Below are positions 1-64,000 of a stretch of 64,000 bases of DNA, in pieces (the first letter of the stretch is position 1; each line of letters starts with the position of its first letter). A program made the position numbers and the translations under genes. Below the pieces are notes generated by a model. That model saw only the letters and a program-made list of their open reading frames with translations, was not told where the DNA came from and ran no database searches. This stretch comes from an uncultured Alphaproteobacteria bacterium (GTDB lineage: Bacteria; Pseudomonadota; Alphaproteobacteria; Rs-D84). The stretch spans positions 1 to 64,000 of the forward strand of contig CALXML010000004.1 of NCBI GenBank assembly GCA_944389465.1, read 5' to 3'.

Positions 1-300
1 CGCCGGTTTGCGTACGCAAAAGTTTCAAGGTGACGCAGTAAATCCACACTCCGCAACCAGTTAAAATAAAAAACATACCCTTGTGGTGTGTTTTTTTTAT
101 TTTACGTGTGTTGTGTTGGATTTGAACCACAGAGATAATGTGGTTCAACCGCCGAAACTAGGCGGACGGCAGTACGCCGGTTTGCGTACGCAAAAGTTTC
201 AAGGTGACGCAGTAAATCCACACTCCGCAACCAGTTAAAATAAAAAACATACCCTTGTGGTGTGTTTTTTTTATTTTACGTGCGTTGCATTGGATTTGAA
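1..300. repeat. 174-bp tandem direct repeat, about 1.7 copies
   Basis: Bases 1-108 recur almost exactly at 175-282, and the copies diverge near 'GGATTTGAA' (about 115-123 and 289-297). Each copy carries the hairpin GTACGCCGGTTTGCGTAC at its start (first copy cut by the window edge) and a terminator-like hairpin, ACATACC/GGTGTGT followed by a T run, at 73-98 and 247-272. Between the copies lie a perfect inverted repeat TTGAACCACA/TGTGGTTCAA (120-146) and CCGCC/GGCGG (149-165). No credible ORF is present in 1-339, so this is non-coding repeat sequence downstream of whatever precedes the window. Confidence 0.85.
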
Positions 301-339
301 TTGCGCGAATATTTACAAAAATTCAACCGCTAATTGAAT

Positions 340-1956
340 TTATTTATCATCACTGCTGTTTACCGAATAATAATATTCTAACTTTTCGTGGTCATAGTCT
401 TCTATGCGGCCCGCCGGTAATACCAACATACGTGTAATTCCAATTTGTTCCACAAATTCTGGGTTATGGCTGACCACTATGATAGTACCTGAAAAATCGT
501 GAAAATTATCACCAATTATCATTTGTGTTTCTGGGTCCAAATGGTTTGTTGGTTCATCCAATATCAACATATTTGGCCGGCGCAATAATAATTTACATAA
601 TGCCACACGCGCGCGTTCACCGGGGGATAACACACCAACACGCTTGAACACATCCATATCAAAAAACAGAAAATTAGCCAGTGCCGCACGCAACTGTAAA
701 TCACTGTATTCGGGACACGCAACATTTTCCAGCACAGTTTTTTCAGGATTTAATTGTTCTTGTTCCTGTGCATAATATGCAATATCTGTTTTTGGATTTA
801 TATCTATTGCGCCACGTTCAGGCGTTAAAAATCCCATTATTAATTTTAATAAAGTAGATTTCCCCACCCCATTTTCACCAACAATTAAAAATCTTTCGCC
901 CCCCGTAATATGAAAAGATAAATTACGATACAACAGTTTTTGCCCAGCATACCGAAACCATAAATTATCAACCATTATTGGAAAACGCGCCCCTTCATGC
1001 AGCGGCGATAAATCCATTTTAACACGTTTATATTCCACATCGCGCTGTGTACGATGCGCTAATATCTTCTTTAATTGCGCAGCGCGCGTATGACCAACCC
1101 TTTTTATGGTGTGTGCGGTCGGACTGGCGGCATTTGCACGCGCAACAAATTCAGACAAATGCTTTATCTGTCGTTCTTCATCAGCAATTCTGGCCGCACG
1201 CCGTGCACGCATTTGCGCAACTTTGATTTTATAATCATCATAATTACCATCAAACAGTGTTATTTTATGTGTGGTTTTATCAACAAATAAAATCTTGTTT
1301 ACTATCTTGTTCAAAAATTCAGTATCATGACTGATTATTAAAACAGTCCCCTTGTACCGACGTAAATAATCACAGACAAATTCACGACTGGCCATATCCA
1401 AATGATTTGTTGGTTCATCCAACAATAAAACATCGGCCAATGAATATAATAATCGTGCAAAGGCAACCTTGGACTTTTGTCCACCCGACAAATTTGCAAT
1501 TTTACAGTCAATAAAATCACCCAGTTGCATATTTTCTATGATTTCCAGCATCGCTGTTTCAGCATTATAAATATCATAGTAATCCAATCTGTCCTGTATC
1601 ACAGATATTTGGTTTTGCACATTTTCATCATCTGGATTATTGGCCAGCGCAACATACAAATCATTTAATTCAGATTCCAATTTTTTAATCGGACGCGCCG
1701 TCGCGATAAAATCCCAAACAGTTATATCAGGATTATCAATTTGAATTTGTTGCGGTAAATATCCTAAATTTGCGCCACCTGTGTCCAATATTCCGGAATC
1801 AGGCTGAATTTGCCCCAACATTAATTTAAACAAAGTTGTTTTACCTGCCCCATTAACACCAATAATACCAACCTTGGCCCGCGTGGGGATATTAAATTCA
1901 GCGGAATCATATATAACATTCGTTCCAAAAGATAAAGTCAGATTTTCAGCACGCAT
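340..1956 (-). CDS. ABC-F family ATPase (duplicated ABC domains)
   Basis: This 538-residue soluble protein has two ABC ATPase cassettes in one chain and no membrane segment, the mark of ABC-F proteins, which act on ribosomes (translation factors such as EttA, Uup, YbiT). Cassette 1 has Walker A GVNGAGKTT (33-41), signature LSGGQ (156-160) and Walker B LLLDEPTNHLD (about 177-187). A basic helical linker (about 240-310) follows. Cassette 2 has Walker A GENGVGKST (360-368), signature LSPGE and LILDEPTNHLD. It ends soon after cassette 2, so it lacks the Uup-type C-terminal coiled coil. The subfamily cannot be fixed by eye. There is no Shine-Dalgarno; a promoter sits 6 nt upstream of the ATG, so the mRNA is probably leaderless. 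Confidence 0.9.
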   Translation of the reverse strand: MRAENLTLSFGTNVIYDSAEFNIPTRAKVGIIGVNGAGKTTLFKLMLGQIQPDSGILDTGGANLGYLPQQIQIDNPDITVWDFIATARPIKKLESELNDLYVALANNPDDENVQNQISVIQDRLDYYDIYNAETAMLEIIENMQLGDFIDCKIANLSGGQKSKVAFARLLYSLADVLLLDEPTNHLDMASREFVCDYLRRYKGTVLIISHDTEFLNKIVNKILFVDKTTHKITLFDGNYDDYKIKVAQMRARRAARIADEERQIKHLSEFVARANAASPTAHTIKRVGHTRAAQLKKILAHRTQRDVEYKRVKMDLSPLHEGARFPIMVDNLWFRYAGQKLLYRNLSFHITGGERFLIVGENGVGKSTLLKLIMGFLTPERGAIDINPKTDIAYYAQEQEQLNPEKTVLENVACPEYSDLQLRAALANFLFFDMDVFKRVGVLSPGERARVALCKLLLRRPNMLILDEPTNHLDPETQMIIGDNFHDFSGTIIVVSHNPEFVEQIGITRMLVLPAGRIEDYDHEKLEYYYSVNSSDDK

Positions 1957-1962
1957 ATGGCG

Positions 1963-1991
1963 ATTTTATGAATTAAACATTCATATGACAA
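1963..1991 (-). promoter_or_regulatory. Promoter of the ABC-F gene, leaderless type
   Basis: On the minus strand TTGTCA (1986-1991) and TAAAAT (1963-1968) are separated by 17 bp. Only 6 nt separate the -10 box from the ATG at 1954-1956, so transcription would start at or next to the start codon. Confidence 0.55.
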
Positions 1992-2035
1992 GCATTTATT
2001 GATATAATACCTGTAACCAAACCAAAGGAATAAAT

Positions 2036-2368
2036 ATGAAAAAATTACTTACAGCAATATGTGCAATTATATTGGCCGCATGCAACCAATCAGATATATC
2101 CGGCACATGGGTTCAACCTGTTCCAAATATGCCTGATATGGTTCAGGGTTTTACATTGGGTGAAAATGGCGTTGCCACATCTGTAAATATGGCAACATTA
2201 CAGTATGATACATGGCAAACAGATGGTAATAATTTAATAATGACCGGCCGCAGTATCGGCAATGGCCAAACAATTGAATTTAGTGAAACATATAAAATAG
2301 AAAAATTAACATCTGATACATTGATTTTACGTAATGGCGATATGGAATTAACATATACACGCCAATAA
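2036..2368 (+). CDS. Small lipocalin-like lipoprotein
   Basis: This 110-residue protein has a short lipoprotein signal ending in the lipobox ILAAC (Cys16), so it should be lipidated and membrane-anchored in the envelope. The mature part is beta-rich and begins DISGTWVQPVP, with a GNGQTIEF segment. That layout resembles small lipocalin-like lipoproteins that I associate mainly with Bacteroidetes; this is recall, not a search. The start is supported by AAAGGA 7 nt upstream of the ATG. It is a single-gene unit convergent with the virB operon and shares a terminator with it. Function is unknown; ligand binding is only an inference from the fold. Confidence 0.75.
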   Translation: MKKLLTAICAIILAACNQSDISGTWVQPVPNMPDMVQGFTLGENGVATSVNMATLQYDTWQTDGNNLIMTGRSIGNGQTIEFSETYKIEKLTSDTLILRNGDMELTYTRQ

Positions 2369-2393
2369 AAAACGCCCGTTTGGGCGTTTTTTA
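2367..2393. terminator. Bidirectional terminator between convergent genes
   Basis: The hairpin AAAAAACGCCC-GTTT-GGGCGTTTTTT has A and T runs on both sides, so it can terminate both the lipoprotein gene (+) and the virB3-virB4 operon (-). Confidence 0.85.
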
Positions 2394-3011
2394 TTCAAAA
2401 CAAGCACGCAGTGTTTCACCGGTGTCATGTTGGTCAACACGCTTGTTACGAATTTCTTCGGCGGCCTTTATCTTTTGTTTTACCAAAATTAAATCTGGAT
2501 GTGCCTGTAATTCAGCATTTAATTCATCAATTGCGGCATTAATATCATTCGCACTGCGTACAAATATTGGCGGTATTGAATCAGCCGCGGAATATATTGA
2601 ATCTTTTAATTCTTTCTTGAAATCATCCATAACAGATAAATATGCGCGAATATGCTGGTCCTCGTGCGATAAAATTGCATTATAAGAACATGTATCTGGT
2701 TTATGACGAATATCAATTTGAACCAAAAAATCACTGTATCCAACAACAGCCTCTACAGTCTTTAATGCGACACAATACCCATCTTCTATGTTTGTAATAT
2801 CTGCAACAATATCATAATTATCAGCCATTGTTGCGACAACATTACCATGTAATAAATCCATATGGCGCAGTGGTTGAACAACCTGTTTTGTCCACACGGG
2901 TGTTTCCAACGTAATCCGTGGTGTCAATTTATACGGCAAACAATCATCATACGCATACGCGCCGAATGAAACCCAGCAAGAAAAAAAACATAAAATTTTT
3001 GCAAATTTCAT
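2391..3011 (-). CDS. Exported protein with HExxH motif, DUF922-like
   Basis: This 206-residue protein has a signal peptide (residues 1-20, cleavage near AYA-YD), so it is exported to the periplasm. Residues 116-120 are HEDQH, which fits the HExxH zinc-metallopeptidase signature, in the context LSHEDQHIRAY; this recalls the DUF922-type predicted Zn-dependent proteases. Four cysteines are spread over the mature chain. It is the last gene of the operon and starts 3 nt after the virB4 stop, so it may process the cell wall or secretion components for the type IV system. Whether it is an active protease cannot be told from sequence alone. Confidence 0.7.
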   Translation of the reverse strand: MKFAKILCFFSCWVSFGAYAYDDCLPYKLTPRITLETPVWTKQVVQPLRHMDLLHGNVVATMADNYDIVADITNIEDGYCVALKTVEAVVGYSDFLVQIDIRHKPDTCSYNAILSHEDQHIRAYLSVMDDFKKELKDSIYSAADSIPPIFVRSANDINAAIDELNAELQAHPDLILVKQKIKAAEEIRNKRVDQHDTGETLRACFE

Positions 3012-3014
3012 ATT

Positions 3015-5429
3015 TTATAAATCACCTGCCCCCTGCTTTTTCAAATATTCTGCAACAAAATTATTTCCATATTTGGCATATAATTCTTCGGCCAGTAAAA
3101 CCGACGACCGTCCAGATTCAAACAAACGTAATAAATTACCCAATCCACCCAATTCAGTATTTAAAATAACAGATTCCCCTGTCACCGGACGCGACAGTAA
3201 CACCGCACGTTTCAGATTTGGATATGCCTTGCCCTGAATAAATGCCATTTCCAATGGATTTAAATTCCAATATTGATAATCTGATGCATCGGCCGCAGGG
3301 TTACGGAAAAACAGCACAGTTTGTGCCTGACCACGAACAACATCACCAATACCTAATTTATCCAATACATTTGCACGTTGAAATGCAACCATATACGCCT
3401 GACGATTTTTTCGTCCCTCTTGCAGGCCGGTTATAAAATTATCACGGAACATTTTGTTTTCCAGCATCGGCGCAGTTTCATCAATCATAATCAACGACGG
3501 ATTTCCACCGGATATGGTGTTATTATTAATACGTTGTAATATATATGAAATAACGGCCGGTGCCAACGTTTCATCCGACAAAATATCTGTAAAATCAAAT
3601 GTTGTTAATCGTGCATCTAAATCCAGCGTATCAGCATCTTCGTTAAAAATGTCACCGTATTGTAATGGGTCAACCCACTTTTTCAATGCGGACCGCATAT
3701 TCCCAGCAGATGAAAAGCAAGATTCCCATAAATTCTTTAACAATCTGTCTTTTTCATCCAAATAATCAAAATTAACAGAAACTGCCCGTGCAATTTCATC
3801 AGCAGACGCCGCATCATTTTGCCCCGTTATCATTGCAAACCAACGACGCAAAAATGCGCGATTTTCCGGTGTATCAGGCATTTTTAAAGGATTTAAATGT
3901 GTCAGGAACGAATCCGCAGTTTTATTTTTATCCTTGCCCACCATTGTTACATATTTACCACCAACGGCCAATGTAAATATCTCGGCCCCCTTGTTGCGGT
4001 CAAAGAAAAACGCTTTTAATTTTTTATGACGCAATGATTGTGCAATCAAGAAACTGAATAAAGTTGTTTTACCGCCACCAGTTGGCCCAATTGTTAAAGT
4101 ATGCGCCACGGCCGCCGGTTTATCAGACACATGGAATTGGAATTGATATGGCGTACCCTGTGCAGTTGGGAATATAACCAATGGCCCCGCCCCCCAATCG
4201 GAATTGGCCACCCCACGTGGCGTACTGGACATCGGAATACTGACCGCCGCCGTACGTGATAACATTTTAAAACTGCGTGGAAATACATCAAATCCGGGGA
4301 TTTGTGCAAACCAAGACACTTTGGCAGCAAAACTTTCAACAATTGGTGACACCCCGAACGAAGCGGCAACCTTGTTAAATTCATCAATATATTTTTCCAA
4401 ATCAGCAACAGTTGCACCAAAGATTAAAAACACAGGATAATAATTAACCAAACTTTGATTACCTGAAATATTTTCATCCATTGCGGATTCAGCAACAGAT
4501 ATTTGTTCGGTTGTGGATTCTGTCTTTTCATCGGCCGTTGCCCGACGTTGACGCAGCACAGATTCAACATCCGCCGCCCCCATAATATGAAACGCATTCA
4601 TACAAATCATTTCTGTTTGAATTGTATAAACAGAATTAAAGAAATCTTCGTCTAAATAATCCGGCGACGTTTTAAAAGATATTGCCGCTGCAAAAGATTG
4701 CCGTCCGCCACCCGTGTATTTAATCAGCCCATTTGACATAAATTCAACATCATCAACGGTTACCACATCACCAATATCTTGATTACACTGTGCCGGTGCA
4801 GGCTTTGTAATCGGGGATAAAATACGCCCAAAAAATCGTGCCATATTATCGGACGTATCATTACGCAACACGCGTGGCTGATATGCCGCCAATATAGATT
4901 CTATATAATTACCATACTGATTTAATTTTTCACGTGCATTTGCGCCACTGACAGACAGCACAATATAGTAATTATTTGTAAAAATGCGCAATCCCTGTGA
5001 TTTCCATTTATTATAAATTTTTTGTAACACAGGCTGGTCAAATTCATAATTTGTATTTTCCCCAACCGCATCACGCACAGTATAAAAACGTAAAACAACA
5101 TTTGGGTCACGAATTTGATTAAATAATTGCGCACGTAAATCCAAAAACTTGGCACGCGCATCATCATCCTGCATACTGGTTTGAACACCACTGACGCGAT
5201 AAACCCTGATTACAGAACCATCAGTCAATGTCATTGAATTATCAGTATATACTGTTTTAAACGGCAAATACTGCGAATAACGCGCATATCCAAATTTTGG
5301 GAAAATTCGTCTTGTTAATGCCGGTAAATACATCATTAAAACAATAAACAAAAATACAACCACCATTACCAAAATGGTTGCTGTTAATGGAAATTCCCCG
5401 CCTGCAAAATGTTCAAAAAATCCGTTCAT
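3015..5429 (-). CDS. virB4: VirB4/TraC-type T4SS ATPase
   Basis: This 804-residue protein is the VirB4 ATPase that energises assembly and transport in type IV secretion at the inner membrane. It has an N-terminal hydrophobic segment (about 17-36), a long CagE/TrbE/VirB domain, Walker A GPTGGGKTT (448-456), and Walker B LIMIDE in the last quarter followed by the usual VirB4 tail (GLQEGRKNRQA). Length matches the family (about 800). It follows virB3 by 3 nt and precedes an HExxH protein by 3 nt. No virB6, virB8-11 or virD4 is in the window, so the rest of the system must be encoded elsewhere. Confidence 0.92.
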   Translation of the reverse strand: MNGFFEHFAGGEFPLTATILVMVVVFLFIVLMMYLPALTRRIFPKFGYARYSQYLPFKTVYTDNSMTLTDGSVIRVYRVSGVQTSMQDDDARAKFLDLRAQLFNQIRDPNVVLRFYTVRDAVGENTNYEFDQPVLQKIYNKWKSQGLRIFTNNYYIVLSVSGANAREKLNQYGNYIESILAAYQPRVLRNDTSDNMARFFGRILSPITKPAPAQCNQDIGDVVTVDDVEFMSNGLIKYTGGGRQSFAAAISFKTSPDYLDEDFFNSVYTIQTEMICMNAFHIMGAADVESVLRQRRATADEKTESTTEQISVAESAMDENISGNQSLVNYYPVFLIFGATVADLEKYIDEFNKVAASFGVSPIVESFAAKVSWFAQIPGFDVFPRSFKMLSRTAAVSIPMSSTPRGVANSDWGAGPLVIFPTAQGTPYQFQFHVSDKPAAVAHTLTIGPTGGGKTTLFSFLIAQSLRHKKLKAFFFDRNKGAEIFTLAVGGKYVTMVGKDKNKTADSFLTHLNPLKMPDTPENRAFLRRWFAMITGQNDAASADEIARAVSVNFDYLDEKDRLLKNLWESCFSSAGNMRSALKKWVDPLQYGDIFNEDADTLDLDARLTTFDFTDILSDETLAPAVISYILQRINNNTISGGNPSLIMIDETAPMLENKMFRDNFITGLQEGRKNRQAYMVAFQRANVLDKLGIGDVVRGQAQTVLFFRNPAADASDYQYWNLNPLEMAFIQGKAYPNLKRAVLLSRPVTGESVILNTELGGLGNLLRLFESGRSSVLLAEELYAKYGNNFVAEYLKKQGAGDL

Positions 5430-5432
5430 TTT

Positions 5433-5729
5433 TTACGCCGCCAATCTGTTTGGTACTTTCTTTTTCAACAGTTGTATTTTTGCCGATATGATTTGTCCCA
5501 ATTGTGGGTCACGTTTTGAATAAACAGCCAATATCATATGAACAACAATAACCGACACCAAAAAATACAAAGGTGATGTTTTTATATCCGCACCATTAAT
5601 CGTTAAGTCAATCAAAAAAATCACAATAAAAACAATAAATTGCACGGCAAAATTAATCACGGCCAGCGTGTATGGCACATAAAATATACGTGCTGGATTT
5701 GCCAATGCTTTTAATACTTGTTGACGCAT
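5433..5729 (-). CDS. virB3: VirB3-like T4SS inner-membrane protein
   Basis: This 98-residue membrane protein has two closely spaced hydrophobic segments (about 20-42 and 52-70) followed by YSKRDPQLGQII. The 'RDP' after the second segment is typical of VirB3 and TrbD. It sits directly upstream of virB4, the conserved virB3-virB4 order. A purine-rich GGGGAGGGG lies about 10 nt before the ATG and serves as ribosome binding site. VirB3 is a short partner of VirB4 at the inner membrane needed for pilus or channel assembly. Confidence 0.85.
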   Translation of the reverse strand: MRQQVLKALANPARIFYVPYTLAVINFAVQFIVFIVIFLIDLTINGADIKTSPLYFLVSVIVVHMILAVYSKRDPQLGQIISAKIQLLKKKVPNRLAA

Positions 5730-5770
5730 ATGTGGACTGCCCCTCCCCTGCTTATGCTTGAATTATAACA

Positions 5771-5956
5771 ATTTCAACAGTTTTCAACAAGTATAAAAAG
5801 CATTTGTTAAAAATTGTTAAAAGTGTTGAAAAGTATCAATATTTTCAACTGTTAATTAAAAGGCATATTTTTTCAACAATATTTATAAAACAGGCAGAAA
5901 TCTGGCAAAAAATTGTTGAAAACCTGTTGATAAAAAGTTAAAAACACTTTTCAACA
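5771..5956. other. Cluster of TTTTCAACA boxes; candidate replication origin or operator array
   Basis: Nine-base boxes of the form TTTTCAACA occur on both strands at 5771 (ATTTCAACA), 5781, 5824 (-), 5842 (TTTTCAACT), 5870, 5914 (-), 5925 (-, TTATCAACA) and 5948. TTATCAACA differs by one base from the DnaA box TTATCCACA, and the others share TTxTCxACA. An A+T-rich stretch follows to about 6020. The region has no ORF and lies between the divergent virB3 and rpmJ genes. Origin function is inference; an autoregulatory operator array is the alternative. Confidence 0.5.
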
Positions 5957-6002
5957 AAATAAACAGCCCCAACAATAACAACAAATAAATAAATAATATT
6001 AT

Positions 6003-6030
6003 TTGATTTTTAACAAAAACCGTTTATAAT
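6003..6030 (+). promoter_or_regulatory. Promoter of rpmJ
   Basis: TTGATT (6003-6008) and a perfect TATAAT (6025-6030) are separated by 16 bp, 24 nt upstream of the rpmJ start codon. Confidence 0.65.
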
Positions 6031-6054
6031 GGCCACACAACAAAGGATTTAGAT

Positions 6055-6189
6055 ATGAAATTTTTAAGTTCATTAAAGGCTTGGAAAAAACGCGGTAATG
6101 TAAAACAAATTCGCCGTGGTAAACAGGTTATCTTGATTGACCCTAATAACCCAAAGTTAAAGGCTAAACAGGGTTTCAGAAAAAAATAA
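6055..6189 (+). CDS. rpmJ: 50S ribosomal protein bL36
   Basis: This short ORF encodes 44 residues beginning MKFLSSLKAWKKRG and containing IRRGKQVILIDPNNPKLKAKQG, which matches the cysteine-free bL36 form (the family pattern is MKVRNSLKSLK...[22 protein letters not shown]). bL36 binds 23S rRNA in the large subunit. The lack of the four zinc-binding cysteines marks it as the zinc-independent type. It has its own promoter, AAAGGA upstream of the ATG, and a terminator behind it, so it is a monocistronic unit. A short C-terminal FRKK extension is present. Confidence 0.9.
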   Translation: MKFLSSLKAWKKRGNVKQIRRGKQVILIDPNNPKLKAKQGFRKK

Positions 6190-6193
6190 ATCC

Positions 6194-6246
6194 AACCGCA
6201 ATTGCGGAACGGTTTTTTATGTCTGGAAAAACCAGACATTTTTTTT
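6194..6246 (+). terminator. rpmJ terminator
   Basis: Two hairpins in series: a weak AACCG/CGGTT stem (6194-6214) followed by T6, then ATGTCTGG-AAAA-ACCAGACAT (6219-6239) followed by a T run. The second is a strong intrinsic terminator. Confidence 0.8.
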
Positions 6247-6254
6247 GTGTTTAA

Positions 6255-6935
6255 TTAAAACAAATCAAAATCATTCATAAATGCTTCACGCAGGGTATCG
6301 TTAACTTGCGCACCTGACAGACCCGCCCCACGTAAATATTCAATTTGTGGCATTGTGGGCTGATAAATTGCCGCACTGTGATTGGCAGATGTTGGGATGG
6401 ATGATATTCTTTGTGCCGGTGAAAATTCAATACGGGCGGTTTTATCGGCCAACGCAGAAAAACTGATATCAGAATTTGTATTTTCGCAATTACTGTCAAT
6501 TACTGCCGTACCGGATAATTGTGACAAACTGTTTCTTTCTGCAATTAATTTTGTTTTTATCAAAATAGTTGTATCTGACACAATATGCTGGGCCGTACAA
6601 TTAAATTTTAATTCATTTTCATTACTTAACATAATATGTCCACGGACATCAGAATTTTTACCGGCATTTTTGATAAAAATGTTCAAAAAAGCCGGCTTTT
6701 TATTTTTTATTTTCACGGTTAAAAACACCGGTTGATTTTCAACAAAAACATTTACATCCAACCGGCAATTACCGGCAATTTCGCCAATATATATAATATG
6801 AATTGGTTTATCGTATTTTTTGTAAAAATCAGTACCAACAATCGTGGATAATTCCGGACAAAAGACGCCATCACGGTAAACAACTGTTTCCGCTGGAAAT
6901 GTTTTTATATTGAATTTACCCCACATGTATGACAT
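6255..6935 (-). CDS. Short SufB/SufD-family protein (orphan)
   Basis: The 226-residue sequence has the beta-helix-like character of the SufBD core, and its C terminus (NHSAAIYQPTMPQIEYLRGA ... AFMNDF) matches the SufB/SufD ending with its HSAxxxx..D/E...YLxxRGL..A...L..AF pattern. SufD is a scaffold partner in SufBCD Fe-S cluster assembly in the cytosol. At 226 residues it is little more than half the usual length and lacks the N-terminal helical part. No sufB, sufC or sufS lies nearby. It may be a minimised SufD acting with a distant sufBC, or a decaying copy. The promoter lies within the start of ychF and would leave almost no 5' leader. Confidence 0.65.
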   Translation of the reverse strand: MSYMWGKFNIKTFPAETVVYRDGVFCPELSTIVGTDFYKKYDKPIHIIYIGEIAGNCRLDVNVFVENQPVFLTVKIKNKKPAFLNIFIKNAGKNSDVRGHIMLSNENELKFNCTAQHIVSDTTILIKTKLIAERNSLSQLSGTAVIDSNCENTNSDISFSALADKTARIEFSPAQRISSIPTSANHSAAIYQPTMPQIEYLRGAGLSGAQVNDTLREAFMNDFDLF

Positions 6936-6944
6936 ATTATTGGC

Positions 6945-6973
6945 ATTATAAAGGAAAAAGATATGGGATTCAA
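6945..6973 (-). promoter_or_regulatory. Promoter of the SufBD-like gene, overlapping ychF start
   Basis: On the minus strand TTGAAT (6968-6973) and TATAAT (6945-6950) are separated by 17 bp. Nine nt lie between the -10 box and the ATG, giving a leader of at most 2-3 nt. The -35 box is inside the first codons of divergent ychF. Confidence 0.6.
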
Positions 6974-8042
6974 TTGTGGAATTGTTGGGTTACCTAATGT
7001 CGGTAAATCTACATTATTTAATGCATTAACACAAAGTGCCGCGGCAGACGCGCAAAATTATCCATTTTGCACCATTGAACCGAATACAGGCCGCGTTGTT
7101 GTGCCTGATGAAATGTTACATAAATTGGCCGATGTTGCAAAATCGCAAAAAATAATACCAACACAATTGGAAATTGTTGATATTGCAGGATTGGTAAAGG
7201 GCGCATCCGCTGGCGAAGGATTGGGTAATAAATTTCTGGGCAATATTTTGGGTGTTGACGCAATAATCCATGTTGTCAGATGTTTTGAAAATGACGATAT
7301 CGTCCATGTAAATGGCAGAATTGACCCATTATCTGATATTGACACGATTGAAACAGAATTAATGTTGGCCGATATTGACAGCATTGATAAACAAATGAAA
7401 AATCTGGAAAAAAAGGCCCATGGTCTGGACAAGGCGGCAATAAAATTATTGGATGATGCAAAAATAATCCGTGATGGTTTGGCGTCTGGTACACCGGCAC
7501 GTGCGTCCGCGGTTGATGCCACGCCATTTAATTTATTAACCGCAAAACCAGTGATATACGTTTGCAATGTGGATGAAGCATCCGCCGCACGCGGCAATAA
7601 ATTTTCAGATGCCGTTCGTGAAAAATATGGCAACACGGCCCCAGTATTGGTAATTTCATCAAAAATAGAAATGGAAATAGCGCAAATTGTTGACCCATCA
7701 GAACGTAAAATATTTCTGGAAGATTTGGGATTACACGAATCCGGTCTGGACCAAGTTATCAAGACAGGATATAAAACATTGGGCCTGCAAACTTTTTATA
7801 CTGTTGGTCCCAAAGAGGCACACGCATGGACAATCACTGTTGGAATGACTGCGCCACAGGCGGCCGGTAAAATCCATACTGATTTTGAACGGGGCTTTAT
7901 TCGTGCAGAAATAATTTCGCCGGATGACTTTATCACATATGGCGGCGAAGTTGGCGCACGCGATGCCGGAAAAATGAGATTGGTTGGCAAAGAATATATT
8001 ATGCAAAATGGTGATATTTGCCATTTCTTGTTTAATAATTGA
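6963..8042 (+). CDS. ychF: Ribosome-binding ATPase YchF
   Basis: This 359-residue protein is a YchF/OLA1 P-loop protein of the Obg family that binds ribosomes and prefers ATP. It has G1 GLPNVGKST (9-17), the switch region DIAGLVKGASAGEGLGNKFL, and the G4 site written NVDE (near residue 200) instead of NKxD, the change that explains ATP preference. A C-terminal TGS domain ends in the usual KEYIMQNGDICHFLFN. Full family length. AAAGGA sits 7 nt before the ATG. It is transcribed away from the SufBD-like gene. Confidence 0.97.
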   Translation: MGFNCGIVGLPNVGKSTLFNALTQSAAADAQNYPFCTIEPNTGRVVVPDEMLHKLADVAKSQKIIPTQLEIVDIAGLVKGASAGEGLGNKFLGNILGVDAIIHVVRCFENDDIVHVNGRIDPLSDIDTIETELMLADIDSIDKQMKNLEKKAHGLDKAAIKLLDDAKIIRDGLASGTPARASAVDATPFNLLTAKPVIYVCNVDEASAARGNKFSDAVREKYGNTAPVLVISSKIEMEIAQIVDPSERKIFLEDLGLHESGLDQVIKTGYKTLGLQTFYTVGPKEAHAWTITVGMTAPQAAGKIHTDFERGFIRAEIISPDDFITYGGEVGARDAGKMRLVGKEYIMQNGDICHFLFNN

Positions 8043-8067
8043 CAATAAAACGCGCGTTTGGTAAAAT
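8039..8067 (+). promoter_or_regulatory. Strong sigma70-type promoter for an orphan transcript
   Basis: A consensus TTGACA (8039-8044) and TAAAAT (8062-8067) are separated by exactly 17 bp. TTGACA overlaps the ychF stop codon. No coding region follows on this strand before the terminator at 8188-8210. Confidence 0.7.
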
Positions 8068-8073
8068 ATAAAC

Positions 8074-8180
8074 ATTCTCTGTAACAATTAACGAGGCGTG
8101 GTAAAAAAGAAAAATATACTTTTTTAGGGGACGCCTACAATTTGAATTTTTCAAAAGAGGTTACAACCCCTTTTTTAAAA
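8074..8180 (+). ncRNA. Candidate structured small RNA, family unknown
   Basis: The predicted start is near 8074. The transcript can fold into a three-way junction: closing stem TGTAAC/GTTACA (8090-8095 with about 8159-8164); a long hairpin AGGCGT/ACGCCT with inner TAAAAAAG/CTTTTTTA and a GG/GGGG internal loop; and a small hairpin TTGAA/TTCAA. A T run follows about 8171, and a strong terminator at 8188-8210 backs it up. No ORF or known family signature (SRP, tmRNA, RNase P) is seen. A 6S-like or trans-acting sRNA role is possible. Boundaries are estimates. Confidence 0.5.
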
Positions 8181-8187
8181 AAATAAT

Positions 8188-8210
8188 GACCGGTATTTAC
8201 CGGTCTTTTT
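8188..8210. terminator. Terminator after the candidate ncRNA
   Basis: GACCGG-TATTTA-CCGGTC (8188-8205) followed by T5. The stem belongs to the recurrent CCGG-CATTTGC-CCGG terminator type of this window. Confidence 0.8.
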
Positions 8211-8218
8211 ATATATTT

Positions 8219-8569
8219 TTATCGTACAATTTCATTTGAAAATATTACCCTGTTTATAATTTTTTCAATTGGCACCGTTACAGGATATAACAATTCAAAA
8301 TTTTTATTTAATGGTATTTCGTTTGGTTTAAATGTTATTGGTTGGTTGTCATCGTATATAACATATATGTTATTACTCCAATTTATTATTTCACCGTTCT
8401 GTGTTTGTTTTTTTACACCAATTTGAAATTTTTTTAAATCAGAATGATTGCGTGCCAACATATTTAATATGTAATTCAAACTGACCGGTTGGCCCCGTAA
8501 TGGAACAAAATAGCATGATATTTTTTGTTCGCCTAATTTTCTAAAAAGATAAGTATAACGTGTATCCAT
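8219..8569 (-). CDS. Hypothetical protein downstream of dnaG
   Basis: This 116-residue protein is soluble, with no signal peptide or membrane segment, and I do not recognise it. It begins MDTRYTYLFRKLGEQ and has a beta-rich centre (WSNNIYVIYDDN). It starts 9 nt after the dnaG stop on the same strand, so it is the last gene of the mreC-to-dnaG operon and is translated with it. Position alone does not assign a function. Confidence 0.7.
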   Translation of the reverse strand: MDTRYTYLFRKLGEQKISCYFVPLRGQPVSLNYILNMLARNHSDLKKFQIGVKKQTQNGEIINWSNNIYVIYDDNQPITFKPNEIPLNKNFELLYPVTVPIEKIINRVIFSNEIVR

Positions 8570-8578
8570 CGCCGTTTT

Positions 8579-10195
8579 TTACATAGAAATCAGTGCGTCA
8601 ATTTTTTGTTGTGCATCTGATATTTTTTTATTTACTTCGTTTATCGCGGTGCCAACATCTGCCCCCGCCAGTAATTTTGATGTTAAATCTTTTTTTTCAG
8701 ATTGCAAGTGTGCCAAATATTTTTGCAATTTTAATGATACGATGTATTTTTCTGCTGATTTTTCGTCCATTTGCATTTCAGGCACATTTTCATCAAAATT
8801 TAAATTTAAAGTTGCCAAAAAATCACCATACCTTTCCGCAATTTCAGGATATTTATTTACAATAAATATAACGGTGTTTTTTGTAATATCATCAACAGTT
8901 GGCAAATTGATTTTTGGAATATTTTGATAATTTTTCTTCCATTTATGCCACGCATTAAATATACGTTGTTTGTATTCTTGTTCGTATTCATTACGTAAAC
9001 CGGCATCTGTAATTTTACTGGTTTTTTGTCGTATAAATTTTTCAGCCTGACTGCGTCCATTCGGTGTGGATACATTAAATTCAGTATTTGCCAAATTCCA
9101 TAAAAAATCAGTTAACGGTGTTGCGCCATCAATAATTTTTTGCATTGCATTTACACCACCTGATTTTAAAACCTCGTCTGGGTCTTTGCCACCGGTGACA
9201 AATGCAAATTTTACATCAGACGTATCACGCAGGAAAGGCATAACAATATCGCATGCACGTGCCGCGGCCTTTTGCCCCGCACCATCACCATCAAAACAGA
9301 AAATGATGTTACGATTTGCCTTGCACAATATTGCAATATGTTCATCGGTCAGGGCCGTACCCAATGGCGCGACTGTTTCAGGAAAACCATTACATTGCAT
9401 TTGGATGGCGTCAATTTGACCCTCTACCACGATGCTGCGATTTGCGCGATGTATTGCATCACGCGCAAAATTAAATCCGAATATAGTTTTTCTTTTATGA
9501 AATAATTCTGTATCTGTGGTGTTTATGTATTTTGGTTCACTGCCGTCCAAACTGCGCCCTGAAAAGGCAACAACCTGTCCATGTGCATTAAATATAGGAA
9601 ACATTAATTTATCACGGAAAAAATCATACATTCCGTAATCGCCACGTCTGCACATACCGGTTGCCAACAAATTATCCTGTTTTACATTTACAAATTTATT
9701 GGCAATAACATTATTTTTTGGTGCGTAACCAATACGATATTTTTTTATCATATCATCAGAAAAGCCACGCCGCCGCACATAATTCAATGCATTTTCACCG
9801 GCCGGCGAAAATAATAAATTTTGATATATATCGGTGGCCCCTGACATAATTTGATAATAAGATTCTTCGCGTTGAATTTGCGCGGCCGGCTTTGGTTTAT
9901 AATCAGGCATTTTTAATCCTGCCTGATTTGCCAATTCAGCAATAGCCGCCTTGAAATCCAAATTTTCAGATTTCATAGTGAATGAAATAATATCGCCATG
10001 TTCACCACATCCGAAACAATGATAAAATCCTTTTTCTTCATTAACAGAAAAACTGGGCGTTTTTTCATTATGAAACGGACAGCAGCCCCAATAATTTTGC
10101 CCTTTTTTTACCAATGGCACACGGCGGGAAACAACGTCAACAATAGACAGGCGTTCACGTAATTCATCGGTAAAATTTCTGTCATATTTGGGCAT
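8579..10195 (-). CDS. dnaG: DNA primase
   Basis: This 538-residue primase makes RNA primers at the replication fork. The N-terminal CHC2-type zinc site has C39, H42, C60 and C63 (CPFHNEKTPSF ... FYHCFGCG). The central TOPRIM fold has VVEGQIDA (Glu259) and the CFDGDGAG acidic motif near residue 303. The C-terminal helical part, which binds the replicative helicase, is somewhat shorter than in E. coli (581 residues in total). Its start codon overlaps the topA stop by one base, so the two are translationally coupled. Confidence 0.97.
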   Translation of the reverse strand: MPKYDRNFTDELRERLSIVDVVSRRVPLVKKGQNYWGCCPFHNEKTPSFSVNEEKGFYHCFGCGEHGDIISFTMKSENLDFKAAIAELANQAGLKMPDYKPKPAAQIQREESYYQIMSGATDIYQNLLFSPAGENALNYVRRRGFSDDMIKKYRIGYAPKNNVIANKFVNVKQDNLLATGMCRRGDYGMYDFFRDKLMFPIFNAHGQVVAFSGRSLDGSEPKYINTTDTELFHKRKTIFGFNFARDAIHRANRSIVVEGQIDAIQMQCNGFPETVAPLGTALTDEHIAILCKANRNIIFCFDGDGAGQKAAARACDIVMPFLRDTSDVKFAFVTGGKDPDEVLKSGGVNAMQKIIDGATPLTDFLWNLANTEFNVSTPNGRSQAEKFIRQKTSKITDAGLRNEYEQEYKQRIFNAWHKWKKNYQNIPKINLPTVDDITKNTVIFIVNKYPEIAERYGDFLATLNLNFDENVPEMQMDEKSAEKYIVSLKLQKYLAHLQSEKKDLTSKLLAGADVGTAINEVNKKISDAQQKIDALISM

Positions 10196-12471
10196 TATTT
10201 ATTTGTGTTCCTTTTGAATTTTGGTGATGGCTTTTTATTATTAATTAAATCAATTGCAGTATCCAAACTGGGCTGTTCCTTTACAGATACATTTACACGA
10301 TTTGATGAAATATATGCACCATATCGGCCGGTTGGATAATAAAATATGGGTTTTCCTGTTACTGGATTTTCACCCAGATTAATTGGTTGTGCTTTCTGTA
10401 CGCCATTTTCCAATAAATCACGTGCCACATCCAATGTAATTGTTTCTGCCGTATATTGCTTGGCCGGTACATTTTTTTCACCATTTGTAACATATGGTCC
10501 ATATCGCCCAATACGGAAAGAAATTCCATCACCCAAATCCACAGAATTTTGTTTTGGCGTATCGGTACTTGCTGTATTGTTTTCATCGGTTGCATTTGGT
10601 GCATCAGAAGAATCAGACAATTTTTGTGTGTAATTACATTTAGGATAATTTTCACAACCGATAAAAGCACCATATTTTGATAATTTTATCCCCAGTTTTC
10701 CGCCACATTTTGGACATTTATCATCTGAATTTTGAAACAAATGCGGACGCATAATTTCATTAATTGCATTGATAATTTCAGTTGTTTTAACATCCCGCGC
10801 CCCATTAATCATTTCAGATGTTGGCCCCCAAAATGCGCGCAATGCATCCAGTTTGTCGCGGTTACCATTTGATACATCGTCCAATGTATCTTCTGTTTTT
10901 GCGGTAAAGTTTACATCAACCAAATCATTAAAGTATTTTGATAAATACGCAGAAATCACCCATCCACCGGCGGTTGGATGAAAGCGTCTTTGTTTGTCCT
11001 GTTCAACATATTTTCTGTCAACGATTGTGGACATAATTGTTGCATATGTTGATGGACGGCCAATTCCCAACTCTTCCAGTTTTTTTACCAATGATGCTTC
11101 GGTATATCTGGCTGGTGGTTGTGTAAAATGTTGTTCAGGTTTTAATTCTGTTATTTTAATTTCATCGCCAACGGACAACACAGGTAATTTTGTTTCATTT
11201 GCTTCATCGGAATCATCTTTATCCTCTATATACACACGCATAAAACCATCAAATGTGCGTGTTGTACCAACGGCATGAAATACGGCCTGTTTATTTTCTG
11301 TTTCAATATCAGCACTAACACTGTCAAATTCAGCATTGGTCATTTGACATGCAATTGTACGTTTCCAAATCAGTTCATATAACTTGGCCTCGTCACCGGT
11401 CAGTTTTGGTTTATCACCATCAAAATGTGTTGGACGAATTGCTTCGTGTGCCTCTTGGGCGTTTTTAGATTTAGTCACATATACATTTGGTGTTTTTGGA
11501 ACAAATTTTTCACCATAGTTTTTATTAATATATGCGCGTATTTCATTCACTGCATCGGCAGATAAATTTGTTGCGTCCGTTCGCATATATGTGATTAAGC
11601 CCTGTTCATATAATTTCTGTGCGGTGGCCATTGTACGTTTTGATGAAAAATATAATTTACGTGCGGCCTCTTGCTGTAATGTACTGGTGGTAAATGGTGC
11701 GGCGGCCCTGCGTGATGATTTCTTTTTATCAATTGATTTAACCGCGGCGCGTATCACAGGTTTACCAATTTTTTCCAAGATTTCCTGCATATACGCGTTA
11801 TTTTCAATTGTCATTTTTTCAATTTTTTTACCATCAAAATTTGACAATTGCGCGTTGAATGTATCTGCACCTTTTGCACAATCGGCGGCCAGTGACCAAT
11901 ATTCAACAGGTTTAAAAGATTCTATTTCACGTTCACGGTCAACAACCAATTTAACCGCAACCGATTGTACACGTCCTGCGCTGCGCCCCAGATTACGTCG
12001 CCACAGCAATGGTGAAATTCCAAAACCAATTAAATAATCCAACGCACGACGAACCAAATATGCATCAACCAAATTCTTATCAATCTCGCGTGGATGGGCG
12101 ATTGCCTCGGTCACAGCCTTTTTAGTAATTTCATGAAATGCAACACGATAAACTTTTTTTCCATCCAGAACTTTTTTTGCTTTTAATATATCCAGAATGT
12201 GCCATGCGATGGCTTCCCCTTCGCGGTCAGGGTCGGATGCCAAATATACAGCATCAGCCTTTTTCAGTTCACTGATAATTTGTTTAATTTGTTTTTCTTT
12301 CCCCGGCATAATTTGCCAACGCATTGCAAAATCGTGTTCGGTATCAACACTGCCGTTTTCAGGAACCAAATCACGTACGTGGCCGACGGATGCAATTACG
12401 CGCCACCCCGCCCCCAGATATTTTTCAATTGTTTTCGCCTTTGACGGTGATTCAACGATAAGCAAGTTCAT
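10195..12471 (-). CDS. topA: DNA topoisomerase I
   Basis: This type IA topoisomerase relaxes negative supercoils. Using the ATG at 12471 the protein has 758 residues, starts MNLLIVESPSKAKTIEKYLG and is preceded by AAAGGAAG. An upstream in-frame extension to 12537 exists but overlaps rodA and has no ribosome binding site. The TOPRIM domain includes DPDREGE (80-86), and the active-site Tyr295 lies in GLITYMRTD. One C-terminal four-cysteine zinc finger (CPKCGGKLGI...CENYPKC) is followed by repeats of the topoisomerase C-terminal type. It lies 4 nt downstream of rodA and overlaps dnaG. Confidence 0.96.
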   Translation of the reverse strand: MNLLIVESPSKAKTIEKYLGAGWRVIASVGHVRDLVPENGSVDTEHDFAMRWQIMPGKEKQIKQIISELKKADAVYLASDPDREGEAIAWHILDILKAKKVLDGKKVYRVAFHEITKKAVTEAIAHPREIDKNLVDAYLVRRALDYLIGFGISPLLWRRNLGRSAGRVQSVAVKLVVDREREIESFKPVEYWSLAADCAKGADTFNAQLSNFDGKKIEKMTIENNAYMQEILEKIGKPVIRAAVKSIDKKKSSRRAAAPFTTSTLQQEAARKLYFSSKRTMATAQKLYEQGLITYMRTDATNLSADAVNEIRAYINKNYGEKFVPKTPNVYVTKSKNAQEAHEAIRPTHFDGDKPKLTGDEAKLYELIWKRTIACQMTNAEFDSVSADIETENKQAVFHAVGTTRTFDGFMRVYIEDKDDSDEANETKLPVLSVGDEIKITELKPEQHFTQPPARYTEASLVKKLEELGIGRPSTYATIMSTIVDRKYVEQDKQRRFHPTAGGWVISAYLSKYFNDLVDVNFTAKTEDTLDDVSNGNRDKLDALRAFWGPTSEMINGARDVKTTEIINAINEIMRPHLFQNSDDKCPKCGGKLGIKLSKYGAFIGCENYPKCNYTQKLSDSSDAPNATDENNTASTDTPKQNSVDLGDGISFRIGRYGPYVTNGEKNVPAKQYTAETITLDVARDLLENGVQKAQPINLGENPVTGKPIFYYPTGRYGAYISSNRVNVSVKEQPSLDTAIDLINNKKPSPKFKRNTNK

Positions 12472-12475
12472 TGTA

Positions 12476-13621
12476 TTAACTTCCTTTGGCAGATAATTGT
12501 TGATCTTTATGAATATGTGCGTTCTGGCACAGACCAAATCCGAACATCAGTGATAACAGACTGCTGCCACCAAATGACATTAATGGTAACGGTACACCAA
12601 CCGTCGGCATCAATCCCAGAACCATTGAAATATTTATAAAATAATAAATGAAAAAGTTCAACATAAAACCAAAACAGACCAATTGTCCAAATCTGTTACG
12701 GCATGTTTTTGCGCACCAGAATAAAACCAGAATAATAACTGTATACAGCACCAATAAAGCAAATGCACCGATAAAACCAAATTCTTCGCCCAGCATGGTA
12801 AATATAAAATCAGTTTGTTTTTCAGGTAAAAAAGATTGCTGTGATTGGGTGCCGGCCATATAACCCTTGCCCAGCATACCGCCCGAACCAAATGCTATTT
12901 TTGCCTGATTAATTTGGTAACCTGCGCCCTGTGCATCATGGTCTGGGTTAATAAAAGTAATAATTCTGTCGCGTTGATAATCGTGCAGGCCACCAAACCA
13001 AACCAATGGCGCGGCCATCAACCCCAAAATCATTGCAATAATGAACCATTTTTTTTGTGCACCAACAATATAAAACATACCAACTGTAATCATTCCCAAC
13101 GATAACGCAGTTCCCAAATCTGGTTGTGCAACAATTAATAAAAATGGCACCAGTAACATTGCAAACGGTAATGCATAATTTTTCAGTTGCGATAATTCCA
13201 CAGAATTCATCCATGCAAAATATCGTGCCAATGCCAACACCAATGCTATTTTTATTAATTCAGATGGTTGTACATGGAAAAATCCCAGATTTAACCATCT
13301 TTGTGCGCCCATACCGGTATGGCCGACAAATGTAACCAAAATAATCATAATCAACGCAATGGCATATATGACATAGGCGGACTTAATCCATGTTTTAATA
13401 TTGGTAAATGCGGCAAAAAAGAATACACAAAATCCCAATACAATTTTGGTTAATTGTGATAAAGCAAATGGTTGCCATGCACCGCCACCCGCCGAATACA
13501 GCACAACAATTGATACAGCCAAAATCAAACACATGGGAATAAACAGTGCCCACGAAAAACGCCCCAGTTTTTCAGGAAAACTCATCATACTGGCATTAGA
13601 AACGCGTGTTTGACGTGTCAT
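12476..13621 (-). CDS. rodA: RodA, SEDS peptidoglycan glycosyltransferase
   Basis: This 381-residue polytopic membrane protein is of the SEDS family, with about ten hydrophobic segments. It polymerises lipid II into glycan strands in the elongasome with its partner PBP2. Family features include QRWLNLGFFHVQPSELIKI and the C-terminal GLMPTVGVPLPLMSFGGSSLL. It directly follows mrdA (one-base overlap) and precedes topA. RodA rather than FtsW is chosen because of its pairing with mrdA and mreCD. Confidence 0.94.
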   Translation of the reverse strand: MTRQTRVSNASMMSFPEKLGRFSWALFIPMCLILAVSIVVLYSAGGGAWQPFALSQLTKIVLGFCVFFFAAFTNIKTWIKSAYVIYAIALIMIILVTFVGHTGMGAQRWLNLGFFHVQPSELIKIALVLALARYFAWMNSVELSQLKNYALPFAMLLVPFLLIVAQPDLGTALSLGMITVGMFYIVGAQKKWFIIAMILGLMAAPLVWFGGLHDYQRDRIITFINPDHDAQGAGYQINQAKIAFGSGGMLGKGYMAGTQSQQSFLPEKQTDFIFTMLGEEFGFIGAFALLVLYTVIILVLFWCAKTCRNRFGQLVCFGFMLNFFIYYFINISMVLGLMPTVGVPLPLMSFGGSSLLSLMFGFGLCQNAHIHKDQQLSAKGS

Positions 13622-15399
13622 TATTTCTTTTTATCCCCCAACAATGCCCGCATGGTTGCGGCAACTGTGCGTGCGGCCGGTCCGGCACCACCCGAATGTT
13701 CAGTTATTGCACATACGGCATATTTTGGATTGTTTGTTGGGGCATATCCAACAAATAATCCATGATTACGCAAATTCCATTTTAATTGTTCATTGGTTAA
13801 AACACCACTTTCACGTTCTGCACGTGAAATACTGCGCACCTGTGAAGTACCCGTTTTCCCAGCCATACGTGCACCATTTACATTTATTGCGCTGTATGCA
13901 GCGGTTCCGCCCTTGCGCGTGACCTGTTCTAATCCCTGCATAACAGCATTTATATTCTTTTGTTGTAACCCCAGATTTGCAAATTGCGGTTTTTCATCTG
14001 TTAAAATTAATCGCGGCATTACAACCTTGTTTGACACAGTACGTGCAATCATTAATGCCAATTGCAAACAGTTTGTTAATGTAAATCCCTGACCAATCCC
14101 AGAAATAATGGTATCACCATGTACCCAGTGGTAACCAATGGCTTTTTCTTTCCAATATCTGTCAGGAATAATCCCAGCCATTTCACGCGATAAGATATCA
14201 TCCATATATTTTTGTGTAAACCCCAGTTTAATGGCCATATCTTTTATTGAATCAATACCAATTTTTAACGCCAATTGATAAAAATATATGTCACAGGAAT
14301 GTTTCAAAGCACCGGCCAAATCAACATACCCATGTCCCTTGGTTTCCCAACAGTGATAACGTCTGTCACCATAATCCCAGTGTCCAGAACAATATACTTT
14401 TTCATTTGGGGAAATTGCGCCGGCCTCCAGTGCGGCCAATGCCACAACTATTTTAAAAGTAGACCCCGGTGGATACAGTCCTTCTATGGCTTTGTTCATA
14501 AAAGGTTTCATAAAATCATTTCGTAATGATGTTAAATATTCATCTGCATCATCAGATGTAAACATATTTGCATCAAAACTGGGGGTGGATACCATGGCCA
14601 ATATATCGCCTGTTTTAATATCCAATGCCACACCACATCCGGATTTATGCTGTAATAATGCATCATACATCGCACGTTGTGCAGCATCATTAATTGTTGT
14701 ACGAATATCAGCCCCAACAACAGCGGGGCGAAATTGTGATTTATCTTCGCCTGTTACACGCCCAACAGCGTTTGTAATCATAACAGTTTGGCCGGCAATT
14801 CCGGATAACTCATCATTAAATCTTTTTTCTAATCCTGTTATACCGGTGGTAAAGAAAGGTGCATTTTCAATTGGTTTTGGTGGGTCACCGACATATCCAA
14901 ATACCTGTGCGCCGGCCGGCCCCATTTCATATACACGTGCAAAACCACTGCGTACATGCAGACCTGCAATGTTTTTAGCCTGCAGCGCGGCCAAATCAGC
15001 CCAATTAGAATTTTCACTGACCAATACAGGTTGAAATCCAGCCTGTTTTTTTATTTTTTGATATATTCTGTTTATTCTTTTTTTATTCAGATTTAATTCT
15101 TTGGCGACAATATTAACAACCGCGTCAATATCATCTGTTTCTTCTGGGATAATATAAATTCTGTACGTTTTTGTATCGCGTGATATTGGTGTGCCGGATG
15201 CAGACAATATTTTTCCACGTTCAGGCATATTAATTTGAACACGGAATGAATTATTTTCACTTTTACGTGTATATTCCTTGTAATTAAATACCTGCATTTG
15301 CAACATACGCAAAATCAGCGCAGATGTCAGCACCGCACCCGCCGTTAAAAACAGCGCACTGCGACGGTCAAAAGTACGTGCAACTTCTTTATCTATCAT
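13621..15399 (-). CDS. mrdA: Penicillin-binding protein 2
   Basis: This 592-residue class B penicillin-binding protein is the transpeptidase of the elongasome in the inner membrane and periplasm. It has one N-terminal membrane anchor (about 13-30), a pedestal/dimerisation domain, and the transpeptidase domain with SxxK as PGSTFKI (Ser313), SxD as HSCD (Ser368; S-x-D is usual for PBP2) and KTG as AGKTGTSQV near residue 500. The start overlaps the mreD 3' end by 11 nt, and the stop overlaps the rodA start. Confidence 0.96.
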   Translation of the reverse strand: MIDKEVARTFDRRSALFLTAGAVLTSALILRMLQMQVFNYKEYTRKSENNSFRVQINMPERGKILSASGTPISRDTKTYRIYIIPEETDDIDAVVNIVAKELNLNKKRINRIYQKIKKQAGFQPVLVSENSNWADLAALQAKNIAGLHVRSGFARVYEMGPAGAQVFGYVGDPPKPIENAPFFTTGITGLEKRFNDELSGIAGQTVMITNAVGRVTGEDKSQFRPAVVGADIRTTINDAAQRAMYDALLQHKSGCGVALDIKTGDILAMVSTPSFDANMFTSDDADEYLTSLRNDFMKPFMNKAIEGLYPPGSTFKIVVALAALEAGAISPNEKVYCSGHWDYGDRRYHCWETKGHGYVDLAGALKHSCDIYFYQLALKIGIDSIKDMAIKLGFTQKYMDDILSREMAGIIPDRYWKEKAIGYHWVHGDTIISGIGQGFTLTNCLQLALMIARTVSNKVVMPRLILTDEKPQFANLGLQQKNINAVMQGLEQVTRKGGTAAYSAINVNGARMAGKTGTSQVRSISRAERESGVLTNEQLKWNLRNHGLFVGYAPTNNPKYAVCAITEHSGGAGPAARTVAATMRALLGDKKK

Positions 15400-15847
15400 C
15401 GTACACCCGTTTAATCAGTGCCGTTATTGGTATGTACAGCACACTGACCCATGCAAATAACCATATTGCGTGAATCATGTTTGTAATATTTAATTTAAAT
15501 AATGCCAAAATTAAACTGCATACGCCAAAGAAAATCATAAATACATGCAATGCGTTTTTATCAACGCGTGTTAAATCAAATACAGTTTGAAAACCATTTA
15601 TTGCATAGAAAATACAGTACATAGCAGTCCAATAAAACAATGTATCAAAACGATAATCAATCAAAAAACAGCATAAGATTGCAGCAATTGGAAACCACGG
15701 CACTGGCCGCACAAAAGAACAATAAAACACAGGAATTATTGCCAATATTCCTGCTGGATTCCAAAATGCCACGGACAGACGCCACAAAACAATTACGGCA
15801 ATAAAAGGAAAAGCGTCGCGTAAAAAATTTATAATTTTATTTTTCAT
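15389..15847 (-). CDS. mreD: Rod shape-determining protein MreD
   Basis: This 152-residue protein is almost entirely hydrophobic, with about five membrane segments. It is assigned as MreD mainly from its size, its topology and its position between mreC and mrdA, because MreD sequences are poorly conserved. It would tie MreC to the PBP2-RodA synthase in the inner membrane. Its start codon overlaps the mreC stop and its end overlaps mrdA. Confidence 0.85.
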   Translation of the reverse strand: MKNKIINFLRDAFPFIAVIVLWRLSVAFWNPAGILAIIPVFYCSFVRPVPWFPIAAILCCFLIDYRFDTLFYWTAMYCIFYAINGFQTVFDLTRVDKNALHVFMIFFGVCSLILALFKLNITNMIHAIWLFAWVSVLYIPITALIKRVYDDR

Positions 15848-16671
15848 TATTTATATTCATTTTGCGGTGTGTCAAATTGTAAAATGATAACACGTGATAA
15901 AGTACTGGGTTGCAGAACATCAACATCTGTATCATTTATCATTTCACCAACAATAATGCCGTTTGGTACAACGCCACTGATATTACTGGTTACTAATTTC
16001 ACGCCGGCTGATGGTTGAAATTCAGGGTCACTGAACAGGCCAATTGTTGGCGTATCAGAACCATTACCGCGCAAAAAACCATATACTTCGGACCCAGCGA
16101 TTCTGACCGCTATGTTTGTATTAGAATCAGTCAGTGCCCGCACGCGTGAAAAATAAGGCGCAACATCAGTTATAATACCGGCCAATCTGCCGTCTGTGGA
16201 AACAACAACCATACCATTTGATAAACCGTGTTTTATACCCTTGTTAATTAAAAAAGTACTGTGATGAAACGCAGTATTATCATATGTAACATCGGCAACA
16301 ATTGCGCCACGTGATTGTGATTGAACAATGTCCAATTCGCGTGCCAATTTTTGATTTTCTGCAATTGCGACATCGCATGCGTTTTTATTACGTAATGCAT
16401 CATCCAATCTGACGCGTAATTCTTCGTTTTCAGTGCGTAAATTTGATAATTCCCGAACATTATCCACCGCCGCACCAATTGCACGCACAGGCCACGTTAT
16501 AACATCGCCCACCCAATTTGCCACCGGCAAAACAATATGCGCCAAACCATTCATAATTGTATAGTCCGGCTTTGCAATCATGACATAGATGAACAATATC
16601 GGCAATACAGCCGCCGCCGCTGCGGATTTTATAATGGTGCGCAATCTGGAAGATAATTTATTCTGGTTCAT
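15847..16671 (-). CDS. mreC: Rod shape-determining protein MreC
   Basis: This 274-residue protein has one N-terminal membrane helix (about 15-35), a coiled-coil stretch (about 70-112, NVRELSNLRTENEELRVRLD) and the MreC beta domains (for example NKGIKHGLSNGMVVV). It organises the elongasome in the periplasm. It is the first gene of a seven-gene operon. Its promoter leaves only 8 nt between the -10 box and the ATG, so the operon mRNA has nearly no leader. mreB is not adjacent but lies at 35 kb. Confidence 0.93.
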   Translation of the reverse strand: MNQNKLSSRLRTIIKSAAAAAVLPILFIYVMIAKPDYTIMNGLAHIVLPVANWVGDVITWPVRAIGAAVDNVRELSNLRTENEELRVRLDDALRNKNACDVAIAENQKLARELDIVQSQSRGAIVADVTYDNTAFHHSTFLINKGIKHGLSNGMVVVSTDGRLAGIITDVAPYFSRVRALTDSNTNIAVRIAGSEVYGFLRGNGSDTPTIGLFSDPEFQPSAGVKLVTSNISGVVPNGIIVGEMINDTDVDVLQPSTLSRVIILQFDTPQNEYK

Positions 16672-16679
16672 CGGGCATA

Positions 16680-16708
16680 AGTTTAAACGCTAAAAATCAG
16701 ATATTCAA
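16680..16708 (-). promoter_or_regulatory. Promoter of the mreC-dnaG operon
   Basis: On the minus strand TTGAAT (16703-16708) and TAAACT (16680-16685) have a 17-bp spacer; the ATG of mreC begins 8 nt downstream. It is back to back with the rpmI promoter. Confidence 0.55.
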
Positions 16709-16715
16709 TAAAAAC

Positions 16716-16745
16716 TTGATTTTTCATTTAATTATGCCAAAATAT
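16716..16745 (+). promoter_or_regulatory. Promoter of rpmI-rplT
   Basis: TTGATT (16716-16721) and AAATAT (16740-16745) with an 18-bp spacer. The leader contains a perfect hairpin ATGGCAAT-GGC-ATTGCCAT (16768-16786) that could take part in ribosomal-protein autoregulation; that role is inference. Confidence 0.4.
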
Positions 16746-16810
16746 AGCCCGTATTAGTAACGCCGAAATGGCAATGGCATTGCCATCAGGTGCAGAAAAA
16801 GGGGTAAAAA

Positions 16811-17014
16811 ATGCCAAAATTAAAAACCAAGTCGTACTTAAAAAAGCGCGCATCTATGACAGCGACCGGTAAAATCCGTGTTGCCAGAAATGCTCATAAA
16901 AAACTGTTGCGTCACAAATCCAAGCGTGCAAATAACGCTGGGTCTAAACCACAGTACCTGAATGATAATATGACGGGACAGGCGAAAATCTTGGCCCCAT
17001 ATGGACTGAAGTAA
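16811..17014 (+). CDS. rpmI: 50S ribosomal protein bL35
   Basis: This 67-residue, very basic protein beginning MPKLKTKSYLKKR is bL35, which includes the usual KTKS..KKR start and a C-terminal ILAPYG. It assembles into the large subunit. GGGG lies 9-10 nt upstream of the ATG. It is followed by rplT after 16 nt. In many bacteria infC precedes rpmI; here infC is 35 kb away. Confidence 0.97.
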   Translation: MPKLKTKSYLKKRASMTATGKIRVARNAHKKLLRHKSKRANNAGSKPQYLNDNMTGQAKILAPYGLK

Positions 17015-17030
17015 GTAAAGGGGGCAAATT

Positions 17031-17399
17031 ATGGCAAGAGTTAAACGCGGAACAACCGTAAAACAAAAACATAACAAGATTTTGGCACGTGCCAAGGGAT
17101 ATTTGGGTCGTCATCATTCAACATATCGTGCCGCACGTGAAAAAACAGAAAAGGCAGGACAGTACGCATATCGTGACCGTCGCGTTAAAAAACGTGAATT
17201 TCGTGGTTTGTGGATTGTTCGTATCAATGCCGCTGTGCGTAACAATGGTATGACATACAGCCAATTTATGAATGGTCTGAAAAAGGCCGGTGTCGCACTG
17301 GACAGAAAGGTTTTGGCCGAAATGGCATATGCCGGTGACGAAAACTTTGTAAAATTGGTTGAAACAGCAAAACGATTTATCGCCGCAGACGCTAAATAA
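17031..17399 (+). CDS. rplT: 50S ribosomal protein bL20
   Basis: This 122-residue basic protein begins [23 protein letters not shown] and contains [18 protein letters not shown], both typical of bL20, an early assembly protein of the large subunit. In other bacteria bL20 also represses its own operon by binding the leader mRNA. It is followed by a terminator or attenuator hairpin before pheS. Confidence 0.98.
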
Positions 17400-17434
17400 G
17401 CCTTGGCGGTGGGTATATTATTTTGTATTATAAG

Positions 17435-17460
17435 GCCGTCGTATGACGGCTTTTTGTTTT
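17435..17460 (+). terminator. Terminator/attenuator between rplT and pheS
   Basis: GCCGTC-GTAT-GACGGC (17435-17450) followed by T5GT4. It lies 18 nt before the pheS ATG, so it may act as a partial terminator that sets the ratio of ribosomal protein to synthetase mRNA. Confidence 0.75.
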
Positions 17461-17477
17461 TAACACGGGGTAAAGTT

Positions 17478-18425
17478 ATGCAGGAACAAATTAAAAACAT
17501 TAATTCATTGGAAGATTTACAATCATTGTACACGGCGACATTTGGAAAAAATGGTACAATGACGGCAAAATTAAAAAATATGAAAAATTTGGATAATGAT
17601 GCACGTATGGCATTAAATCGTGAAAATACCGAATTGCGTGAATTGTTTCGTGTGCGTCAATCTGAATTGGAAAATGCCGCATTGATGGCCGGATTAGAAA
17701 AACAGCGTTTGGATGTGTCATTGAATCCAATGCCTGAAAATCGTGGAACATTGCATCCATTAACGCACGCCTTGGCCAATGTGTCGGCTATATTGGAATC
17801 TTTTGGATATGAAATGTGGACTGGGCCAGAAATAGAAGATGATTGGCATAATTTTACCGCGTTAAATACACCCGAATATCACCCTGCCCGTGATATGCAG
17901 GATACGTTTTTCTTGGAAAATGGAAATGTTATGCGTACACAAACGTCCGCCATTCAAATCCGCAGTATGGAAAAAATTGGCGCACCAATAAAAATGTTTG
18001 GTATTGGCGCAACATATCGCAAGGAAATGGATGCCACGCATTCCCCAATGTTTCATCAGATAGAGGGTCTGTACATAGATAAAAACATAACAATGTCTGA
18101 TTTAATTGCTGATGTTCGTGAATTTTTAAAGCGATTCTTTGAAATGGATGATGTGCAATTACGTATTCGTCCATCTTATTTCCCATTTACTGAACCCAGC
18201 ATAGAAATAGATATGATGTGGCAGGGTAATAAATGGCTGGAAATTATGGGGGCTGGTATGGTGCATCCAAATGTGTTACACAATTGTAATATAAATCCAG
18301 ATGAATATCAGGGATTTGCCTTTGGTTTTGGTTGGGACAGATTGGCAATGTTAAAATATGGCCTGAACGATATACGTAAATTTTACGATGGCGATGTGCG
18401 CTGGCTGCAAAAAACAGGTTTTTAA
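17478..18425 (+). CDS. pheS: Phenylalanyl-tRNA synthetase alpha subunit
   Basis: This 315-residue class II synthetase subunit charges tRNA-Phe together with PheT. The start is set at the ATG of MQEQIKNINS, preceded by GGGG, not at an in-frame upstream codon that would run through the terminator hairpin. An N-terminal tRNA-binding coiled coil is followed by the catalytic core, with HNFTALNTPEYHPARDMQDTF, THSPMFHQIEGLYID, and the C-terminal GFGWDRLAMLKYG motif 3. It precedes pheT by 15 nt. Confidence 0.97.
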   Translation: MQEQIKNINSLEDLQSLYTATFGKNGTMTAKLKNMKNLDNDARMALNRENTELRELFRVRQSELENAALMAGLEKQRLDVSLNPMPENRGTLHPLTHALANVSAILESFGYEMWTGPEIEDDWHNFTALNTPEYHPARDMQDTFFLENGNVMRTQTSAIQIRSMEKIGAPIKMFGIGATYRKEMDATHSPMFHQIEGLYIDKNITMSDLIADVREFLKRFFEMDDVQLRIRPSYFPFTEPSIEIDMMWQGNKWLEIMGAGMVHPNVLHNCNINPDEYQGFAFGFGWDRLAMLKYGLNDIRKFYDGDVRWLQKTGF

Positions 18426-18440
18426 TTACGGGGGCGAAAA

Positions 18441-20744
18441 ATGAAATGGACATATGATTGGTTAACAGATTATTTAAAAACAGATTTATCGGCCCAACAA
18501 ATTGCCGATACTTTGACACGTACCGGCCTAGAGGTAGAAGATTTATCCGCCCCAATTGCACCAATTGCGGCAAAAATCGTTGAATGCAGACCCATGGACG
18601 GCAGTGACCATTTGCATATTTTAATGGTTGATGATGGAACTGATACATTGCGTCAGGTTGTATGTGGTGCGCCAAATGCACGCGTGGGATTAATATCTGC
18701 ATTGGCATTGCCAAATTGCGTCATAGCAGGCCATGAAATCCATGCCGGCAAACTGCGCGGTGTGATGTCAAATGGTATGATGTGCAGCGGCCGTGAATTG
18801 GGAATAAACGATGACCACAGTGGCATTATTGAATTGCCAGCGGATACAAAAATTGGCACGCCCGTATTAAAAACAGAAACAGTGTTTGATGCTGGAATTA
18901 CACCAAATCGTCCTGATTATTTGGCGGTGCGTGGAATTGCGCGTGACCTGTCTGCATGTGGTGTGGGCCAATATATTGCGCCAACAGACGACGAATTAAA
19001 ACCAGTAAAATCACAACGCAATGTAAATATTAAAACAGATAAATGCCCTGTGTATCAATTCTGTGAAATACATAATATAACGGTTGCCCCCAGTGATAAT
19101 ACAATAAAATCACGTCTGGCGGCGATTGGTATTAATCCAAAAAACGCGCCGGTTGATGCAACTAATTATGTTTGCTATGACATGGGACAACCAATGCATT
19201 GCTTTGACGCAGATGAAATTCATGGCGATATCACTGTACGTATGGCAACGCCAGATGAAAAGTTTACAGACTTGTTTGGTAATGAACATACGTTATGCGA
19301 ATCAGATATGGTAATTGCCGATGATATGGGCGTATTGGCATTGGCTGGTGTTATTGGTGGTGCACGTGGTATGACAACCGATAATACAAAAAATATTATT
19401 TTGGAAAGTGCATATTTTAATCCTGTATCTGTGCGTAAAACGTCCAAACGTTTGGGAATATCAACTGATTCATCATACAGATATGAACGTGGTATTGACC
19501 CAACAATTACGGGCATTGCATTGGCACGCGCGGCACATATTATAATGAACGCGTGTGGCGGTGAAATAATTGGTACAGGTATCGGTGGCAAAATTCCAAC
19601 AGAAAATCGCCACATAGAATACAAACCAGAATTATTCGCGCGTAAAACAGGCGTTGAAATGCCAACTGACAAACAACGTGCGATATTAAAAAATCTGGGG
19701 TTTGACGTTGTGGAAAAATCAGGTACGTGGTTAATTACGCCACGTCCGGCCCGTGTGGATATTGAATTACCTGAAAACATAGTATCAGAATTAATCCGTA
19801 TTTATGGGTATGACAATATTATAAAAAATGCTGTGCACAGGGCATCTGATTCTGCACCACATCGTGATTATTATATTGAAACGAAACGTGAATTGGCGTC
19901 ACGTGGTTTGAACGAGGCTAAATCTTTCGGCTTTGGTAATTCCAAGACTGAAAATTTATTGTCAGATAAACCAATTGTAAAAATAGCCAATCCAATTGTC
20001 GCAAATATGGATACCGCGCGTAATGGTCTGTTGGGCAATATGTTGAATATTGTTGCTGAAAATGAAAAACGTGGATATCCAGATTTGTCTTTGTTTGAAT
20101 TGGGCACTGTATTTGACGGTGACGCGTCAGGTGCACAACACACACAAATTTGCATTGTGCGCACGGGTGAAAACGCGCCACGTCATTGGACACGCCGTAA
20201 TCGTAAATATGATATTTATGATGTCAAGGCAGACGTAATCGCATTATTACACGGACAAAAATTCACCATATCATCTGAAAATCCGCCACGTTGGGCACAT
20301 CCATTCAGATATGGCGCGGTAATGCAGGGCAAACGCAAAATTGCTGAATTTGGTGAATTACATCCATCTGTGGCACGTGCATTAAAAATCAAGACAAATG
20401 TAAATATTGCGCTTGTGGATGATGTTGAAAATCTGCCGATGGGCCATAAAGTGCATGAACCAACCCTGTCAGAATTTCAACCAATAACACGTGATTTTGC
20501 GTTTATTGTGGACGGTGATATGCCGGCCGAAAAATTAACATCTGTGGCGCGTGCGACGGATTCACGTATATCGGATGTGATTGTGTTTGACGCGTTTGAT
20601 ATGTCAGATGGTAAAAAATCAATTGCTTTTACAATAACAATCATTCCGACAGAAAATATGACAGATACAGAATTACAAAAATTACAATCTGCTGTCATAG
20701 ACAATGTTGAACGTAAATGCAATGCACAAATTCGTGATAAATAG
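18441..20744 (+). CDS. pheT: Phenylalanyl-tRNA synthetase beta subunit
   Basis: This 767-residue partner of PheS starts MKWTYDWLTDYLKTDL and carries an OB-fold tRNA-binding domain (about 38-145), the B3/B4 editing domain (about 205-365, with GVIGGARG), a B5 domain and a C-terminal FDX-ACB anticodon-binding domain. Length fits the family (about 790). GGGGGCG lies upstream of the ATG. It is the last gene of the operon and is followed by a GC-rich hairpin at 20753-20781. Confidence 0.97.
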   Translation: MKWTYDWLTDYLKTDLSAQQIADTLTRTGLEVEDLSAPIAPIAAKIVECRPMDGSDHLHILMVDDGTDTLRQVVCGAPNARVGLISALALPNCVIAGHEIHAGKLRGVMSNGMMCSGRELGINDDHSGIIELPADTKIGTPVLKTETVFDAGITPNRPDYLAVRGIARDLSACGVGQYIAPTDDELKPVKSQRNVNIKTDKCPVYQFCEIHNITVAPSDNTIKSRLAAIGINPKNAPVDATNYVCYDMGQPMHCFDADEIHGDITVRMATPDEKFTDLFGNEHTLCESDMVIADDMGVLALAGVIGGARGMTTDNTKNIILESAYFNPVSVRKTSKRLGISTDSSYRYERGIDPTITGIALARAAHIIMNACGGEIIGTGIGGKIPTENRHIEYKPELFARKTGVEMPTDKQRAILKNLGFDVVEKSGTWLITPRPARVDIELPENIVSELIRIYGYDNIIKNAVHRASDSAPHRDYYIETKRELASRGLNEAKSFGFGNSKTENLLSDKPIVKIANPIVANMDTARNGLLGNMLNIVAENEKRGYPDLSLFELGTVFDGDASGAQHTQICIVRTGENAPRHWTRRNRKYDIYDVKADVIALLHGQKFTISSENPPRWAHPFRYGAVMQGKRKIAEFGELHPSVARALKIKTNVNIALVDDVENLPMGHKVHEPTLSEFQPITRDFAFIVDGDMPAEKLTSVARATDSRISDVIVFDAFDMSDGKKSIAFTITIIPTENMTDTELQKLQSAVIDNVERKCNAQIRDK

Positions 20745-20752
20745 TATGTACA

Positions 20753-20785
20753 ATCCCGCGTAAATATTATTTGCGCGGGATTTAA
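20753..20785 (+). terminator. Terminator after pheT
   Basis: ATCCCGCG/CGCGGGAT stem (20753-20760 with 20774-20781). The U tract is poor (TTTAAAAAA), so termination may be partial. Confidence 0.6.
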
Positions 20786-20799
20786 AAAATTGGTATAAT
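20771..20799 (+). promoter_or_regulatory. Promoter of virB2
   Basis: TTGCGC (20771-20776) and a perfect TATAAT (20794-20799) with a 17-bp spacer. The -35 box overlaps the pheT terminator stem. Confidence 0.5.
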
Positions 20800-20824
20800 T
20801 ATATCCATAATAAATGCCGAAAAT

Positions 20825-20920
20825 AAACCACCGTTTCTTATGGCGGTTTTTATTTTTGTAAAAATACCAGTTTTCTGCATTTTTTTGTTCCTTTTGCTTG
20901 CCGAAATTAAACGGTGGTTT
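20825..20920 (+). promoter_or_regulatory. virB2 leader with 12-bp inverted repeat
   Basis: AAACCACCGTTT (20825-20836) and AAACGGTGGTTT (20909-20920) are perfect inverted repeats that enclose the proposed TTG start at 20898. The first arm can also pair locally with TGGCGGTTT (20840-20848), ahead of T5AT5G, which looks like a weak terminator. The two pairings exclude each other, which suggests control of virB2 expression. Confidence 0.4.
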
Positions 20921-21263
20921 TCAAACAATAATTTTTGCCGTGTTAATAATTGCCGTATCCACGTCTGCGAACGCAGCACCGGTAAACAGGGGCCTGTGCG
21001 ATATGATTGCAAAATTTCAGGATGTGTTCAAATTACTGCGCACATTGGCGTTTGTTGGGGCGGGCTTTATATTGGCCAAATACGGTTGGGAAGCCATATC
21101 TTCTGGAAAATTGGCTGGTTCAGACAATGTTGTTGATGGATTAAAGAAAATCGGGTTACCAATGATTATTGGATTCGCATTACTGTTTTCAATCGGAATA
21201 TTATTGAATTTCTTAAGTAACGGTGAAAATTTCGGATGTGAAAATTTAACAATCGGCTGGTAA
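20898..21263 (+). CDS. virB2: VirB2/TrbC-type T4SS pilin
   Basis: This roughly 121-residue protein has a signal peptide (about 1-26, ending SANAA) and two hydrophobic helices (about 47-60 and 85-107) separated by a short loop, with GKLAGSDNVVDGLKKIGLP between them. This is the layout of VirB2/TrbC pilins. Mature length is about 95 residues. Two cysteines bracket the mature part. The start is uncertain: the frame opens with TTG at 20898 without a clear ribosome binding site, and no in-frame ATG precedes it. It is 15 kb from virB3-virB4, with its own promoter. Confidence 0.8.
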   Translation: MPKLNGGFQTIIFAVLIIAVSTSANAAPVNRGLCDMIAKFQDVFKLLRTLAFVGAGFILAKYGWEAISSGKLAGSDNVVDGLKKIGLPMIIGFALLFSIGILLNFLSNGENFGCENLTIGW

Positions 21264-21277
21264 TAACGGGGGATGAT

Positions 21278-21361
21278 ATGAAATTTGAAACAAAGAAAAA
21301 GGCAGTTTTTATTATAATGGTAATCGCCGTTTTGATATGCGGTTATATGATTGCATTATAA
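21278..21361 (+). CDS. 27-residue single-helix membrane peptide
   Basis: A short ORF encodes MKFETKKKAVFIIMVIAVL followed by ICGYMIAL, that is, a charged N terminus and one hydrophobic helix. It has a clear ribosome binding site (GGGGGA, 4-9 nt before the ATG), begins 14 nt after the virB2 stop and ends just before a terminator. Such a peptide could be a small inner-membrane accessory of the secretion system. I know no family for it, so function is open. Confidence 0.6.
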   Translation: MKFETKKKAVFIIMVIAVLICGYMIAL

Positions 21362-21365
21362 TTAC

Positions 21366-21393
21366 AAAAAGGCCGGCATTTACCGGCCTTTTT
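21366..21393. terminator. Bidirectional terminator between virB2 unit and nth
   Basis: AAAAAGGCCGG-CATTTA-CCGGCCTTTTT, symmetric for both directions, between convergent units. Confidence 0.85.
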
Positions 21394-21403
21394 AATATAT
21401 TTT

Positions 21404-22066
21404 TTATATAATTTTATCCGGTGCGGTGCACCATTTTGCCACCGGACATTCTGCACATTTTGGGCGTAATGCCCGACAAATATAACGACCATGTAAAACC
21501 ATTACATGATTTACAACAGGATGATATTTTTTTGGAACAATTTTTAATAATTGTTCTTCTACCTTTTCGGGGGTATTGGCATCCGCCCCAACCCAACCAT
21601 AGCGATGTGCATTGCGGAAAACATGGGTATCCACCCCAATATTTGGTGCGCCCCATAAAACATTCATAATAACATTGGCTGTTTTTTGCCCAATTCCAGA
21701 TAATTTCATTAATGCATCACGATTATGATATTTTGCCGGAAATTTATAATTATCATCCGCCCCACCCGCGTCATTCATTAATTCAGCGGCCAGTCCCATA
21801 ATACTTTTAGCCTTGTTATTAAAGAAAGACAAAACACAGATGTGTTTTTTTAAACCTTCTTCGCCCAGTGCCAACATTTTTGCAGGTGATGGCGCAATGC
21901 GAAATAATGCGGGTGTAACCTCGTTTACTTTTTTATCAGTTGCCTGTGCGGATAAAATCACTGCAACTGCGAAAGTAAATTCATTTACTGAATACAATTC
22001 CGACCGTATATTCATATTTATAACGGTCGGAACGTTTTTAAAATAAATTTCTGGTGTTAACGCCAT
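21404..22066 (-). CDS. nth: Endonuclease III
   Basis: This 220-residue base-excision-repair DNA glycosylase/AP lyase removes oxidised pyrimidines. It has the helix-hairpin-helix LSGIGQKTA with catalytic Lys128, catalytic Asp146 in GVDTHVFR, and the C-terminal 4Fe-4S motif Cx6CxxCx5C (CRALRPKCAECPVAKWC). Length is standard. It lies 6 nt after the preceding small membrane protein gene, downstream of ileS on the same strand. Confidence 0.97.
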   Translation of the reverse strand: MALTPEIYFKNVPTVINMNIRSELYSVNEFTFAVAVILSAQATDKKVNEVTPALFRIAPSPAKMLALGEEGLKKHICVLSFFNNKAKSIMGLAAELMNDAGGADDNYKFPAKYHNRDALMKLSGIGQKTANVIMNVLWGAPNIGVDTHVFRNAHRYGWVGADANTPEKVEEQLLKIVPKKYHPVVNHVMVLHGRYICRALRPKCAECPVAKWCTAPDKII

Positions 22067-22072
22067 TTTTAT

Positions 22073-22456
22073 TTATTCAGAAAATGTAAAGTTTACTAAT
22101 CTGCCCTCGCATAACTGTTGACATTCTGTGTCACAAGTTTTGCGCACTGCATCAGCAGATTCACCGGCCAATTCAACAGTATCAACCCAAATATTTTTAT
22201 GTGTGGCATCAGATGCGAAACATAAACAACGGGCAGTATATTTTTCAGACCTGTTTTGTTCGTCACGAACAACTGTGCCATTTATTTTTTCATAATTGGA
22301 TGAAAAACTTTTTTCCACACCAATGCCCGCACATTGTGAAGTAATTTTTACTTTGTTGGCATCGGCATCCAATGTTCCGATATAAAAACCAGCAATAAAT
22401 ACTAATAATACCCCAATTACACCAAACAGCCAATGCAAAGATTTGTGTATGTGCAT
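22073..22456 (-). CDS. Hypothetical membrane-anchored periplasmic protein
   Basis: This 127-residue protein has an N-terminal membrane helix (about 9-28, WLFGVIGVLLVFIAGFYIG) and then a soluble part with six cysteines (QCAG, ARCLCF, CDTECQQLC), suggesting disulfide-rich structure outside the inner membrane. AAAGGAG precedes the ATG. It lies between ileS (15 nt upstream) and nth. I do not recognise a family. Confidence 0.7.
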   Translation of the reverse strand: MHIHKSLHWLFGVIGVLLVFIAGFYIGTLDADANKVKITSQCAGIGVEKSFSSNYEKINGTVVRDEQNRSEKYTARCLCFASDATHKNIWVDTVELAGESADAVRKTCDTECQQLCEGRLVNFTFSE

Positions 22457-22471
22457 GATTTCTTCTCCTTT

Positions 22472-25400
22472 TTATGCTTTTTCAATATTAATTGATAAAT
22501 CATAACCTTCAACAGATGTATTATACACCCCATTTTCACTTTGCGACATATTTTTTATCAGTGCATCACGCATAATACGGTCACGATGTTGTTCAATGGC
22601 GTTTGCCAGTGCAGGTTCTGCATAATACGTCATATTTATACGGTCAGAAACATCCAATCCGATTTCTTTGCGTGTATCTTGGATAAAACGCAGGGTGTCA
22701 TTTGCCAACCCTTCGGCAACCAGTTCAGAATTAATTTCTGTATCCAGCACAATAACAGCGGTATTATCAGGCAATGCAGCACCAGTTATATTATCACGCA
22801 ATGTTAAACGTTTTTCAAATTCATCTGCATTTAATGTATATTCGCCAACGTATAATTTTCCATCACGAATTTCATAATTACCCTGTTTAACAGCAGGAAT
22901 AATTTCCTTTAATGCGCCACCCAAACGTGCACCAATTTTTGGTGTAATCAGATATACAAACGCATCAGCCACACTGCTAACATCATTTGTAAATTCCACA
23001 GATTTTACATTTAATTCATCACGGATAATATCTGAATATTCATTTAAATCTGCACCGGCCACAGTCAGTTTATTTAAAGGCAAACGATTACGTAATTTAT
23101 ATTGTTCGCGTAATTGTTTTCCAACTGATACAACCGATTGCACACGTCGCATATCAGCAACAATTTTTTTGTCATATTGTTCAGCCGTTGGGAAAGACTG
23201 TAAATGCACACTTTCTGCACCAGTTAAATTTTTATAAATATAATCAGATATAAATGGTGCAAATGGTGCCAGCGCACGGCATAACACGGTCAGCACTGTA
23301 TACAGCGTATCAAACGCGTTTTGTTCTTCGTCCCAGAAACGCACACGTCCACGACGAATGTACCAGTTATTCAGCACGTCCAAGAAACGAACAATTTCTT
23401 TGATTGCCACATCTGGTTTATATTCATCCAATGCGCCCCCAACAACTGAAACCAGTTCATTTAATTCCGCGATAATGTATTTATCCAATACATTTTCAGA
23501 ATTTACATTTTCACGCGCAGTAATATTTCCTGCATTCGCATATAATGTAAAGAAGTGATACGCATTCCACAGTGGTGTTAATATCGTTTTTGTTGATTCA
23601 GAAAATACCTTGCCGGCCATATCAATGCCAACCGGTTCAGCCTTCAGGAAATTAGAACCCAATATAAACAGTCGCACTGCATCCGCACCATATTTTTCAA
23701 TCTGTTCAGATGGGTTAACAAAATTCCCCAGTGATTTAGACATTTTCTTTTTATTATCATCAACCACCATACCGTTAACAGACACTGTTTTGAATGCAGG
23801 CTGGTCAAACAAAGCGGTCGCCAACACCATTAACGAATAAAACCACCCACGTGTTTGGTCTTGGCCCTCTATGATATAATCTGCTGGGAAAGTTTCTTGG
23901 AACTTGTCAGCATTTTCAAACGGATAATGCAACGACGCAAACGGCATAGAACCGGATTCAACCCAACAGTCCAAAACATCTGGAATACGTGTCCAACCAT
24001 CTTTGGTTAATTTATCCAATGTTGGACGATGCAGGTCATCAATCTTTTCGCCAAAGAAATCTTCTATTTCCGCAATAGAACCAAATACCTTGTATTCACC
24101 ATCTTTTTCCCATATTGGCAGTGGTGTTCCCCAGAAACGATTGCGTGACACAGACCATGGGCGTGCGCCCTCTATCCACGATAAAAATCTGTCACCAGCA
24201 GAAGTCCAATGTGTGTATTTTTTTGTGTTTTCAATTAATCGTTCACGAATCTTTGGTACATCAATATACCATGAATCAGTTGCACGATAAATTAACTTTT
24301 CTTTGCTGCGTGGCCCATATGGATAAGAATGCTTGTACTGCTCTTTCTTTACCAAATGCCCATTTTCGCGCAGATGTTGAATAATTTCAGGATTGGCTGT
24401 GAATATATTTTCACCGGCCCAATCGCGTACTTCATTGGTAAAGTTTCCATAATCATCAACATTTAAAATTACTGGGAATTTAGCATCAATGTTTTTTGCC
24501 GCCCAAAAGTCATCTTCGCCATATGCGGGCGCAATATGCACAATACCAGTACCATCACTGTCGGAAACATAGTCTGCCGGTATAACCTGATATAACAAAT
24601 CAGATTTTCCCACATAATAATCAAACAATGGTGTATAATGCAGGCCAACCAATTCAGTCCCCATAATTTCACCAATTTTTTCCGCGTTTGCAAATTGCTT
24701 TTCATACGCCCCCAGACGTGATTCAGCAATAATATAAACCGCACCATCGCTGTCACGCATACGCAGATATTTCATATTTGGATTTACCGCCAATGCAGAA
24801 TTTGCCGGCAAAGTCCACGGTGTTGTTGTCCACGCCAACACGCGGTCACCTGTTTCCAGTTCAAACCATACTGTTATTGCATCATCAACAACATCCATAT
24901 ATTCAGATGATGCCTCGGAATTAGATAATACAGTGCCCAGTTTCCAGTCATATGGATTAACACGATAATCCTTGTACAATAAACCGCGATTATATAATTC
25001 CTTGATTGCCCAAATAACAGATTCCATATAGTTTTTATCCATGGTGCGATAACCCTTGGCATCGCCACCATCAACCCAACGACCAATGCGTTCAATAAAC
25101 TTCAGCCATTCATTTGAATATGTTAAAACATCCGCACGACACATATCACAAAAGGCAGCAATACCATCACTGGCAACAATATCCTTGGCCTGTCTGTGTT
25201 GTTTTTTTTCAACAGACTGTTCGGCGGGCAATCCATGGCAATCCCACCCCAGTTCACGCACAACATGACGACCACGCATTGTTTGATAACGACCAACCAT
25301 ATCCTTGACAGCAGAAACACCCAAATGCCCCCAGTGTGGCAAATTATTTGCAAACGGTGGCCCATCATAGAATGAAAAAGGATGCCCCAATTTGGTTTGA

Positions 25401-25501
25401 TTTAAAGATTTATGGAACGTATCATCTTTACGCCAAAATTCCAGTATTTTATGTTCCAGTTCTGGAAAGTTAGCCTTTGTATCAGTCTTTGGATATGCCA
25501 T
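22472..25501 (-). CDS. ileS: Isoleucyl-tRNA synthetase
   Basis: This 1009-residue class I synthetase charges tRNA-Ile and edits valine. It has the HIGH motif as PHWGHL near residue 57 (FYDGPPFANNLPHWGHL), the CP1 editing domain (TTPWTLPANSALAVNP), the KMSKS loop KKMSKSLGN and a long C-terminal anticodon-binding region. There is no C-terminal zinc-finger cysteine set, which fits the long eukaryote-like IleS type. AAGGAG is upstream of the ATG. It heads the operon with the small membrane protein and nth. Confidence 0.97.
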   Translation of the reverse strand: MAYPKTDTKANFPELEHKILEFWRKDDTFHKSLNQTKLGHPFSFYDGPPFANNLPHWGHLGVSAVKDMVGRYQTMRGRHVVRELGWDCHGLPAEQSVEKKQHRQAKDIVASDGIAAFCDMCRADVLTYSNEWLKFIERIGRWVDGGDAKGYRTMDKNYMESVIWAIKELYNRGLLYKDYRVNPYDWKLGTVLSNSEASSEYMDVVDDAITVWFELETGDRVLAWTTTPWTLPANSALAVNPNMKYLRMRDSDGAVYIIAESRLGAYEKQFANAEKIGEIMGTELVGLHYTPLFDYYVGKSDLLYQVIPADYVSDSDGTGIVHIAPAYGEDDFWAAKNIDAKFPVILNVDDYGNFTNEVRDWAGENIFTANPEIIQHLRENGHLVKKEQYKHSYPYGPRSKEKLIYRATDSWYIDVPKIRERLIENTKKYTHWTSAGDRFLSWIEGARPWSVSRNRFWGTPLPIWEKDGEYKVFGSIAEIEDFFGEKIDDLHRPTLDKLTKDGWTRIPDVLDCWVESGSMPFASLHYPFENADKFQETFPADYIIEGQDQTRGWFYSLMVLATALFDQPAFKTVSVNGMVVDDNKKKMSKSLGNFVNPSEQIEKYGADAVRLFILGSNFLKAEPVGIDMAGKVFSESTKTILTPLWNAYHFFTLYANAGNITARENVNSENVLDKYIIAELNELVSVVGGALDEYKPDVAIKEIVRFLDVLNNWYIRRGRVRFWDEEQNAFDTLYTVLTVLCRALAPFAPFISDYIYKNLTGAESVHLQSFPTAEQYDKKIVADMRRVQSVVSVGKQLREQYKLRNRLPLNKLTVAGADLNEYSDIIRDELNVKSVEFTNDVSSVADAFVYLITPKIGARLGGALKEIIPAVKQGNYEIRDGKLYVGEYTLNADEFEKRLTLRDNITGAALPDNTAVIVLDTEINSELVAEGLANDTLRFIQDTRKEIGLDVSDRINMTYYAEPALANAIEQHRDRIMRDALIKNMSQSENGVYNTSVEGYDLSINIEKA

Positions 25502-25524
25502 GGTTAATTACTCCTTGTGCTTAT

Positions 25525-25547
25525 AAAAAACGGGCGCCTATGCGCCC
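25525..25547 (-). terminator. Terminator after tRNA-Thr
   Basis: GGGCGC-CTAT-GCGCCC stem (25532-25547) followed on the minus strand by a T run (25525-25530), upstream of ileS. Confidence 0.8.
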
Positions 25548-25626
25548 CAGCCACGTGCAGAAGCGCATGTGCGGGATTATTTTATAATAATTATTGTTGC
25601 CTTACTCATATACTAAAATCTTTATC

Positions 25627-25702
25627 TGGTGCCGGTTATAGGACTTGAACCTACGACCCCCTCATTACGAATGAGATGCTCTACCAGCTGAGCTAAACCG
25701 GC
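25627..25702 (-). tRNA. tRNA-Thr (CGU anticodon)
   Basis: The minus strand folds as a 76-nt cloverleaf: acceptor GCCGGTT/AACCGGC, D arm GCTC/GAGC with G18G19, anticodon loop TTCGTAA giving CGU (threonine, ACG codons), T loop TTCAAGT and encoded CCA. It lies downstream of mnmG and ends before a terminator. Confidence 0.95.
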
Positions 25703-25731
25703 GCATGCGCATATAATAATATATGTTTATA

Positions 25732-27381
25732 TTAATTTCCACATTTAATTTTGCGCAGTACAACCATAATGCCGGCTGGTGTCATTCCAGATATACGGGA
25801 TAATTCCGCGATATTTTCCGGCCGCGTGGCGGTTAATTTTTCAACCAATTCATTGGTCAGACCGGCCAAACCACGATATTCAAAATTGGTTGGAATTTTT
25901 AATGCGGCATCACGACGGTATGCGGCAATTTCACGTTCATTGCGCTGGATATATCCGGCATAGAATTTGTCATTTTCGCGAATTTTATCGGCGCGATACG
26001 CATATTTTTCATCCCGCGCGGCGGCATCCAACAACCCCAATGTCACCGCCATATCGCCCAGTCGTGCAATTGCATTATCCGCACGCAACCGCAGACGATA
26101 TTCCGCACGTGATGTAAACATACGATACGGCTCATCCACACCCAATGTTGTTATGTCATCAATCAACACACCAATCATTGCGTTTGTTCTGTCCAATTGC
26201 ACCGGCGGCAACCCCAGTGCATATGCGCCCGCATTTGCACCCGCAACAATGCCCTGTGCGGCGGCCTCTTCATATCCAGATGTGCCATTTATTTGTCCCG
26301 CAAAGAATAAACCTGATATGTCTTTGGATTCCAGCGTGCTGCGCAATGCGCGTGCATCAATTGCATCATATTCAATTGCATATCCATAACGTGCAATACG
26401 TGCGTTTTCCAGTGCTGGGATTGTGCGAATCCATTTATCCTGTATATCTGCGCCGAAACTGGTTGAAATACCGTTTGGGTAAATTAAGTCACTGTCCAGT
26501 CCCTCGGGTTCCAGAAAAACATGATGTGATGTATGTTCTGGAAAACGCATAACCTTGTCTTCTATGCTGGGGCAATATCGTGGGCCTGTGCCCTGAATAT
26601 CGCCATTATACATTGGGGCATTACTAATATTTTCACGAATTATATCATGTGTTTGTTGATTTGTATGCGTGATATAGCAAACAGCATCATAATTATTTGC
26701 CGGATTTGGTGCACTGAACCAATCATGTGGTGTGTCACCCCGTTGCAGTTCACATACAGAAAAATCAACAGAATCACGATATATACGTGCGGGCGTTCCT
26801 GTTTTCAGACGCATTAATTTAAACCCAGCATTCGCCAATACGCCCGATATATTTTTATCAGCCGCCTGATATTTTCCATCATCCATCATACGACCAGAAG
26901 GAATTTTTTCCGTACCACGTGTTACCAATCCGCGCAGGAAAGTTCCCGTCGTCAACACAATTGCACGCGCTGAATATTTATTGTTTATAACTTTGCGTTC
27001 AATATCCAAACTGTCAACGGGTTCAAATTGCAGGGTCAAATTTTTATAATTATTCAGAATTTGTGTGATTGCATTGTGATACAGATTTCTGTCTATTTGC
27101 GCACGTAACGCTTGGGTTGCTGCGCCATGTGATGCATTCAGCGTACGAAAATGAATGCCGGCCGCATCAGCCGCACGCCCCATAACCCCGCCCAATGCAT
27201 CTATTTCTGCAACCATTTGGGATTTTCCGGCCCCACCTATACTGGGGTTACAAGACATTGCACCTAAATCAGTCGCACATTGTGTTATTAACAATGTGCG
27301 TGCACCACGTCTGGCGGCGGCGGCGGCGGCTTCGGTTCCTGCGTGTCCACCACCAATAACAATCACATCAAATTCAGTCAT
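25732..27381 (-). CDS. mnmG: tRNA uridine-5-carboxymethylaminomethyl modification enzyme MnmG (short form)
   Basis: This FAD-dependent enzyme, with MnmE, modifies U34 of tRNAs. It has the FAD-binding GGGHAGTEAA start, CNPSIGGAGKS, RYCPSIEDK and TSGYEEAAAQG motifs. At 549 residues it is about 70 shorter than usual. The missing stretch lies after KIRENDK (about residue 474), where the chain jumps directly to FYAGYIQRNEREI, the segment that normally follows a long C-terminal insert. The final SRISGMTPAGI part is intact. It follows fabG by 3 nt; mnmE and rsmG are not adjacent. Confidence 0.95.
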   Translation of the reverse strand: MTEFDVIVIGGGHAGTEAAAAAARRGARTLLITQCATDLGAMSCNPSIGGAGKSQMVAEIDALGGVMGRAADAAGIHFRTLNASHGAATQALRAQIDRNLYHNAITQILNNYKNLTLQFEPVDSLDIERKVINNKYSARAIVLTTGTFLRGLVTRGTEKIPSGRMMDDGKYQAADKNISGVLANAGFKLMRLKTGTPARIYRDSVDFSVCELQRGDTPHDWFSAPNPANNYDAVCYITHTNQQTHDIIRENISNAPMYNGDIQGTGPRYCPSIEDKVMRFPEHTSHHVFLEPEGLDSDLIYPNGISTSFGADIQDKWIRTIPALENARIARYGYAIEYDAIDARALRSTLESKDISGLFFAGQINGTSGYEEAAAQGIVAGANAGAYALGLPPVQLDRTNAMIGVLIDDITTLGVDEPYRMFTSRAEYRLRLRADNAIARLGDMAVTLGLLDAAARDEKYAYRADKIRENDKFYAGYIQRNEREIAAYRRDAALKIPTNFEYRGLAGLTNELVEKLTATRPENIAELSRISGMTPAGIMVVLRKIKCGN

Positions 27382-27384
27382 TGA

Positions 27385-28113
27385 TTAGAACCGTCCCATA
27401 CCACCGTTTATGTGTAAAACCTGACCATTGATGTATGATGATTCATCAGATGCCAAAAATACACATGCATACGCAATATCATCTGGTTCGCCAAAGCGTC
27501 CCGCTGGGATTTGTGCCAAATATGATTTTTTCAAATCATCAGATAATACGTCTGTCATTGGGGTTTTAATGAACCCCGGTGCAATACAGTTTGCAGTGAT
27601 ACCACGTGAACCAACCTCGGCCGCGATGGATTTAGTCATTGCAATCATACCACCCTTGGACGCGGCATAGTTCGCCTGTCCTGCACCACCAATTGCACCA
27701 ATAATAGATGCCATATTAATAATGCGACCACTGCGATTTTTCATCATTGGCATAATAACCGCGCGACATATTTTGAAACAAGAACGCAGGTTAGTATTAA
27801 TTACATCGTTAAATTGTTCGTCTGACATACGCATTAACAGTGTATCTTTGGTAATGCCGGCATTGTTAACAACAATGTCAATTTTGCCGGCTGTATCAAT
27901 TGTGGATGCAACCAAATCAATTGCGCCACTGTCAGATGCCAAATCAATTGGAATTTTGATATATGAATTATCAAACTGTGCATCCAATTTATCCATACTG
28001 CGCCCAGTCACAACAACGGTTGCGCCGGCCTGTTTCATACGTTTTGCGATTGCGCCACCGATACCACCGGTTGCGCCAGTAATTAATGCAACTTTACCTG
28101 TTAAATCAAACAT
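27385..28113 (-). CDS. fabG: 3-oxoacyl-ACP reductase
   Basis: This 242-residue short-chain dehydrogenase reduces 3-oxoacyl-ACP in fatty acid elongation. It has the NADPH-binding ITGATGGIGGAIAK, the NNAG motif, the catalytic Ser (NMASIIGA) and YAASK, and the typical C-terminal FLASDESSYINGQVLHINGGM. It begins 1 nt after fabD, giving the operon fabD-fabG-mnmG-tRNA-Thr. Confidence 0.96.
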   Translation of the reverse strand: MFDLTGKVALITGATGGIGGAIAKRMKQAGATVVVTGRSMDKLDAQFDNSYIKIPIDLASDSGAIDLVASTIDTAGKIDIVVNNAGITKDTLLMRMSDEQFNDVINTNLRSCFKICRAVIMPMMKNRSGRIINMASIIGAIGGAGQANYAASKGGMIAMTKSIAAEVGSRGITANCIAPGFIKTPMTDVLSDDLKKSYLAQIPAGRFGEPDDIAYACVFLASDESSYINGQVLHINGGMGRF

Positions 28114-28114
28114 T

Positions 28115-28990
28115 TTATATCTCCAATTTTTTTGCTGTCATTTCTGGACATATGCGTGGGGTCAGTCCGGTCAATACTGCACCGGGGCCAACCTCTATGG
28201 TTTCTGTGATTCCCAATTCATGCATTTTCAACACGGATTCACGCCACCGCACACCATGCGTAATTTGGTATATTAACGCTTCTTTTATTTCAGTCGGGTC
28301 GGTCATAGGCGCGGCAGTTTTATTAGAAATTAAAATTGCCCGTGGTGTTTTTATTTCTATGTTTTCCAGTGCTGCACGCATTTCATCTGCGGCCTGTGCC
28401 TGAATGCGGCAATGTACCGGCACGGACAGTGCCAATGGCATTGCGCGTTTTGCGCCTGCCTCTTTGGCCAGTACCATTGTTTTTTCTACTATATCGCGTG
28501 CACCAGAAATAACAACCTGACCGGGGGAATTATCGTTTGCCACATCACAGTCAGTTTTTGCACATATTTCACGCACCTGTTCAATGGTCAGCCCTAAAAT
28601 TACCGCGGTTAATCCCGCACCAACCGGTACTGCGCGTTGCATTGCATCCCCACGCAGGCGTAATAATTTTGCCGTATCGCCAACCGATAATGCGCCGGCC
28701 GCACACAATGCGGTATATTCACCCAACGAATGCCCCGCAACATATTCTGTCAGTTCTGTGCCTGATGCACGCAGCATAGCAATTGACACAGCCATAATTG
28801 CAGGCTGAACATTTGTTGTTAACGTTAATTCATCCATTGGCCCGTTAAAGATAATATCAGACAATTTTTGATTTAACGCATCGTCCACTTCGTCAAACAC
28901 GGCACGTGCGTCTGGATTATTATCATATAATTCACGCCCCATACCGACCGATTGAGAACCCTGACCGGGGAAAACAAGTACAGATGACAT
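28115..28990 (-). CDS. fabD: Malonyl-CoA:ACP transacylase
   Basis: This 291-residue enzyme loads malonate onto acyl carrier protein. It has the N-terminal FPGQGSQSVGMG, the nucleophile motif GHSLGEY, VVISGARD and the catalytic His in VPVHCRIQ. The start is the ATG at 28990 with AAGGAG spaced 7 nt; an in-frame GTG six bases upstream sits inside the ribosome binding site. It heads the operon with fabG. Confidence 0.96.
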   Translation of the reverse strand: MSSVLVFPGQGSQSVGMGRELYDNNPDARAVFDEVDDALNQKLSDIIFNGPMDELTLTTNVQPAIMAVSIAMLRASGTELTEYVAGHSLGEYTALCAAGALSVGDTAKLLRLRGDAMQRAVPVGAGLTAVILGLTIEQVREICAKTDCDVANDNSPGQVVISGARDIVEKTMVLAKEAGAKRAMPLALSVPVHCRIQAQAADEMRAALENIEIKTPRAILISNKTAAPMTDPTEIKEALIYQITHGVRWRESVLKMHELGITETIEVGPGAVLTGLTPRICPEMTAKKLEI

Positions 28991-29046
28991 ATACACTCCT
29001 TTTACATCGTGGTAATTATAGAATTGAAATACGTTATGCGCAAATA

Positions 29047-29619
29047 TTATCTGATGGGGATAATTTTTTGTTTTTCTGCATTATTTTTATCGCGCGTTGG
29101 GCGCATTGAAAATTCACACCCACAATAATTTTGCCGATAAAAATCAGATGCACGTCCAATTTGTTGACGTAATTCTTCATCCCATTTAATTGGAATATAT
29201 TGTGCACCCAATGCATTGTTACCGGCATCGTCAACCTGTGATTGACTTTTGTGACGCGATACACCAAACACAGATGTTACCGCGTCATATCCGTGTTCTG
29301 TGGCCCACCGACGTGCATATTCAAAACGAAATTGAAAGCATATACTGCATCGTGCACCACGTTCAGGTTCATTTTCCATTCCACGCACAGCATCCCGCCA
29401 CGCGACGTGGTCATATTCACCAATGGCGTATTTAACCCCAAATTGTTCACAGTACCGTATTTGTTCGGCCAATCTTTTATCATATTCAGCGGCCGGAAAA
29501 ATATTAGGGTTAAAAAACAGCACAATAAAATCATCAACGTTTGGTATTTCACCATCCGCCAATTGCTTTATCGCGCCCGCACTGCATGGCGCACAACACG
29601 ACATTAACACCAGTTTCAT
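29047..29619 (-). CDS. queH: Epoxyqueuosine reductase QueH
   Basis: This 190-residue protein of the former DUF208 family carries out the last step of queuosine synthesis in tRNA. It has the N-terminal CCAPCSAG, the middle CSICFQFR and the C-terminal QNYCGCEFS, the cysteine pattern that binds a 4Fe-4S cluster and a neighbouring metal, and also GVSRHKSQ. QueH is the non-homologous substitute for QueG. It is the third gene after metG and a small cysteine protein; no other queuosine genes are in the window. Confidence 0.9.
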   Translation of the reverse strand: MKLVLMSCCAPCSAGAIKQLADGEIPNVDDFIVLFFNPNIFPAAEYDKRLAEQIRYCEQFGVKYAIGEYDHVAWRDAVRGMENEPERGARCSICFQFRFEYARRWATEHGYDAVTSVFGVSRHKSQSQVDDAGNNALGAQYIPIKWDEELRQQIGRASDFYRQNYCGCEFSMRPTRDKNNAEKQKIIPIR

Positions 29620-29626
29620 TTTTACT

Positions 29627-29884
29627 TTATCGTATGCGATTAATATTACGTAACTTTATTGCACGTAAAATAATCGTTTCAGCCTGTTCCATATTATCAG
29701 ATTTAATAATAATGTTCGGTTTGTTTTGGTTTAATGTGAAATATACGTTCGGCAATCTGGCAGATATGTATTCCAGCAACTTGCATTGTTCTGCACCCTT
29801 GCATGATTTAAAAGATTTACACATATTGCAACTGAATGCGAAATTTTGTTCATTTAAATTAATATATATTTTTCTGTCAAACAT
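29627..29884 (-). CDS. Small protein with four-cysteine cluster
   Basis: This 85-residue protein has CNMCKSFKSCKGAEQC near residues 19-34, spaced Cx2Cx5Cx5C, a plausible zinc or iron-sulfur site. A short beta-alpha tail follows (PNVYFTLNQNKPNIIIK). It lies between metG and queH with 9 and 7 nt gaps, so it belongs to that operon. I do not recognise a family; a link to tRNA metabolism is suggested only by the neighbours. Confidence 0.7.
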   Translation of the reverse strand: MFDRKIYINLNEQNFAFSCNMCKSFKSCKGAEQCKLLEYISARLPNVYFTLNQNKPNIIIKSDNMEQAETIILRAIKLRNINRIR

Positions 29885-29893
29885 ATTTTACCT

Positions 29894-31900
29894 TTATTTT
29901 TTATAAACACTGCCGATTGTGGCATCGTCCCCCAATTCAATCAGGTCCTCTGCATTTTCGCCAACACCTAATTCAGCGGCACTGCACATCATCCCATATG
30001 ATTCAGTACCTGCAACAGTGCGTTGAACGATGGGCTTTTTAGAGCCATGTAACACGCAACCAATTGGTGCCAATACGCCAATCATACCGGCGCGTACATT
30101 CGGTGCACCACATACAATTTGTAATTCGTGATTTACCCCGTCGTCCACCGTTAAAATATGCAGATTTTCACGTGTTGGATGTTGACGTACATCAACAATC
30201 TTTGCCACGGTTGGTTGTGGTGTATCATCGGTTTTTGGTGCATATTGCGCCGTCAGTTTTGCAACAGTTTCATCATCTAGGCGTGAAAACAGATTTTCAG
30301 GCACGGTAAATTTTGCACCATCTGTGATACGTGGCGCGTATTCAGTTGGCCATGATAAATCTAAATTTGTATCAACAAATATGTCGCGCATTTTTTCGGC
30401 TGCATTTGGTATAAATGGTGCGGATACACGCGCATATAAATCAATTAATTGAAAACAGGTGTTTAATATCGCGCCTGCGGTATTCATATCACCGTTTTTT
30501 ACCAATGTCCATGGTTCATGCACCGTCATATATTCATTGCCAATTGCGTACAGTGAACGTAACGCGACAATTGCAGCGCGAAATTCGCACGCATCCAACG
30601 CGGTTGTTAATTCGCGCAATTTTTCATTTATTTGTGATTCAATGTCTGCATTATGTGCACCAGCGGCCGGCACAGTATCGCCAAAGTTTTTATTTGTTAA
30701 TTTGCAAACGCGGGATACAAAATTCCCCAACATACCATTTAAATCCTTGTTCACAATATCGGCAAAACGTTCAAAAGTAAAATTCGTATCATCCGTTTCT
30801 GGGGCCGACGCCATTAATGCATAACGCCATGCATCTGCCGGCGCAACGGATACAGCGTCACTTAAAAACACCCCACGATTTTGTGATTTAGAAAATTTGC
30901 CGCCCTCAAAGTTCAGGAAATTCATAGATTTTAACATATCCACTGTTTTCCAGCCCTCGTTCATGGCCAATTGTTGTTCAGGGAAAAATACGGCATGGAA
31001 TTTAACATTATCCTTGCCCATAAATTGTGCATAATAACAATCATCATTTTTCCACCAAGACGCCCAATCATCGGTTGCGGCCTGTGAAATAGAAACATAT
31101 CCCCACGGTGCGTCAAACCATACATAAAAAACTTTGTTTTCGTATCCGTCCTTGTTAACAGAAATGCCCCACGGCAAATCACGGGTAATGGACGTATCAC
31201 GCAGTTCATCATTTGCCCAACCCTGTGCAATTGCTGCGGCGGTGCGTGACCATTTTGGTGCATGTGATTTTAACCATTCGCGCCATACGCCCTGTACACG
31301 TGATGCCAAGAAAAACAGATTTTTTGTTGGCCGCATTTCAATATTCGTACTGCCAGAAATTGTACTGCGCGGATTAATTAGTTCAGATGCGTCATATGTT
31401 GCACTGCAATTATCACATTGGTCACCACGTGCATTGTCATATCCGCATTTTGGACATGTTCCAACCAATTGTCTGTCTGCCAGAAACATATTGTCATCAA
31501 CGGAAAAAGGCTGCAGTGTTTCACGTTCTTCTATTAATCCCAAACTGTCCAAACGGTTAAACAGTTCATGTATTAATTTTTCCTGTAATTTGGTGTGTGT
31601 GCGACCATACAGGTCAAATGATAAATTAAAATCGCGCACTGCACGCAGTTGCCGTTCATAGTATTTATTGTTGTATTCCAAAATGGGCATATTCTCTTTC
31701 ATTGCACCAACAACGGCCGGTGTACCGTGTTCATCAGCCCCACAAACATATAAAACATCGCGCCCACGCGCACGACAAAAACGTGCATATACGTCAGACG
31801 GCAACCAACATCCCACCAAATGCCCCAAATGCAGTTCGCCATTTACATACGGCAATGCGGATGTAATTAAATATTTTTGTTTTTTATTGCTTGTTGTCAT
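29894..31900 (-). CDS. metG: Methionyl-tRNA synthetase
   Basis: This 668-residue class I synthetase charges initiator and elongator tRNA-Met. It has HLGHL near residue 22, a zinc knuckle CPKCGYDNARGDQCDNC, the KMSKS loop as GKFSKSQ, an anticodon domain and a fused C-terminal OB-fold tRNA-binding domain (from about 560: VAKIVDVRQHP ... LQIVCGAPNVRAGM). The fused domain makes it a dimer in other species. AAAGGG precedes the ATG. It heads the operon with the cysteine-cluster protein and queH. Confidence 0.97.
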   Translation of the reverse strand: MTTSNKKQKYLITSALPYVNGELHLGHLVGCWLPSDVYARFCRARGRDVLYVCGADEHGTPAVVGAMKENMPILEYNNKYYERQLRAVRDFNLSFDLYGRTHTKLQEKLIHELFNRLDSLGLIEERETLQPFSVDDNMFLADRQLVGTCPKCGYDNARGDQCDNCSATYDASELINPRSTISGSTNIEMRPTKNLFFLASRVQGVWREWLKSHAPKWSRTAAAIAQGWANDELRDTSITRDLPWGISVNKDGYENKVFYVWFDAPWGYVSISQAATDDWASWWKNDDCYYAQFMGKDNVKFHAVFFPEQQLAMNEGWKTVDMLKSMNFLNFEGGKFSKSQNRGVFLSDAVSVAPADAWRYALMASAPETDDTNFTFERFADIVNKDLNGMLGNFVSRVCKLTNKNFGDTVPAAGAHNADIESQINEKLRELTTALDACEFRAAIVALRSLYAIGNEYMTVHEPWTLVKNGDMNTAGAILNTCFQLIDLYARVSAPFIPNAAEKMRDIFVDTNLDLSWPTEYAPRITDGAKFTVPENLFSRLDDETVAKLTAQYAPKTDDTPQPTVAKIVDVRQHPTRENLHILTVDDGVNHELQIVCGAPNVRAGMIGVLAPIGCVLHGSKKPIVQRTVAGTESYGMMCSAAELGVGENAEDLIELGDDATIGSVYKK

Positions 31901-31922
31901 TATTTATGCCCTTTTGTAAAAA

Positions 31923-31949
31923 TATATGGGTGCCCAACGGGGCACCCAT
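31923..31949 (-). terminator. Terminator between tRNA-Val(GAC) and metG
   Basis: ATGGGTGCC/GGCACCCAT stem (31926-31934 with 31941-31949), followed on the minus strand by an AT-rich run with T5. Confidence 0.7.
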
Positions 31950-32036
31950 GAATCCCGTCAGAATTTTTTATTAAAATTAATTATACATTCGCATCATTTT
32001 TTATAACTTAATTTTTATATTATGTCTTGCGGTGGC

Positions 32037-32064
32037 CTGCCACCCGAAGCCTTGGCGAAGGGTG
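32037..32064. repeat. CCACCC/GGGTGG hairpin element beside tRNA-Val
   Basis: The stem CCACCC/GGGTGG encloses GAAGCCTTGGCGAAG and overlaps the encoded CCA end of the tRNA. A related hairpin with stem CCACAC/GTGTGG and an almost identical loop lies at 61350-61376, downstream of the other tRNA-Val gene. Confidence 0.55.
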
Positions 32065-32139
32065 GTGGGTGGTATTGGACTCGAACCAACGACCTTTACG
32101 ATGTCAACGTAACGCTCTAACCAACTGAGCTAACCACCC
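32063..32139 (-). tRNA. tRNA-Val (GAC anticodon)
   Basis: A 77-nt cloverleaf on the minus strand: acceptor GGGTGGT/ACCACCC, D loop AGTTGGTTA with G18G19, anticodon loop TTGACAT giving GAC (valine), T loop TTCGAGT and encoded CCA. Confidence 0.95.
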
Positions 32140-32298
32140 GAAACCGTTTCAAAATGTATGTCAGGTAAAAATATCCCTGTCATTACCCGCGTGATTATAC
32201 CAAACAAAATTCAGATTGCAATATTAAATTAGTTTTGTACCGTCGTTATCCCGCGGTTCAAACAAATTGGCCAGCGTTTGCCGGCCTGTTTTGTTATT
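32140..32298. other. Gene-free spacer between accC and tRNA-Val
   Basis: No ORF is credible here. It holds the promoter side of the tRNA and, at 32269-32286, a GGCC-AGCGTTTGCC-GGCC hairpin followed on the minus strand by AATTTGTTT, which fits a terminator for accC. Nothing else is seen. Confidence 0.5.
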
Positions 32299-33723
32299 TT
32301 ATTCTTTATCTGAATCCGATGTTTCAGACTGTTTTTTATTCGTCTGTTTGGACGACTTTTTCTTTTCCGCTTTCTCGCGTTCAGATTTCAAGAATGATTC
32401 CAACCAATGATTGTCAAAGTTCAATGTTTTTACATCACGGTTGTTTAACAATTTTTGTTGTAATGGGATGGTTGTTTTTACACCCTCTATTACAAATTCA
32501 TCCAACGCACGTGATGCACGCATAATACATGCGGGTCTGGATTGTGCATGAACAATTAATTTTGCAATCATTGAATCATATGTTGGCGGAATGGTGTATC
32601 CAGTGTAAACCGCGCTGTCCACACGTACGCCCAATCCCCCAGACGGCGCATACAGCGTAATTTTCCCCGGATTTGGAATAAATGTTTCAGGGTCTTCTGC
32701 ATTGATACGAAATTCAATTGCGTGACCGTGCGGAATAACATTGGATTGTGTATAACCCAACTTTTCACCGGCCGCAACACGAATTTGTTCACGTACCAAA
32801 TCAATTCCATAAACCATTTCAGTTACCGGATGTTCCACCTGCAGACGGGTATTCATTTCCAGAAAATAGAATTTACCGTCTTCAAACATAAATTCAAAAG
32901 TACCCGCATTTACATATCCCATTTTCTTGGCGGCGTTTTTACAAATTTCAATCATATCGTCGCGTTGTTTCTGGGTCAGTATTGCGGCGGGGCATTCCTC
33001 CATCACCTTTTGGTTTTTGCGCTGCAGTGAACAATCGCGTTCACCAAAAATCACAACATTGCCGTGTTTATCGCCCAAAACCTGAAATTCAATATGACGC
33101 GGATGCATTAACAATTTTTCCATATACAGCGTATCGTCACCAAAACCGGATTTAGCCTCGTTCTTGGTCATTTGAAACGCTTCGGCCAATTGTTCTGCAT
33201 TCATAACAGGGCGAATACCGCGTCCACCACCACCGGCGGCGGCCTTTAACATAACGGGGTATCCAATTTTTTCGGCCCACGCATATGCGTCTTCCAGTGT
33301 TTCAACCGCACCATCAGACCCCGGAACAACCGGCAGACCGCATTTAATGGCGGTTTGTTTGGCGTTAACCTTGTCCCCCATTTTTTCAATCATTGCGGCC
33401 GATGGCCCAATCCATATCAGACCGTGTTGTTCAACCTTTTGTGCAAAATCAGCACGTTCAGATAAAAATCCATATCCGGGGTGAATCGCATCAGCATTTG
33501 TTAATAACGCAGCCGTTAAAATCGCAGATTCGTTCAGATAAGAATCCTTGGACGGTCCGGGGCCAATACAGACAGATTCGTCCGCCAACTGTACATGCAT
33601 TGCGTTTTTATCAACAGTTGAATAAACCGCAACAGTACGAATACCCATATCGCGGCACGCGCGAATAATACGCAACGCAATTTCGCCACGATTTGCAATT
33701 AAAACTTTTTTTATTTGTGACAT
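32299..33723 (-). CDS. accC: Biotin carboxylase subunit of acetyl-CoA carboxylase
   Basis: This 474-residue ATP-grasp enzyme carboxylates the biotin on AccB, the first step of fatty acid synthesis. It has KVLIANRGEIALRIIRA, the glycine-rich ATP loop KAAAGGGGRGIR, the metal site EMNTRLQVEHPVTE and HAIEFRINAEDP. A charged lysine-rich tail (about 445-474) extends past the usual end. It follows accB by 20 nt. Confidence 0.97.
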   Translation of the reverse strand: MSQIKKVLIANRGEIALRIIRACRDMGIRTVAVYSTVDKNAMHVQLADESVCIGPGPSKDSYLNESAILTAALLTNADAIHPGYGFLSERADFAQKVEQHGLIWIGPSAAMIEKMGDKVNAKQTAIKCGLPVVPGSDGAVETLEDAYAWAEKIGYPVMLKAAAGGGGRGIRPVMNAEQLAEAFQMTKNEAKSGFGDDTLYMEKLLMHPRHIEFQVLGDKHGNVVIFGERDCSLQRKNQKVMEECPAAILTQKQRDDMIEICKNAAKKMGYVNAGTFEFMFEDGKFYFLEMNTRLQVEHPVTEMVYGIDLVREQIRVAAGEKLGYTQSNVIPHGHAIEFRINAEDPETFIPNPGKITLYAPSGGLGVRVDSAVYTGYTIPPTYDSMIAKLIVHAQSRPACIMRASRALDEFVIEGVKTTIPLQQKLLNNRDVKTLNFDNHWLESFLKSEREKAEKKKSSKQTNKKQSETSDSDKE

Positions 33724-33743
33724 TTTTTATATCGTTGCTTTTA

Positions 33744-34202
33744 TTATTCAATAACAATAATAGGTTGGTCAAATTCAACGGCCTGACCGTCGGAAACCAA
33801 TATTTCTTTGACCACGCCATCTTTGTCAGATTTGATTGGGTTAAATGTTTTCATTGCCTCTATTAACGCGACTGTATCACCAGCCTTGATTTGTGCGCCA
33901 ACCGATGTGAATGGTTTTGCCCCCGGTTCTGGTGCCAAATAAGCAACCCCAACCATTGGTGACTTTAATGCATATCCACTGATTTCATTATTTTCAGATG
34001 CCGCAGGTTCACTGTTAGTATTTTTTGATTCTGCGGATACTGGGAAATTCGGCATGGCGACGGTTGCACCGCCCTGTTGTTTAGATAAATGAATATGTTT
34101 ACGATATACGCCGAATAAAAACTGACGTTCCAAATCCAATTCTGTAATACCCATTTCATCCATGATTTTAGACATAGATTCAACGGTTGCACGAAATGAC
34201 AT
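33744..34202 (-). CDS. accB: Biotin carboxyl carrier protein
   Basis: This 152-residue protein carries biotin for acetyl-CoA carboxylase. The C-terminal biotinyl domain has the lysine motif EAMKTFNP (the more common form is EAMKM), preceded by SPMVGVAYLAPEPGAKPF. The N-terminal helical part and a flexible linker (about 60-75) are normal. AAAGGAT precedes the ATG. It is followed by accC. Confidence 0.95.
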   Translation of the reverse strand: MSFRATVESMSKIMDEMGITELDLERQFLFGVYRKHIHLSKQQGGATVAMPNFPVSAESKNTNSEPAASENNEISGYALKSPMVGVAYLAPEPGAKPFTSVGAQIKAGDTVALIEAMKTFNPIKSDKDGVVKEILVSDGQAVEFDQPIIVIE

Positions 34203-34288
34203 TTTTATATCCTTTTATATTTAAACTTTTTATAAAATGTACTTAACTGTTCAATGTGCCTGAAATTTTACCATAATCAGGCCGGATG

Positions 34289-34528
34289 TCAAGGGACGGG
34301 GTCGTAACCGAACCCACCCGCCGGTCTGCAGCGCAGAATCCTGCGTATCCCCAGCATCATTCCCCGCCACGGACCATATTTTTCAATTGCCTGACGTGTG
34401 TATTCACTGCACGTTGGAATAAACCGGCATGCCGCACGCCCACCGATAAAGGGGGAAATACACACCTGATACATTCGTACCATATAAATGGCACAACGTG
34501 CCAGTAAACTGTTATTTTGTTTTTGCAT
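34289..34528 (-). CDS. yidD: Membrane protein insertion efficiency factor YidD
   Basis: This 79-residue protein has the YidD signature YQVCISPFIGGRAACRFIPT followed by CSEYTRQAIEKYG, and the C-terminal RCRPAGGFGYDPVP. YidD helps the YidC insertase at the inner membrane. Its start overlaps the rnpA end by 17 nt, the conserved rnpA-yidD order. yidC itself is not in the window. Confidence 0.95.
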   Translation of the reverse strand: MQKQNNSLLARCAIYMVRMYQVCISPFIGGRAACRFIPTCSEYTRQAIEKYGPWRGMMLGIRRILRCRPAGGFGYDPVP

Positions 34529-34856
34529 GTGTTCGCTTGATATAATTCAGTGCCTTGCGCATGGCAACGCGGCCATCTGTGCGTGACGCATCAAGTATGC
34601 CATGACGTGCGATAAAGATATAATCTAAATCATTGCACATATGTTTTTCATTAAAACGAATCCAGTCGCGCAATAACCGTTTTGCGCGATTTCTGTCAAC
34701 TGCGAATTTAAACAGGCGTTTTGTAACAATCAGACCATAACGTGCATCGCCATCAATTTTGGCCGCCCGCGCACGTATAAAGAAGAAAGAACATCTGGCA
34801 TTAATGTCATTGTCCTGTATCAAAAAATCTTGGTGCTTTTTTATAGTATTTCTCAT
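34512..34856 (-). CDS. rnpA: Ribonuclease P protein component
   Basis: This 114-residue basic protein is the protein subunit of RNase P, which trims tRNA 5' ends. The RNR motif is visible as VDRNRAKRLLRDWIR (about 63-77), and the N terminus keeps a short RFxxxxxxG-like strand region (CSFFFIRARA). It overlaps yidD. Gene rpmH, which usually precedes rnpA, is absent here. The -10 box TATTAT sits 10 nt upstream of the ATG, again leaving a very short leader. Confidence 0.92.
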   Translation of the reverse strand: MRNTIKKHQDFLIQDNDINARCSFFFIRARAAKIDGDARYGLIVTKRLFKFAVDRNRAKRLLRDWIRFNEKHMCNDLDYIFIARHGILDASRTDGRVAMRKALNYIKRTHAKTK

Positions 34857-34922
34857 AATGGGTTTTATAATATCAAAATATCAGGATAATCAAATAAAAA
34901 ACATAAAATAATGTATGGCGGC

Positions 34923-34951
34923 TTGATTTTTTCATTATCACGATTTATAGT
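34923..34951 (+). promoter_or_regulatory. Promoter of mreB
   Basis: TTGATT (34923-34928) and TATAGT (34946-34951) with a 17-bp spacer, about 32 nt upstream of the mreB ATG. Confidence 0.55.
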
Positions 34952-34973
34952 TCAAGAAAAATCACTACATTAG

Positions 34974-36031
<1,058 letters not shown>

Positions 36032-36032
<1 letters not shown>

Positions 36033-36060
36033 AAAAACTGGCATTTGCCAGTTTTTTATT
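36032..36060 (+). terminator. mreB terminator
   Basis: AAAAAACTGG-CATTTG-CCAGTTTTTT, directly after the stop codon. Confidence 0.85.
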
Positions 36061-36112
36061 TGGGATTTTTTTTGTCTAGATTTTATTGCTTTATATTGCA
36101 ATAATACTTATT

Positions 36113-36287
36113 GCACTGGACGACTACCAATGCGGGGCGTGATAACCTCTGAAGTTGTCGGAAACGACATAAAACATTTACTCCAACTAAGCGTTGCAGG
36201 TTGGAGGGTCGTGATATATATGAATAAACGACGCTATTACTTCAATAGTTATCAACCTCCAACCGCCATTAGTCAGGCGGCGTTTTT
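36113..36287 (+). promoter_or_regulatory. Structured leader RNA, copy 1 (candidate riboswitch/attenuator)
   Basis: Pairings seen: a 5' hairpin GCAcTGG/CCAaTGC (36113-36133); P1 TGATAAC/GTTATCA (36140-36146 with 36248-36254); P2 TGAAGT/ACTTCA (36150-36155 with 36239-36244); P3 TGTCG-GAAA-CGACA (36156-36169, a GNRA loop); conserved TAAAACA; P4 CTCCAAC/GTTGGAG (36181-36187 with 36200-36206); P5 GTCGT/ACGAC (36208-36212 with 36228-36232) closing the loop GATATATATGAATAA; then CCTCCAACC (36256-36264), which can pair with GGTTGGAGG (36199-36207); then terminator CCGCC/GGCGG with T5 (36263-36287). A second copy lies at 53398-53569. The downstream gene starts at 36322. The ligand or signal is unknown. 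Confidence 0.7.
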
Positions 36288-36321
36288 ATTTGCATTTTTT
36301 GCAAAAAATAGGGGAAATACT

Positions 36322-36912
36322 ATGAAGAAAAAATTATGTTTAATTAGCTTATTTTTGTGTGATGCGGCATTTGCGGTGGGGACACCTACACTCTATTACT
36401 GTAATTGTGGGCCTGGTTATGAAAGTACTAATAGCGTTTATAATCGTTTGGATGCGTGTAAAAGTTCAAGTGATACAGAATGTATAGTGTCATCTTCGTC
36501 AACTGGATTTGTGTACAGAATGTCATATCAGGAAGCAGAACCAGCCTGTGGTGTGTGTCAGTGTTATTCAACTGTAAATGACTGGGAGTATAGCAGCTAT
36601 TGTACGGTAAAAAGGACTAATATCAGAGTTTATGATAGCGGTGAGTTTTCAACAACTTGCAATTATGAATTTGAAACAGATGTTGGGTGTGATGACGGAT
36701 GTTATATGGAGTGGTATGAACCTCAGAATCTTGATATTGGGTGTACAAGCTGTCCCAGAGTTTCTGATGATTGGACAGATTGTTATGGAAGAAGCAAAAT
36801 AGGAAATAAACAAGGAATAGATGGATGCTGGCTTCCTTATTGTGGTAATATGGACGATGAAACTGGTACTTGGGTTATTACGGAAGACGAAAAATGCTTT
36901 TATCAACCGTAA
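36322..36912 (+). CDS. Exported cysteine-rich protein under leader RNA control
   Basis: This 196-residue protein has a signal peptide (about 1-18, ending AAFA) and about 19 cysteines in the mature chain, many in pairs such as YCNCG, CGVCQC and CTSC. The mature protein should be disulfide-bonded outside the inner membrane. It is acidic and has no membrane segment after the signal. I recognise no domain. AGGGG precedes the ATG at 36322; the open frame extends upstream through the RNA leader, but that part is not coding. It shares its leader type, but no obvious sequence similarity, with the gene at 52947-53366. Confidence 0.75.
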   Translation: MKKKLCLISLFLCDAAFAVGTPTLYYCNCGPGYESTNSVYNRLDACKSSSDTECIVSSSSTGFVYRMSYQEAEPACGVCQCYSTVNDWEYSSYCTVKRTNIRVYDSGEFSTTCNYEFETDVGCDDGCYMEWYEPQNLDIGCTSCPRVSDDWTDCYGRSKIGNKQGIDGCWLPYCGNMDDETGTWVITEDEKCFYQP

Positions 36913-36921
36913 TAATATAAC

Positions 36922-37386
36922 TTATTGATTTCTTTTCTTTCTAAATTCGTCCAATGAAACAACGCGACCGTTGTCTGGTACTGTGTCTGGTTTTTCGTCC
37001 AATGGCAATTCCATATCATTATCCGCCGCCGGAACATTTTTTGGATGAAAAGATAACATAAAATCAACAGATGGGTCTTTAAATTCCACCAATGCTGAAA
37101 AAGGCACACGAATAAAGAACGGGCGACCATCAAAAGTTAATTGAACACCAAATTCTTTGTCCGATACGTGCAGATTATTATAAGAATATTGTAATACAAT
37201 CGTCATAATATCAGGATAACGAATGCGCAAAAAGTCAGGCAAAACAACACCAGCCGCACGTGTTTTAAATGTAATATAAAAATGTGTACCGTCCCCCAAC
37301 CCGTTAAATTGTGCGTGAATCAGTGCCTCTCTGACCACAGATTTCAGGGCATTGTCTAATAAAGTTTGATAATCTATTTTACTCAT
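36922..37386 (-). CDS. sspB: ClpXP adaptor SspB, alphaproteobacterial type
   Basis: This 154-residue protein begins MSKIDYQTLLDNALKSVVREAL and contains HFYITFKTRAAGV, VQLTFDGRPFFIRVPFSAL and a flexible tail ending VVSLDEFRKKRNQ, which is the ClpX-docking tail of SspB. SspB delivers ssrA-tagged and other substrates to ClpXP. Its start overlaps the recF stop by 8 nt, so it is translated with recF. Confidence 0.9.
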   Translation of the reverse strand: MSKIDYQTLLDNALKSVVREALIHAQFNGLGDGTHFYITFKTRAAGVVLPDFLRIRYPDIMTIVLQYSYNNLHVSDKEFGVQLTFDGRPFFIRVPFSALVEFKDPSVDFMLSFHPKNVPAADNDMELPLDEKPDTVPDNGRVVSLDEFRKKRNQ

Positions 37387-38470
37387 TTTTTTGTCCTGAC
37401 CACAGTATATTATTTATTTCACCATCGTTGCAAGTAACAAATACTGCATTCGGAACATCTGCAAAAACATTTGCATCCAACCCTGTTGCCCAAACCTGTG
37501 CGTCGGCCGCCCCCAAATCGGCAAATAATTTGGCGCGTGCATTTGCATCCAAATGTGCGGCCGCTTCGTCCAGTAATATCAGTGGGCGACGGTTTGTTTT
37601 TGTATGCATTAATTTTGCATGTGCCAAAATTAAATTTAATAATACTGTTTTTTGTTGGCCGGTGCTGGTTAATGCCGCTGGTAAATTTAACATTTTATTA
37701 AATACACCAAAATCAGATTTATGCGGACCGTCAACAATCATTTTGTCTGCAATTAATTCACGTGCACTGTGCAAATATTCTGTATATTGACGTTCTGCTG
37801 CTGTGGCCCCTGTGCCATCAATCAGCATTTGTTCAACCATTCCCGAAACAGTTACCGCGCAATCAGATAAAAAATAGTTTAATTCGCCCGCATACATAAT
37901 TCGTGCATACGCCACCGCCACCGCCAGACCAGATATTTGTGCATCCAGCGCATCCAACCAACGCGCGTCATTTCCGTTTTTCAGTGCAAATGCGCGTTCA
38001 GACATTAATTTAGACAATCTGGCCACGCGTCCCGAATGTGTGGCATCAAAACTGCCGGTTAATCTGTCAAAGAAAGCGCGCCTGTCAGATGCTGCATCAA
38101 CAAATAATCTATCCTCTCGTGGGGTTAACCATATTGTGCGCAATTGCGTGGATAAATCAGCCAATGTTGCATTGTCACCATCAATTCGCGCACGACGATT
38201 TGAATCGCCGGCTGTAAAATAAACAGATATTTCCGTATCATCATTTAACAGTGCAAACACAGAAAAACCGCCATCGCCACCGAAGCGTGCAATATCTGTC
38301 ATTGGTGCGCCACGCAAACCACGGTCCCCCCCCAGCATTGATACCGCTTCCAATACGGCGGTTTTGCCCGCCCCGTTTGGGCCGGTTATTATAACATTGC
38401 GCTGGCCGTGGGTTTGAATGCGGCATAATTTATGATTGCGAAAATTAGTCAATGTTACAGAATTAATCAT
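37379..38470 (-). CDS. recF: DNA replication and repair protein RecF
   Basis: This 363-residue SMC-like ATPase helps load RecA at gaps. The start is set at MINSVTLTNFRNHK; the in-frame extension to 38638 would run through tRNA-Cys. Walker A is GPNGAGKT (30-37), and the C-terminal Walker B is LILLDEAAAHLD. A promoter with its -10 box 6 nt before the ATG predicts a leaderless mRNA. recF is often near the chromosomal origin with dnaA and dnaN; those are not in the window. Confidence 0.93.
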   Translation of the reverse strand: MINSVTLTNFRNHKLCRIQTHGQRNVIITGPNGAGKTAVLEAVSMLGGDRGLRGAPMTDIARFGGDGGFSVFALLNDDTEISVYFTAGDSNRRARIDGDNATLADLSTQLRTIWLTPREDRLFVDAASDRRAFFDRLTGSFDATHSGRVARLSKLMSERAFALKNGNDARWLDALDAQISGLAVAVAYARIMYAGELNYFLSDCAVTVSGMVEQMLIDGTGATAAERQYTEYLHSARELIADKMIVDGPHKSDFGVFNKMLNLPAALTSTGQQKTVLLNLILAHAKLMHTKTNRRPLILLDEAAAHLDANARAKLFADLGAADAQVWATGLDANVFADVPNAVFVTCNDGEINNILWSGQKNE

Positions 38471-38476
38471 AGCCAG

Positions 38477-38504
38477 ATAATACACCAAAACAAAAAAAAT
38501 ACAA
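38477..38504 (-). promoter_or_regulatory. Promoter of recF-sspB, leaderless type
   Basis: On the minus strand TTGTAT (38499-38504) and TATTAT (38477-38482) have a 16-bp spacer. Six nt (CTGGCT) separate the -10 box from the recF ATG. Confidence 0.55.
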
Positions 38505-38509
38505 ATATC

Positions 38510-38540
38510 AAAAAAACACCCAATAAACTTGAGTGTTTTA
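38510..38540 (-). terminator. Terminator after tRNA-Cys
   Basis: On the minus strand an AAACACTC/GGGTGTTT stem followed by a T run lies between tRNA-Cys and the recF promoter. Confidence 0.65.
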
Positions 38541-38543
38541 TTT

Positions 38544-38617
38544 TGGAGGCCTGAGTCGGAATCGAACCGGCATACAAGGATTTGCAGTCCTCTGCATAAC
38601 CACTCTGCCATCAGGCC
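38544..38617 (-). tRNA. tRNA-Cys (GCA anticodon)
   Basis: A 74-nt cloverleaf on the minus strand: acceptor GGCCTGA/TCAGGCC, anticodon loop CTGCAAA giving GCA (cysteine), T loop TTCGATT, U73?-type end TCCA with encoded CCA. Confidence 0.95.
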
Positions 38618-38656
38618 AATCTGAAATATGTGTAACACATACTAGGCAAAAAAAAT

Positions 38657-38684
38657 TTGTAATTCAACTGAAAAATTGTATTAT
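38657..38684 (+). promoter_or_regulatory. Promoter of tolC-macA
   Basis: TTGTAA (38657-38662) and TATTAT (38679-38684) with a 16-bp spacer, about 45 nt upstream of the tolC ATG. Confidence 0.5.
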
Positions 38685-38729
38685 ATGTATAAATATGTTT
38701 TTCAGAATTTATTAAGAGAGAGTGTTTTT

Positions 38730-40073
38730 ATGAAAAAACTGTTATTTTGTATGTTGTGCCTGATACCGGCACAACTGATGGCGGCCACGGATGAAAATTG
38801 CCGCACCATGACAACCGTGCCGGATGGTGAATTAACCCTGCAACAGGTTATTGAATTGGGATTGTGCCGTAATCCTGAAACGGCATCTGCATATTTATCA
38901 TTGGAATCAGCGCGTTTTAATAAAAATGCGGGCTATGGTCAATATTTGCCCAGTGTCAGTGTTTCTGGTTCGGCCAGTTTGCCATACAGAAACAGGGAAT
39001 TTGACGATTGGTCATATGGTGCATCAATTTCTGCATCTTATTTAATATTTGATTTTGGCAAACGTTTATCTGATGTTAACAGATTAATAGATACATGGCG
39101 CGCCACGGGTTTTGATTACAGTGAATCTGTGCAAAATTATGTATATGGTATAATTGGTGCATATTATGCATTGTTAAACGCTGATGCAGACGTATTTACC
39201 GCAAACGCCGTTATGCAGGTTTCCAAAACGGCCAAGGATACCGCCGATAAAAAATTTAATGCCGGTGCAGTGGCCAAGGCCGATGTTCTGAAGGCGGACG
39301 TTACATTGGCCAGCAGTATTTTGGATTTGGAACGTGCAAAAAACAACCGCGAAATTGCCAAGGGTACATTACTGGCCAAATTGTCTTTCCCCGCGGACCA
39401 AGATATTCAGATTGCAGATATGTCATCTGATTTTGGTTCCGAATCAGAAAACAAAAGTATTGATGAATTAATTGAAATTGCGCGTGAACGTCGCCCTGAC
39501 CTGTTGCGTGCATCTGCAAACAAGGATGCTGCATGGCACAGCAGAAACAGCGCGTTTTTATCAAATCTGCCATCTATTTCGGCCAGTGGCAGCCTGTCTT
39601 GGAATAATGTTCCATCAGATGTATATAACGCCGGCCAAGATGAATGGAGTGGCAGTATCGGTATTCGTGCGTCTATGCCAATATTTGCGGGCTTTTCAAA
39701 TATGTACAGTGTTCGTTCTGCACAGGCCAGTTATGAACGTGCCAAGGAACAGGAACGTATGACTGTTGATAACGCAATGTTGGATGTGTTCAGTGCATAT
39801 CAGAACTATAAAACTGCACAAACTGTATTAAAACAAACAGAAACGTTATTGGCATCGGCCAAGGAAACAGAAAGTGTTACCGCCGGTATGTACAAGGTTG
39901 GCAAAGCAACCATGCTGGATTGGCAACAGGCATTGGCTGATTTGGCCGATGCTCACAAACAAAATAATGCGGCTAAATACGATTTGTTTACCAAACGTGC
40001 GGCATTGGCATTATCAATTGGCGATATAAAAGAGGGATTAATCAAGGACGAGGGAGAATCAACAAATGAATAA
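38730..40073 (+). CDS. tolC: TolC-family outer membrane efflux protein
   Basis: This 447-residue protein has a signal peptide (about 1-19, ending LMA-AT) and the repeated helical and beta pattern of outer membrane factors, including two OEP units (for example YYALLNADADVFTANA and AYQNYKTAQTVL). It forms the outer membrane duct for the MacAB-like exporter. The start is the ATG at 38730 with AGAGAG upstream; an upstream in-frame ATG lacks a signal peptide. It overlaps macA by 8 nt. Confidence 0.9.
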   Translation: MKKLLFCMLCLIPAQLMAATDENCRTMTTVPDGELTLQQVIELGLCRNPETASAYLSLESARFNKNAGYGQYLPSVSVSGSASLPYRNREFDDWSYGASISASYLIFDFGKRLSDVNRLIDTWRATGFDYSESVQNYVYGIIGAYYALLNADADVFTANAVMQVSKTAKDTADKKFNAGAVAKADVLKADVTLASSILDLERAKNNREIAKGTLLAKLSFPADQDIQIADMSSDFGSESENKSIDELIEIARERRPDLLRASANKDAAWHSRNSAFLSNLPSISASGSLSWNNVPSDVYNAGQDEWSGSIGIRASMPIFAGFSNMYSVRSAQASYERAKEQERMTVDNAMLDVFSAYQNYKTAQTVLKQTETLLASAKETESVTAGMYKVGKATMLDWQQALADLADAHKQNNAAKYDLFTKRAALALSIGDIKEGLIKDEGESTNE

Positions 40074-41247
40074 GCAACAACAACAGCCAAAACAACATAA
40101 ATTTTGGAATTGGGTGCGCCGTCGCAAATGGTGGATTATTTTGTTCATCATTGTTGCTGGTGGATTTGTGTACTTTATGGGTGGTGATGATAATCAGGGT
40201 TCTGGTTTTGCAACTGCAACTATTTCGCGTGGCAATCTGCGTCAGGTTGTAACTGCAACCGGTGAAATTCAACCACTGAATACAATTAACGTTGGTTCAC
40301 AGGTCAGTGGCACAATAGAGGCAATATACGTTGATTATAATTCCAAGGTTAAAAAGGGCGATGTTTTGCTGAAAATTGAACCGTCTGTTTTACAGGCGTC
40401 TGTTGACGAAGCGTTGGCATCATTGGTCAGTGCAGAATCACAACGTAATTATGCCAAAAGTGAATATGAACGTAACAAAACATTGTATGATGCAGGATAT
40501 ATTCCTTTGGCGGATTTGGAACAATCACAAACAACATATGAACAGGCCGAACAATCAGTTAATCGTATGCAATCGCAATACGACCGCGCGGTAACAAATC
40601 TGGGGTATGCAACGATTACATCACCTGTTGATGGTACGGTTATTTCACGTCAGGTTGACGTTGGACAAACAGTTGCGGCATCATTCCAAACACCGGACTT
40701 GTTTGAAATTGCCGAAGATTTATCAAAAATGCAAATTGAAACCGCCGTGTCCGAGGCTGACATCGGTATGATTACCGAGGGTCAATCAGTCACATTTACT
40801 GTTGATGCATATCCAACACAAACATTTGAAGGCTTTGTTCGTCAGGTACGTTTATCACCAACAATTACATCAAACGTTGTTGTGTACACCGTTGTAATTG
40901 ATGTTGATAACAGTGATTTACGTTTGAAACCGGGGATGACTGCTTTTGTAACTATTCTGATTTCTGAACGTAATGATGTATGGAAAGTGCAAAATTCAGC
41001 ATTAATTTTGCGTTCTTTTGACGGAATTGTTGAAAATGCTGGTGATGCAACGCCTGCCGACCATTTGGCAATCCAGCGTGTTGTTGATGGCAAACAAACA
41101 ATTGTTTTAATCCCATATGAAAAGGGCTTGGTTACGGCAACTGAAACAGAAATTATTTCTGATGAAATTCAGGATGGTGACCGTGTAATCTTTGGACGAT
41201 ATGGTTTGGCATCGTCCGGTTCGGCGCGTATGGGGCCACCGCGTTAA
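40066..41247 (+). CDS. macA: MacA-like periplasmic adaptor protein
   Basis: This 393-residue membrane fusion protein has a cytoplasmic basic start, one membrane helix (about 24-39), a lipoyl/barrel-sandwich domain split by a coiled coil (about 105-185) and beta-barrel parts (TITSPVDGTVISRQVDVGQTV). It links the MacB transporter to TolC. Its start overlaps tolC. A terminator separates it from macB, so stoichiometry may be set by two promoters. Confidence 0.9.
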   Translation: MNKQQQQPKQHKFWNWVRRRKWWIILFIIVAGGFVYFMGGDDNQGSGFATATISRGNLRQVVTATGEIQPLNTINVGSQVSGTIEAIYVDYNSKVKKGDVLLKIEPSVLQASVDEALASLVSAESQRNYAKSEYERNKTLYDAGYIPLADLEQSQTTYEQAEQSVNRMQSQYDRAVTNLGYATITSPVDGTVISRQVDVGQTVAASFQTPDLFEIAEDLSKMQIETAVSEADIGMITEGQSVTFTVDAYPTQTFEGFVRQVRLSPTITSNVVVYTVVIDVDNSDLRLKPGMTAFVTILISERNDVWKVQNSALILRSFDGIVENAGDATPADHLAIQRVVDGKQTIVLIPYEKGLVTATETEIISDEIQDGDRVIFGRYGLASSGSARMGPPR

Positions 41248-41254
41248 TGTAAAT

Positions 41255-41287
41255 AAACAGCCGGCATTTGCCGGCTGTTTATTTTTT
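41255..41287 (+). terminator. Terminator after tolC-macA
   Basis: AAACAGCCGG-CATTTG-CCGGCTGTTT followed by an AT6 run. A separate TATAAT at 41324-41329 could start transcription of macB. Confidence 0.85.
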
Positions 41288-41358
41288 ACTATTAAAAAAT
41301 TATGAAAACTTCATCATAAATGATATAATTATCCAAAAAATATCAGAGAGAATGTTTA

Positions 41359-42102
41359 ATGAAAAAAAATCAGAAACAAGACAATGATGTCAAAATTATT
41401 TCTATGAAAAAAATCTGTAAAAGTTTTCCACTGGAAATGGGTGGTGAACAACAGGTTTTGTTTGATATCACATTTGACGTAAAACAGGGTGAATTTGTAT
41501 CTATTATGGGCCCATCGGGCAGTGGTAAATCCACGTGTATGAATATCATTGGTGCGCTGGATACACCGACCAGTGGCACATACGAATTATACGGTCGTGA
41601 TGTCACACATTTAACGTCTGATGAATTGGCGGTGGTTCGTAACGAATATATCGGATTTGTATTTCAGCAATTTAATTTATTGGCCAAACGCAGCGTTCTG
41701 GACAATGTTATGTTGCCATTAATGTATCGTGGATTGCCCATGGATGAACGTGTGCGTCGTGCACGTGAAATGTTACAGCGCGTCGGTTTGGAAAAATTTG
41801 AAACATATTTACCAACACAACTGTCCGGTGGTATGAAACAGCGTGTTGCAATTGCGCGTGCATTGGCGGGTGACCCTAAATTAATTCTGGCGGACGAACC
41901 CACCGGTGCATTGGACAGTAAAATGGGTAATGATATTTTAACTTTTTTTAAAAAATTAAATCAGGAAATGGGCATTACGATTGTTATGATTACCCATGAA
42001 TTTGAAATCGCCCAATATTCAAACCGTTTAATTCACATATACGATGGCCGTATTACATATGACGGTCGTGTACCACGTGATGAACGCGTATTACAGAAAT
42101 AA
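41359..42102 (+). CDS. macB: MacB-type ABC transporter ATPase
   Basis: This 247-residue ATPase has Walker [10 protein letters not shown], the Q loop FVFQQFNLL, the signature [15 protein letters not shown] and Walker [13 protein letters not shown], the type VII (MacB/LolD) style. It couples ATP hydrolysis to the permease encoded next. The N-terminal basic extension (about 1-15) is unusual but short. AGAGAG precedes the ATG as for tolC. In E. coli MacB is one chain; here ATPase and permease are separate genes. Confidence 0.92.
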
Positions 42103-42119
42103 TAAAAACAGGTAAAAAA

Positions 42120-43337
42120 ATGACTTTTAACGATATATTAAAAGAATCTTGGTTATCCATCAGCGGAAATAAAATTCGTTCATTCTTGACCGTTTTGGGT
42201 ATTGTTATTGGTGTTATGGCGGTTGTGATAATGGTTGCTGTTGGTGAAACGGTGTCCAAACAAATTAATGACCAATTTTCATCACTGGGAACAAATACAA
42301 TCACAATACGTGCCGGCGCGGCGCAAAGTGCGGGTGTTCGCACCGGCAGCAGACAAACCCTGACCATGGATGATGCTGAATTTATCGGCCAATTACCCGA
42401 TGTTGCGGCGTTCAGTCCGGTTCAAAATGCGTCTGCACAGGTTATTTATGGTAATCAGAACTGGGCAACATCAATGGTTGGTGCATACCCCGGATATGAA
42501 CAGGTTCAAAATCTGGAAATGAAATACGGAACCTTTTTTAATCAATCAGCGGTGCGCAATGGTTCTACATATGCGGTTATTGGGCCACAAACCGCCGAAG
42601 AATTAAATATGCCTGAAAATCCAGTTGGTGAAATAATCCGTGTTCAAAATATGCCTTTTACAATTATTGGTGTGACCAAGGAACGTGGTGATTCCACCAT
42701 GGGCAGTCAGGACGATATGATAATTATTCCTGTTACCACGCTGAAAAAGCGTCTGCAGGGCAGTCGTTTTCCAAATTCAGTCAGTATGGTTACACTGAAA
42801 TTATACGAAGGTGCAGATAACGCATTGGTCATAGAACAAATAACCGCCCTGCTGCGTGACCGGCATGATTTGGCCGATGACGAGGCCGATGATTTCCAAA
42901 TTATGGATATGAAACAGGTTATGGAGGCCATGGACAGTGTCACCGGTTATATGACAATGCTGTTGGTTGCAATTGCGGCTGTATCATTGTTGGTGGGGTC
43001 AATTGGTATTATGAATATGATGCTGGTATCTGTTGCAGAACGTACCCGTGAAATAGGTATCCGCAAGGCCATCGGGGCACGGGAACGTCATATAATAACC
43101 CAATTCTTGGCCGAGGCTATTTTAATATCCTTTATGGGTTCTATGGCCGGATTGATATTGGGTGTGGGTCTGTCACAGGGAATTGGCCGATTCGTTATGG
43201 GATATGATGTTCCTTTCAGTGCATGGCCGGTTGTTGTGTCTGTGACGGTTGCGGTTGTGGTTGGTTTGGCATCCGGTGTAATGCCCGCAATGAAGGCTGC
43301 AAAATTAAACCCAATTGACAGTTTGCGTTATGAATAA
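42120..43337 (+). CDS. MacB-type ABC transporter permease
   Basis: This 405-residue permease has one N-terminal membrane helix (about 21-41), a periplasmic MacB_PCD domain (about 45-245), and an FtsX domain with three membrane helices containing RTREIGIRKAIGARERHI. It works with the preceding ATPase, MacA and TolC to move substrates from the periplasm out of the cell without an inner-membrane transport path. It begins 17 nt after the ATPase gene. Confidence 0.92.
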   Translation: MTFNDILKESWLSISGNKIRSFLTVLGIVIGVMAVVIMVAVGETVSKQINDQFSSLGTNTITIRAGAAQSAGVRTGSRQTLTMDDAEFIGQLPDVAAFSPVQNASAQVIYGNQNWATSMVGAYPGYEQVQNLEMKYGTFFNQSAVRNGSTYAVIGPQTAEELNMPENPVGEIIRVQNMPFTIIGVTKERGDSTMGSQDDMIIIPVTTLKKRLQGSRFPNSVSMVTLKLYEGADNALVIEQITALLRDRHDLADDEADDFQIMDMKQVMEAMDSVTGYMTMLLVAIAAVSLLVGSIGIMNMMLVSVAERTREIGIRKAIGARERHIITQFLAEAILISFMGSMAGLILGVGLSQGIGRFVMGYDVPFSAWPVVVSVTVAVVVGLASGVMPAMKAAKLNPIDSLRYE

Positions 43338-43352
43338 CTGGCATTAAATATA

Positions 43353-43380
43353 AAAAACACCGGCATTTGCCGGTGTTTTT
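43353..43380 (+). terminator. Terminator after the macB permease
   Basis: AAAAACACCGG-CATTTG-CCGGTGTTTTT. Confidence 0.85.
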
Positions 43381-43470
43381 GTGTCATATATAAATTACCA
43401 ATTCCGCCCCACCCCACCCCGATAATTTATATAACAATGCACAGAAATAACCATATGCACTTTTATATAA

Positions 43471-43498
43471 TTGACAAAATAAAATTCTGTAATACACT
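43471..43498 (+). promoter_or_regulatory. Promoter of the radical SAM gene, leaderless type
   Basis: TTGACA (43471-43476) and TACACT (43493-43498) with a 16-bp spacer; six nt (GGCGAT) precede the ATG at 43505. Confidence 0.55.
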
Positions 43499-43504
43499 GG
43501 CGAT

Positions 43505-44500
43505 ATGCTTACACGTATCATTATAAAATATTTTGATTTAATTGATAAAGTTCTGCCGGTTGGCGGGATAGTGCGTCGTTTTCCATATGCGATGGTATTT
43601 AAAACAACCAATTGGTGTTGGTATAAATGTGCGCACTGTTGTGAAAATGCCGGCCCAGACCAACCACACGAATACATTCCATCTGATATAATTAAATATT
43701 ATATACAACAGGGTATAAACGACCCCACCTTTTCGCAAGAGGTTGTCTTTACCGGTGGCGAAATAATGTCTGCGTATAAATTTGGTGATGAAAATTACGT
43801 ACGAAATTTGCTGGATTTTTGCGGTCAAAATAACATAGGTACAGATATTAAAACAAATGCTGGTTGGGTAAAAACGTCTTTTGCGCCACGTATATATGAT
43901 GATTTGGCGGATATTATTTCAAACAATGCACCATACCAGTTTCAAATATCATTGTCTTTGGACAGGTTTCATCCAAACAGTTTGGAAAACTGTGCACAGT
44001 TTATAAAGCAACTGTCACGACGGCCAAATATGCATACTGCGGTGCATTTATCCTCTTTTGGGGATGATGCGCATATGTATCCAGAATTATTAAAAACACT
44101 GATGCAGTTGGGCGTGCGTATTAACAGCGGGTTTGTGCAAAAAGGTAACAAAGTGACAGAGGTTGATATTGCCGGAAAACAATTGGTATTAAAACCTTCT
44201 GCTGATGCGGTATTATTCAGCAGTGGCCGCGCAAAAAATTTACCGAACGCCGCCCAGAACAGTTATCCACAATTTAAGTTTTTAACGCGTGATGCGCGTG
44301 TTTTAATGGCATTTGATTCATTTGGTCGGGTGACATTGGGGGAAAATGCGGATAAAAAAATATCTGCACAGTGGCGCGCAAGTAATGGCACGCCCCGCCC
44401 ATTAAACCACATTCAATATGATTTAATAAAAAATGCACAGTGGCATGAAATACGCGCGCGCATATTTGACCATTTCAGCCCATTTGCAAAACAAAAATAA
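43505..44500 (+). CDS. Radical SAM protein of unknown function
   Basis: This 331-residue protein has the radical SAM cluster motif CWYKCAHC (C38, C42, C45), followed by a fourth cysteine (C46), and the SAM-binding TGGE (83-86). The fold core continues through IKTNAGW and SLSLDRFHP. There is no C-terminal SPASM or TRAM cysteine cluster. It may make or modify a peptide or a small molecule; the substrate is unknown. It follows the tolC-macAB genes but has its own promoter. A precursor peptide gene is not visible in the 125-nt gap upstream. Confidence 0.8.
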   Translation: MLTRIIIKYFDLIDKVLPVGGIVRRFPYAMVFKTTNWCWYKCAHCCENAGPDQPHEYIPSDIIKYYIQQGINDPTFSQEVVFTGGEIMSAYKFGDENYVRNLLDFCGQNNIGTDIKTNAGWVKTSFAPRIYDDLADIISNNAPYQFQISLSLDRFHPNSLENCAQFIKQLSRRPNMHTAVHLSSFGDDAHMYPELLKTLMQLGVRINSGFVQKGNKVTEVDIAGKQLVLKPSADAVLFSSGRAKNLPNAAQNSYPQFKFLTRDARVLMAFDSFGRVTLGENADKKISAQWRASNGTPRPLNHIQYDLIKNAQWHEIRARIFDHFSPFAKQK

Positions 44501-44504
44501 AATA

Positions 44505-44532
44505 AAAAACACCGGCATTTGCCGGCGTTTTT
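44505..44532. terminator. Bidirectional terminator between radical SAM gene and gpsA
   Basis: AAAAACACCGG-CATTTG-CCGGCGTTTTT between convergent genes. Confidence 0.85.
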
Positions 44533-45397
44533 ATGCTAAATTCATTCGGTGTTGCATTTCAATTAAAACAGGCACATCAACGTTTAATGCCGCTGCGCGA
44601 CGAATTAATCCATTTAATGCAAATATGCCCTCTACTGTGCCGGCGGGCGCATCCCCACGGGCAATGGCCATACCGCCCGCAAAATTACGACTGGTTGCGG
44701 ATGTTGCAGACAGGAACAAATCCCCTATGCCGCATAAATCCAGAAAAGTTTGCATTTGTGCACCACATTTCAGACCGATTTGCATAACTTCGTTCCATGC
44801 GCGGGTAAATATCAATGCGCGTTCATTTTCACCAGCCGCAGCAATGGAATTATATCCGCATATTAATGCAACAGCATTTTTTCCAACCCCACAAATTTCC
44901 GTACCAACAACATCATTGCTGGGGTTTATGTGCAATAAATGTAACGCCGCCCTGCCCGCGTCAATTGCGCGTGCCGTGCCCGCCAGTGTTGAACCCGTTG
45001 GAATACCACGGGCAACTTCGGCTGCAAATTGTGGACCGGACAGTACGCCAAAATCGGTGACATTTGGTAACTCGTCGGCCATTATTTCTGACATAAAATT
45101 ACCGGTTGTGTTTTCTGCACCCTTGGTACAAATGATAATAGGCTGGTTTTTGTATACATCCTTGGCCTTGTGCAAAGTTTCGCGAAAGAACGCCGCCGGT
45201 GTTACAATTAACCATGTTTCGCATTCCCCGATATTTGCCATATCATTGGTCAATGTAATGTTATCTGGCATTTGTACGCCATCAAAATCCTTGTATCCAC
45301 CATCATAAGACCATAAAACAACATCTGCGCCACCACGTGCGCAAATAATAGCCAGCGCAGTTCCCCACGCGCCTGCACCAATTACACCAATTTTCAT
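44531..45397 (-). CDS. gpsA: Glycerol-3-phosphate dehydrogenase (NAD(P)+)
   Basis: This 288-residue enzyme makes sn-glycerol 3-phosphate for phospholipids. It has the nucleotide-binding GVIGAGAWGTALA, the CTKGAE and LSGPQFAAEVARG motifs, the catalytic-lysine region as CGVGKNAVALICG (the usual form is CGALKN) and LCGIGDLFLSATSATSRN. It is some 40 residues shorter than common GpsA. Its start overlaps the end of the TPR gene by 4 nt. Confidence 0.92.
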   Translation of the reverse strand: MKIGVIGAGAWGTALAIICARGGADVVLWSYDGGYKDFDGVQMPDNITLTNDMANIGECETWLIVTPAAFFRETLHKAKDVYKNQPIIICTKGAENTTGNFMSEIMADELPNVTDFGVLSGPQFAAEVARGIPTGSTLAGTARAIDAGRAALHLLHINPSNDVVGTEICGVGKNAVALICGYNSIAAAGENERALIFTRAWNEVMQIGLKCGAQMQTFLDLCGIGDLFLSATSATSRNFAGGMAIARGDAPAGTVEGIFALNGLIRRAAALNVDVPVLIEMQHRMNLA

Positions 45398-47010
45398 TTT
45401 AAATCCCTTAATTTTTTACGAACCTGTGGGACGATAACCAATCCATCATCAGATAATTCAATTGCACGTGTGTACGCATCGCGTGCCAGATTTTCGTCAC
45501 CAGATGCAACATATAAATCACCCAGTTGTTCAAACAGTGATGAACATGTTGCAGAAACCTCGCCGACACGTTCCAATACATCCAATGCCGGTTCAATTCC
45601 TTCGCGTACAGTAATAACGCGGCCCAACGTATCCCATGCCATTATGCTGGTTGGGTCTTGCTTTACCAATGTCATTGCATAATCATATGCGTTTTCAATT
45701 TCACGCCCCTGTGCGGCCCAAATTTTGGCCTGTAAAGCCATAATTTCACCATCCAGCGGCATTATTTGTGATGCTTCGTGTAAATCGTTTTGTGCATCTT
45801 TTAAATCGTCAAACATATAATATATGTGCGCCCTGCTCTTCATAAAAAAAGCGCGCCCATATTCAGTTATGTTTTCATCATCCAATGCCATATTTACAGT
45901 ACGCAATGCTGCGCGACGGTTACCGTTTTGGACATTATATGCAATTAATTTATTTACCGCCGGCACAAACAGTGGATTTTGTTTTACTGCCTTTTCCAGT
46001 GCCCCGATATCATTATTACTTTCTGCGATTTTCATCACTGCAAACAGATAAAAAGGACTGTCGGATGATATTTTTGAAAAATATTTTTCAAAATCGCCAT
46101 GATTATTATAAAAGAATTGCCCCAGATAATAATTAATTGCATCACTGTTTTTGCCGAAATCAGGACTGCTGACCTGTGCAAAACGTAATAATAACATTGC
46201 CAAATCAGAATACATCATTATTTGTGTGTGTGATACGGTTTGCACCAAACTGAATGCCAATTCATTTTGAATGCCGGAAAACATTTCCCAATCAGGAACA
46301 TCCGCATAATCCAGCATATACATTCCGCCCGCACGTGCGGTAAAATCATCGTGCAGTTTTTGTGCCGCATCATTCAGATTATTATGTTTGTAAAAAGACA
46401 TTACATACAAATAATCGCTGATATTCATAAAATCAACGCGTACCTTGGCAAAATATTCGGCGGCTTTATCAATATCATCAGTTTCAGCATAAATTTGGCC
46501 GGTGATAAAGTTTTGCCATGCCTCGTTCGTGGGTAAATCCTTTATAAATTTAATGGCGTCTTTTTCTTTGCCAATTGCCACAGATGACCATATGCGCAAC
46601 GGTGCGGCCAATGCAGATTCATCCTTTTTATGGCGTTGATACAAATCATCCCATTTGCCCTGTTGTGCCAAATAAGCATCATAAATCAGGCGTGATGCGG
46701 TTGTTTTTTCCTCTTCCAGTACTATGACGCCATCTGGCATACGGCCACTTAAAAAATCGGCTAAAAATTTAGTTGATTGTACAATTGAATAATCAACATC
46801 AGTTAATAAATTGGCGTATTTGGACGCACTGTCAAAATCATTAACGTAAATAGCATGTTGTGCAGCCAAAAAGTTACCGTATTGAGTATCTGGATAAATA
46901 TGTGTTTTTGACGTGTCGGCAATATGGCCGTGATACCATACAGCACCACCAATCACGGCAAGAACTGCAACCAATGCGACACCAATAAATAATGTTTGTG
47001 CTTTTTTCAT
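45394..47010 (-). CDS. Membrane-anchored TPR protein
   Basis: This 538-residue protein has an N-terminal membrane helix (about 8-25) and a long helical periplasmic part with degenerate tetratricopeptide repeats (for example LRTVNMALDDENITEYGRAF, and near the C terminus LFEQLGDLYVASGDENLARD). It probably scaffolds protein complexes in the envelope. No closer assignment is possible. It is co-transcribed with gpsA and divergent from rsmG, with only 26 nt between the two start codons. Confidence 0.8.
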   Translation of the reverse strand: MKKAQTLFIGVALVAVLAVIGGAVWYHGHIADTSKTHIYPDTQYGNFLAAQHAIYVNDFDSASKYANLLTDVDYSIVQSTKFLADFLSGRMPDGVIVLEEEKTTASRLIYDAYLAQQGKWDDLYQRHKKDESALAAPLRIWSSVAIGKEKDAIKFIKDLPTNEAWQNFITGQIYAETDDIDKAAEYFAKVRVDFMNISDYLYVMSFYKHNNLNDAAQKLHDDFTARAGGMYMLDYADVPDWEMFSGIQNELAFSLVQTVSHTQIMMYSDLAMLLLRFAQVSSPDFGKNSDAINYYLGQFFYNNHGDFEKYFSKISSDSPFYLFAVMKIAESNNDIGALEKAVKQNPLFVPAVNKLIAYNVQNGNRRAALRTVNMALDDENITEYGRAFFMKSRAHIYYMFDDLKDAQNDLHEASQIMPLDGEIMALQAKIWAAQGREIENAYDYAMTLVKQDPTSIMAWDTLGRVITVREGIEPALDVLERVGEVSATCSSLFEQLGDLYVASGDENLARDAYTRAIELSDDGLVIVPQVRKKLRDLK

Positions 47011-47036
47011 ACCAAAAATATGCTACAATAATATTT

Positions 47037-47594
47037 ATGAATAATAAAGAGAAATTTGTCCGTTACGCACAAATGTTACGTGATTGGTCGTCGCGTATGA
47101 ATTTGGTCGCGCCCAGCACCCTGAATGATATAGAAAAACGTCATTTCGCGGACAGTGCCCAATTGGCCGATGTTTTGCCGGCAAATGCAAACGTTATTGA
47201 TTTGGGCAGTGGGGCCGGATTCCCCGGTGTTGTTTTGGCAATATTGGGATGGCGTGTTACGTGTACGGAATCTATTGGCAAAAAGGTTGCATTCTTAAAC
47301 GCCGTGCGTGATGAATTAAAATTGGATAATTTAACAATATATCATGGCCGGATTGAAAATTATATCGCCACCCTGCCCCACGATAACAAAACTGTATTTA
47401 CCGCGCGTGCATTTGCACCACTGATAAAAATTTTAGATTACACCGCCAAAACACATTATCCACTTTATCTATTAAAAGGTCGGGAAATACCGGCTGAAAT
47501 TGATGTTGCGCGTCGTAAATATAAATTTAGTTATAAATTAATTCCATCCAAAACCGGTGATGGGTATATAATTATTGTTCAAAAAGGCCGGTAA
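47037..47594 (+). CDS. rsmG: 16S rRNA m7G527 methyltransferase
   Basis: This 185-residue class I methyltransferase (GidB) modifies G527 of 16S rRNA. It has NLVAPSTLNDIEKRHFADSA, the SAM motif IDLGSGAGFPGVV and CTESIGKKVAFLNAV. The start is set at the ATG of MNNKEKFVRYA at 47037; TACAAT ends 7 nt before it, so the mRNA is probably leaderless. In many alphaproteobacteria rsmG directly precedes parA; here an opposite-strand gene sits between. Confidence 0.93.
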   Translation: MNNKEKFVRYAQMLRDWSSRMNLVAPSTLNDIEKRHFADSAQLADVLPANANVIDLGSGAGFPGVVLAILGWRVTCTESIGKKVAFLNAVRDELKLDNLTIYHGRIENYIATLPHDNKTVFTARAFAPLIKILDYTAKTHYPLYLLKGREIPAEIDVARRKYKFSYKLIPSKTGDGYIIIVQKGR

Positions 47595-47626
47595 TTTCAT
47601 ATGAAATAATAAATAACCATATGATA

Positions 47627-48553
47627 TTAGCGTGTTTTTACACTTGCAAATAAATATGCGTTTTTGCCGGTAATTTGTTGTATAACAGAATCTGTTGCAT
47701 GCAGTAATTTTTCTTTTTGTGTTTGACTGGCATTATCCCATATGTTTACATCGCCGTTCAATGATTCAAATTGCCACAGCGGCCCCCATAAATTAAATTC
47801 AGGATAAAAGCAAAGTGTTTGCTGTATTTTGCACATATCGTTTGTGATATACCGGTTCGGTATTGTGTGCAACATTGCTTCTTTGATTGTTGTTTTGTAC
47901 AGTCCGCGATTTGTTTCAGCCAAAAATCGTTCTGTGGCGCATTGCATAATAATGTCCGCCAGTTTTGGGTTGTTGAAATCCAGTGGCCATTTTAATTTAT
48001 CACGTAATGCAATATTTGTGATTAAACGGTCCGCCTTTTTAATAAAAGGTTTACGTGTGGGAAACGCGTGCCCCGTTTGATAACGGTAATCCAGTGCCTC
48101 TATTATTTCGGCGGCGGGTGCAATAATTTCGTTTTGGCTGGCGATTCGTCCGCGGATAATGGGCGAATAATGCCAAATGTTTTTTGTTAATATTGCTTTG
48201 CGGGCATGTTCAATCTCGTGCCGGCGTACCAGTGGTATTTGCAGATTATTTGTTTCACAGAAAGATATCGTTCGTTGGGTGGAACTGGCCGGCTTTAAAT
48301 AATTGATTTTTATTATACCGTCATGTGGCATAAAAACACCGGCCGCAATAATTGTACGATTTGCCAGCATTTCATCCGTAATCAGAACTGTATCTGTTTG
48401 TGTGCGAATACTTGTATTAATATACTTTATATTTATACTGGTATTTACCGGCTTTTTCGTGTGTTTATTTCCGGTAAAATTATGTAAATATGCGCCCGTT
48501 CCAAAGCCCATAATAAACGTTGCTGTTAAAAAATAGAGTGTTTTGAAAGTCAT
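47627..48553 (-). CDS. Exported protein with HExxH motif
   Basis: This 308-residue protein has an N-terminal hydrophobic signal or anchor (about 5-23) and RRHEIEHARKA, an HExxH motif at 112-116, in a mostly helical chain. Two cysteines lie near the C terminus. The motif suggests a zinc peptidase, but I cannot place it in a family. It lies between rsmG and parA on the opposite strand. The ATG at 48553 is chosen because its promoter ends 6 nt upstream; an in-frame TTG at 48571 would lie within the promoter. Confidence 0.65.
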   Translation of the reverse strand: MTFKTLYFLTATFIMGFGTGAYLHNFTGNKHTKKPVNTSINIKYINTSIRTQTDTVLITDEMLANRTIIAAGVFMPHDGIIKINYLKPASSTQRTISFCETNNLQIPLVRRHEIEHARKAILTKNIWHYSPIIRGRIASQNEIIAPAAEIIEALDYRYQTGHAFPTRKPFIKKADRLITNIALRDKLKWPLDFNNPKLADIIMQCATERFLAETNRGLYKTTIKEAMLHTIPNRYITNDMCKIQQTLCFYPEFNLWGPLWQFESLNGDVNIWDNASQTQKEKLLHATDSVIQQITGKNAYLFASVKTR

Positions 48554-48559
48554 ACAGGT

Positions 48560-48587
48560 ATAATAATCCAAAATATATTTTTGTCAA
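48560..48587 (-). promoter_or_regulatory. Promoter of the HExxH gene, leaderless type
   Basis: On the minus strand a consensus TTGACA (48582-48587) and TATTAT (48560-48565) with a 16-bp spacer; six nt (ACCTGT) precede the ATG. Confidence 0.6.
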
Positions 48588-48730
48588 TCTGTTTGTATTT
48601 CATATGAAATAACATTTATTATATTGATAACAGTTGATTTTTTATTTTGTAAATATAATTGACTTGACCGAATCGGTGGATTTATTCTATTTATTGTAAT
48701 GTTAAAGAATTAATTTAATGGACGGGATAA

Positions 48731-49504
48731 ATGGTACAAATTATTGCATTTGCAAATCAAAAGGGTGGGGTTGGTAAAACAACAACTGCCATAAATTTGG
48801 GTGCGTCGTTGGCCGCAATTAAAAAGCGCGTTTTGTTGGTTGATTTGGATTCACAGGGCAATGCCAGTACGGGGTTGGGCTTTGTGCGTGCCGCACATCC
48901 GCAAAGTGTGTACGGTGTAATTATGGGCACGGCGAATGCTGCTGATAATATTTTAACAACATCTGTGCCTGAATTGCATTTGATGCCATCGTCAATGGCG
49001 TTGGCTGGGGCCGAAGTTGACCTGTTGGATATGGAACATCGTGAATACAGATTGCGTGATGCATTAATGCCACTGTATGATTATTATGATTATATCTTGT
49101 TGGATTGTCCGCCGGCATTGGGATTTTTAACATTAAATGCGCTAACAACTGCAAACAATGTCATAATTCCGCTGCAGTGTGAATTTTTTGCACTGGAAGG
49201 TATCAGTCACTTAATAAATTCAATTCGTGAAATAAAGAACAAGTGGAATCCAGAACTGGAAATTTTGGGTGTTTTATTAACAATGTATGATAAAAGATAT
49301 GCATTAACCCGTGATGCAGAAAATGATGTTCGTAACACATTTGGGGATTCTGTTTTTAAAACAGTTGTGCCGCGTAATGTTCGCGTGTCCGAAGCCCCCA
49401 GTCATGGCAAGCCTGCATTATTTTATGATTTTAATTCATCCGGCGCACAGGCATATTTGCGTGTCGCGACCGAGGTTGTTGAACGTTTAGAACAGGGGGA
49501 TTAA
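48731..49504 (+). CDS. parA: Chromosome partitioning ATPase ParA
   Basis: This 257-residue ATPase moves origin regions to the poles with ParB. It has the deviant Walker A KGGVGKTTTAIN near residue 11, LLVDLDSQGNASTGLG and LLDCPPALG. Full length. It is followed by parB after 3 nt. No complete parS site (TGTTTCACGTGAAACA) was seen in the window. parAB normally lie close to the origin. Confidence 0.97.
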   Translation: MVQIIAFANQKGGVGKTTTAINLGASLAAIKKRVLLVDLDSQGNASTGLGFVRAAHPQSVYGVIMGTANAADNILTTSVPELHLMPSSMALAGAEVDLLDMEHREYRLRDALMPLYDYYDYILLDCPPALGFLTLNALTTANNVIIPLQCEFFALEGISHLINSIREIKNKWNPELEILGVLLTMYDKRYALTRDAENDVRNTFGDSVFKTVVPRNVRVSEAPSHGKPALFYDFNSSGAQAYLRVATEVVERLEQGD

Positions 49505-49507
49505 GAT

Positions 49508-50386
49508 ATGTCAAAATTTGGATTGGGACGTGGTTTGGCCGATTTAAAACAAGAAATGGGAAATATCCCAGATATATCCATATTAACCGGTGCTGAACGT
49601 GTTGTTGTAAAGCAAATACCCTTGGCGCAAATTGGGGCAAATCCGGACCAGCCACGTAAAACATTTACTGAATCAGAATTGTCTGATTTGGCGGCATCTA
49701 TTAAGGAAAAGGGCGTTTTACAACCGATTTTATTACGTGCGGTCAGTGGGCGTCCATATATGTATGAAATCGTTGCGGGTGAACGTCGTTGGCGGGCCAG
49801 TAAATTGGCGGGGCTGACCGAAATTCCGGCGTTGGTAAAGCAGTTAACAAATGAAAATGCAATGGAAATTGCATTGATTGAAAATGTACAGCGCGAAAAT
49901 TTAAACCCAATAGAGGAATCAAATGCGTATAAAAATCTGATGGAAAAATGCGGTTACGAATTGTCCGATGTTTCGCGTTTAATTGGTAAATCAGAAAGTT
50001 ATATCAGAAACATTATGCGTTTGGATTCTTTGCCGGCGGATGTAAAGCATATGGTGGAGCAGGGCGATATATCCGCATCACACGCGCGCACAATTGCCGT
50101 GGCGGAAAATCCGACTGAATTGGCGCATAAAATTATTGATAATAATTTGTCTGTTGCGGAAACAGAAAAAATGGTTCGTGACACTGCACGCCGCCAAACC
50201 AGTCGCGCATACAATGCCAAAACAATAGACGCACAAACGGTGCATGACATTGAATCAAAAATATCAACAGTATTGGGCGTGAATGCCAAACTGCGTGAAA
50301 AGCGGGGCGGGGCAGGGCAAATAATTTTAAATTTTGCCACACGTATGCAATTGCATGATTTGGTTGAAAAATTAACCAGCAAATAA
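49508..50386 (+). CDS. parB: Chromosome partitioning protein ParB
   Basis: This 292-residue CTPase binds parS and spreads on DNA. It starts with GLGRGLADL, and has the CTP/ParA region YEIVAGERRWRASKLAG, ALIENVQRENLNPIEESNAY, the helix-turn-helix SDVSRLIGKSESYIRN and a C-terminal dimerisation helix. It is the last gene of its operon and is followed by two terminators. Confidence 0.97.
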   Translation: MSKFGLGRGLADLKQEMGNIPDISILTGAERVVVKQIPLAQIGANPDQPRKTFTESELSDLAASIKEKGVLQPILLRAVSGRPYMYEIVAGERRWRASKLAGLTEIPALVKQLTNENAMEIALIENVQRENLNPIEESNAYKNLMEKCGYELSDVSRLIGKSESYIRNIMRLDSLPADVKHMVEQGDISASHARTIAVAENPTELAHKIIDNNLSVAETEKMVRDTARRQTSRAYNAKTIDAQTVHDIESKISTVLGVNAKLREKRGGAGQIILNFATRMQLHDLVEKLTSK

Positions 50387-50391
50387 TATAT

Positions 50392-50419
50392 AAAAATGCC
50401 GGCATTTACCGGCATTTTT
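50392..50419. terminator. parB terminator
   Basis: AAAAATGCCGG-CATTTA-CCGGCATTTTT. Confidence 0.85.
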
Positions 50420-50450
50420 ATTGATACAGGAAATCGGATAAAAAATAACA

Positions 50451-50480
50451 AAAAAACACCGGCAATTGCCGGTGTTTTTT
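50451..50480. terminator. pal terminator, symmetric
   Basis: AAAAAACACCGG-CAATTG-CCGGTGTTTTTT between convergent parB and pal; 31 nt from the parB terminator. Confidence 0.85.
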
Positions 50481-50498
50481 GTATATATTTTACAACAA

Positions 50499-50915
50499 TT
50501 ATTTAACTGTTGTTGTGGCGTTACGGTTATATTTCCAAACTTCTTCACCAGTACCCTTGACCAATGGGCGTTCTTTACCGTATGAAATTGTGGAAATACG
50601 TGCGGAATCAATACCGTCGTTAACCAATACTTCCTTGGCTGCGTTTGCACGACGTGCGCCCAAAGCCAAGTTGTATTCTGTTGAACCACGTTCGTCGCAG
50701 TTACCAGCAATTTGGATTTTAACATCTTCGTGATTCTTCATATACAGTGCCTGACCCAACAGGTTGTCACGTGCATCATCAGAAATTTCAGATGAATTAA
50801 ACGCAAAGAATACGCGTTGTTCATTCAAATCAGCCGGTTCAACGATTGTAGAACCACCACAGGCGGCCAACAAACCTGCAACCCCAGCCAACATAGCAAA
50901 GTTTTTTATTTTCAT
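50499..50915 (-). CDS. pal: Peptidoglycan-associated lipoprotein Pal
   Basis: This 138-residue lipoprotein has a signal with lipobox LLAAC (Cys19) and an OmpA-like peptidoglycan-binding domain: FNSSEISDDARDNLLGQALY, IAGNCDERGSTEYNLALGARRANAA and YGKERPLV. Pal ties the outer membrane to the wall and works with the Tol system at division. AAGGGAG precedes the ATG. The tol genes are not adjacent; the gene stands alone. Confidence 0.95.
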   Translation of the reverse strand: MKIKNFAMLAGVAGLLAACGGSTIVEPADLNEQRVFFAFNSSEISDDARDNLLGQALYMKNHEDVKIQIAGNCDERGSTEYNLALGARRANAAKEVLVNDGIDSARISTISYGKERPLVKGTGEEVWKYNRNATTTVK

Positions 50916-50993
50916 GAAAATACTCCCTTGAGTTTCTGTTACTCGTGTTCTATTTTAGAATAAAAGGTTTGAAAAATCAAGGGAAAAGGCTTT

Positions 50994-51791
50994 ATGAACA
51001 ACTGTGATTTAAGTGATTTAGTATTATCGGGTGTGCAATGGGAAATATCAGATACACCATTGATGTTGGCGGCCGCAACGCGCGCCGCAACCGTATCTGG
51101 GGCGGGGCAAACATCTGGGCCGCATCAAACCGCCACAACCACTGGTAATGTGGGGCGTACACAAACATCAATTGTGCCACCAATTGCGCCACAACAGGCC
51201 ATTTCCATTGAAACAGTTAAATCAATGGCGGCGCGTCCTGCGAATATGTCTGCGTTGTGCAGAATGATTTCTGAATTTAATCATCCTTTGCGGGGTGGGG
51301 CAACAAATGTTGTTTTGCCGCATATTGCGCCAAACCCGAATGGTTTAGTTATTATAACAGACATCCCCAGTGGGGATGATGATGCGTCTGGCGCAATTTT
51401 ATCGGGTGCGGCGGGCGAATTATTGGATAAAATGTTGACGGCAATAGGATTGTCGCGTGAAAACGTGTCCATTGTGCCACTGGTATTTTGGCGCACCCCC
51501 GGCGGACGCACACCAACACGTGCAGAACTGGATTTGGCACATCCATTTGTGGCCAGAATATTGGAAATGTTAAATCCGCGCTTTGTTTTAACACTGGGCA
51601 CATTGGCGGCGTCTGAAACAGCAAATGTTCAACTGCCACGTGCGCATGGTATGACAACGGTTTTGGAAAATGGTGTAACAGTAATGCCAATTTATCATCC
51701 GAATTATTTGATGCTGAAACCGGCTGCCAAACGCGATGCATGGACCGCATTGCAAATATTGCAAAATTTGTTGAAAAGTGTTGACAAATAG
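50994..51791 (+). CDS. Uracil-DNA glycosylase family 4-like protein without Fe-S cysteines
   Basis: This 265-residue protein matches family 4-type uracil-DNA glycosylases: the catalytic loop LVIITDIPSGDDDASGAI (the usual form is GEAPGxxED), LLDKMLTAIGLSRENVSI, the PxGRTPT motif as PGGRTPTRAELDLAHPF, LTLGTLAASE and the DNA-binding IYHPNYLM. The cluster cysteines of the family are absent: only two cysteines are in the mature chain (one near residue 4 and one at SALCRM). A 50-residue low-complexity N-terminal part precedes the domain. It should remove uracil from DNA if the changed motif 1 (DIPSG) is active. Confidence 0.78.
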   Translation: MNNCDLSDLVLSGVQWEISDTPLMLAAATRAATVSGAGQTSGPHQTATTTGNVGRTQTSIVPPIAPQQAISIETVKSMAARPANMSALCRMISEFNHPLRGGATNVVLPHIAPNPNGLVIITDIPSGDDDASGAILSGAAGELLDKMLTAIGLSRENVSIVPLVFWRTPGGRTPTRAELDLAHPFVARILEMLNPRFVLTLGTLAASETANVQLPRAHGMTTVLENGVTVMPIYHPNYLMLKPAAKRDAWTALQILQNLLKSVDK

Positions 51792-51828
51792 ATAATAATT
51801 TTACGTAAGTTATTAAAAGGAGTATACA

Positions 51829-52383
51829 ATTAAACCGCAATTTAACCGTGATAATCGTCGGGATACGGGACCGCGCATAAACAATCGGATTTTTGCAAAA
51901 TCTGTTCAGGTAATTGATGAAAACGGCCAAAATTTGGGCGTAATGCCAACATCTAATGCGTTACAGATGGCGGCGGACGCGGGATTGGATTTGGTGGAAA
52001 TCAGTTCAAATGGCACAACGCCAATTGCCAAAATAATGGATTATGGTAAATATAAATACGAACAGAAAAAACGTGCGTCCGAGGCCCGAAAAAATCAAAA
52101 AACAGTTGAAATGAAAGAGGTTTGGGTTAAACCGTTCATAGAAGAAAATGACCTGAACATCAAAATGAAGAAAGTGTTTGAATTTCTGGGCGACGGTAAC
52201 AAGGTAAAGGTTGCAGTTATGACCCGTGGTTCAAAAAAAGTTCTGGCACGTGGCAAGGATGCAGTCCCAGAATTATTTGCCCGCATTATGGAAATTGTTG
52301 GCGACCGTGGGACATTGGAATCTAAATCCAAGCCAGACGAACGAACAAAATCAATAATAATTGCACCAACCCGTGCAAAATAA
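51829..52383 (+). CDS. infC: Translation initiation factor IF-3, ATT start codon
   Basis: IF-3 keeps ribosomal subunits apart and checks start codons. The reading frame begins with ATT at 51829, preceded by AAAAGGAG with a 6-nt spacer, and gives 184 residues starting (M)KPQFNRDNRRDTGPRINNRI, the usual IF-3 N terminus; the first in-frame ATG at 51934 would remove 35 conserved residues. It has the N-terminal domain to about 75, then a lysine-rich linker and the C-terminal domain (EVWVKPFIEENDLNIKMKK). The rare start lets IF-3 repress its own synthesis, as in E. coli. rpmI-rplT are elsewhere. Confidence 0.95.
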   Translation: MKPQFNRDNRRDTGPRINNRIFAKSVQVIDENGQNLGVMPTSNALQMAADAGLDLVEISSNGTTPIAKIMDYGKYKYEQKKRASEARKNQKTVEMKEVWVKPFIEENDLNIKMKKVFEFLGDGNKVKVAVMTRGSKKVLARGKDAVPELFARIMEIVGDRGTLESKSKPDERTKSIIIAPTRAK

Positions 52384-52388
52384 TAACT

Positions 52389-52410
52389 GGGGCGCTTGCC
52401 CCGTTTTTGT
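52389..52410 (+). terminator. infC terminator
   Basis: GGGGC-GCTT-GCCCC followed by GT5. Confidence 0.8.
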
Positions 52411-52522
52411 TACTGGTAATTCGTGATTTTTTTATGCATGTGTCGCTCGGGTACTGCGTACCCTGTGCGTATTCTCGGTATTTGTTCAAACCGCGCTGTC
52501 GCTTGTTTTCACATACTCGGAT

Positions 52523-52627
52523 TCATTGCGAGCAAAGCGAAGCAATCCAGTTAATATAAACTTATTTGCGTCAGCAAATACATTACTATAGATTGCCACG
52601 GTCGGGCTGCGCCCTCCCTCGCAATGA
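52523..52627. repeat. 105-bp palindromic element with terminal inverted repeats
   Basis: TCATTGCGAG (52523-52532) and CTCGCAATGA (52618-52627) are inverted, as are GCAATC (52542) and GATTGC (52591) inside them. The AGCAAAGCGAAGCAATCCA stretch resembles small palindromic repeats found dispersed in many bacterial genomes (recall, not a search). The 52411-52522 part before it holds a GGGTAC-TGC-GTACCC hairpin and no ORF. Confidence 0.6.
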
Positions 52628-52630
52628 CAA

Positions 52631-52640
52631 GGGGGGGGGG
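52631..52640. repeat. G10 homopolymer
   Basis: Ten consecutive G on the plus strand, 17 nt downstream of the stop of the exported protein gene on the minus strand. It is a slippage-prone tract, but it lies outside the coding sequence. Confidence 0.8.
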
Positions 52641-52656
52641 ACACAGTATGACGTGC

Positions 52657-52935
52657 TTATTCCAGTGGACAGGCGACAGTATATTCGTATGTTCCAGATT
52701 CGTCAATATATTGGGTGTTTGCCGGTGCATACATAATGCATGAACCGGCGGGTGACGCCACCAAACAACTGTCCGCCGTACCGGTGGATGTATATCCGGT
52801 GGGACACGAACCGTCCGCAATTGTCATATATTCTTCTTCTATCGCGACATAACCCGATGGGCACGATGTGGACGGTGCGATGGCAAATGCACCAACCGGC
52901 GTAATTACCATAATTAAAACCGATATTCGTTTCAT
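52657..52935 (-). CDS. Small exported cysteine-containing protein
   Basis: This 92-residue protein has a signal peptide (about 1-18, ending GAFA) and a short mature chain with CPSGY and CPTGY repeats, each preceded by an EEEYMTIADGS-like stretch, and six cysteines in total. A run of seven G (the ribosome binding site) lies just before the ATG. It begins 11 nt after the stop of the previous exported protein, so both are under the copy 2 leader RNA. No family is recognised. Confidence 0.7.
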   Translation of the reverse strand: MKRISVLIMVITPVGAFAIAPSTSCPSGYVAIEEEYMTIADGSCPTGYTSTGTADSCLVASPAGSCIMYAPANTQYIDESGTYEYTVACPLE

Positions 52936-52946
52936 ATCCCCCCCGT

Positions 52947-53366
52947 TTAGTCAGATAAATTACTAAACATTGAAGCGCGTATAGATGCTTCATCTCTCAA
53001 ATTATACGCACATGTAGAAGCACAGTTTGTGGCACAGGAAGCAGCTGTGCTGTATGATCTAGAAAATACCCATTGTGAAACCGCCGGACTAATCATTCTG
53101 CACCAGCAATATTTATTGTTATCCAATGTATAAGATATTTCTACATAATAATTAGTTGTTGCACCCATTGAACCACCATTTTGCGAGCCACAAAATGCAA
53201 TCCCTTCAATAGACGTACCATCACATGTTGCAGAAAAGTCAGAATCCCGCCCAAAAAAACTAGAACACGTTGTTGATGGTGTTAAGGCTACATATTTTGT
53301 AACCGCCGTGGCGGGTGGGATTGTGGCCGCGCAAATCAGGCCGGTGATTAATAAATATTTTTTCAT
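52947..53366 (-). CDS. Exported cysteine-rich protein under leader RNA copy 2
   Basis: This 139-residue protein begins MKKYLLITGLICAATIPPAT (signal peptide, cleavage near ATA) and has nine cysteines in the mature chain, including KYCWCRM, SCATNCASTC. It has no membrane segment and no domain I recognise. The start is fixed by GGAG 7-10 nt upstream of the ATG at 53366; an upstream in-frame ATG at 53447 would lie inside the RNA leader. It is the first gene of a two-gene operon. Confidence 0.72.
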   Translation of the reverse strand: MKKYLLITGLICAATIPPATAVTKYVALTPSTTCSSFFGRDSDFSATCDGTSIEGIAFCGSQNGGSMGATTNYYVEISYTLDNNKYCWCRMISPAVSQWVFSRSYSTAASCATNCASTCAYNLRDEASIRASMFSNLSD

Positions 53367-53397
53367 ATTCTTATCTCCATTTTCTTTTGTTTGTGAA

Positions 53398-53569
53398 TAA
53401 AGAAAACCACCGGAATTTTCAGGTGGTTGGAGTTTAAGAACAATCACTATAATTGCGTGGTTTATTCAGTATATTCACCACACTCCAACCATAATGGTTG
53501 GATTTGTTTTACGTCGGTGTCCGACGATAGTGAAGGGTTCTTAAGCCCAATATGGGAATACCCCATATC
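53398..53569 (-). promoter_or_regulatory. Structured leader RNA, copy 2 (candidate riboswitch/attenuator)
   Basis: Minus-strand pairings: 5' hairpin ATATGGG/CCCATAT (53550-53568); P1 TTAAGAAC/GTTCTTAA (53537-53544 with 53434-53441); P2 TCACTAT/ATAGTGA (53527-53533 with 53444-53450); P3 CGTCGG-ACA-CCGACG (53512-53526); conserved TAAAACA (53505-53511); P4 TCCAACC/GGTTGGA (53496-53502 with 53484-53490); P5 GTGGT/ACCAC (53477-53481 with 53457-53461) closing GAATATACTGAATAA; ACTCCAACC (53425-53433), able to pair with GGTTGGAGT (53482-53490); terminator AACCACC/GGTGGTT with TTTTCTTT (53398-53428). P1, P2, P3 and P5 differ from copy 1 by paired changes. Confidence 0.72.
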
Positions 53570-53575
53570 AATTTC

Positions 53576-53603
53576 ATAATATCACAGGTGACGGTTAAAT
53601 CAA
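53576..53603 (-). promoter_or_regulatory. Promoter of leader RNA copy 2
   Basis: On the minus strand TTGATT (53598-53603) and TATTAT (53576-53581) with a 16-bp spacer; transcription would start near 53569, at the 5' edge of the folded leader. Confidence 0.55.
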
Positions 53604-53730
53604 CAGCAAAAGTTATCGGTCTGTGACCATACCCAGCACGAATGCCGGTAACGAGAAATCAGCAACTATTTTTGTTTGCCTTTTGTGGATTATTTTTGTA
53701 TCGTTTCTGTATAATTTTGAAGGGTATATT

Positions 53731-53934
53731 ATGGACGAAAAAAAATTATCTTTTGAAGAGGCTTATAAACAACTGACAGAACTGGTAAAAAAAATGGAAT
53801 CCGGCGAATTGCCGTTGGCTGATTCTGTGGCTGCATATGAACAGGGAATTAAGTTAAAGGCATACTGTGAACAGTTATTGAAAGAGGCCGAATTAAAAAT
53901 TGAAACATTAAAAGTTACCCCGCAACAAGCATAA
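53731..53934 (+). CDS. xseB: Exodeoxyribonuclease VII small subunit
   Basis: This 67-residue helical protein has LSFEEAYKQLTELVKKMESG followed by ELPLADSVAAYEQGIKL, the XseB signature. It joins XseA to degrade single-stranded DNA. The start is the ATG at 53731 after GAAGGG; upstream frame sequence is non-coding. xseA is not adjacent. It precedes mutS by 10 nt. The 160 nt before it hold a TATAAT at 53710 and no other feature I can support. Confidence 0.93.
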   Translation: MDEKKLSFEEAYKQLTELVKKMESGELPLADSVAAYEQGIKLKAYCEQLLKEAELKIETLKVTPQQA

Positions 53935-53944
53935 TGGATTTATC

Positions 53945-56515
53945 GTGGCTGAAAAAAGCAAATTAACCCCAGTTATGCAACAATACGTTGATATGAAGGG
54001 CGAAAACCCTGACGCATTGTTGATGTTTCGTTTGGGTGATTTTTACGAGGCTTTTTTTGAAGACGCCAAAACAATCAGTCGCACTTTGGGTTTGGTTCTG
54101 ACCCAGCGTGGCACTGATGGCGACGGCGAAAATATTCCAATGTGCGGGATTCCGTGGCATGCGGCGGATAATTATTTTGGTCGTTTGGTGCGCGCGGGTT
54201 TTCGTGTTGCATTGGTGGAACAAATGGAAACGCCTGCACAGGCCAAGGCCCGCGGGCACAAGTTCATAGACCGAAAAATCATTCGTGTTTTAACCCCCGG
54301 AACATTAACAGATGAAAATTTATTAACGCCAAAAAATTCTAATTTTTTAATTGCTGTTATTTTAACGGATGACAAGCAATTTGAAATTGCGGGTTGTGAT
54401 ATTTCCACCGGTGAATTTTTTGTTGGGCGCACGGCTGATATATTGGATGATTTGGTACGCATCAATCCGGCCGAGGTTATTTATCCAGAACCCTTGGCTG
54501 AAAATGAAACAATTATGCATCTGCGCGATGTGTTCAAAACAACGCCGGTGTATGAAAAATTGTATCATCGTGCGGATATTGATAAAATAGTGGGCAGTGT
54601 TTTTGGCGGTGCTGTTGCCACCGGTGATAATATTGCCATAACGTATGACAGTGCAATTAAGTTATTGGCCGGATATTTATTTAATACCCAGCGTGGCGCG
54701 TCAATAACATTCCGCGCGCCTTATTTATATAAGTCTGGGCGTCAGTTATTGATTGATTCCGCCACATGGAAAAGTTTGGAAATAGATGCGCCAATGAATG
54801 ACGGCGGCCTGTGTTTGGTTGATGTGCTGGATAATACTAAAACAGCGGCGGGCGCACGTAAATTACGTTCTTATTTGCGCACATTATCGGCGGACGTAAA
54901 TGAAATACATCGCCGGCAATCGCACATTGGGCATATGGTTTTGAACAGGGATGTCGCGGGCGCGGTTGAAAATATGTTATCGTCTGTGCCTGATGTTGGG
55001 CGCAGTTTATCACGTCTGTTGTCTGGCCGTGGTACACCACGTGATATGCGCCACGTAACAGATTTTATGATTGAATTGCCAAATGCAAAAATGTTGGGCG
55101 CACGTCTGGATGATGAAATGGCCGCGCGTTTTGCGAACATAAATACGCATGATGAATTGGCATTAAAATTAAATTCGGCATTAAATGATGAATTGCCAAC
55201 TTTTTTCCGTGATGGCAATGTTGTACGCGCCGGTTTTGATGCATCGTTGGATAATATGCGTGGTTTGGCACACGGGGCCAAGGAAACAATTGCCAGTATG
55301 CAATCTGAATATGCCGCGTCCACCGGCATACATAACCTGAAAATAAAATATAATAATATTTTGGGCTATTTCATAGAAGTTCCATCCGCACGCGCAGATG
55401 TTTTAATGCAACCGGAATCGGGCTTTATACATCGTCAAACAATGTCCGGTAATATGCGTTTTACAACCGCGCGGTTAATAGATTTGGATAATGATGTGCG
55501 GTCGGCCGCTGAAAAATCTGCCGCCATAGAGGCTGAAATAATATCCAACCTGATTGATGAAATTCGCATCGCGTCCGATGATTTATTGGCCACGGCGGAT
55601 TTGCTGGCGGATTTAGACACTTGGTATTCTTTGGCCGTTGTGGCGGATAAATATTCATGGGTGCGGCCTGAAATTACCGATGATGTTGCGTTTGATGTTG
55701 TTGGTGGCCGACATCCGGTGATTGATTTCGTACTGCGTCGCACGGGTGACAATTTTGTTAAAAATGATTGTAATTTAAACGTTAAATCGGTTGCATTATT
55801 AACAGGCCCAAATATGGCTGGTAAGTCAACATATTTGCGTCAAAATGCATTATTGGTTGTGTTGGCGCATCTGGGGTCGTTTGTGCCGGCAGTGCGTGCA
55901 ACAATTGGCATTTGTGACCAGTTGTTCAGTCGCGTTGGTGCATCTGATAACTTGGCGGCGGGCCAGTCAACCTTTATGGTGGAAATGAGTGAAACCGCCA
56001 ATATCTTGCGCCGTGCGACAAAGCAATCTTTTATAATTTTTGATGAAATAGGTCGCGGCACATCAACATATGATGGTATGGCCATTGCGCAGGCTGTTTT
56101 GGAATACGTTGACGAACTGCGTGCACGAACTTTATTTGCCACGCATTATCATGAATTAACCGCACTGGTTGGTGATGACGCGGGACAGTTGCAAAATGTG
56201 TCCTGTTTGACCATTGATGTGCGCGAACATAATAACGAAATAATATTTATGCATAAAATAATTTCAGGTGTTGCAAATCGTTCATATGGGATTCAGGTTG
56301 CAAAAATGGCGGGTATGCCGGCATCTGTTGTTGCCCGTGCACAACAGGTTCTGGATGGACTGGAATCACACAATCACACACTGTGTGACACCGGTAACGA
56401 TGCCCAAACATCAATTGCGCAACAGAATGCACCCGAACGAAAAACATCGGATAAGTCGCAGCCCCGTGTTGCAGAACCACAAAAACACAGTGTTCAATTG
56501 AACCTGTTTGGATAA
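53945..56515 (+). CDS. mutS: DNA mismatch repair protein MutS
   Basis: This 856-residue mismatch sensor begins with GTG (MAEKSKLTPVMQQYVDMK). It has the mismatch-wedge motif GDFYEAFFEDA near residue 30, connector, lever and clamp domains, and the C-terminal ATPase with Walker A GPNMAGKST, FDEIGRGTSTYDG and FATHYHEL. A short C-terminal tail ends VQLNLFG, a sliding-clamp-binding-like QLNLF peptide. Full length. It follows xseB by 10 nt. Confidence 0.97.
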   Translation: MAEKSKLTPVMQQYVDMKGENPDALLMFRLGDFYEAFFEDAKTISRTLGLVLTQRGTDGDGENIPMCGIPWHAADNYFGRLVRAGFRVALVEQMETPAQAKARGHKFIDRKIIRVLTPGTLTDENLLTPKNSNFLIAVILTDDKQFEIAGCDISTGEFFVGRTADILDDLVRINPAEVIYPEPLAENETIMHLRDVFKTTPVYEKLYHRADIDKIVGSVFGGAVATGDNIAITYDSAIKLLAGYLFNTQRGASITFRAPYLYKSGRQLLIDSATWKSLEIDAPMNDGGLCLVDVLDNTKTAAGARKLRSYLRTLSADVNEIHRRQSHIGHMVLNRDVAGAVENMLSSVPDVGRSLSRLLSGRGTPRDMRHVTDFMIELPNAKMLGARLDDEMAARFANINTHDELALKLNSALNDELPTFFRDGNVVRAGFDASLDNMRGLAHGAKETIASMQSEYAASTGIHNLKIKYNNILGYFIEVPSARADVLMQPESGFIHRQTMSGNMRFTTARLIDLDNDVRSAAEKSAAIEAEIISNLIDEIRIASDDLLATADLLADLDTWYSLAVVADKYSWVRPEITDDVAFDVVGGRHPVIDFVLRRTGDNFVKNDCNLNVKSVALLTGPNMAGKSTYLRQNALLVVLAHLGSFVPAVRATIGICDQLFSRVGASDNLAAGQSTFMVEMSETANILRRATKQSFIIFDEIGRGTSTYDGMAIAQAVLEYVDELRARTLFATHYHELTALVGDDAGQLQNVSCLTIDVREHNNEIIFMHKIISGVANRSYGIQVAKMAGMPASVVARAQQVLDGLESHNHTLCDTGNDAQTSIAQQNAPERKTSDKSQPRVAEPQKHSVQLNLFG

Positions 56516-56526
56516 AAGGAAAAAGT

Positions 56527-57009
56527 ATGTATGTTCGCCCGTTAATAGTATTCAAAACCCCATTTTATCAGCCAGCCTACAGCGAGTTCAGAAATCCGTC
56601 AGAATTGCAGAAATTTTTGGCGGGTTTTGACTTTATGCGTCCGCATACATGTTCACGCCTGCAAACTGGGTTGCCAGAATTTCAATTGGGGACTAAATTG
56701 GAATTTACATTGGACGGGTATTTTTGCGAATCAAACATACAGTGGGGACCACGTTTTATAGTTGGGCGTTCGGTACGTACAGATGGCCATCGCATAATCG
56801 CAGAAATCCCAATGGATGTTGCGGATACGGATGGCAAAATGGTAAGACGCGAATATAAAACAGTTCAATTACACCGCGGTATGGCAGACGCCATAATAAA
56901 TTTGCAAAATATGCAACAACTGTGGCCACGCACAGAAGAAAGCCGTTCGGAATTTGTAAAGTTTTTAACATATCTGAATCGTCAAAAATATCAAATAAAG
57001 CGCAGATAA
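56527..57009 (+). CDS. Hypothetical protein between mutS and truB
   Basis: This 160-residue soluble protein, starting MYVRPLIVFKTPFYQPAYSEF, is beta-rich in the middle (GTKLEFTLDGYFCESNIQWG) and has a basic C terminus. No signal peptide or membrane segment is present. I do not recognise a family. It is 11 nt after mutS and 1 nt before truB, so it belongs to this DNA/RNA maintenance operon. AAAGGAAAAAG precedes the ATG. Confidence 0.7.
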   Translation: MYVRPLIVFKTPFYQPAYSEFRNPSELQKFLAGFDFMRPHTCSRLQTGLPEFQLGTKLEFTLDGYFCESNIQWGPRFIVGRSVRTDGHRIIAEIPMDVADTDGKMVRREYKTVQLHRGMADAIINLQNMQQLWPRTEESRSEFVKFLTYLNRQKYQIKRR

Positions 57010-57010
57010 A

Positions 57011-57883
57011 ATGGATTCTGGTTGGATAATTTTGGACAAGCCGTCTGGTATGTTTTCGCGTCGCGCCGCTGGTATTGTTGCGCGGATGTTTGGGGCACGT
57101 ACATTTGGTCATATCGGCACGTTGGATGAAATGGCATCTGGGGTATTGCCAATTGCGCTGGGGGCGGCAACAAAAATGATTCCATTTGTGGAAATGGCGC
57201 GCCCATCTGTTAAAGAATATGAATTTTCATGCGTTTTTGGTTATGAAACAGATACGCTGGATGCATTGGGACATGAAATTGCGCGAACAGATATAATCCC
57301 GTCACAATCCGCGGTTGAACGGGCCGTGTCACAGTCAATTGGTGATATTGAACAAATTCCACCAATATACAGTGCGGTGCATATTAATGGTCGGCGTGCA
57401 TATGATGTGGCGCGTCGGGGTGGGGCAGTTGATTTACCGCCACACCATGTGCATATTGATTCATTAAATTTATTGAACATAAATGGCGCGGTGTGGACAT
57501 TTCGCACACGTTGTTCCCGTGGGACATATGTGCGTGCAATTGCACGTGATATTGCCAAAATTTGTGGCACATTGGCCACTGTTACAATGATTCGCCGTAC
57601 GGAAAGCATTGGTTTCAGTGTAAAAAATGCAGTACAACTTGATTTTTTGGAAAATCTGTTTAATAATGGTGGGGATTTCAGACAATATCTGAAACCAATT
57701 GATTTCGGACTGGGGGACATTCCGGTTTGGAATCTGGATGATAAATCGGCCGTGTTATATAAGAATGGCGGATTTATTGAAACGGGTGACGCGGATGGTC
57801 TGCGCCGTGTGTACAGTGGTTCTGAATTTATCGGAATCGGAATGGTTGCGGATGGCGTGTTGCGCCCAAAACGAACAATTTAA
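57011..57883 (+). CDS. truB: tRNA pseudouridine synthase B
   Basis: This 290-residue enzyme makes pseudouridine 55 in the T loop of tRNAs. It has WIILDKPSGMFS, the catalytic Asp in HIGTLDEMASGVLP, YEFSCVFGYETDTLDA and RTRCSRGTYVRAIARDI. Length is normal. It starts 1 nt after the preceding gene and is followed by rpsO after 18 nt, the common truB-rpsO-pnp order. Confidence 0.96.
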   Translation: MDSGWIILDKPSGMFSRRAAGIVARMFGARTFGHIGTLDEMASGVLPIALGAATKMIPFVEMARPSVKEYEFSCVFGYETDTLDALGHEIARTDIIPSQSAVERAVSQSIGDIEQIPPIYSAVHINGRRAYDVARRGGAVDLPPHHVHIDSLNLLNINGAVWTFRTRCSRGTYVRAIARDIAKICGTLATVTMIRRTESIGFSVKNAVQLDFLENLFNNGGDFRQYLKPIDFGLGDIPVWNLDDKSAVLYKNGGFIETGDADGLRRVYSGSEFIGIGMVADGVLRPKRTI

Positions 57884-57901
57884 CGATAAAGGAAAACGAT
57901 A

Positions 57902-58174
57902 ATGTCCATTACAAAAGAAAAGAAAAGCGAATTGATTCAGGCGTACAAAACAACTGACAAGGATAACGGTGGTTCTGCTGCGTCACAGGTTGCTGTTTTA
58001 ACAGAACGCATTCGCAATTTGACGGAACATATGAAAAACAATCACAAAGACCAACATTCAAAACGTGGTTTGTTGTTGATGGTAAACCGTCGTAAAAAAT
58101 TATTGGCATACATTAAAAAACGTAATGTATCCGAATACGAAGAACTGATTAAGAAATTGGGTCTGCGTAAATAA
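57902..58174 (+). CDS. rpsO: 30S ribosomal protein uS15
   Basis: This 90-residue protein has the S15 pattern [20 protein letters not shown] followed by [20 protein letters not shown]. It binds the 16S rRNA central domain early in assembly. AAAGGA precedes the ATG. A terminator separates it from pnp. Confidence 0.97.
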
Positions 58175-58178
58175 TTAA

Positions 58179-58199
58179 CGGGGCATTGCCCCGTTTTTG
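58179..58199 (+). terminator. rpsO terminator
   Basis: ACGGGGC-ATT-GCCCCGT followed by T4, 5 nt after the stop codon. Confidence 0.8.
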
Positions 58200-58225
58200 C
58201 TGCAAAAAATGTATAACGAAAAAGT

Positions 58226-58253
58226 TTGCATATGGGCAAATATCTTTTATAAT
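58226..58253 (+). promoter_or_regulatory. Promoter of pnp
   Basis: TTGCAT (58226-58231) and a perfect TATAAT (58248-58253) with a 16-bp spacer; about 98 nt of leader follow. Confidence 0.6.
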
Positions 58254-58260
58254 CACATAA

Positions 58261-58327
58261 TGCGAAGGATAAATTATTCATTCTTGCATTTTATTTGGAA
58301 TGCAAAAACGAATGATTTTTCTTCGCA
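58261..58327 (+). promoter_or_regulatory. Long hairpin in the pnp leader
   Basis: TGCGAAG/CTTCGCA (58261-58267 with 58321-58327), TCATTC/GAATGA (58278-58283 with 58310-58315) and GCATT/AATGC (58286-58290 with 58299-58303) stack into one long imperfect stem. In E. coli a pnp leader stem is cut by RNase III and then degraded by PNPase, giving autoregulation; the same use here is inference. Confidence 0.55.
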
Positions 58328-58358
58328 ATAAAAAAGCAGTAAATATGGAGAAAAAAAT

Positions 58359-60527
58359 ATGTTATTTGGTTTATTTAACAAAGATGAAAAAAAACATTTA
58401 AATAATCCGGTTGTGGTTGAAATACCGTACGGTGATGAAACATTGCGTCTGGAAACGGGCCGTATGGCAAAGCAGGCCAATGGTTCTGTTTTGGCAACAA
58501 TGGGTGGCACAATGGTTTTGGCAACGGTTTGTGCAGAAAAGACCGCAGTAGAAGGTCAGGATTTTTTTCCTTTGACGGTTGATTATCAGGAAAAGTTTGC
58601 ATCTGCTGGTCGTATCCCCGGTTCACGCGACAGACGCGAGGGCAAGGCCTCTACCAGTGAAACATTGATTGCGCGTTTGATTGACCGCCCAATTCGTCCG
58701 TTGTTTCCTGAAACCTTTAAGAACAAGGTTCAAATAGTGGCACAGGTTTTTTCTTATGATAAAAAGAATCAACCTGATATTTTGGCAATGATTGCATCAT
58801 CTGCGGCGTTGGCATTATCTGGTGTTCCGTTTGCTGGCCCAATTGGTGCGGCGCGTGTTGGCTATGCAGATGGTAAATATGTTTTAAATCCATCCAAAAA
58901 ATTCACAGAAGATTCAGAAATGGATTTGGTTGTTGCCGCGACCAAGGATGGCGTGTTAATGGTTGAATCCGAAATCGGCGAATTGGACGAAGAAACAGTT
59001 TTGGGCGCGGTTAAATTTGGCTTTGATGCTCAGCAAACTGTTATTAACGCAATTAATGAATTGGCGGACGCAGCGGGCAAAGAACGTTGGGCCGTACCTG
59101 AAAAATCCGCTGAATACATCGCAATGGAACAAGATTTTGAATCTTTTGCTGGTGATATTGAATCCGCATTACAGATTAAGGAAAAGTTGGTTCGTTTGGA
59201 CACTTTGGCACAAATTCATACTGCGGCCAAGGCACGTATTGCGGAATTATTTCCTGAAACAGAAACGGCCACATCAACATTGGAATCATGGGCCGACGAA
59301 ATCGTTGAAAATATTACTGCACGTATTATGCGTGGCAATATTTTGGCGGGTCATCCACGTATTGACGGGCGTGATAATAAAACAGTTCGTCCAATTGAAA
59401 TTGAATTGGGCGTATTACCACGTGCACACGGTTCTGCATTATTCACCCGCGGTGAAACACAGGCTTTGGTTTCATTAACATTGGGTGGTGGCAAGGATGC
59501 ATTACCAATTGAAAGTCTGGACGGGGCCGAAGAACGCGATTTCATATTAAACTATAACTTCCCCGGATATTCTGTTGGCGAATGCAAGGGATTAAAATCC
59601 CCCGGTCGTCGTGAAATAGGTCACGGTAATTTGGCATGGCGTGCATTGCACCCGATGATGCCATCGCGCAGCGAATTTGACTATGTCGTGCGTGTTGTGT
59701 CTGACATTTTGGAATCAAATGGTTCGTCATCCATGGCAACAACATGCGGCGCGACATTGGCAATGATGGATGGCGGTGTGCCATTAAAGCGTCCTGTGGC
59801 CGGTATCGCAATGGGATTGATTAAAGAGGGTGATGATTACGCCATTTTAACCGACATTTTGGGTGACGAAGACCACTTGGGCGATATGGATTTCAAGGTT
59901 ACTGGTACATCACAGGGTATTACCGCCCTGCAGATGGATATTAAAATTACATCCATAACCTTTGAAATTATGAAACACGCATTGGAACAGGCGCGCGATG
60001 GCCGTATGCACATTTTGGGCAAGATTGAGAAAGCGATTAAAGCCCCACGTGCACAGGTATCTGAATACGCACCACAAATGTACACAATGAAAATCAATCC
60101 GGACAAGGTTCGTGATGTCATTGGCAAGGGCGGTGTTGTTATTCAGGCCCTGACACGCGACACAAATACCACCATTGATTTAGAAGATGACGGCACAGTA
60201 AAAATTATGGCCACGTCCAAGGAAGATGCTGATGCAGCAATCGCGCGGATAAAGGACATTGTTGCCGAACCAGAAGTTGGTGAAATATATGCTGGTGTCG
60301 TATCAGGTGTCAAAGATTTTGGCTTGTTTGTCAAGATATTGAACGGTTTTGAATCCATGGTTCATATATCTGAAATTACTGGCGAACGCATTGCTAAAAT
60401 AGAAGATGCCGGATATAAAGAGGGCGATAAAGTATTTGTACGATTCTTGGGCGCGGACAAGCGTGGAAAAACACGTATGTCCATGGTTGGAATTGACCAA
60501 AAATCGGGCAAAGAAATAAAAAAATAA
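58359..60527 (+). CDS. pnp: Polynucleotide phosphorylase
   Basis: This 722-residue 3'-5' exoribonuclease has two RNase PH domains (the second with TRGETQALVSLTLG and ATTCGATLAMMDGGVP), a KH domain (IGKGGVVIQALTRD near residue 590) and a C-terminal S1 domain (GEIYAGVVSGVKDFGLFVKI). The N terminus has a short extra stretch, MLFGLFNKDEKK, before the conserved start region. TATGGAG precedes the ATG. It has its own promoter and a leader stem; it is followed by a hairpin at 60540-60561. Confidence 0.97.
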   Translation: MLFGLFNKDEKKHLNNPVVVEIPYGDETLRLETGRMAKQANGSVLATMGGTMVLATVCAEKTAVEGQDFFPLTVDYQEKFASAGRIPGSRDRREGKASTSETLIARLIDRPIRPLFPETFKNKVQIVAQVFSYDKKNQPDILAMIASSAALALSGVPFAGPIGAARVGYADGKYVLNPSKKFTEDSEMDLVVAATKDGVLMVESEIGELDEETVLGAVKFGFDAQQTVINAINELADAAGKERWAVPEKSAEYIAMEQDFESFAGDIESALQIKEKLVRLDTLAQIHTAAKARIAELFPETETATSTLESWADEIVENITARIMRGNILAGHPRIDGRDNKTVRPIEIELGVLPRAHGSALFTRGETQALVSLTLGGGKDALPIESLDGAEERDFILNYNFPGYSVGECKGLKSPGRREIGHGNLAWRALHPMMPSRSEFDYVVRVVSDILESNGSSSMATTCGATLAMMDGGVPLKRPVAGIAMGLIKEGDDYAILTDILGDEDHLGDMDFKVTGTSQGITALQMDIKITSITFEIMKHALEQARDGRMHILGKIEKAIKAPRAQVSEYAPQMYTMKINPDKVRDVIGKGGVVIQALTRDTNTTIDLEDDGTVKIMATSKEDADAAIARIKDIVAEPEVGEIYAGVVSGVKDFGLFVKILNGFESMVHISEITGERIAKIEDAGYKEGDKVFVRFLGADKRGKTRMSMVGIDQKSGKEIKK

Positions 60528-60539
60528 AGTAAACAAATA

Positions 60540-60561
60540 AATGCGCCCGATGGGCGCATTT
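60540..60561 (+). terminator. Hairpin after pnp
   Basis: AATGCGCCC-GAT-GGGCGCATT followed by TATAAA; the T run is weak, so read-through into ybaB is likely. Confidence 0.55.
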
Positions 60562-60586
60562 ATAAACGCAAATGGGGAAAGAAGAA

Positions 60587-60886
60587 ATGGATATGGAAAC
60601 TTTATTGGCACAGGCCAATGCATTACAGGAAAAAGTTAATAATGCCCAAAATCAACTGGCCAGTATGCATGTCAAGGGAATTGCCGACGGCGGTGCGGTA
60701 ATAATTGATATGACTGGTAAATATGATTTGGCAAATTTGACAATTCGTGATGATGTAATGTCGCGTGGTGCGGCGGCTGTGGCAGAATTGGTAAGTGCCG
60801 CATATAATGATGCAAAACAAAAGGCAGATGAATTAATTGACCGTGTAATGGGCGCGGCCACGGCCGGTGTTCCATTGCCGGAATAG
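60587..60886 (+). CDS. ybaB: YbaB/EbfC family nucleoid-associated protein
   Basis: This 99-residue protein is of the YbaB/EbfC DNA-binding type: an N-terminal helix (LLAQANALQEKVNNAQNQLA), a three-stranded sheet with GGAVIIDMTGKYDLANLTI, and a C-terminal helix (AAYNDAKQKADELIDRVMG). It forms a dimer that binds DNA. The ATG at 60587 is preferred because GGGGAAAG lies before it; an in-frame ATG 15 nt upstream has no ribosome binding site. Genes dnaX and recR, its usual neighbours, are absent. Confidence 0.9.
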   Translation: MDMETLLAQANALQEKVNNAQNQLASMHVKGIADGGAVIIDMTGKYDLANLTIRDDVMSRGAAAVAELVSAAYNDAKQKADELIDRVMGAATAGVPLPE

Positions 60887-60946
60887 GGTACAGAATAAAA
60901 AACTGGACAAGTGGGAAAAAATGGTTTATTATACTGCCACTGTTTC

Positions 60947-61023
60947 GGATGTTTAGCTCAGTTGATTAGAGCATCTCGTTTACACCGAGAGGGTCGGGGG
61001 TTTGAGTCCCTCAACATCCACCA
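60947..61023 (+). tRNA. tRNA-Val (UAC anticodon), A19-U56 variant
   Basis: A 77-nt cloverleaf: acceptor GGATGTT/AACATCC, D loop AGTTGATTA, anticodon loop TTTACAC giving UAC (valine), T loop TTTGAGT and encoded CCA. Positions 19 and 56 are A and T where the other tRNAs in the window have G and C, a paired change in the elbow contact. Its 3' end is repeated at 61287-61308. Confidence 0.93.
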
Positions 61024-61031
61024 CAAAACAT

Positions 61032-61055
61032 AATCGCCCAATGGGCGATTTTATT
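61032..61055 (+). terminator. Terminator after tRNA-Val(UAC)
   Basis: AATCGCCC-AAT-GGGCGATT followed by TTATTTT; flanking CACAAAA and TTTTGTG extend the pairing. Confidence 0.75.
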
Positions 61056-61165
61056 TTGTGCATGGGGATGTGGGACGAAAACCCCCGCGGGGTGTTTGAC
61101 AATGAGTCAGCGAGCATTTTAATAAAATGCGAGTGCAGTACGCATCAGCGTACGTGAACGAATGC

Positions 61166-61289
61166 CCCGCAGCCGGCGATATTAACGCCGTGCGAGGGAA
61201 TCCGAGTATATAAGGTCAAGCGACGCGCAGACCGAATAACTATTGAGGATACCCGCAGCCGGCGGTATTAACGCCGTGCGAGGGAATCC
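61166..61289. repeat. 38-bp direct repeat, two copies
   Basis: CCCGCAGCCGGCG (A or G) TATTAACGCCG followed by TGCGAGGGAATCC occurs at 61166-61203 and 61252-61289, with one base different. Each copy has a GGCG/CGCC hairpin. The second copy runs into the duplicated tRNA end. Confidence 0.8.
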
Positions 61290-61308
61290 CTCAACATCCA
61301 CCACAAAA

Positions 61309-61719
61309 TTTCGTTAACGAACGCAGTGAGTTTAAGAAATTTTAGTGCCACACGAAGCCTTGCGCGAAGTGTGGCTTTTTTTTTACCACCCAACGGCAAA
61401 GATTTTCACACGCCCCCGCGGGGTGTGGTTTTTTATTTCATATTCCTTGCCTTATTTTTATTTATTGTTTATGATTGGTTTGAATCCACAGGGATGTGGC
61501 TTCGGGTCTTTCAAAACCCATAACACGCGGTGCGATATGCATCGTAATCCATATAAGCAGATGATGCATTTTGCATCGTATGCCCGACGTCAGGTGTCGG
61601 GTGTCTGATGTTATACAACAGGTTTTACCAAAAGCATCGGGGTCATCGTGTTATGATTTTGAAAACGCCCGACCGCCATTTACTGTGGCGGTTTAATCAT
61701 TTCTTATGGGGCGTTTTAT
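61309..61719. other. Gene-free repeat-rich stretch before the glycosyltransferase
   Basis: It holds a CCACAC/GTGTGG hairpin followed by T9 (61350-61385, terminator-like), CCCCGCGGGG (61413-61422), a GATGCATTTTGCATC palindrome (61563-61577), CCCGAC/GTCGGG (61583-61601) and the leader stem at 61662-61717. Short ORFs here have no ribosome binding site or protein-like sequence; I see no gene. Confidence 0.6.
61662..61717 (+). promoter_or_regulatory. Leader stem hiding the glycosyltransferase ribosome binding site
   Basis: AAAACGCCC (61662-61670) is fully complementary to GGGCGTTTT (61709-61717), and ACCGCC/GGCGGT (61672-61677 with 61687-61692) forms an inner hairpin. The GGGG ribosome binding site at 61708-61711 is therefore inside the stem, 3 nt before the ATG at 61720. 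Confidence 0.5.
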
Positions 61720-62628
61720 ATGAAAATTTCTGTTATTATACCGGCGTATAACTGTGCGCAGTATATTCGCCAAGCGTTGGATTGTGTGCGGTTGCAAACT
61801 TTCCCCGCACGGGATATAGAGGTTATTGTATATCTGGATGGTTGTACGGACGCAACCGCCGACGAAGTCGCAATATATGCTGAACAATATCCAAAATTTA
61901 ATCTGCGGACGATTCGCGCAGAAACAAATCAGGGATTGTCTGTGGGGCGTAATACTGCGGTTGCAGCGGCGCGTGGTGAATATATACACTTTATGGATGC
62001 AGACGATATAATAAACACTGATTTTTACCAATGTTTGTATGACGCGGCAACGCGCACGGAATCTGATGTTGCGGTGGCGGGATTTATTCATGAACGCTGG
62101 ACCGGCGATGGCATTGTATTTGACCGTGAAACAGTACTGTCATTGCCACAGGATAAAATAGACGCAACGGGCGTTGATATGCATGGTTATTGTTGGCGGT
62201 ATTTAATTCGGCGTGAATTTTGGAATTATAATCATTTTGCATTCCCAACCGATATGAAATATTGCGAAGATTTATTAATAATGACCAAAATGATTTATTA
62301 TGCAAATCGTATTGTATTGGTGCCAAATGCGATATACACATATAAACGTCGGCCAAATTCAATGCTGACCACACGTTCCACGCGTGGATTACAGTCGCAT
62401 TTTTACCATCGTGCCAGATTGGATACGTATATCTTTATGTCCACACTGGAATTGCGTATGACGTGTAAAAAATACAGGGTGTGGTATTACAGACTGTTTG
62501 GTTGTTTGCCGTTGCTGACACTGCGGTATACAACGGACAATCACAATGTATGGTTATATTTGTTTGGTTTTATTCCGATTATACGGGTACGTAAAAAAAT
62601 CAAAGCCCAACGTCCACCATTGAAATAA
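61720..62628 (+). CDS. Family 2 glycosyltransferase
   Basis: This 302-residue GT-A type glycosyltransferase begins MKISVIIPAYNCAQYIRQAL and has the nucleotide-sugar site YLDGCTDATADE, NQGLSVGRNTAVAAARGEYI and the metal-binding DADD (MDADDIINTDF). The acidic EDLL motif follows (KYCEDLLIMTKM). The basic C-terminal tail has RVWYYRLFGCLPLLTLR and WLYLFGFIPIIRVRKK, repeats often seen at the end of cell-surface glycosyltransferases. It probably builds surface polysaccharide or LPS. It is a single gene in an accessory stretch, followed by a terminator. Confidence 0.88.
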   Translation: MKISVIIPAYNCAQYIRQALDCVRLQTFPARDIEVIVYLDGCTDATADEVAIYAEQYPKFNLRTIRAETNQGLSVGRNTAVAAARGEYIHFMDADDIINTDFYQCLYDAATRTESDVAVAGFIHERWTGDGIVFDRETVLSLPQDKIDATGVDMHGYCWRYLIRREFWNYNHFAFPTDMKYCEDLLIMTKMIYYANRIVLVPNAIYTYKRRPNSMLTTRSTRGLQSHFYHRARLDTYIFMSTLELRMTCKKYRVWYYRLFGCLPLLTLRYTTDNHNVWLYLFGFIPIIRVRKKIKAQRPPLK

Positions 62629-62652
62629 AAAACGCGCATAATGCGCGTTTTT
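62627..62652. terminator. Bidirectional terminator between glycosyltransferase and rlmN
   Basis: AAAAACGCGCAT-AATGCGCGTTTTT between convergent genes. Confidence 0.85.
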
Positions 62653-63754
62653 ATTGTTCTGATTTATGCTTTAATCGCAATTGGCCACATGCACTGCCGA
62701 TATCATTGCCACGTTCACGGCGTATGCGTGTATGTATACCATTTTTAATCAGTATATCTTGGAATCTGTGAACGGCGTTGCCCGATGGCGACACAAAATC
62801 ACGTTCGTCAACCGCGTTCCATGGAATTAAATTCACCATACAGTTTTTACCCCGCAATAATTCAGATAATTTTTCAGCATATTCAGGCGTACAGTTTAAT
62901 AATTCCACATTGCCGTTTTCACCGCGCACCGCCAACAATATGTATTCTATCATTAATTGACGATTATGCAGCGCGGAAAATTCAAATGCTGCGTCCAGCA
63001 CATCTTTTATTTTATATTTGTTGTTTATAGGCATAATTTTGCTGCGTAATTCATCGGTTGGCGCGTGCAACGATATTGCCAGATTGATTGGCCGTCCCCA
63101 TGCGGTTAATTCCCGTATCCCAGAAACAATTCCGCATGTGGATACTGTAATTTTACGCCATCCAATTCCCATATCTGAATTTGCGCGTTCAATAAATCCA
63201 ATAACATTTTGTGTATTTTGTAATGGTTCGCCCGTACCCATAACAACAATATGGGATACGTCACCATTGTTTGCATCACCGTTTGGGCGAATTGGCCGGT
63301 CTGAAAATCTGTCATTACGCAATTCCCATTGCGCAACCAGTATTTGTGAAAATATTTCATTTACGGTTAAATTGCGTTTTAATCCCAACAAAGTACTGGC
63401 ACAGAATTTGCAACCCATGGCACATCCAGCCTGTGAACTGACGCAAACACTGTTACCATAACTGGTACGCATTAAAACGCATTCTATTTGTTCACAATCC
63501 CCCAGTTCCAATAAAAATTTAGTTGTTTGCCCATCAGATGATTCCAGTTTTTTTACCACACGCACAGGCAAAGTTTGCGCATTTGCATCCAATTCACGAC
63601 GCAACGCGTCCGGTAAATTTTTCATAGATGCAAAATCAGGCGCACCACGATTCAGCCAATCACGAATTTGCGTTGCACGAAATTTAGGCTGGCCCAGTTT
63701 AGTTATAAATTCGGTCAATTCAGCATCTGTAAAATTAAACAATACCGGTTTCAT
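62651..63754 (-). CDS. rlmN: Dual-specificity 23S rRNA/tRNA methyltransferase RlmN
   Basis: This radical SAM enzyme methylates A2503 of 23S rRNA and A37 of some tRNAs. It has the cluster motif CAMGCKFC, GMGEPLQN as GTGEPLQNTQNV, SLHAPTDELRSKIMP and the second catalytic Cys in GSACGQLR at the C terminus. The start is uncertain: MKPVLFNFTDAEL at 63754 (367 residues) fits relatives best, but in-frame ATGs at 63769 and 63781 overlap the upstream gene, and none has a good ribosome binding site. Confidence 0.93.
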   Translation of the reverse strand: MKPVLFNFTDAELTEFITKLGQPKFRATQIRDWLNRGAPDFASMKNLPDALRRELDANAQTLPVRVVKKLESSDGQTTKFLLELGDCEQIECVLMRTSYGNSVCVSSQAGCAMGCKFCASTLLGLKRNLTVNEIFSQILVAQWELRNDRFSDRPIRPNGDANNGDVSHIVVMGTGEPLQNTQNVIGFIERANSDMGIGWRKITVSTCGIVSGIRELTAWGRPINLAISLHAPTDELRSKIMPINNKYKIKDVLDAAFEFSALHNRQLMIEYILLAVRGENGNVELLNCTPEYAEKLSELLRGKNCMVNLIPWNAVDERDFVSPSGNAVHRFQDILIKNGIHTRIRRERGNDIGSACGQLRLKHKSEQ

Positions 63755-63758
63755 ATTT

Positions 63759-64000
63759 TTATAATTCATATCTGTCGTCATTAATAACAACCACCGCCTT
63801 GCGACGCAGTTGTTTTAATTGTTGGTCTGCAATGAACATAGATTGTTTAAACAACGCATTTTGTTCAATAACATCGTCCAGTTTACCGTACTCTTCTGTT
63901 TTTTTAGTATCGCATACCAATAATACACTGCGGTCAACCACTGGCGACCATGTCAGTTTTGGTAAATTTACAACACGGTTGCGAATATCTGTTGCCAATT
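63759..64000 (-). CDS. Unidentified protein, 5' end cut by the window edge
   Basis: The frame is open from the right window edge and stops at 63759, 4 nt before rlmN. The visible 80 residues include VVDRSVLLVCDTKKTEEYGK and end LRRKAVVVINDDRYEL. I recognise no family. The start codon lies outside the window, so the full length is unknown. It is likely co-transcribed with rlmN. Confidence 0.6.
   Translation of the reverse strand, partial: LATDIRNRVVNLPKLTWSPVVDRSVLLVCDTKKTEEYGKLDDVIEQNALFKQSMFIADQQLKQLRRKAVVVINDDRYEL

Follow-up and report, generated by a model that had tools for sequence, protein, structure and literature searches.

The window, a 64,000-nt stretch of the genome of a bacterium of the genus Candidatus Enterousia (order Rs-D84), carries on its minus strand, at 53398-53603, an element that serves as leader to a gene for a secreted protein (53366-52947). 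A second copy with the same arrangement of parts lies on the plus strand, again in front of a gene for a secreted, cysteine-rich protein (Table 1). The predicted structure of the 139-residue product of the first gene is confident past residue 30, with a mean pLDDT of 82, and its fold found no match in the PDB or BFVD. Some 20 paralogues of this protein (alignment A7) end in ..LSD and share the motif CWCKM.SPAVS.WV; the one paralogue scanned against Pfam gave no match. The window also contains near-identical direct repeats unrelated to the leader, of 38 nt with an 86-nt spacing at 61166-61289 and of 126 nt with a 174-nt spacing at 1-300.

Table 1. Parts of the two leader copies in the window and the genes that follow them
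Feature	Position	Strand	Sequence or role	Basis
-35-like hexamer	53598-53603	-	TTGATT	Sequence
-10-like hexamer	53576-53581	-	TATTAT	Family-wide -10 peak at the same offset
P1	53549-53569	-	5'-terminal hairpin, GATATGGG-GTATT-CCCATATT	RNAfold
P2x	53537-53544	-	TTAAGAAC; 5' strand of long-range helix P2	Copy comparison, RNAfold
P3x	53527-53533	-	TCACTAT; copy-specific 5' strand of helix P3	Copy comparison
Accessory hairpin	53512-53526	-	CGTCGG-ACA-CCGACG; varies among copies	RNAfold
Segment A	53496-53503	-	ATCCAACC; 5' arm of the A:B hairpin	Copy comparison, RNAfold
Segment B	53482-53490	-	GGTTGGAGT; partner of A or C; putative antiterminator strand	Copy comparison, RNAfold
P5	53457-53481	-	Hairpin with conserved loop GAAUAUANNGAAUAA; in both folds	Alignment
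P4	53440-53456	-	Hairpin, GCAAT/ATTGT	Copy comparison
P3y	53450-53444	-	ATAGTGA; within the P4 loop	Copy comparison
P2y	53434-53441	-	GTTCTTAA; 3' strand of helix P2	Copy comparison
Segment C	53425-53433	-	ACTCCAACC; partner of B; last 4 nt double as start of terminator stem	Copy comparison
Intrinsic terminator	53405-53428	-	AACCACC-loop-GGTGGTT, then U run	Sequence, RNAfold
Downstream gene	52947-53366	-	139-aa secreted Cys-rich protein with a family of paralogues; regulated gene in the proposal	Sequence
Second copy (copy 1)	36114-36280	+	Same architecture	Sequence, covariance model R1
Copy 1 P1	36114-36132	+		
Copy 1 P2x	36140-36146	+		
Copy 1 P3x	36150-36155	+		
Copy 1 A	36180-36187	+		
Copy 1 B	36199-36207	+	GGTTGGAGG	
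Copy 1 P5	36208-36232	+		
Copy 1 P4	36233-36249	+		
Copy 1 P2y	36248-36254	+		
Copy 1 C	36256-36264	+	CCTCCAACC	
Copy 1 terminator	36263-36280	+		
Gene 3' of copy 1	36322-36912	+	196-aa secreted Cys-rich protein	Sequence

Across the family, the order of parts from 5' to 3' is promoter, P1, a G-rich strand with P2x, P3x, optional extra hairpins, A and B, followed by P5, P4 (with P3y as its loop), P2y, C, the terminator, a Shine-Dalgarno sequence and the start codon. The P1 hairpin begins approximately at the predicted transcription start; its stem is of 7-9 bp in most copies, and 157 different 5' arms occur. Segment B (GGTTGGAG-like) is complementary to A, upstream of it, and to C. The pairing of A with B excludes that of B with C, and P2 and P3 constitute a further competing set, sharing strands with P4 and with the hairpin Pa (GGG/CCC), inside whose loop P2x lies in the alternative fold. 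The most conserved part in sequence is P5, which is present in both folds and is positioned at the junction of fold B.

The initial annotation, in which 'P1' denotes our helices P2 and P3 and 'P4' our A:B hairpin, had claimed that the strand we call B is exactly complementary to a segment further downstream, our C. This holds over all nine positions in both copies, and the ninth pair covaries as described, being T-A in the 53-kb copy and G-C in copy 1. The chance expectation of GGTTGGAGG in the 64-kb window is 0.10 occurrences. We likewise find C overlapping the 5' arm of the terminator, with 4 nt shared in the 53-kb copy and 2 nt in copy 1, and the TTGATT/TATTAT promoter in the place assigned to it.

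The element belongs to a large family. At least 36 copies are present in the host genome (954 kb, 99% complete): about 25 were found by sequence search, covariance model R1 brought the count to 34, and two divergent copies were added by way of the Rfam family RF02221. Matches to R1 occur in 128 of 142 genomes sampled from Rs-D84, an order of gut bacteria with reduced genomes (PMC12306168). The family statistics given here are drawn from 251 distinct copies of the Enterousia set. A blastn comparison of the window element with phages gave no match. Five IMG/VR contigs (L283-L287) contain the P5 motif, four of them with an R1 match, and may be either phages or host islands.

In the 251 copies, the three strands A, B and C covary. 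B and C pair along their whole length in 228 of them and in 23/24, 19/20 and 30/30 distant loci, with many different sequences. Where B is of an uncommon type (81 copies), all seven Watson-Crick pairs (7/7) form between A and the B of the same copy in 49 cases, but between A and the common B in only 5; the corresponding figures for full Watson-Crick pairing of C are 45 and 3. P2 is perfect (6/6) in 93% of copies versus 8% for arms exchanged among copies, P3 reaches at least 7 bp in 78% versus 7.6%, and P4 is perfect (5/5) in 88% versus 40%, controls that overstate the number of independent changes because the Enterousia copies are mutually related, a point which the distant loci partly answer. 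The P2/P3 strands match within their own copy and not across copies. In a 24-copy alignment, compensatory cells numbered 52 for fold A versus 11 on shuffling and 30 versus 9 for fold B. The arms of Pa are conserved in sequence in Enterousia (pairing 4.17 with own arms versus 4.04 swapped), so covariation provides no test of this helix there and its support comes from the distant loci only. Overall, the mutually exclusive pairing of B with A or C put forward in the initial annotation is maintained by compensatory change in the 251 copies and in distant relatives.

These observations bear on the reading that the element is a repeat scattered through the genome, or a mobile element, with inverted repeats that would serve as DNA-level sites of a MITE-like or integron attC-like kind and an RNA structure that would be incidental. 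We regard this as extremely unlikely. It would explain how a small genome comes to contain at least 36 copies, and a 2025 study reports sRNA-Xcc1, a relative considered below, on integron cassettes upstream of symE (PMC12444791). However, mean column identity among the copies is just 54% (alignment A1) while pairing is kept by compensation, the copies are in leader position and orientation with a promoter and a terminator, and on inspection the core boxes are unlike the attC sequences RYYYAAC/GTTRRRY.

A -10-like hexamer is found at a fixed offset in 208 of 248 copies versus 44 of 246 in a control region. Competition with a terminator, also part of the original claim, extends beyond the window: C leads into an intrinsic terminator in 240 of the 251 Enterousia copies, with 3-4 nt in common in about 190, although 32 of the 240 terminators lack overlap with C and the competition would be weak in those copies. 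The start codon follows C at a median of 51 nt (quartiles 48-56 nt) and the terminator stem at a median of 32 nt. The latter gap leaves little room for a separate promoter, and the gene is therefore most likely expressed by read-through. The terminator thus lies between promoter and start codon, with a stem that competes with a conserved alternative helix, as expected of an attenuator.

The minimum-energy structure calculated with RNAfold for both window copies is fold A, comprising P1, P2 with P3, A:B, P5 and the terminator. Forcing B:C in the 53-kb copy yields Pa, P4 and P5 at a cost of 17 kcal/mol. Across the family, the terminator fold has the lower predicted energy in 225 of 240 copies, by a mean of about 9 kcal/mol. 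Since the antiterminator fold is predicted to be far less stable, it may rarely form unaided.

The genes behind the copies are mostly those of secreted proteins and of small DNA-binding proteins. By a simple rule, 130 of 244 downstream ORFs are signal-peptide-like. In a Pfam scan of 121 downstream ORFs, HTH families were commonest, with HTH_31 in 20 proteins; rarer matches were to glycosyltransferases and Cys-rich repeat proteins. Very small HTH/XRE-like proteins of the host genome are encoded behind leaders L059, L060, L063, L065, L066, L067 and L072, and such products could feed back on the leader promoters. Leaders L221, L237 and L213 are followed by housekeeping-like genes, which from their appearance we take to be tyrosyl-tRNA synthetase-like, phosphofructokinase-like and RecF-like.

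From this anatomy, we think it probable that the element works in cis as a two-state transcription attenuator, located in the 5' leaders of genes for surface or secreted proteins and small HTH proteins. In fold A, the long P2-P3 helix, the A:B hairpin (which would act as anti-antiterminator) and P5 would leave C free, so that the terminator is completed and transcription ends short of the gene. In fold B, B:C would enclose P5 and P4, with Pa upstream, removing 3-4 bases from the terminator stem and allowing read-through into the gene. As fold A is the predicted ground state, the gene would be off by default. Fold B is probably favoured by a factor that works through the conserved P5 loop or through the B:C/P5/P4 junction, or else by the pace of transcription.

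The nature of this trigger admits a second reading, in which a metabolite riboswitch has its aptamer in the P5 loop or the B:C/P5/P4 three-way junction, and the ligand stabilises fold B, turning the gene on. The conservation of P5, its presence in both folds and its place at the fold-B junction would suit such a role. Moreover, no obvious protein antiterminator was found in the organism's own genome: searches for ANTAR, CAT_RBD and CsrA gave nothing above cut-off, and a single NusG was present with no specialised form of the RfaH/LoaP type. Nevertheless, the targets are diverse, spanning surface proteins, small HTH proteins and glycosyltransferases with no metabolic pathway among them, and no ligand suggests itself. 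An Rfam scan of the window copies at gathering and relaxed thresholds returned no riboswitch, and the Rfam riboswitch and T-box models matched neither these copies nor their relatives. The same domain also precedes phage antirepressor genes (see below), an arrangement for which an RNA- or protein-based trigger would be just as suitable. On balance, we consider a metabolite riboswitch rather unlikely. A match to SgrS in one copy (33.9 bits, below cut-off) was judged to be due to chance.

P5 bears also on a third possibility, attenuation by a leader peptide, with a short ORF (Shine-Dalgarno sequence GGAGGG and a GTG start within P5) on which ribosome stalling would control the terminator. Many copies do contain GGAGGG-N2-3-GTG, but the putative GTG is GCG in about one-third of them (T 57%, C 36% at that position), the subsequent stop codons differ among copies and the spacing is too short. 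We consider this mechanism very unlikely.

The probable attenuator has relatives outside Rs-D84. Weaker R1 matches were found in other alphaproteobacterial families, with the same layout and different A, B and C sequences. A second covariance model, R2, built from non-Rs-D84 sequences only, recovers the Enterousia copies at E ~1e-21 and has matches in 35 of 385 sampled alphaproteobacteria. Nineteen of 20 further distant loci form B:C with 9/9 pairs. Several distant loci match RF02221, the sRNA-Xcc1 family, two of them above the 53-bit cut-off (L336, 66.2 bits; L341, 56.2 bits). The window copies score below this gathering threshold; among sub-threshold matches in Enterousia, two in genome G040 coincide with R1 matches and two in the host genome are the extra copies, of the same architecture. 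On alignment, the RF02221 consensus structure is fold B: its outer 9-bp helix corresponds to B:C, its internal-loop hairpin to P5, its small hairpin to P4, and its tail runs into C. By this comparison, the predicted fold-B domain is homologous to sRNA-Xcc1, and the element is a large repeated family whose two folds differ by more than one pair of helices around an sRNA-Xcc1 superfamily core.

The Rfam model covers an 87-nt fold-B half only, whereas canonical loci also have the upstream half with Pa, P2x and P3x. In a comparison set of 30 RF02221 loci across Pseudomonadota, the upstream strands pair with their own partners over at least 7 bp in 93%, versus 25% when swapped; in Enterousia the values are 96% and 9%. 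Most canonical loci have, in addition, a third copy of the P2/P3 strands, which flanks the Shine-Dalgarno sequence of the next gene and thus lies at its ribosome-binding site (RBS; at least 7 bp in 63% versus 15% swapped). In Enterousia this RBS copy was not detected (10% versus 8%), and a TTTT run follows C in 243 of 251 copies versus 4 of 30 canonical loci. The Enterousia copies thus differ from sRNA-Xcc1 in having a terminator that overlaps C, no RBS copy, surface-protein genes downstream and, mostly, sub-threshold Rfam scores. The next gene at the canonical loci (L356-L385, L386) is often of the phage antirepressor type. In Aggregatibacter phage S1249, the RF02221 RNA has an antiterminator-Q-like gene on one side and the anti-repressor gene ant on the other, and CTCAAAA-GGA-CACATAA stands immediately 5' of the ant start codon. 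In canonical phage- and integron-borne members, P2y and P3y may instead pair with the RBS of the next gene, and the Enterousia branch appears to have exchanged this target for a terminator, its form being more plausibly derived than ancestral.

The homology to RF02221 raises the question of whether the element is a stand-alone gene for a trans-acting sRNA of the sRNA-Xcc1 type, with the downstream gene incidental or served by its own promoter. In the parts of the literature available, sRNA-Xcc1 is an integron-borne, trans-acting free sRNA; a stable RNA of 88 nt was defined by RACE in Xanthomonas (PMC2996969), seven copies are present in Xylella, where homologues are abundant in cells and vesicles (PMC12189769), and homologues are abundant in EHEC RNA-seq (PMC5331693). 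No leader-attenuator role is proposed for sRNA-Xcc1 or C4 in the accessible portions of the literature found on both. Against a trans-acting role in Enterousia, the ORF follows at the near-constant distances given above, the P2/P3 strands are copy-specific, so that copies would not recognise one another, and a simple sRNA needs no conserved 5' half with mutually exclusive pairings. We therefore hold this reading to be improbable.

More tentatively, since this is possible rather than probable, sRNA-Xcc1 itself may be a bistable, C4-like cis-regulatory core that originated in phages and integrons before antirepressor-type genes, and not primarily a free trans-acting sRNA. It would then have been domesticated in reduced-genome gut alphaproteobacteria, losing the RBS target and gaining the terminator, so that tens of mutually insulated copies make up a surface-protein regulon with one shared trigger at the P5 loop.

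For fifteen years, RF02221 has been presented as an sRNA that acts in trans and is linked to virulence. With the attenuator reading, the family would acquire a second half that is conserved and a cis mechanism open to test, and the interpretation of sRNA-Xcc1 homologues in Xanthomonas, in Xylella (including the vesicle RNA) and in prophages would be affected. That a minimal, host-dependent genome of less than 1 Mb employs the same elaborate RNA device in at least 36 leaders, most of them ahead of genes for secreted or surface proteins and small regulators, suggests a coordinated surface programme in this uncultured gut lineage, which has no known regulation. The copy-specific P2/P3 strands may, in turn, constitute a natural set of orthogonal RNA switches.

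Besides sRNA-Xcc1, two known systems offer the closest comparisons. In the C4 RNA of phages P1, P7 and P22, two internal antisense strands face two upstream target strands, and two further target strands flank the Shine-Dalgarno sequence of the antirepressor gene. The canonical sRNA-Xcc1 loci appear to share this layout, a functional resemblance on which we claim no membership of C4 (RF01695; c4-a1b1, RF03163): RF01695 did not match the element, and c4-a1b1 gave one weak match of 26.5 bits (cut-off 46.7). The Enterousia branch differs from C4 in lacking the RBS target, though it retains the upstream copy of the target strands. With attenuation riboswitches and classical attenuators, the Enterousia leader shares a predicted anti-antiterminator (A:B), antiterminator (B:C) and terminator that are mutually exclusive within a 5' leader. 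It differs from them in having no known ligand, in its second set of long-range helices, P2/P3 against Pa/P4, and in its occurrence in tens of copies, in a reduced genome, before surface genes.
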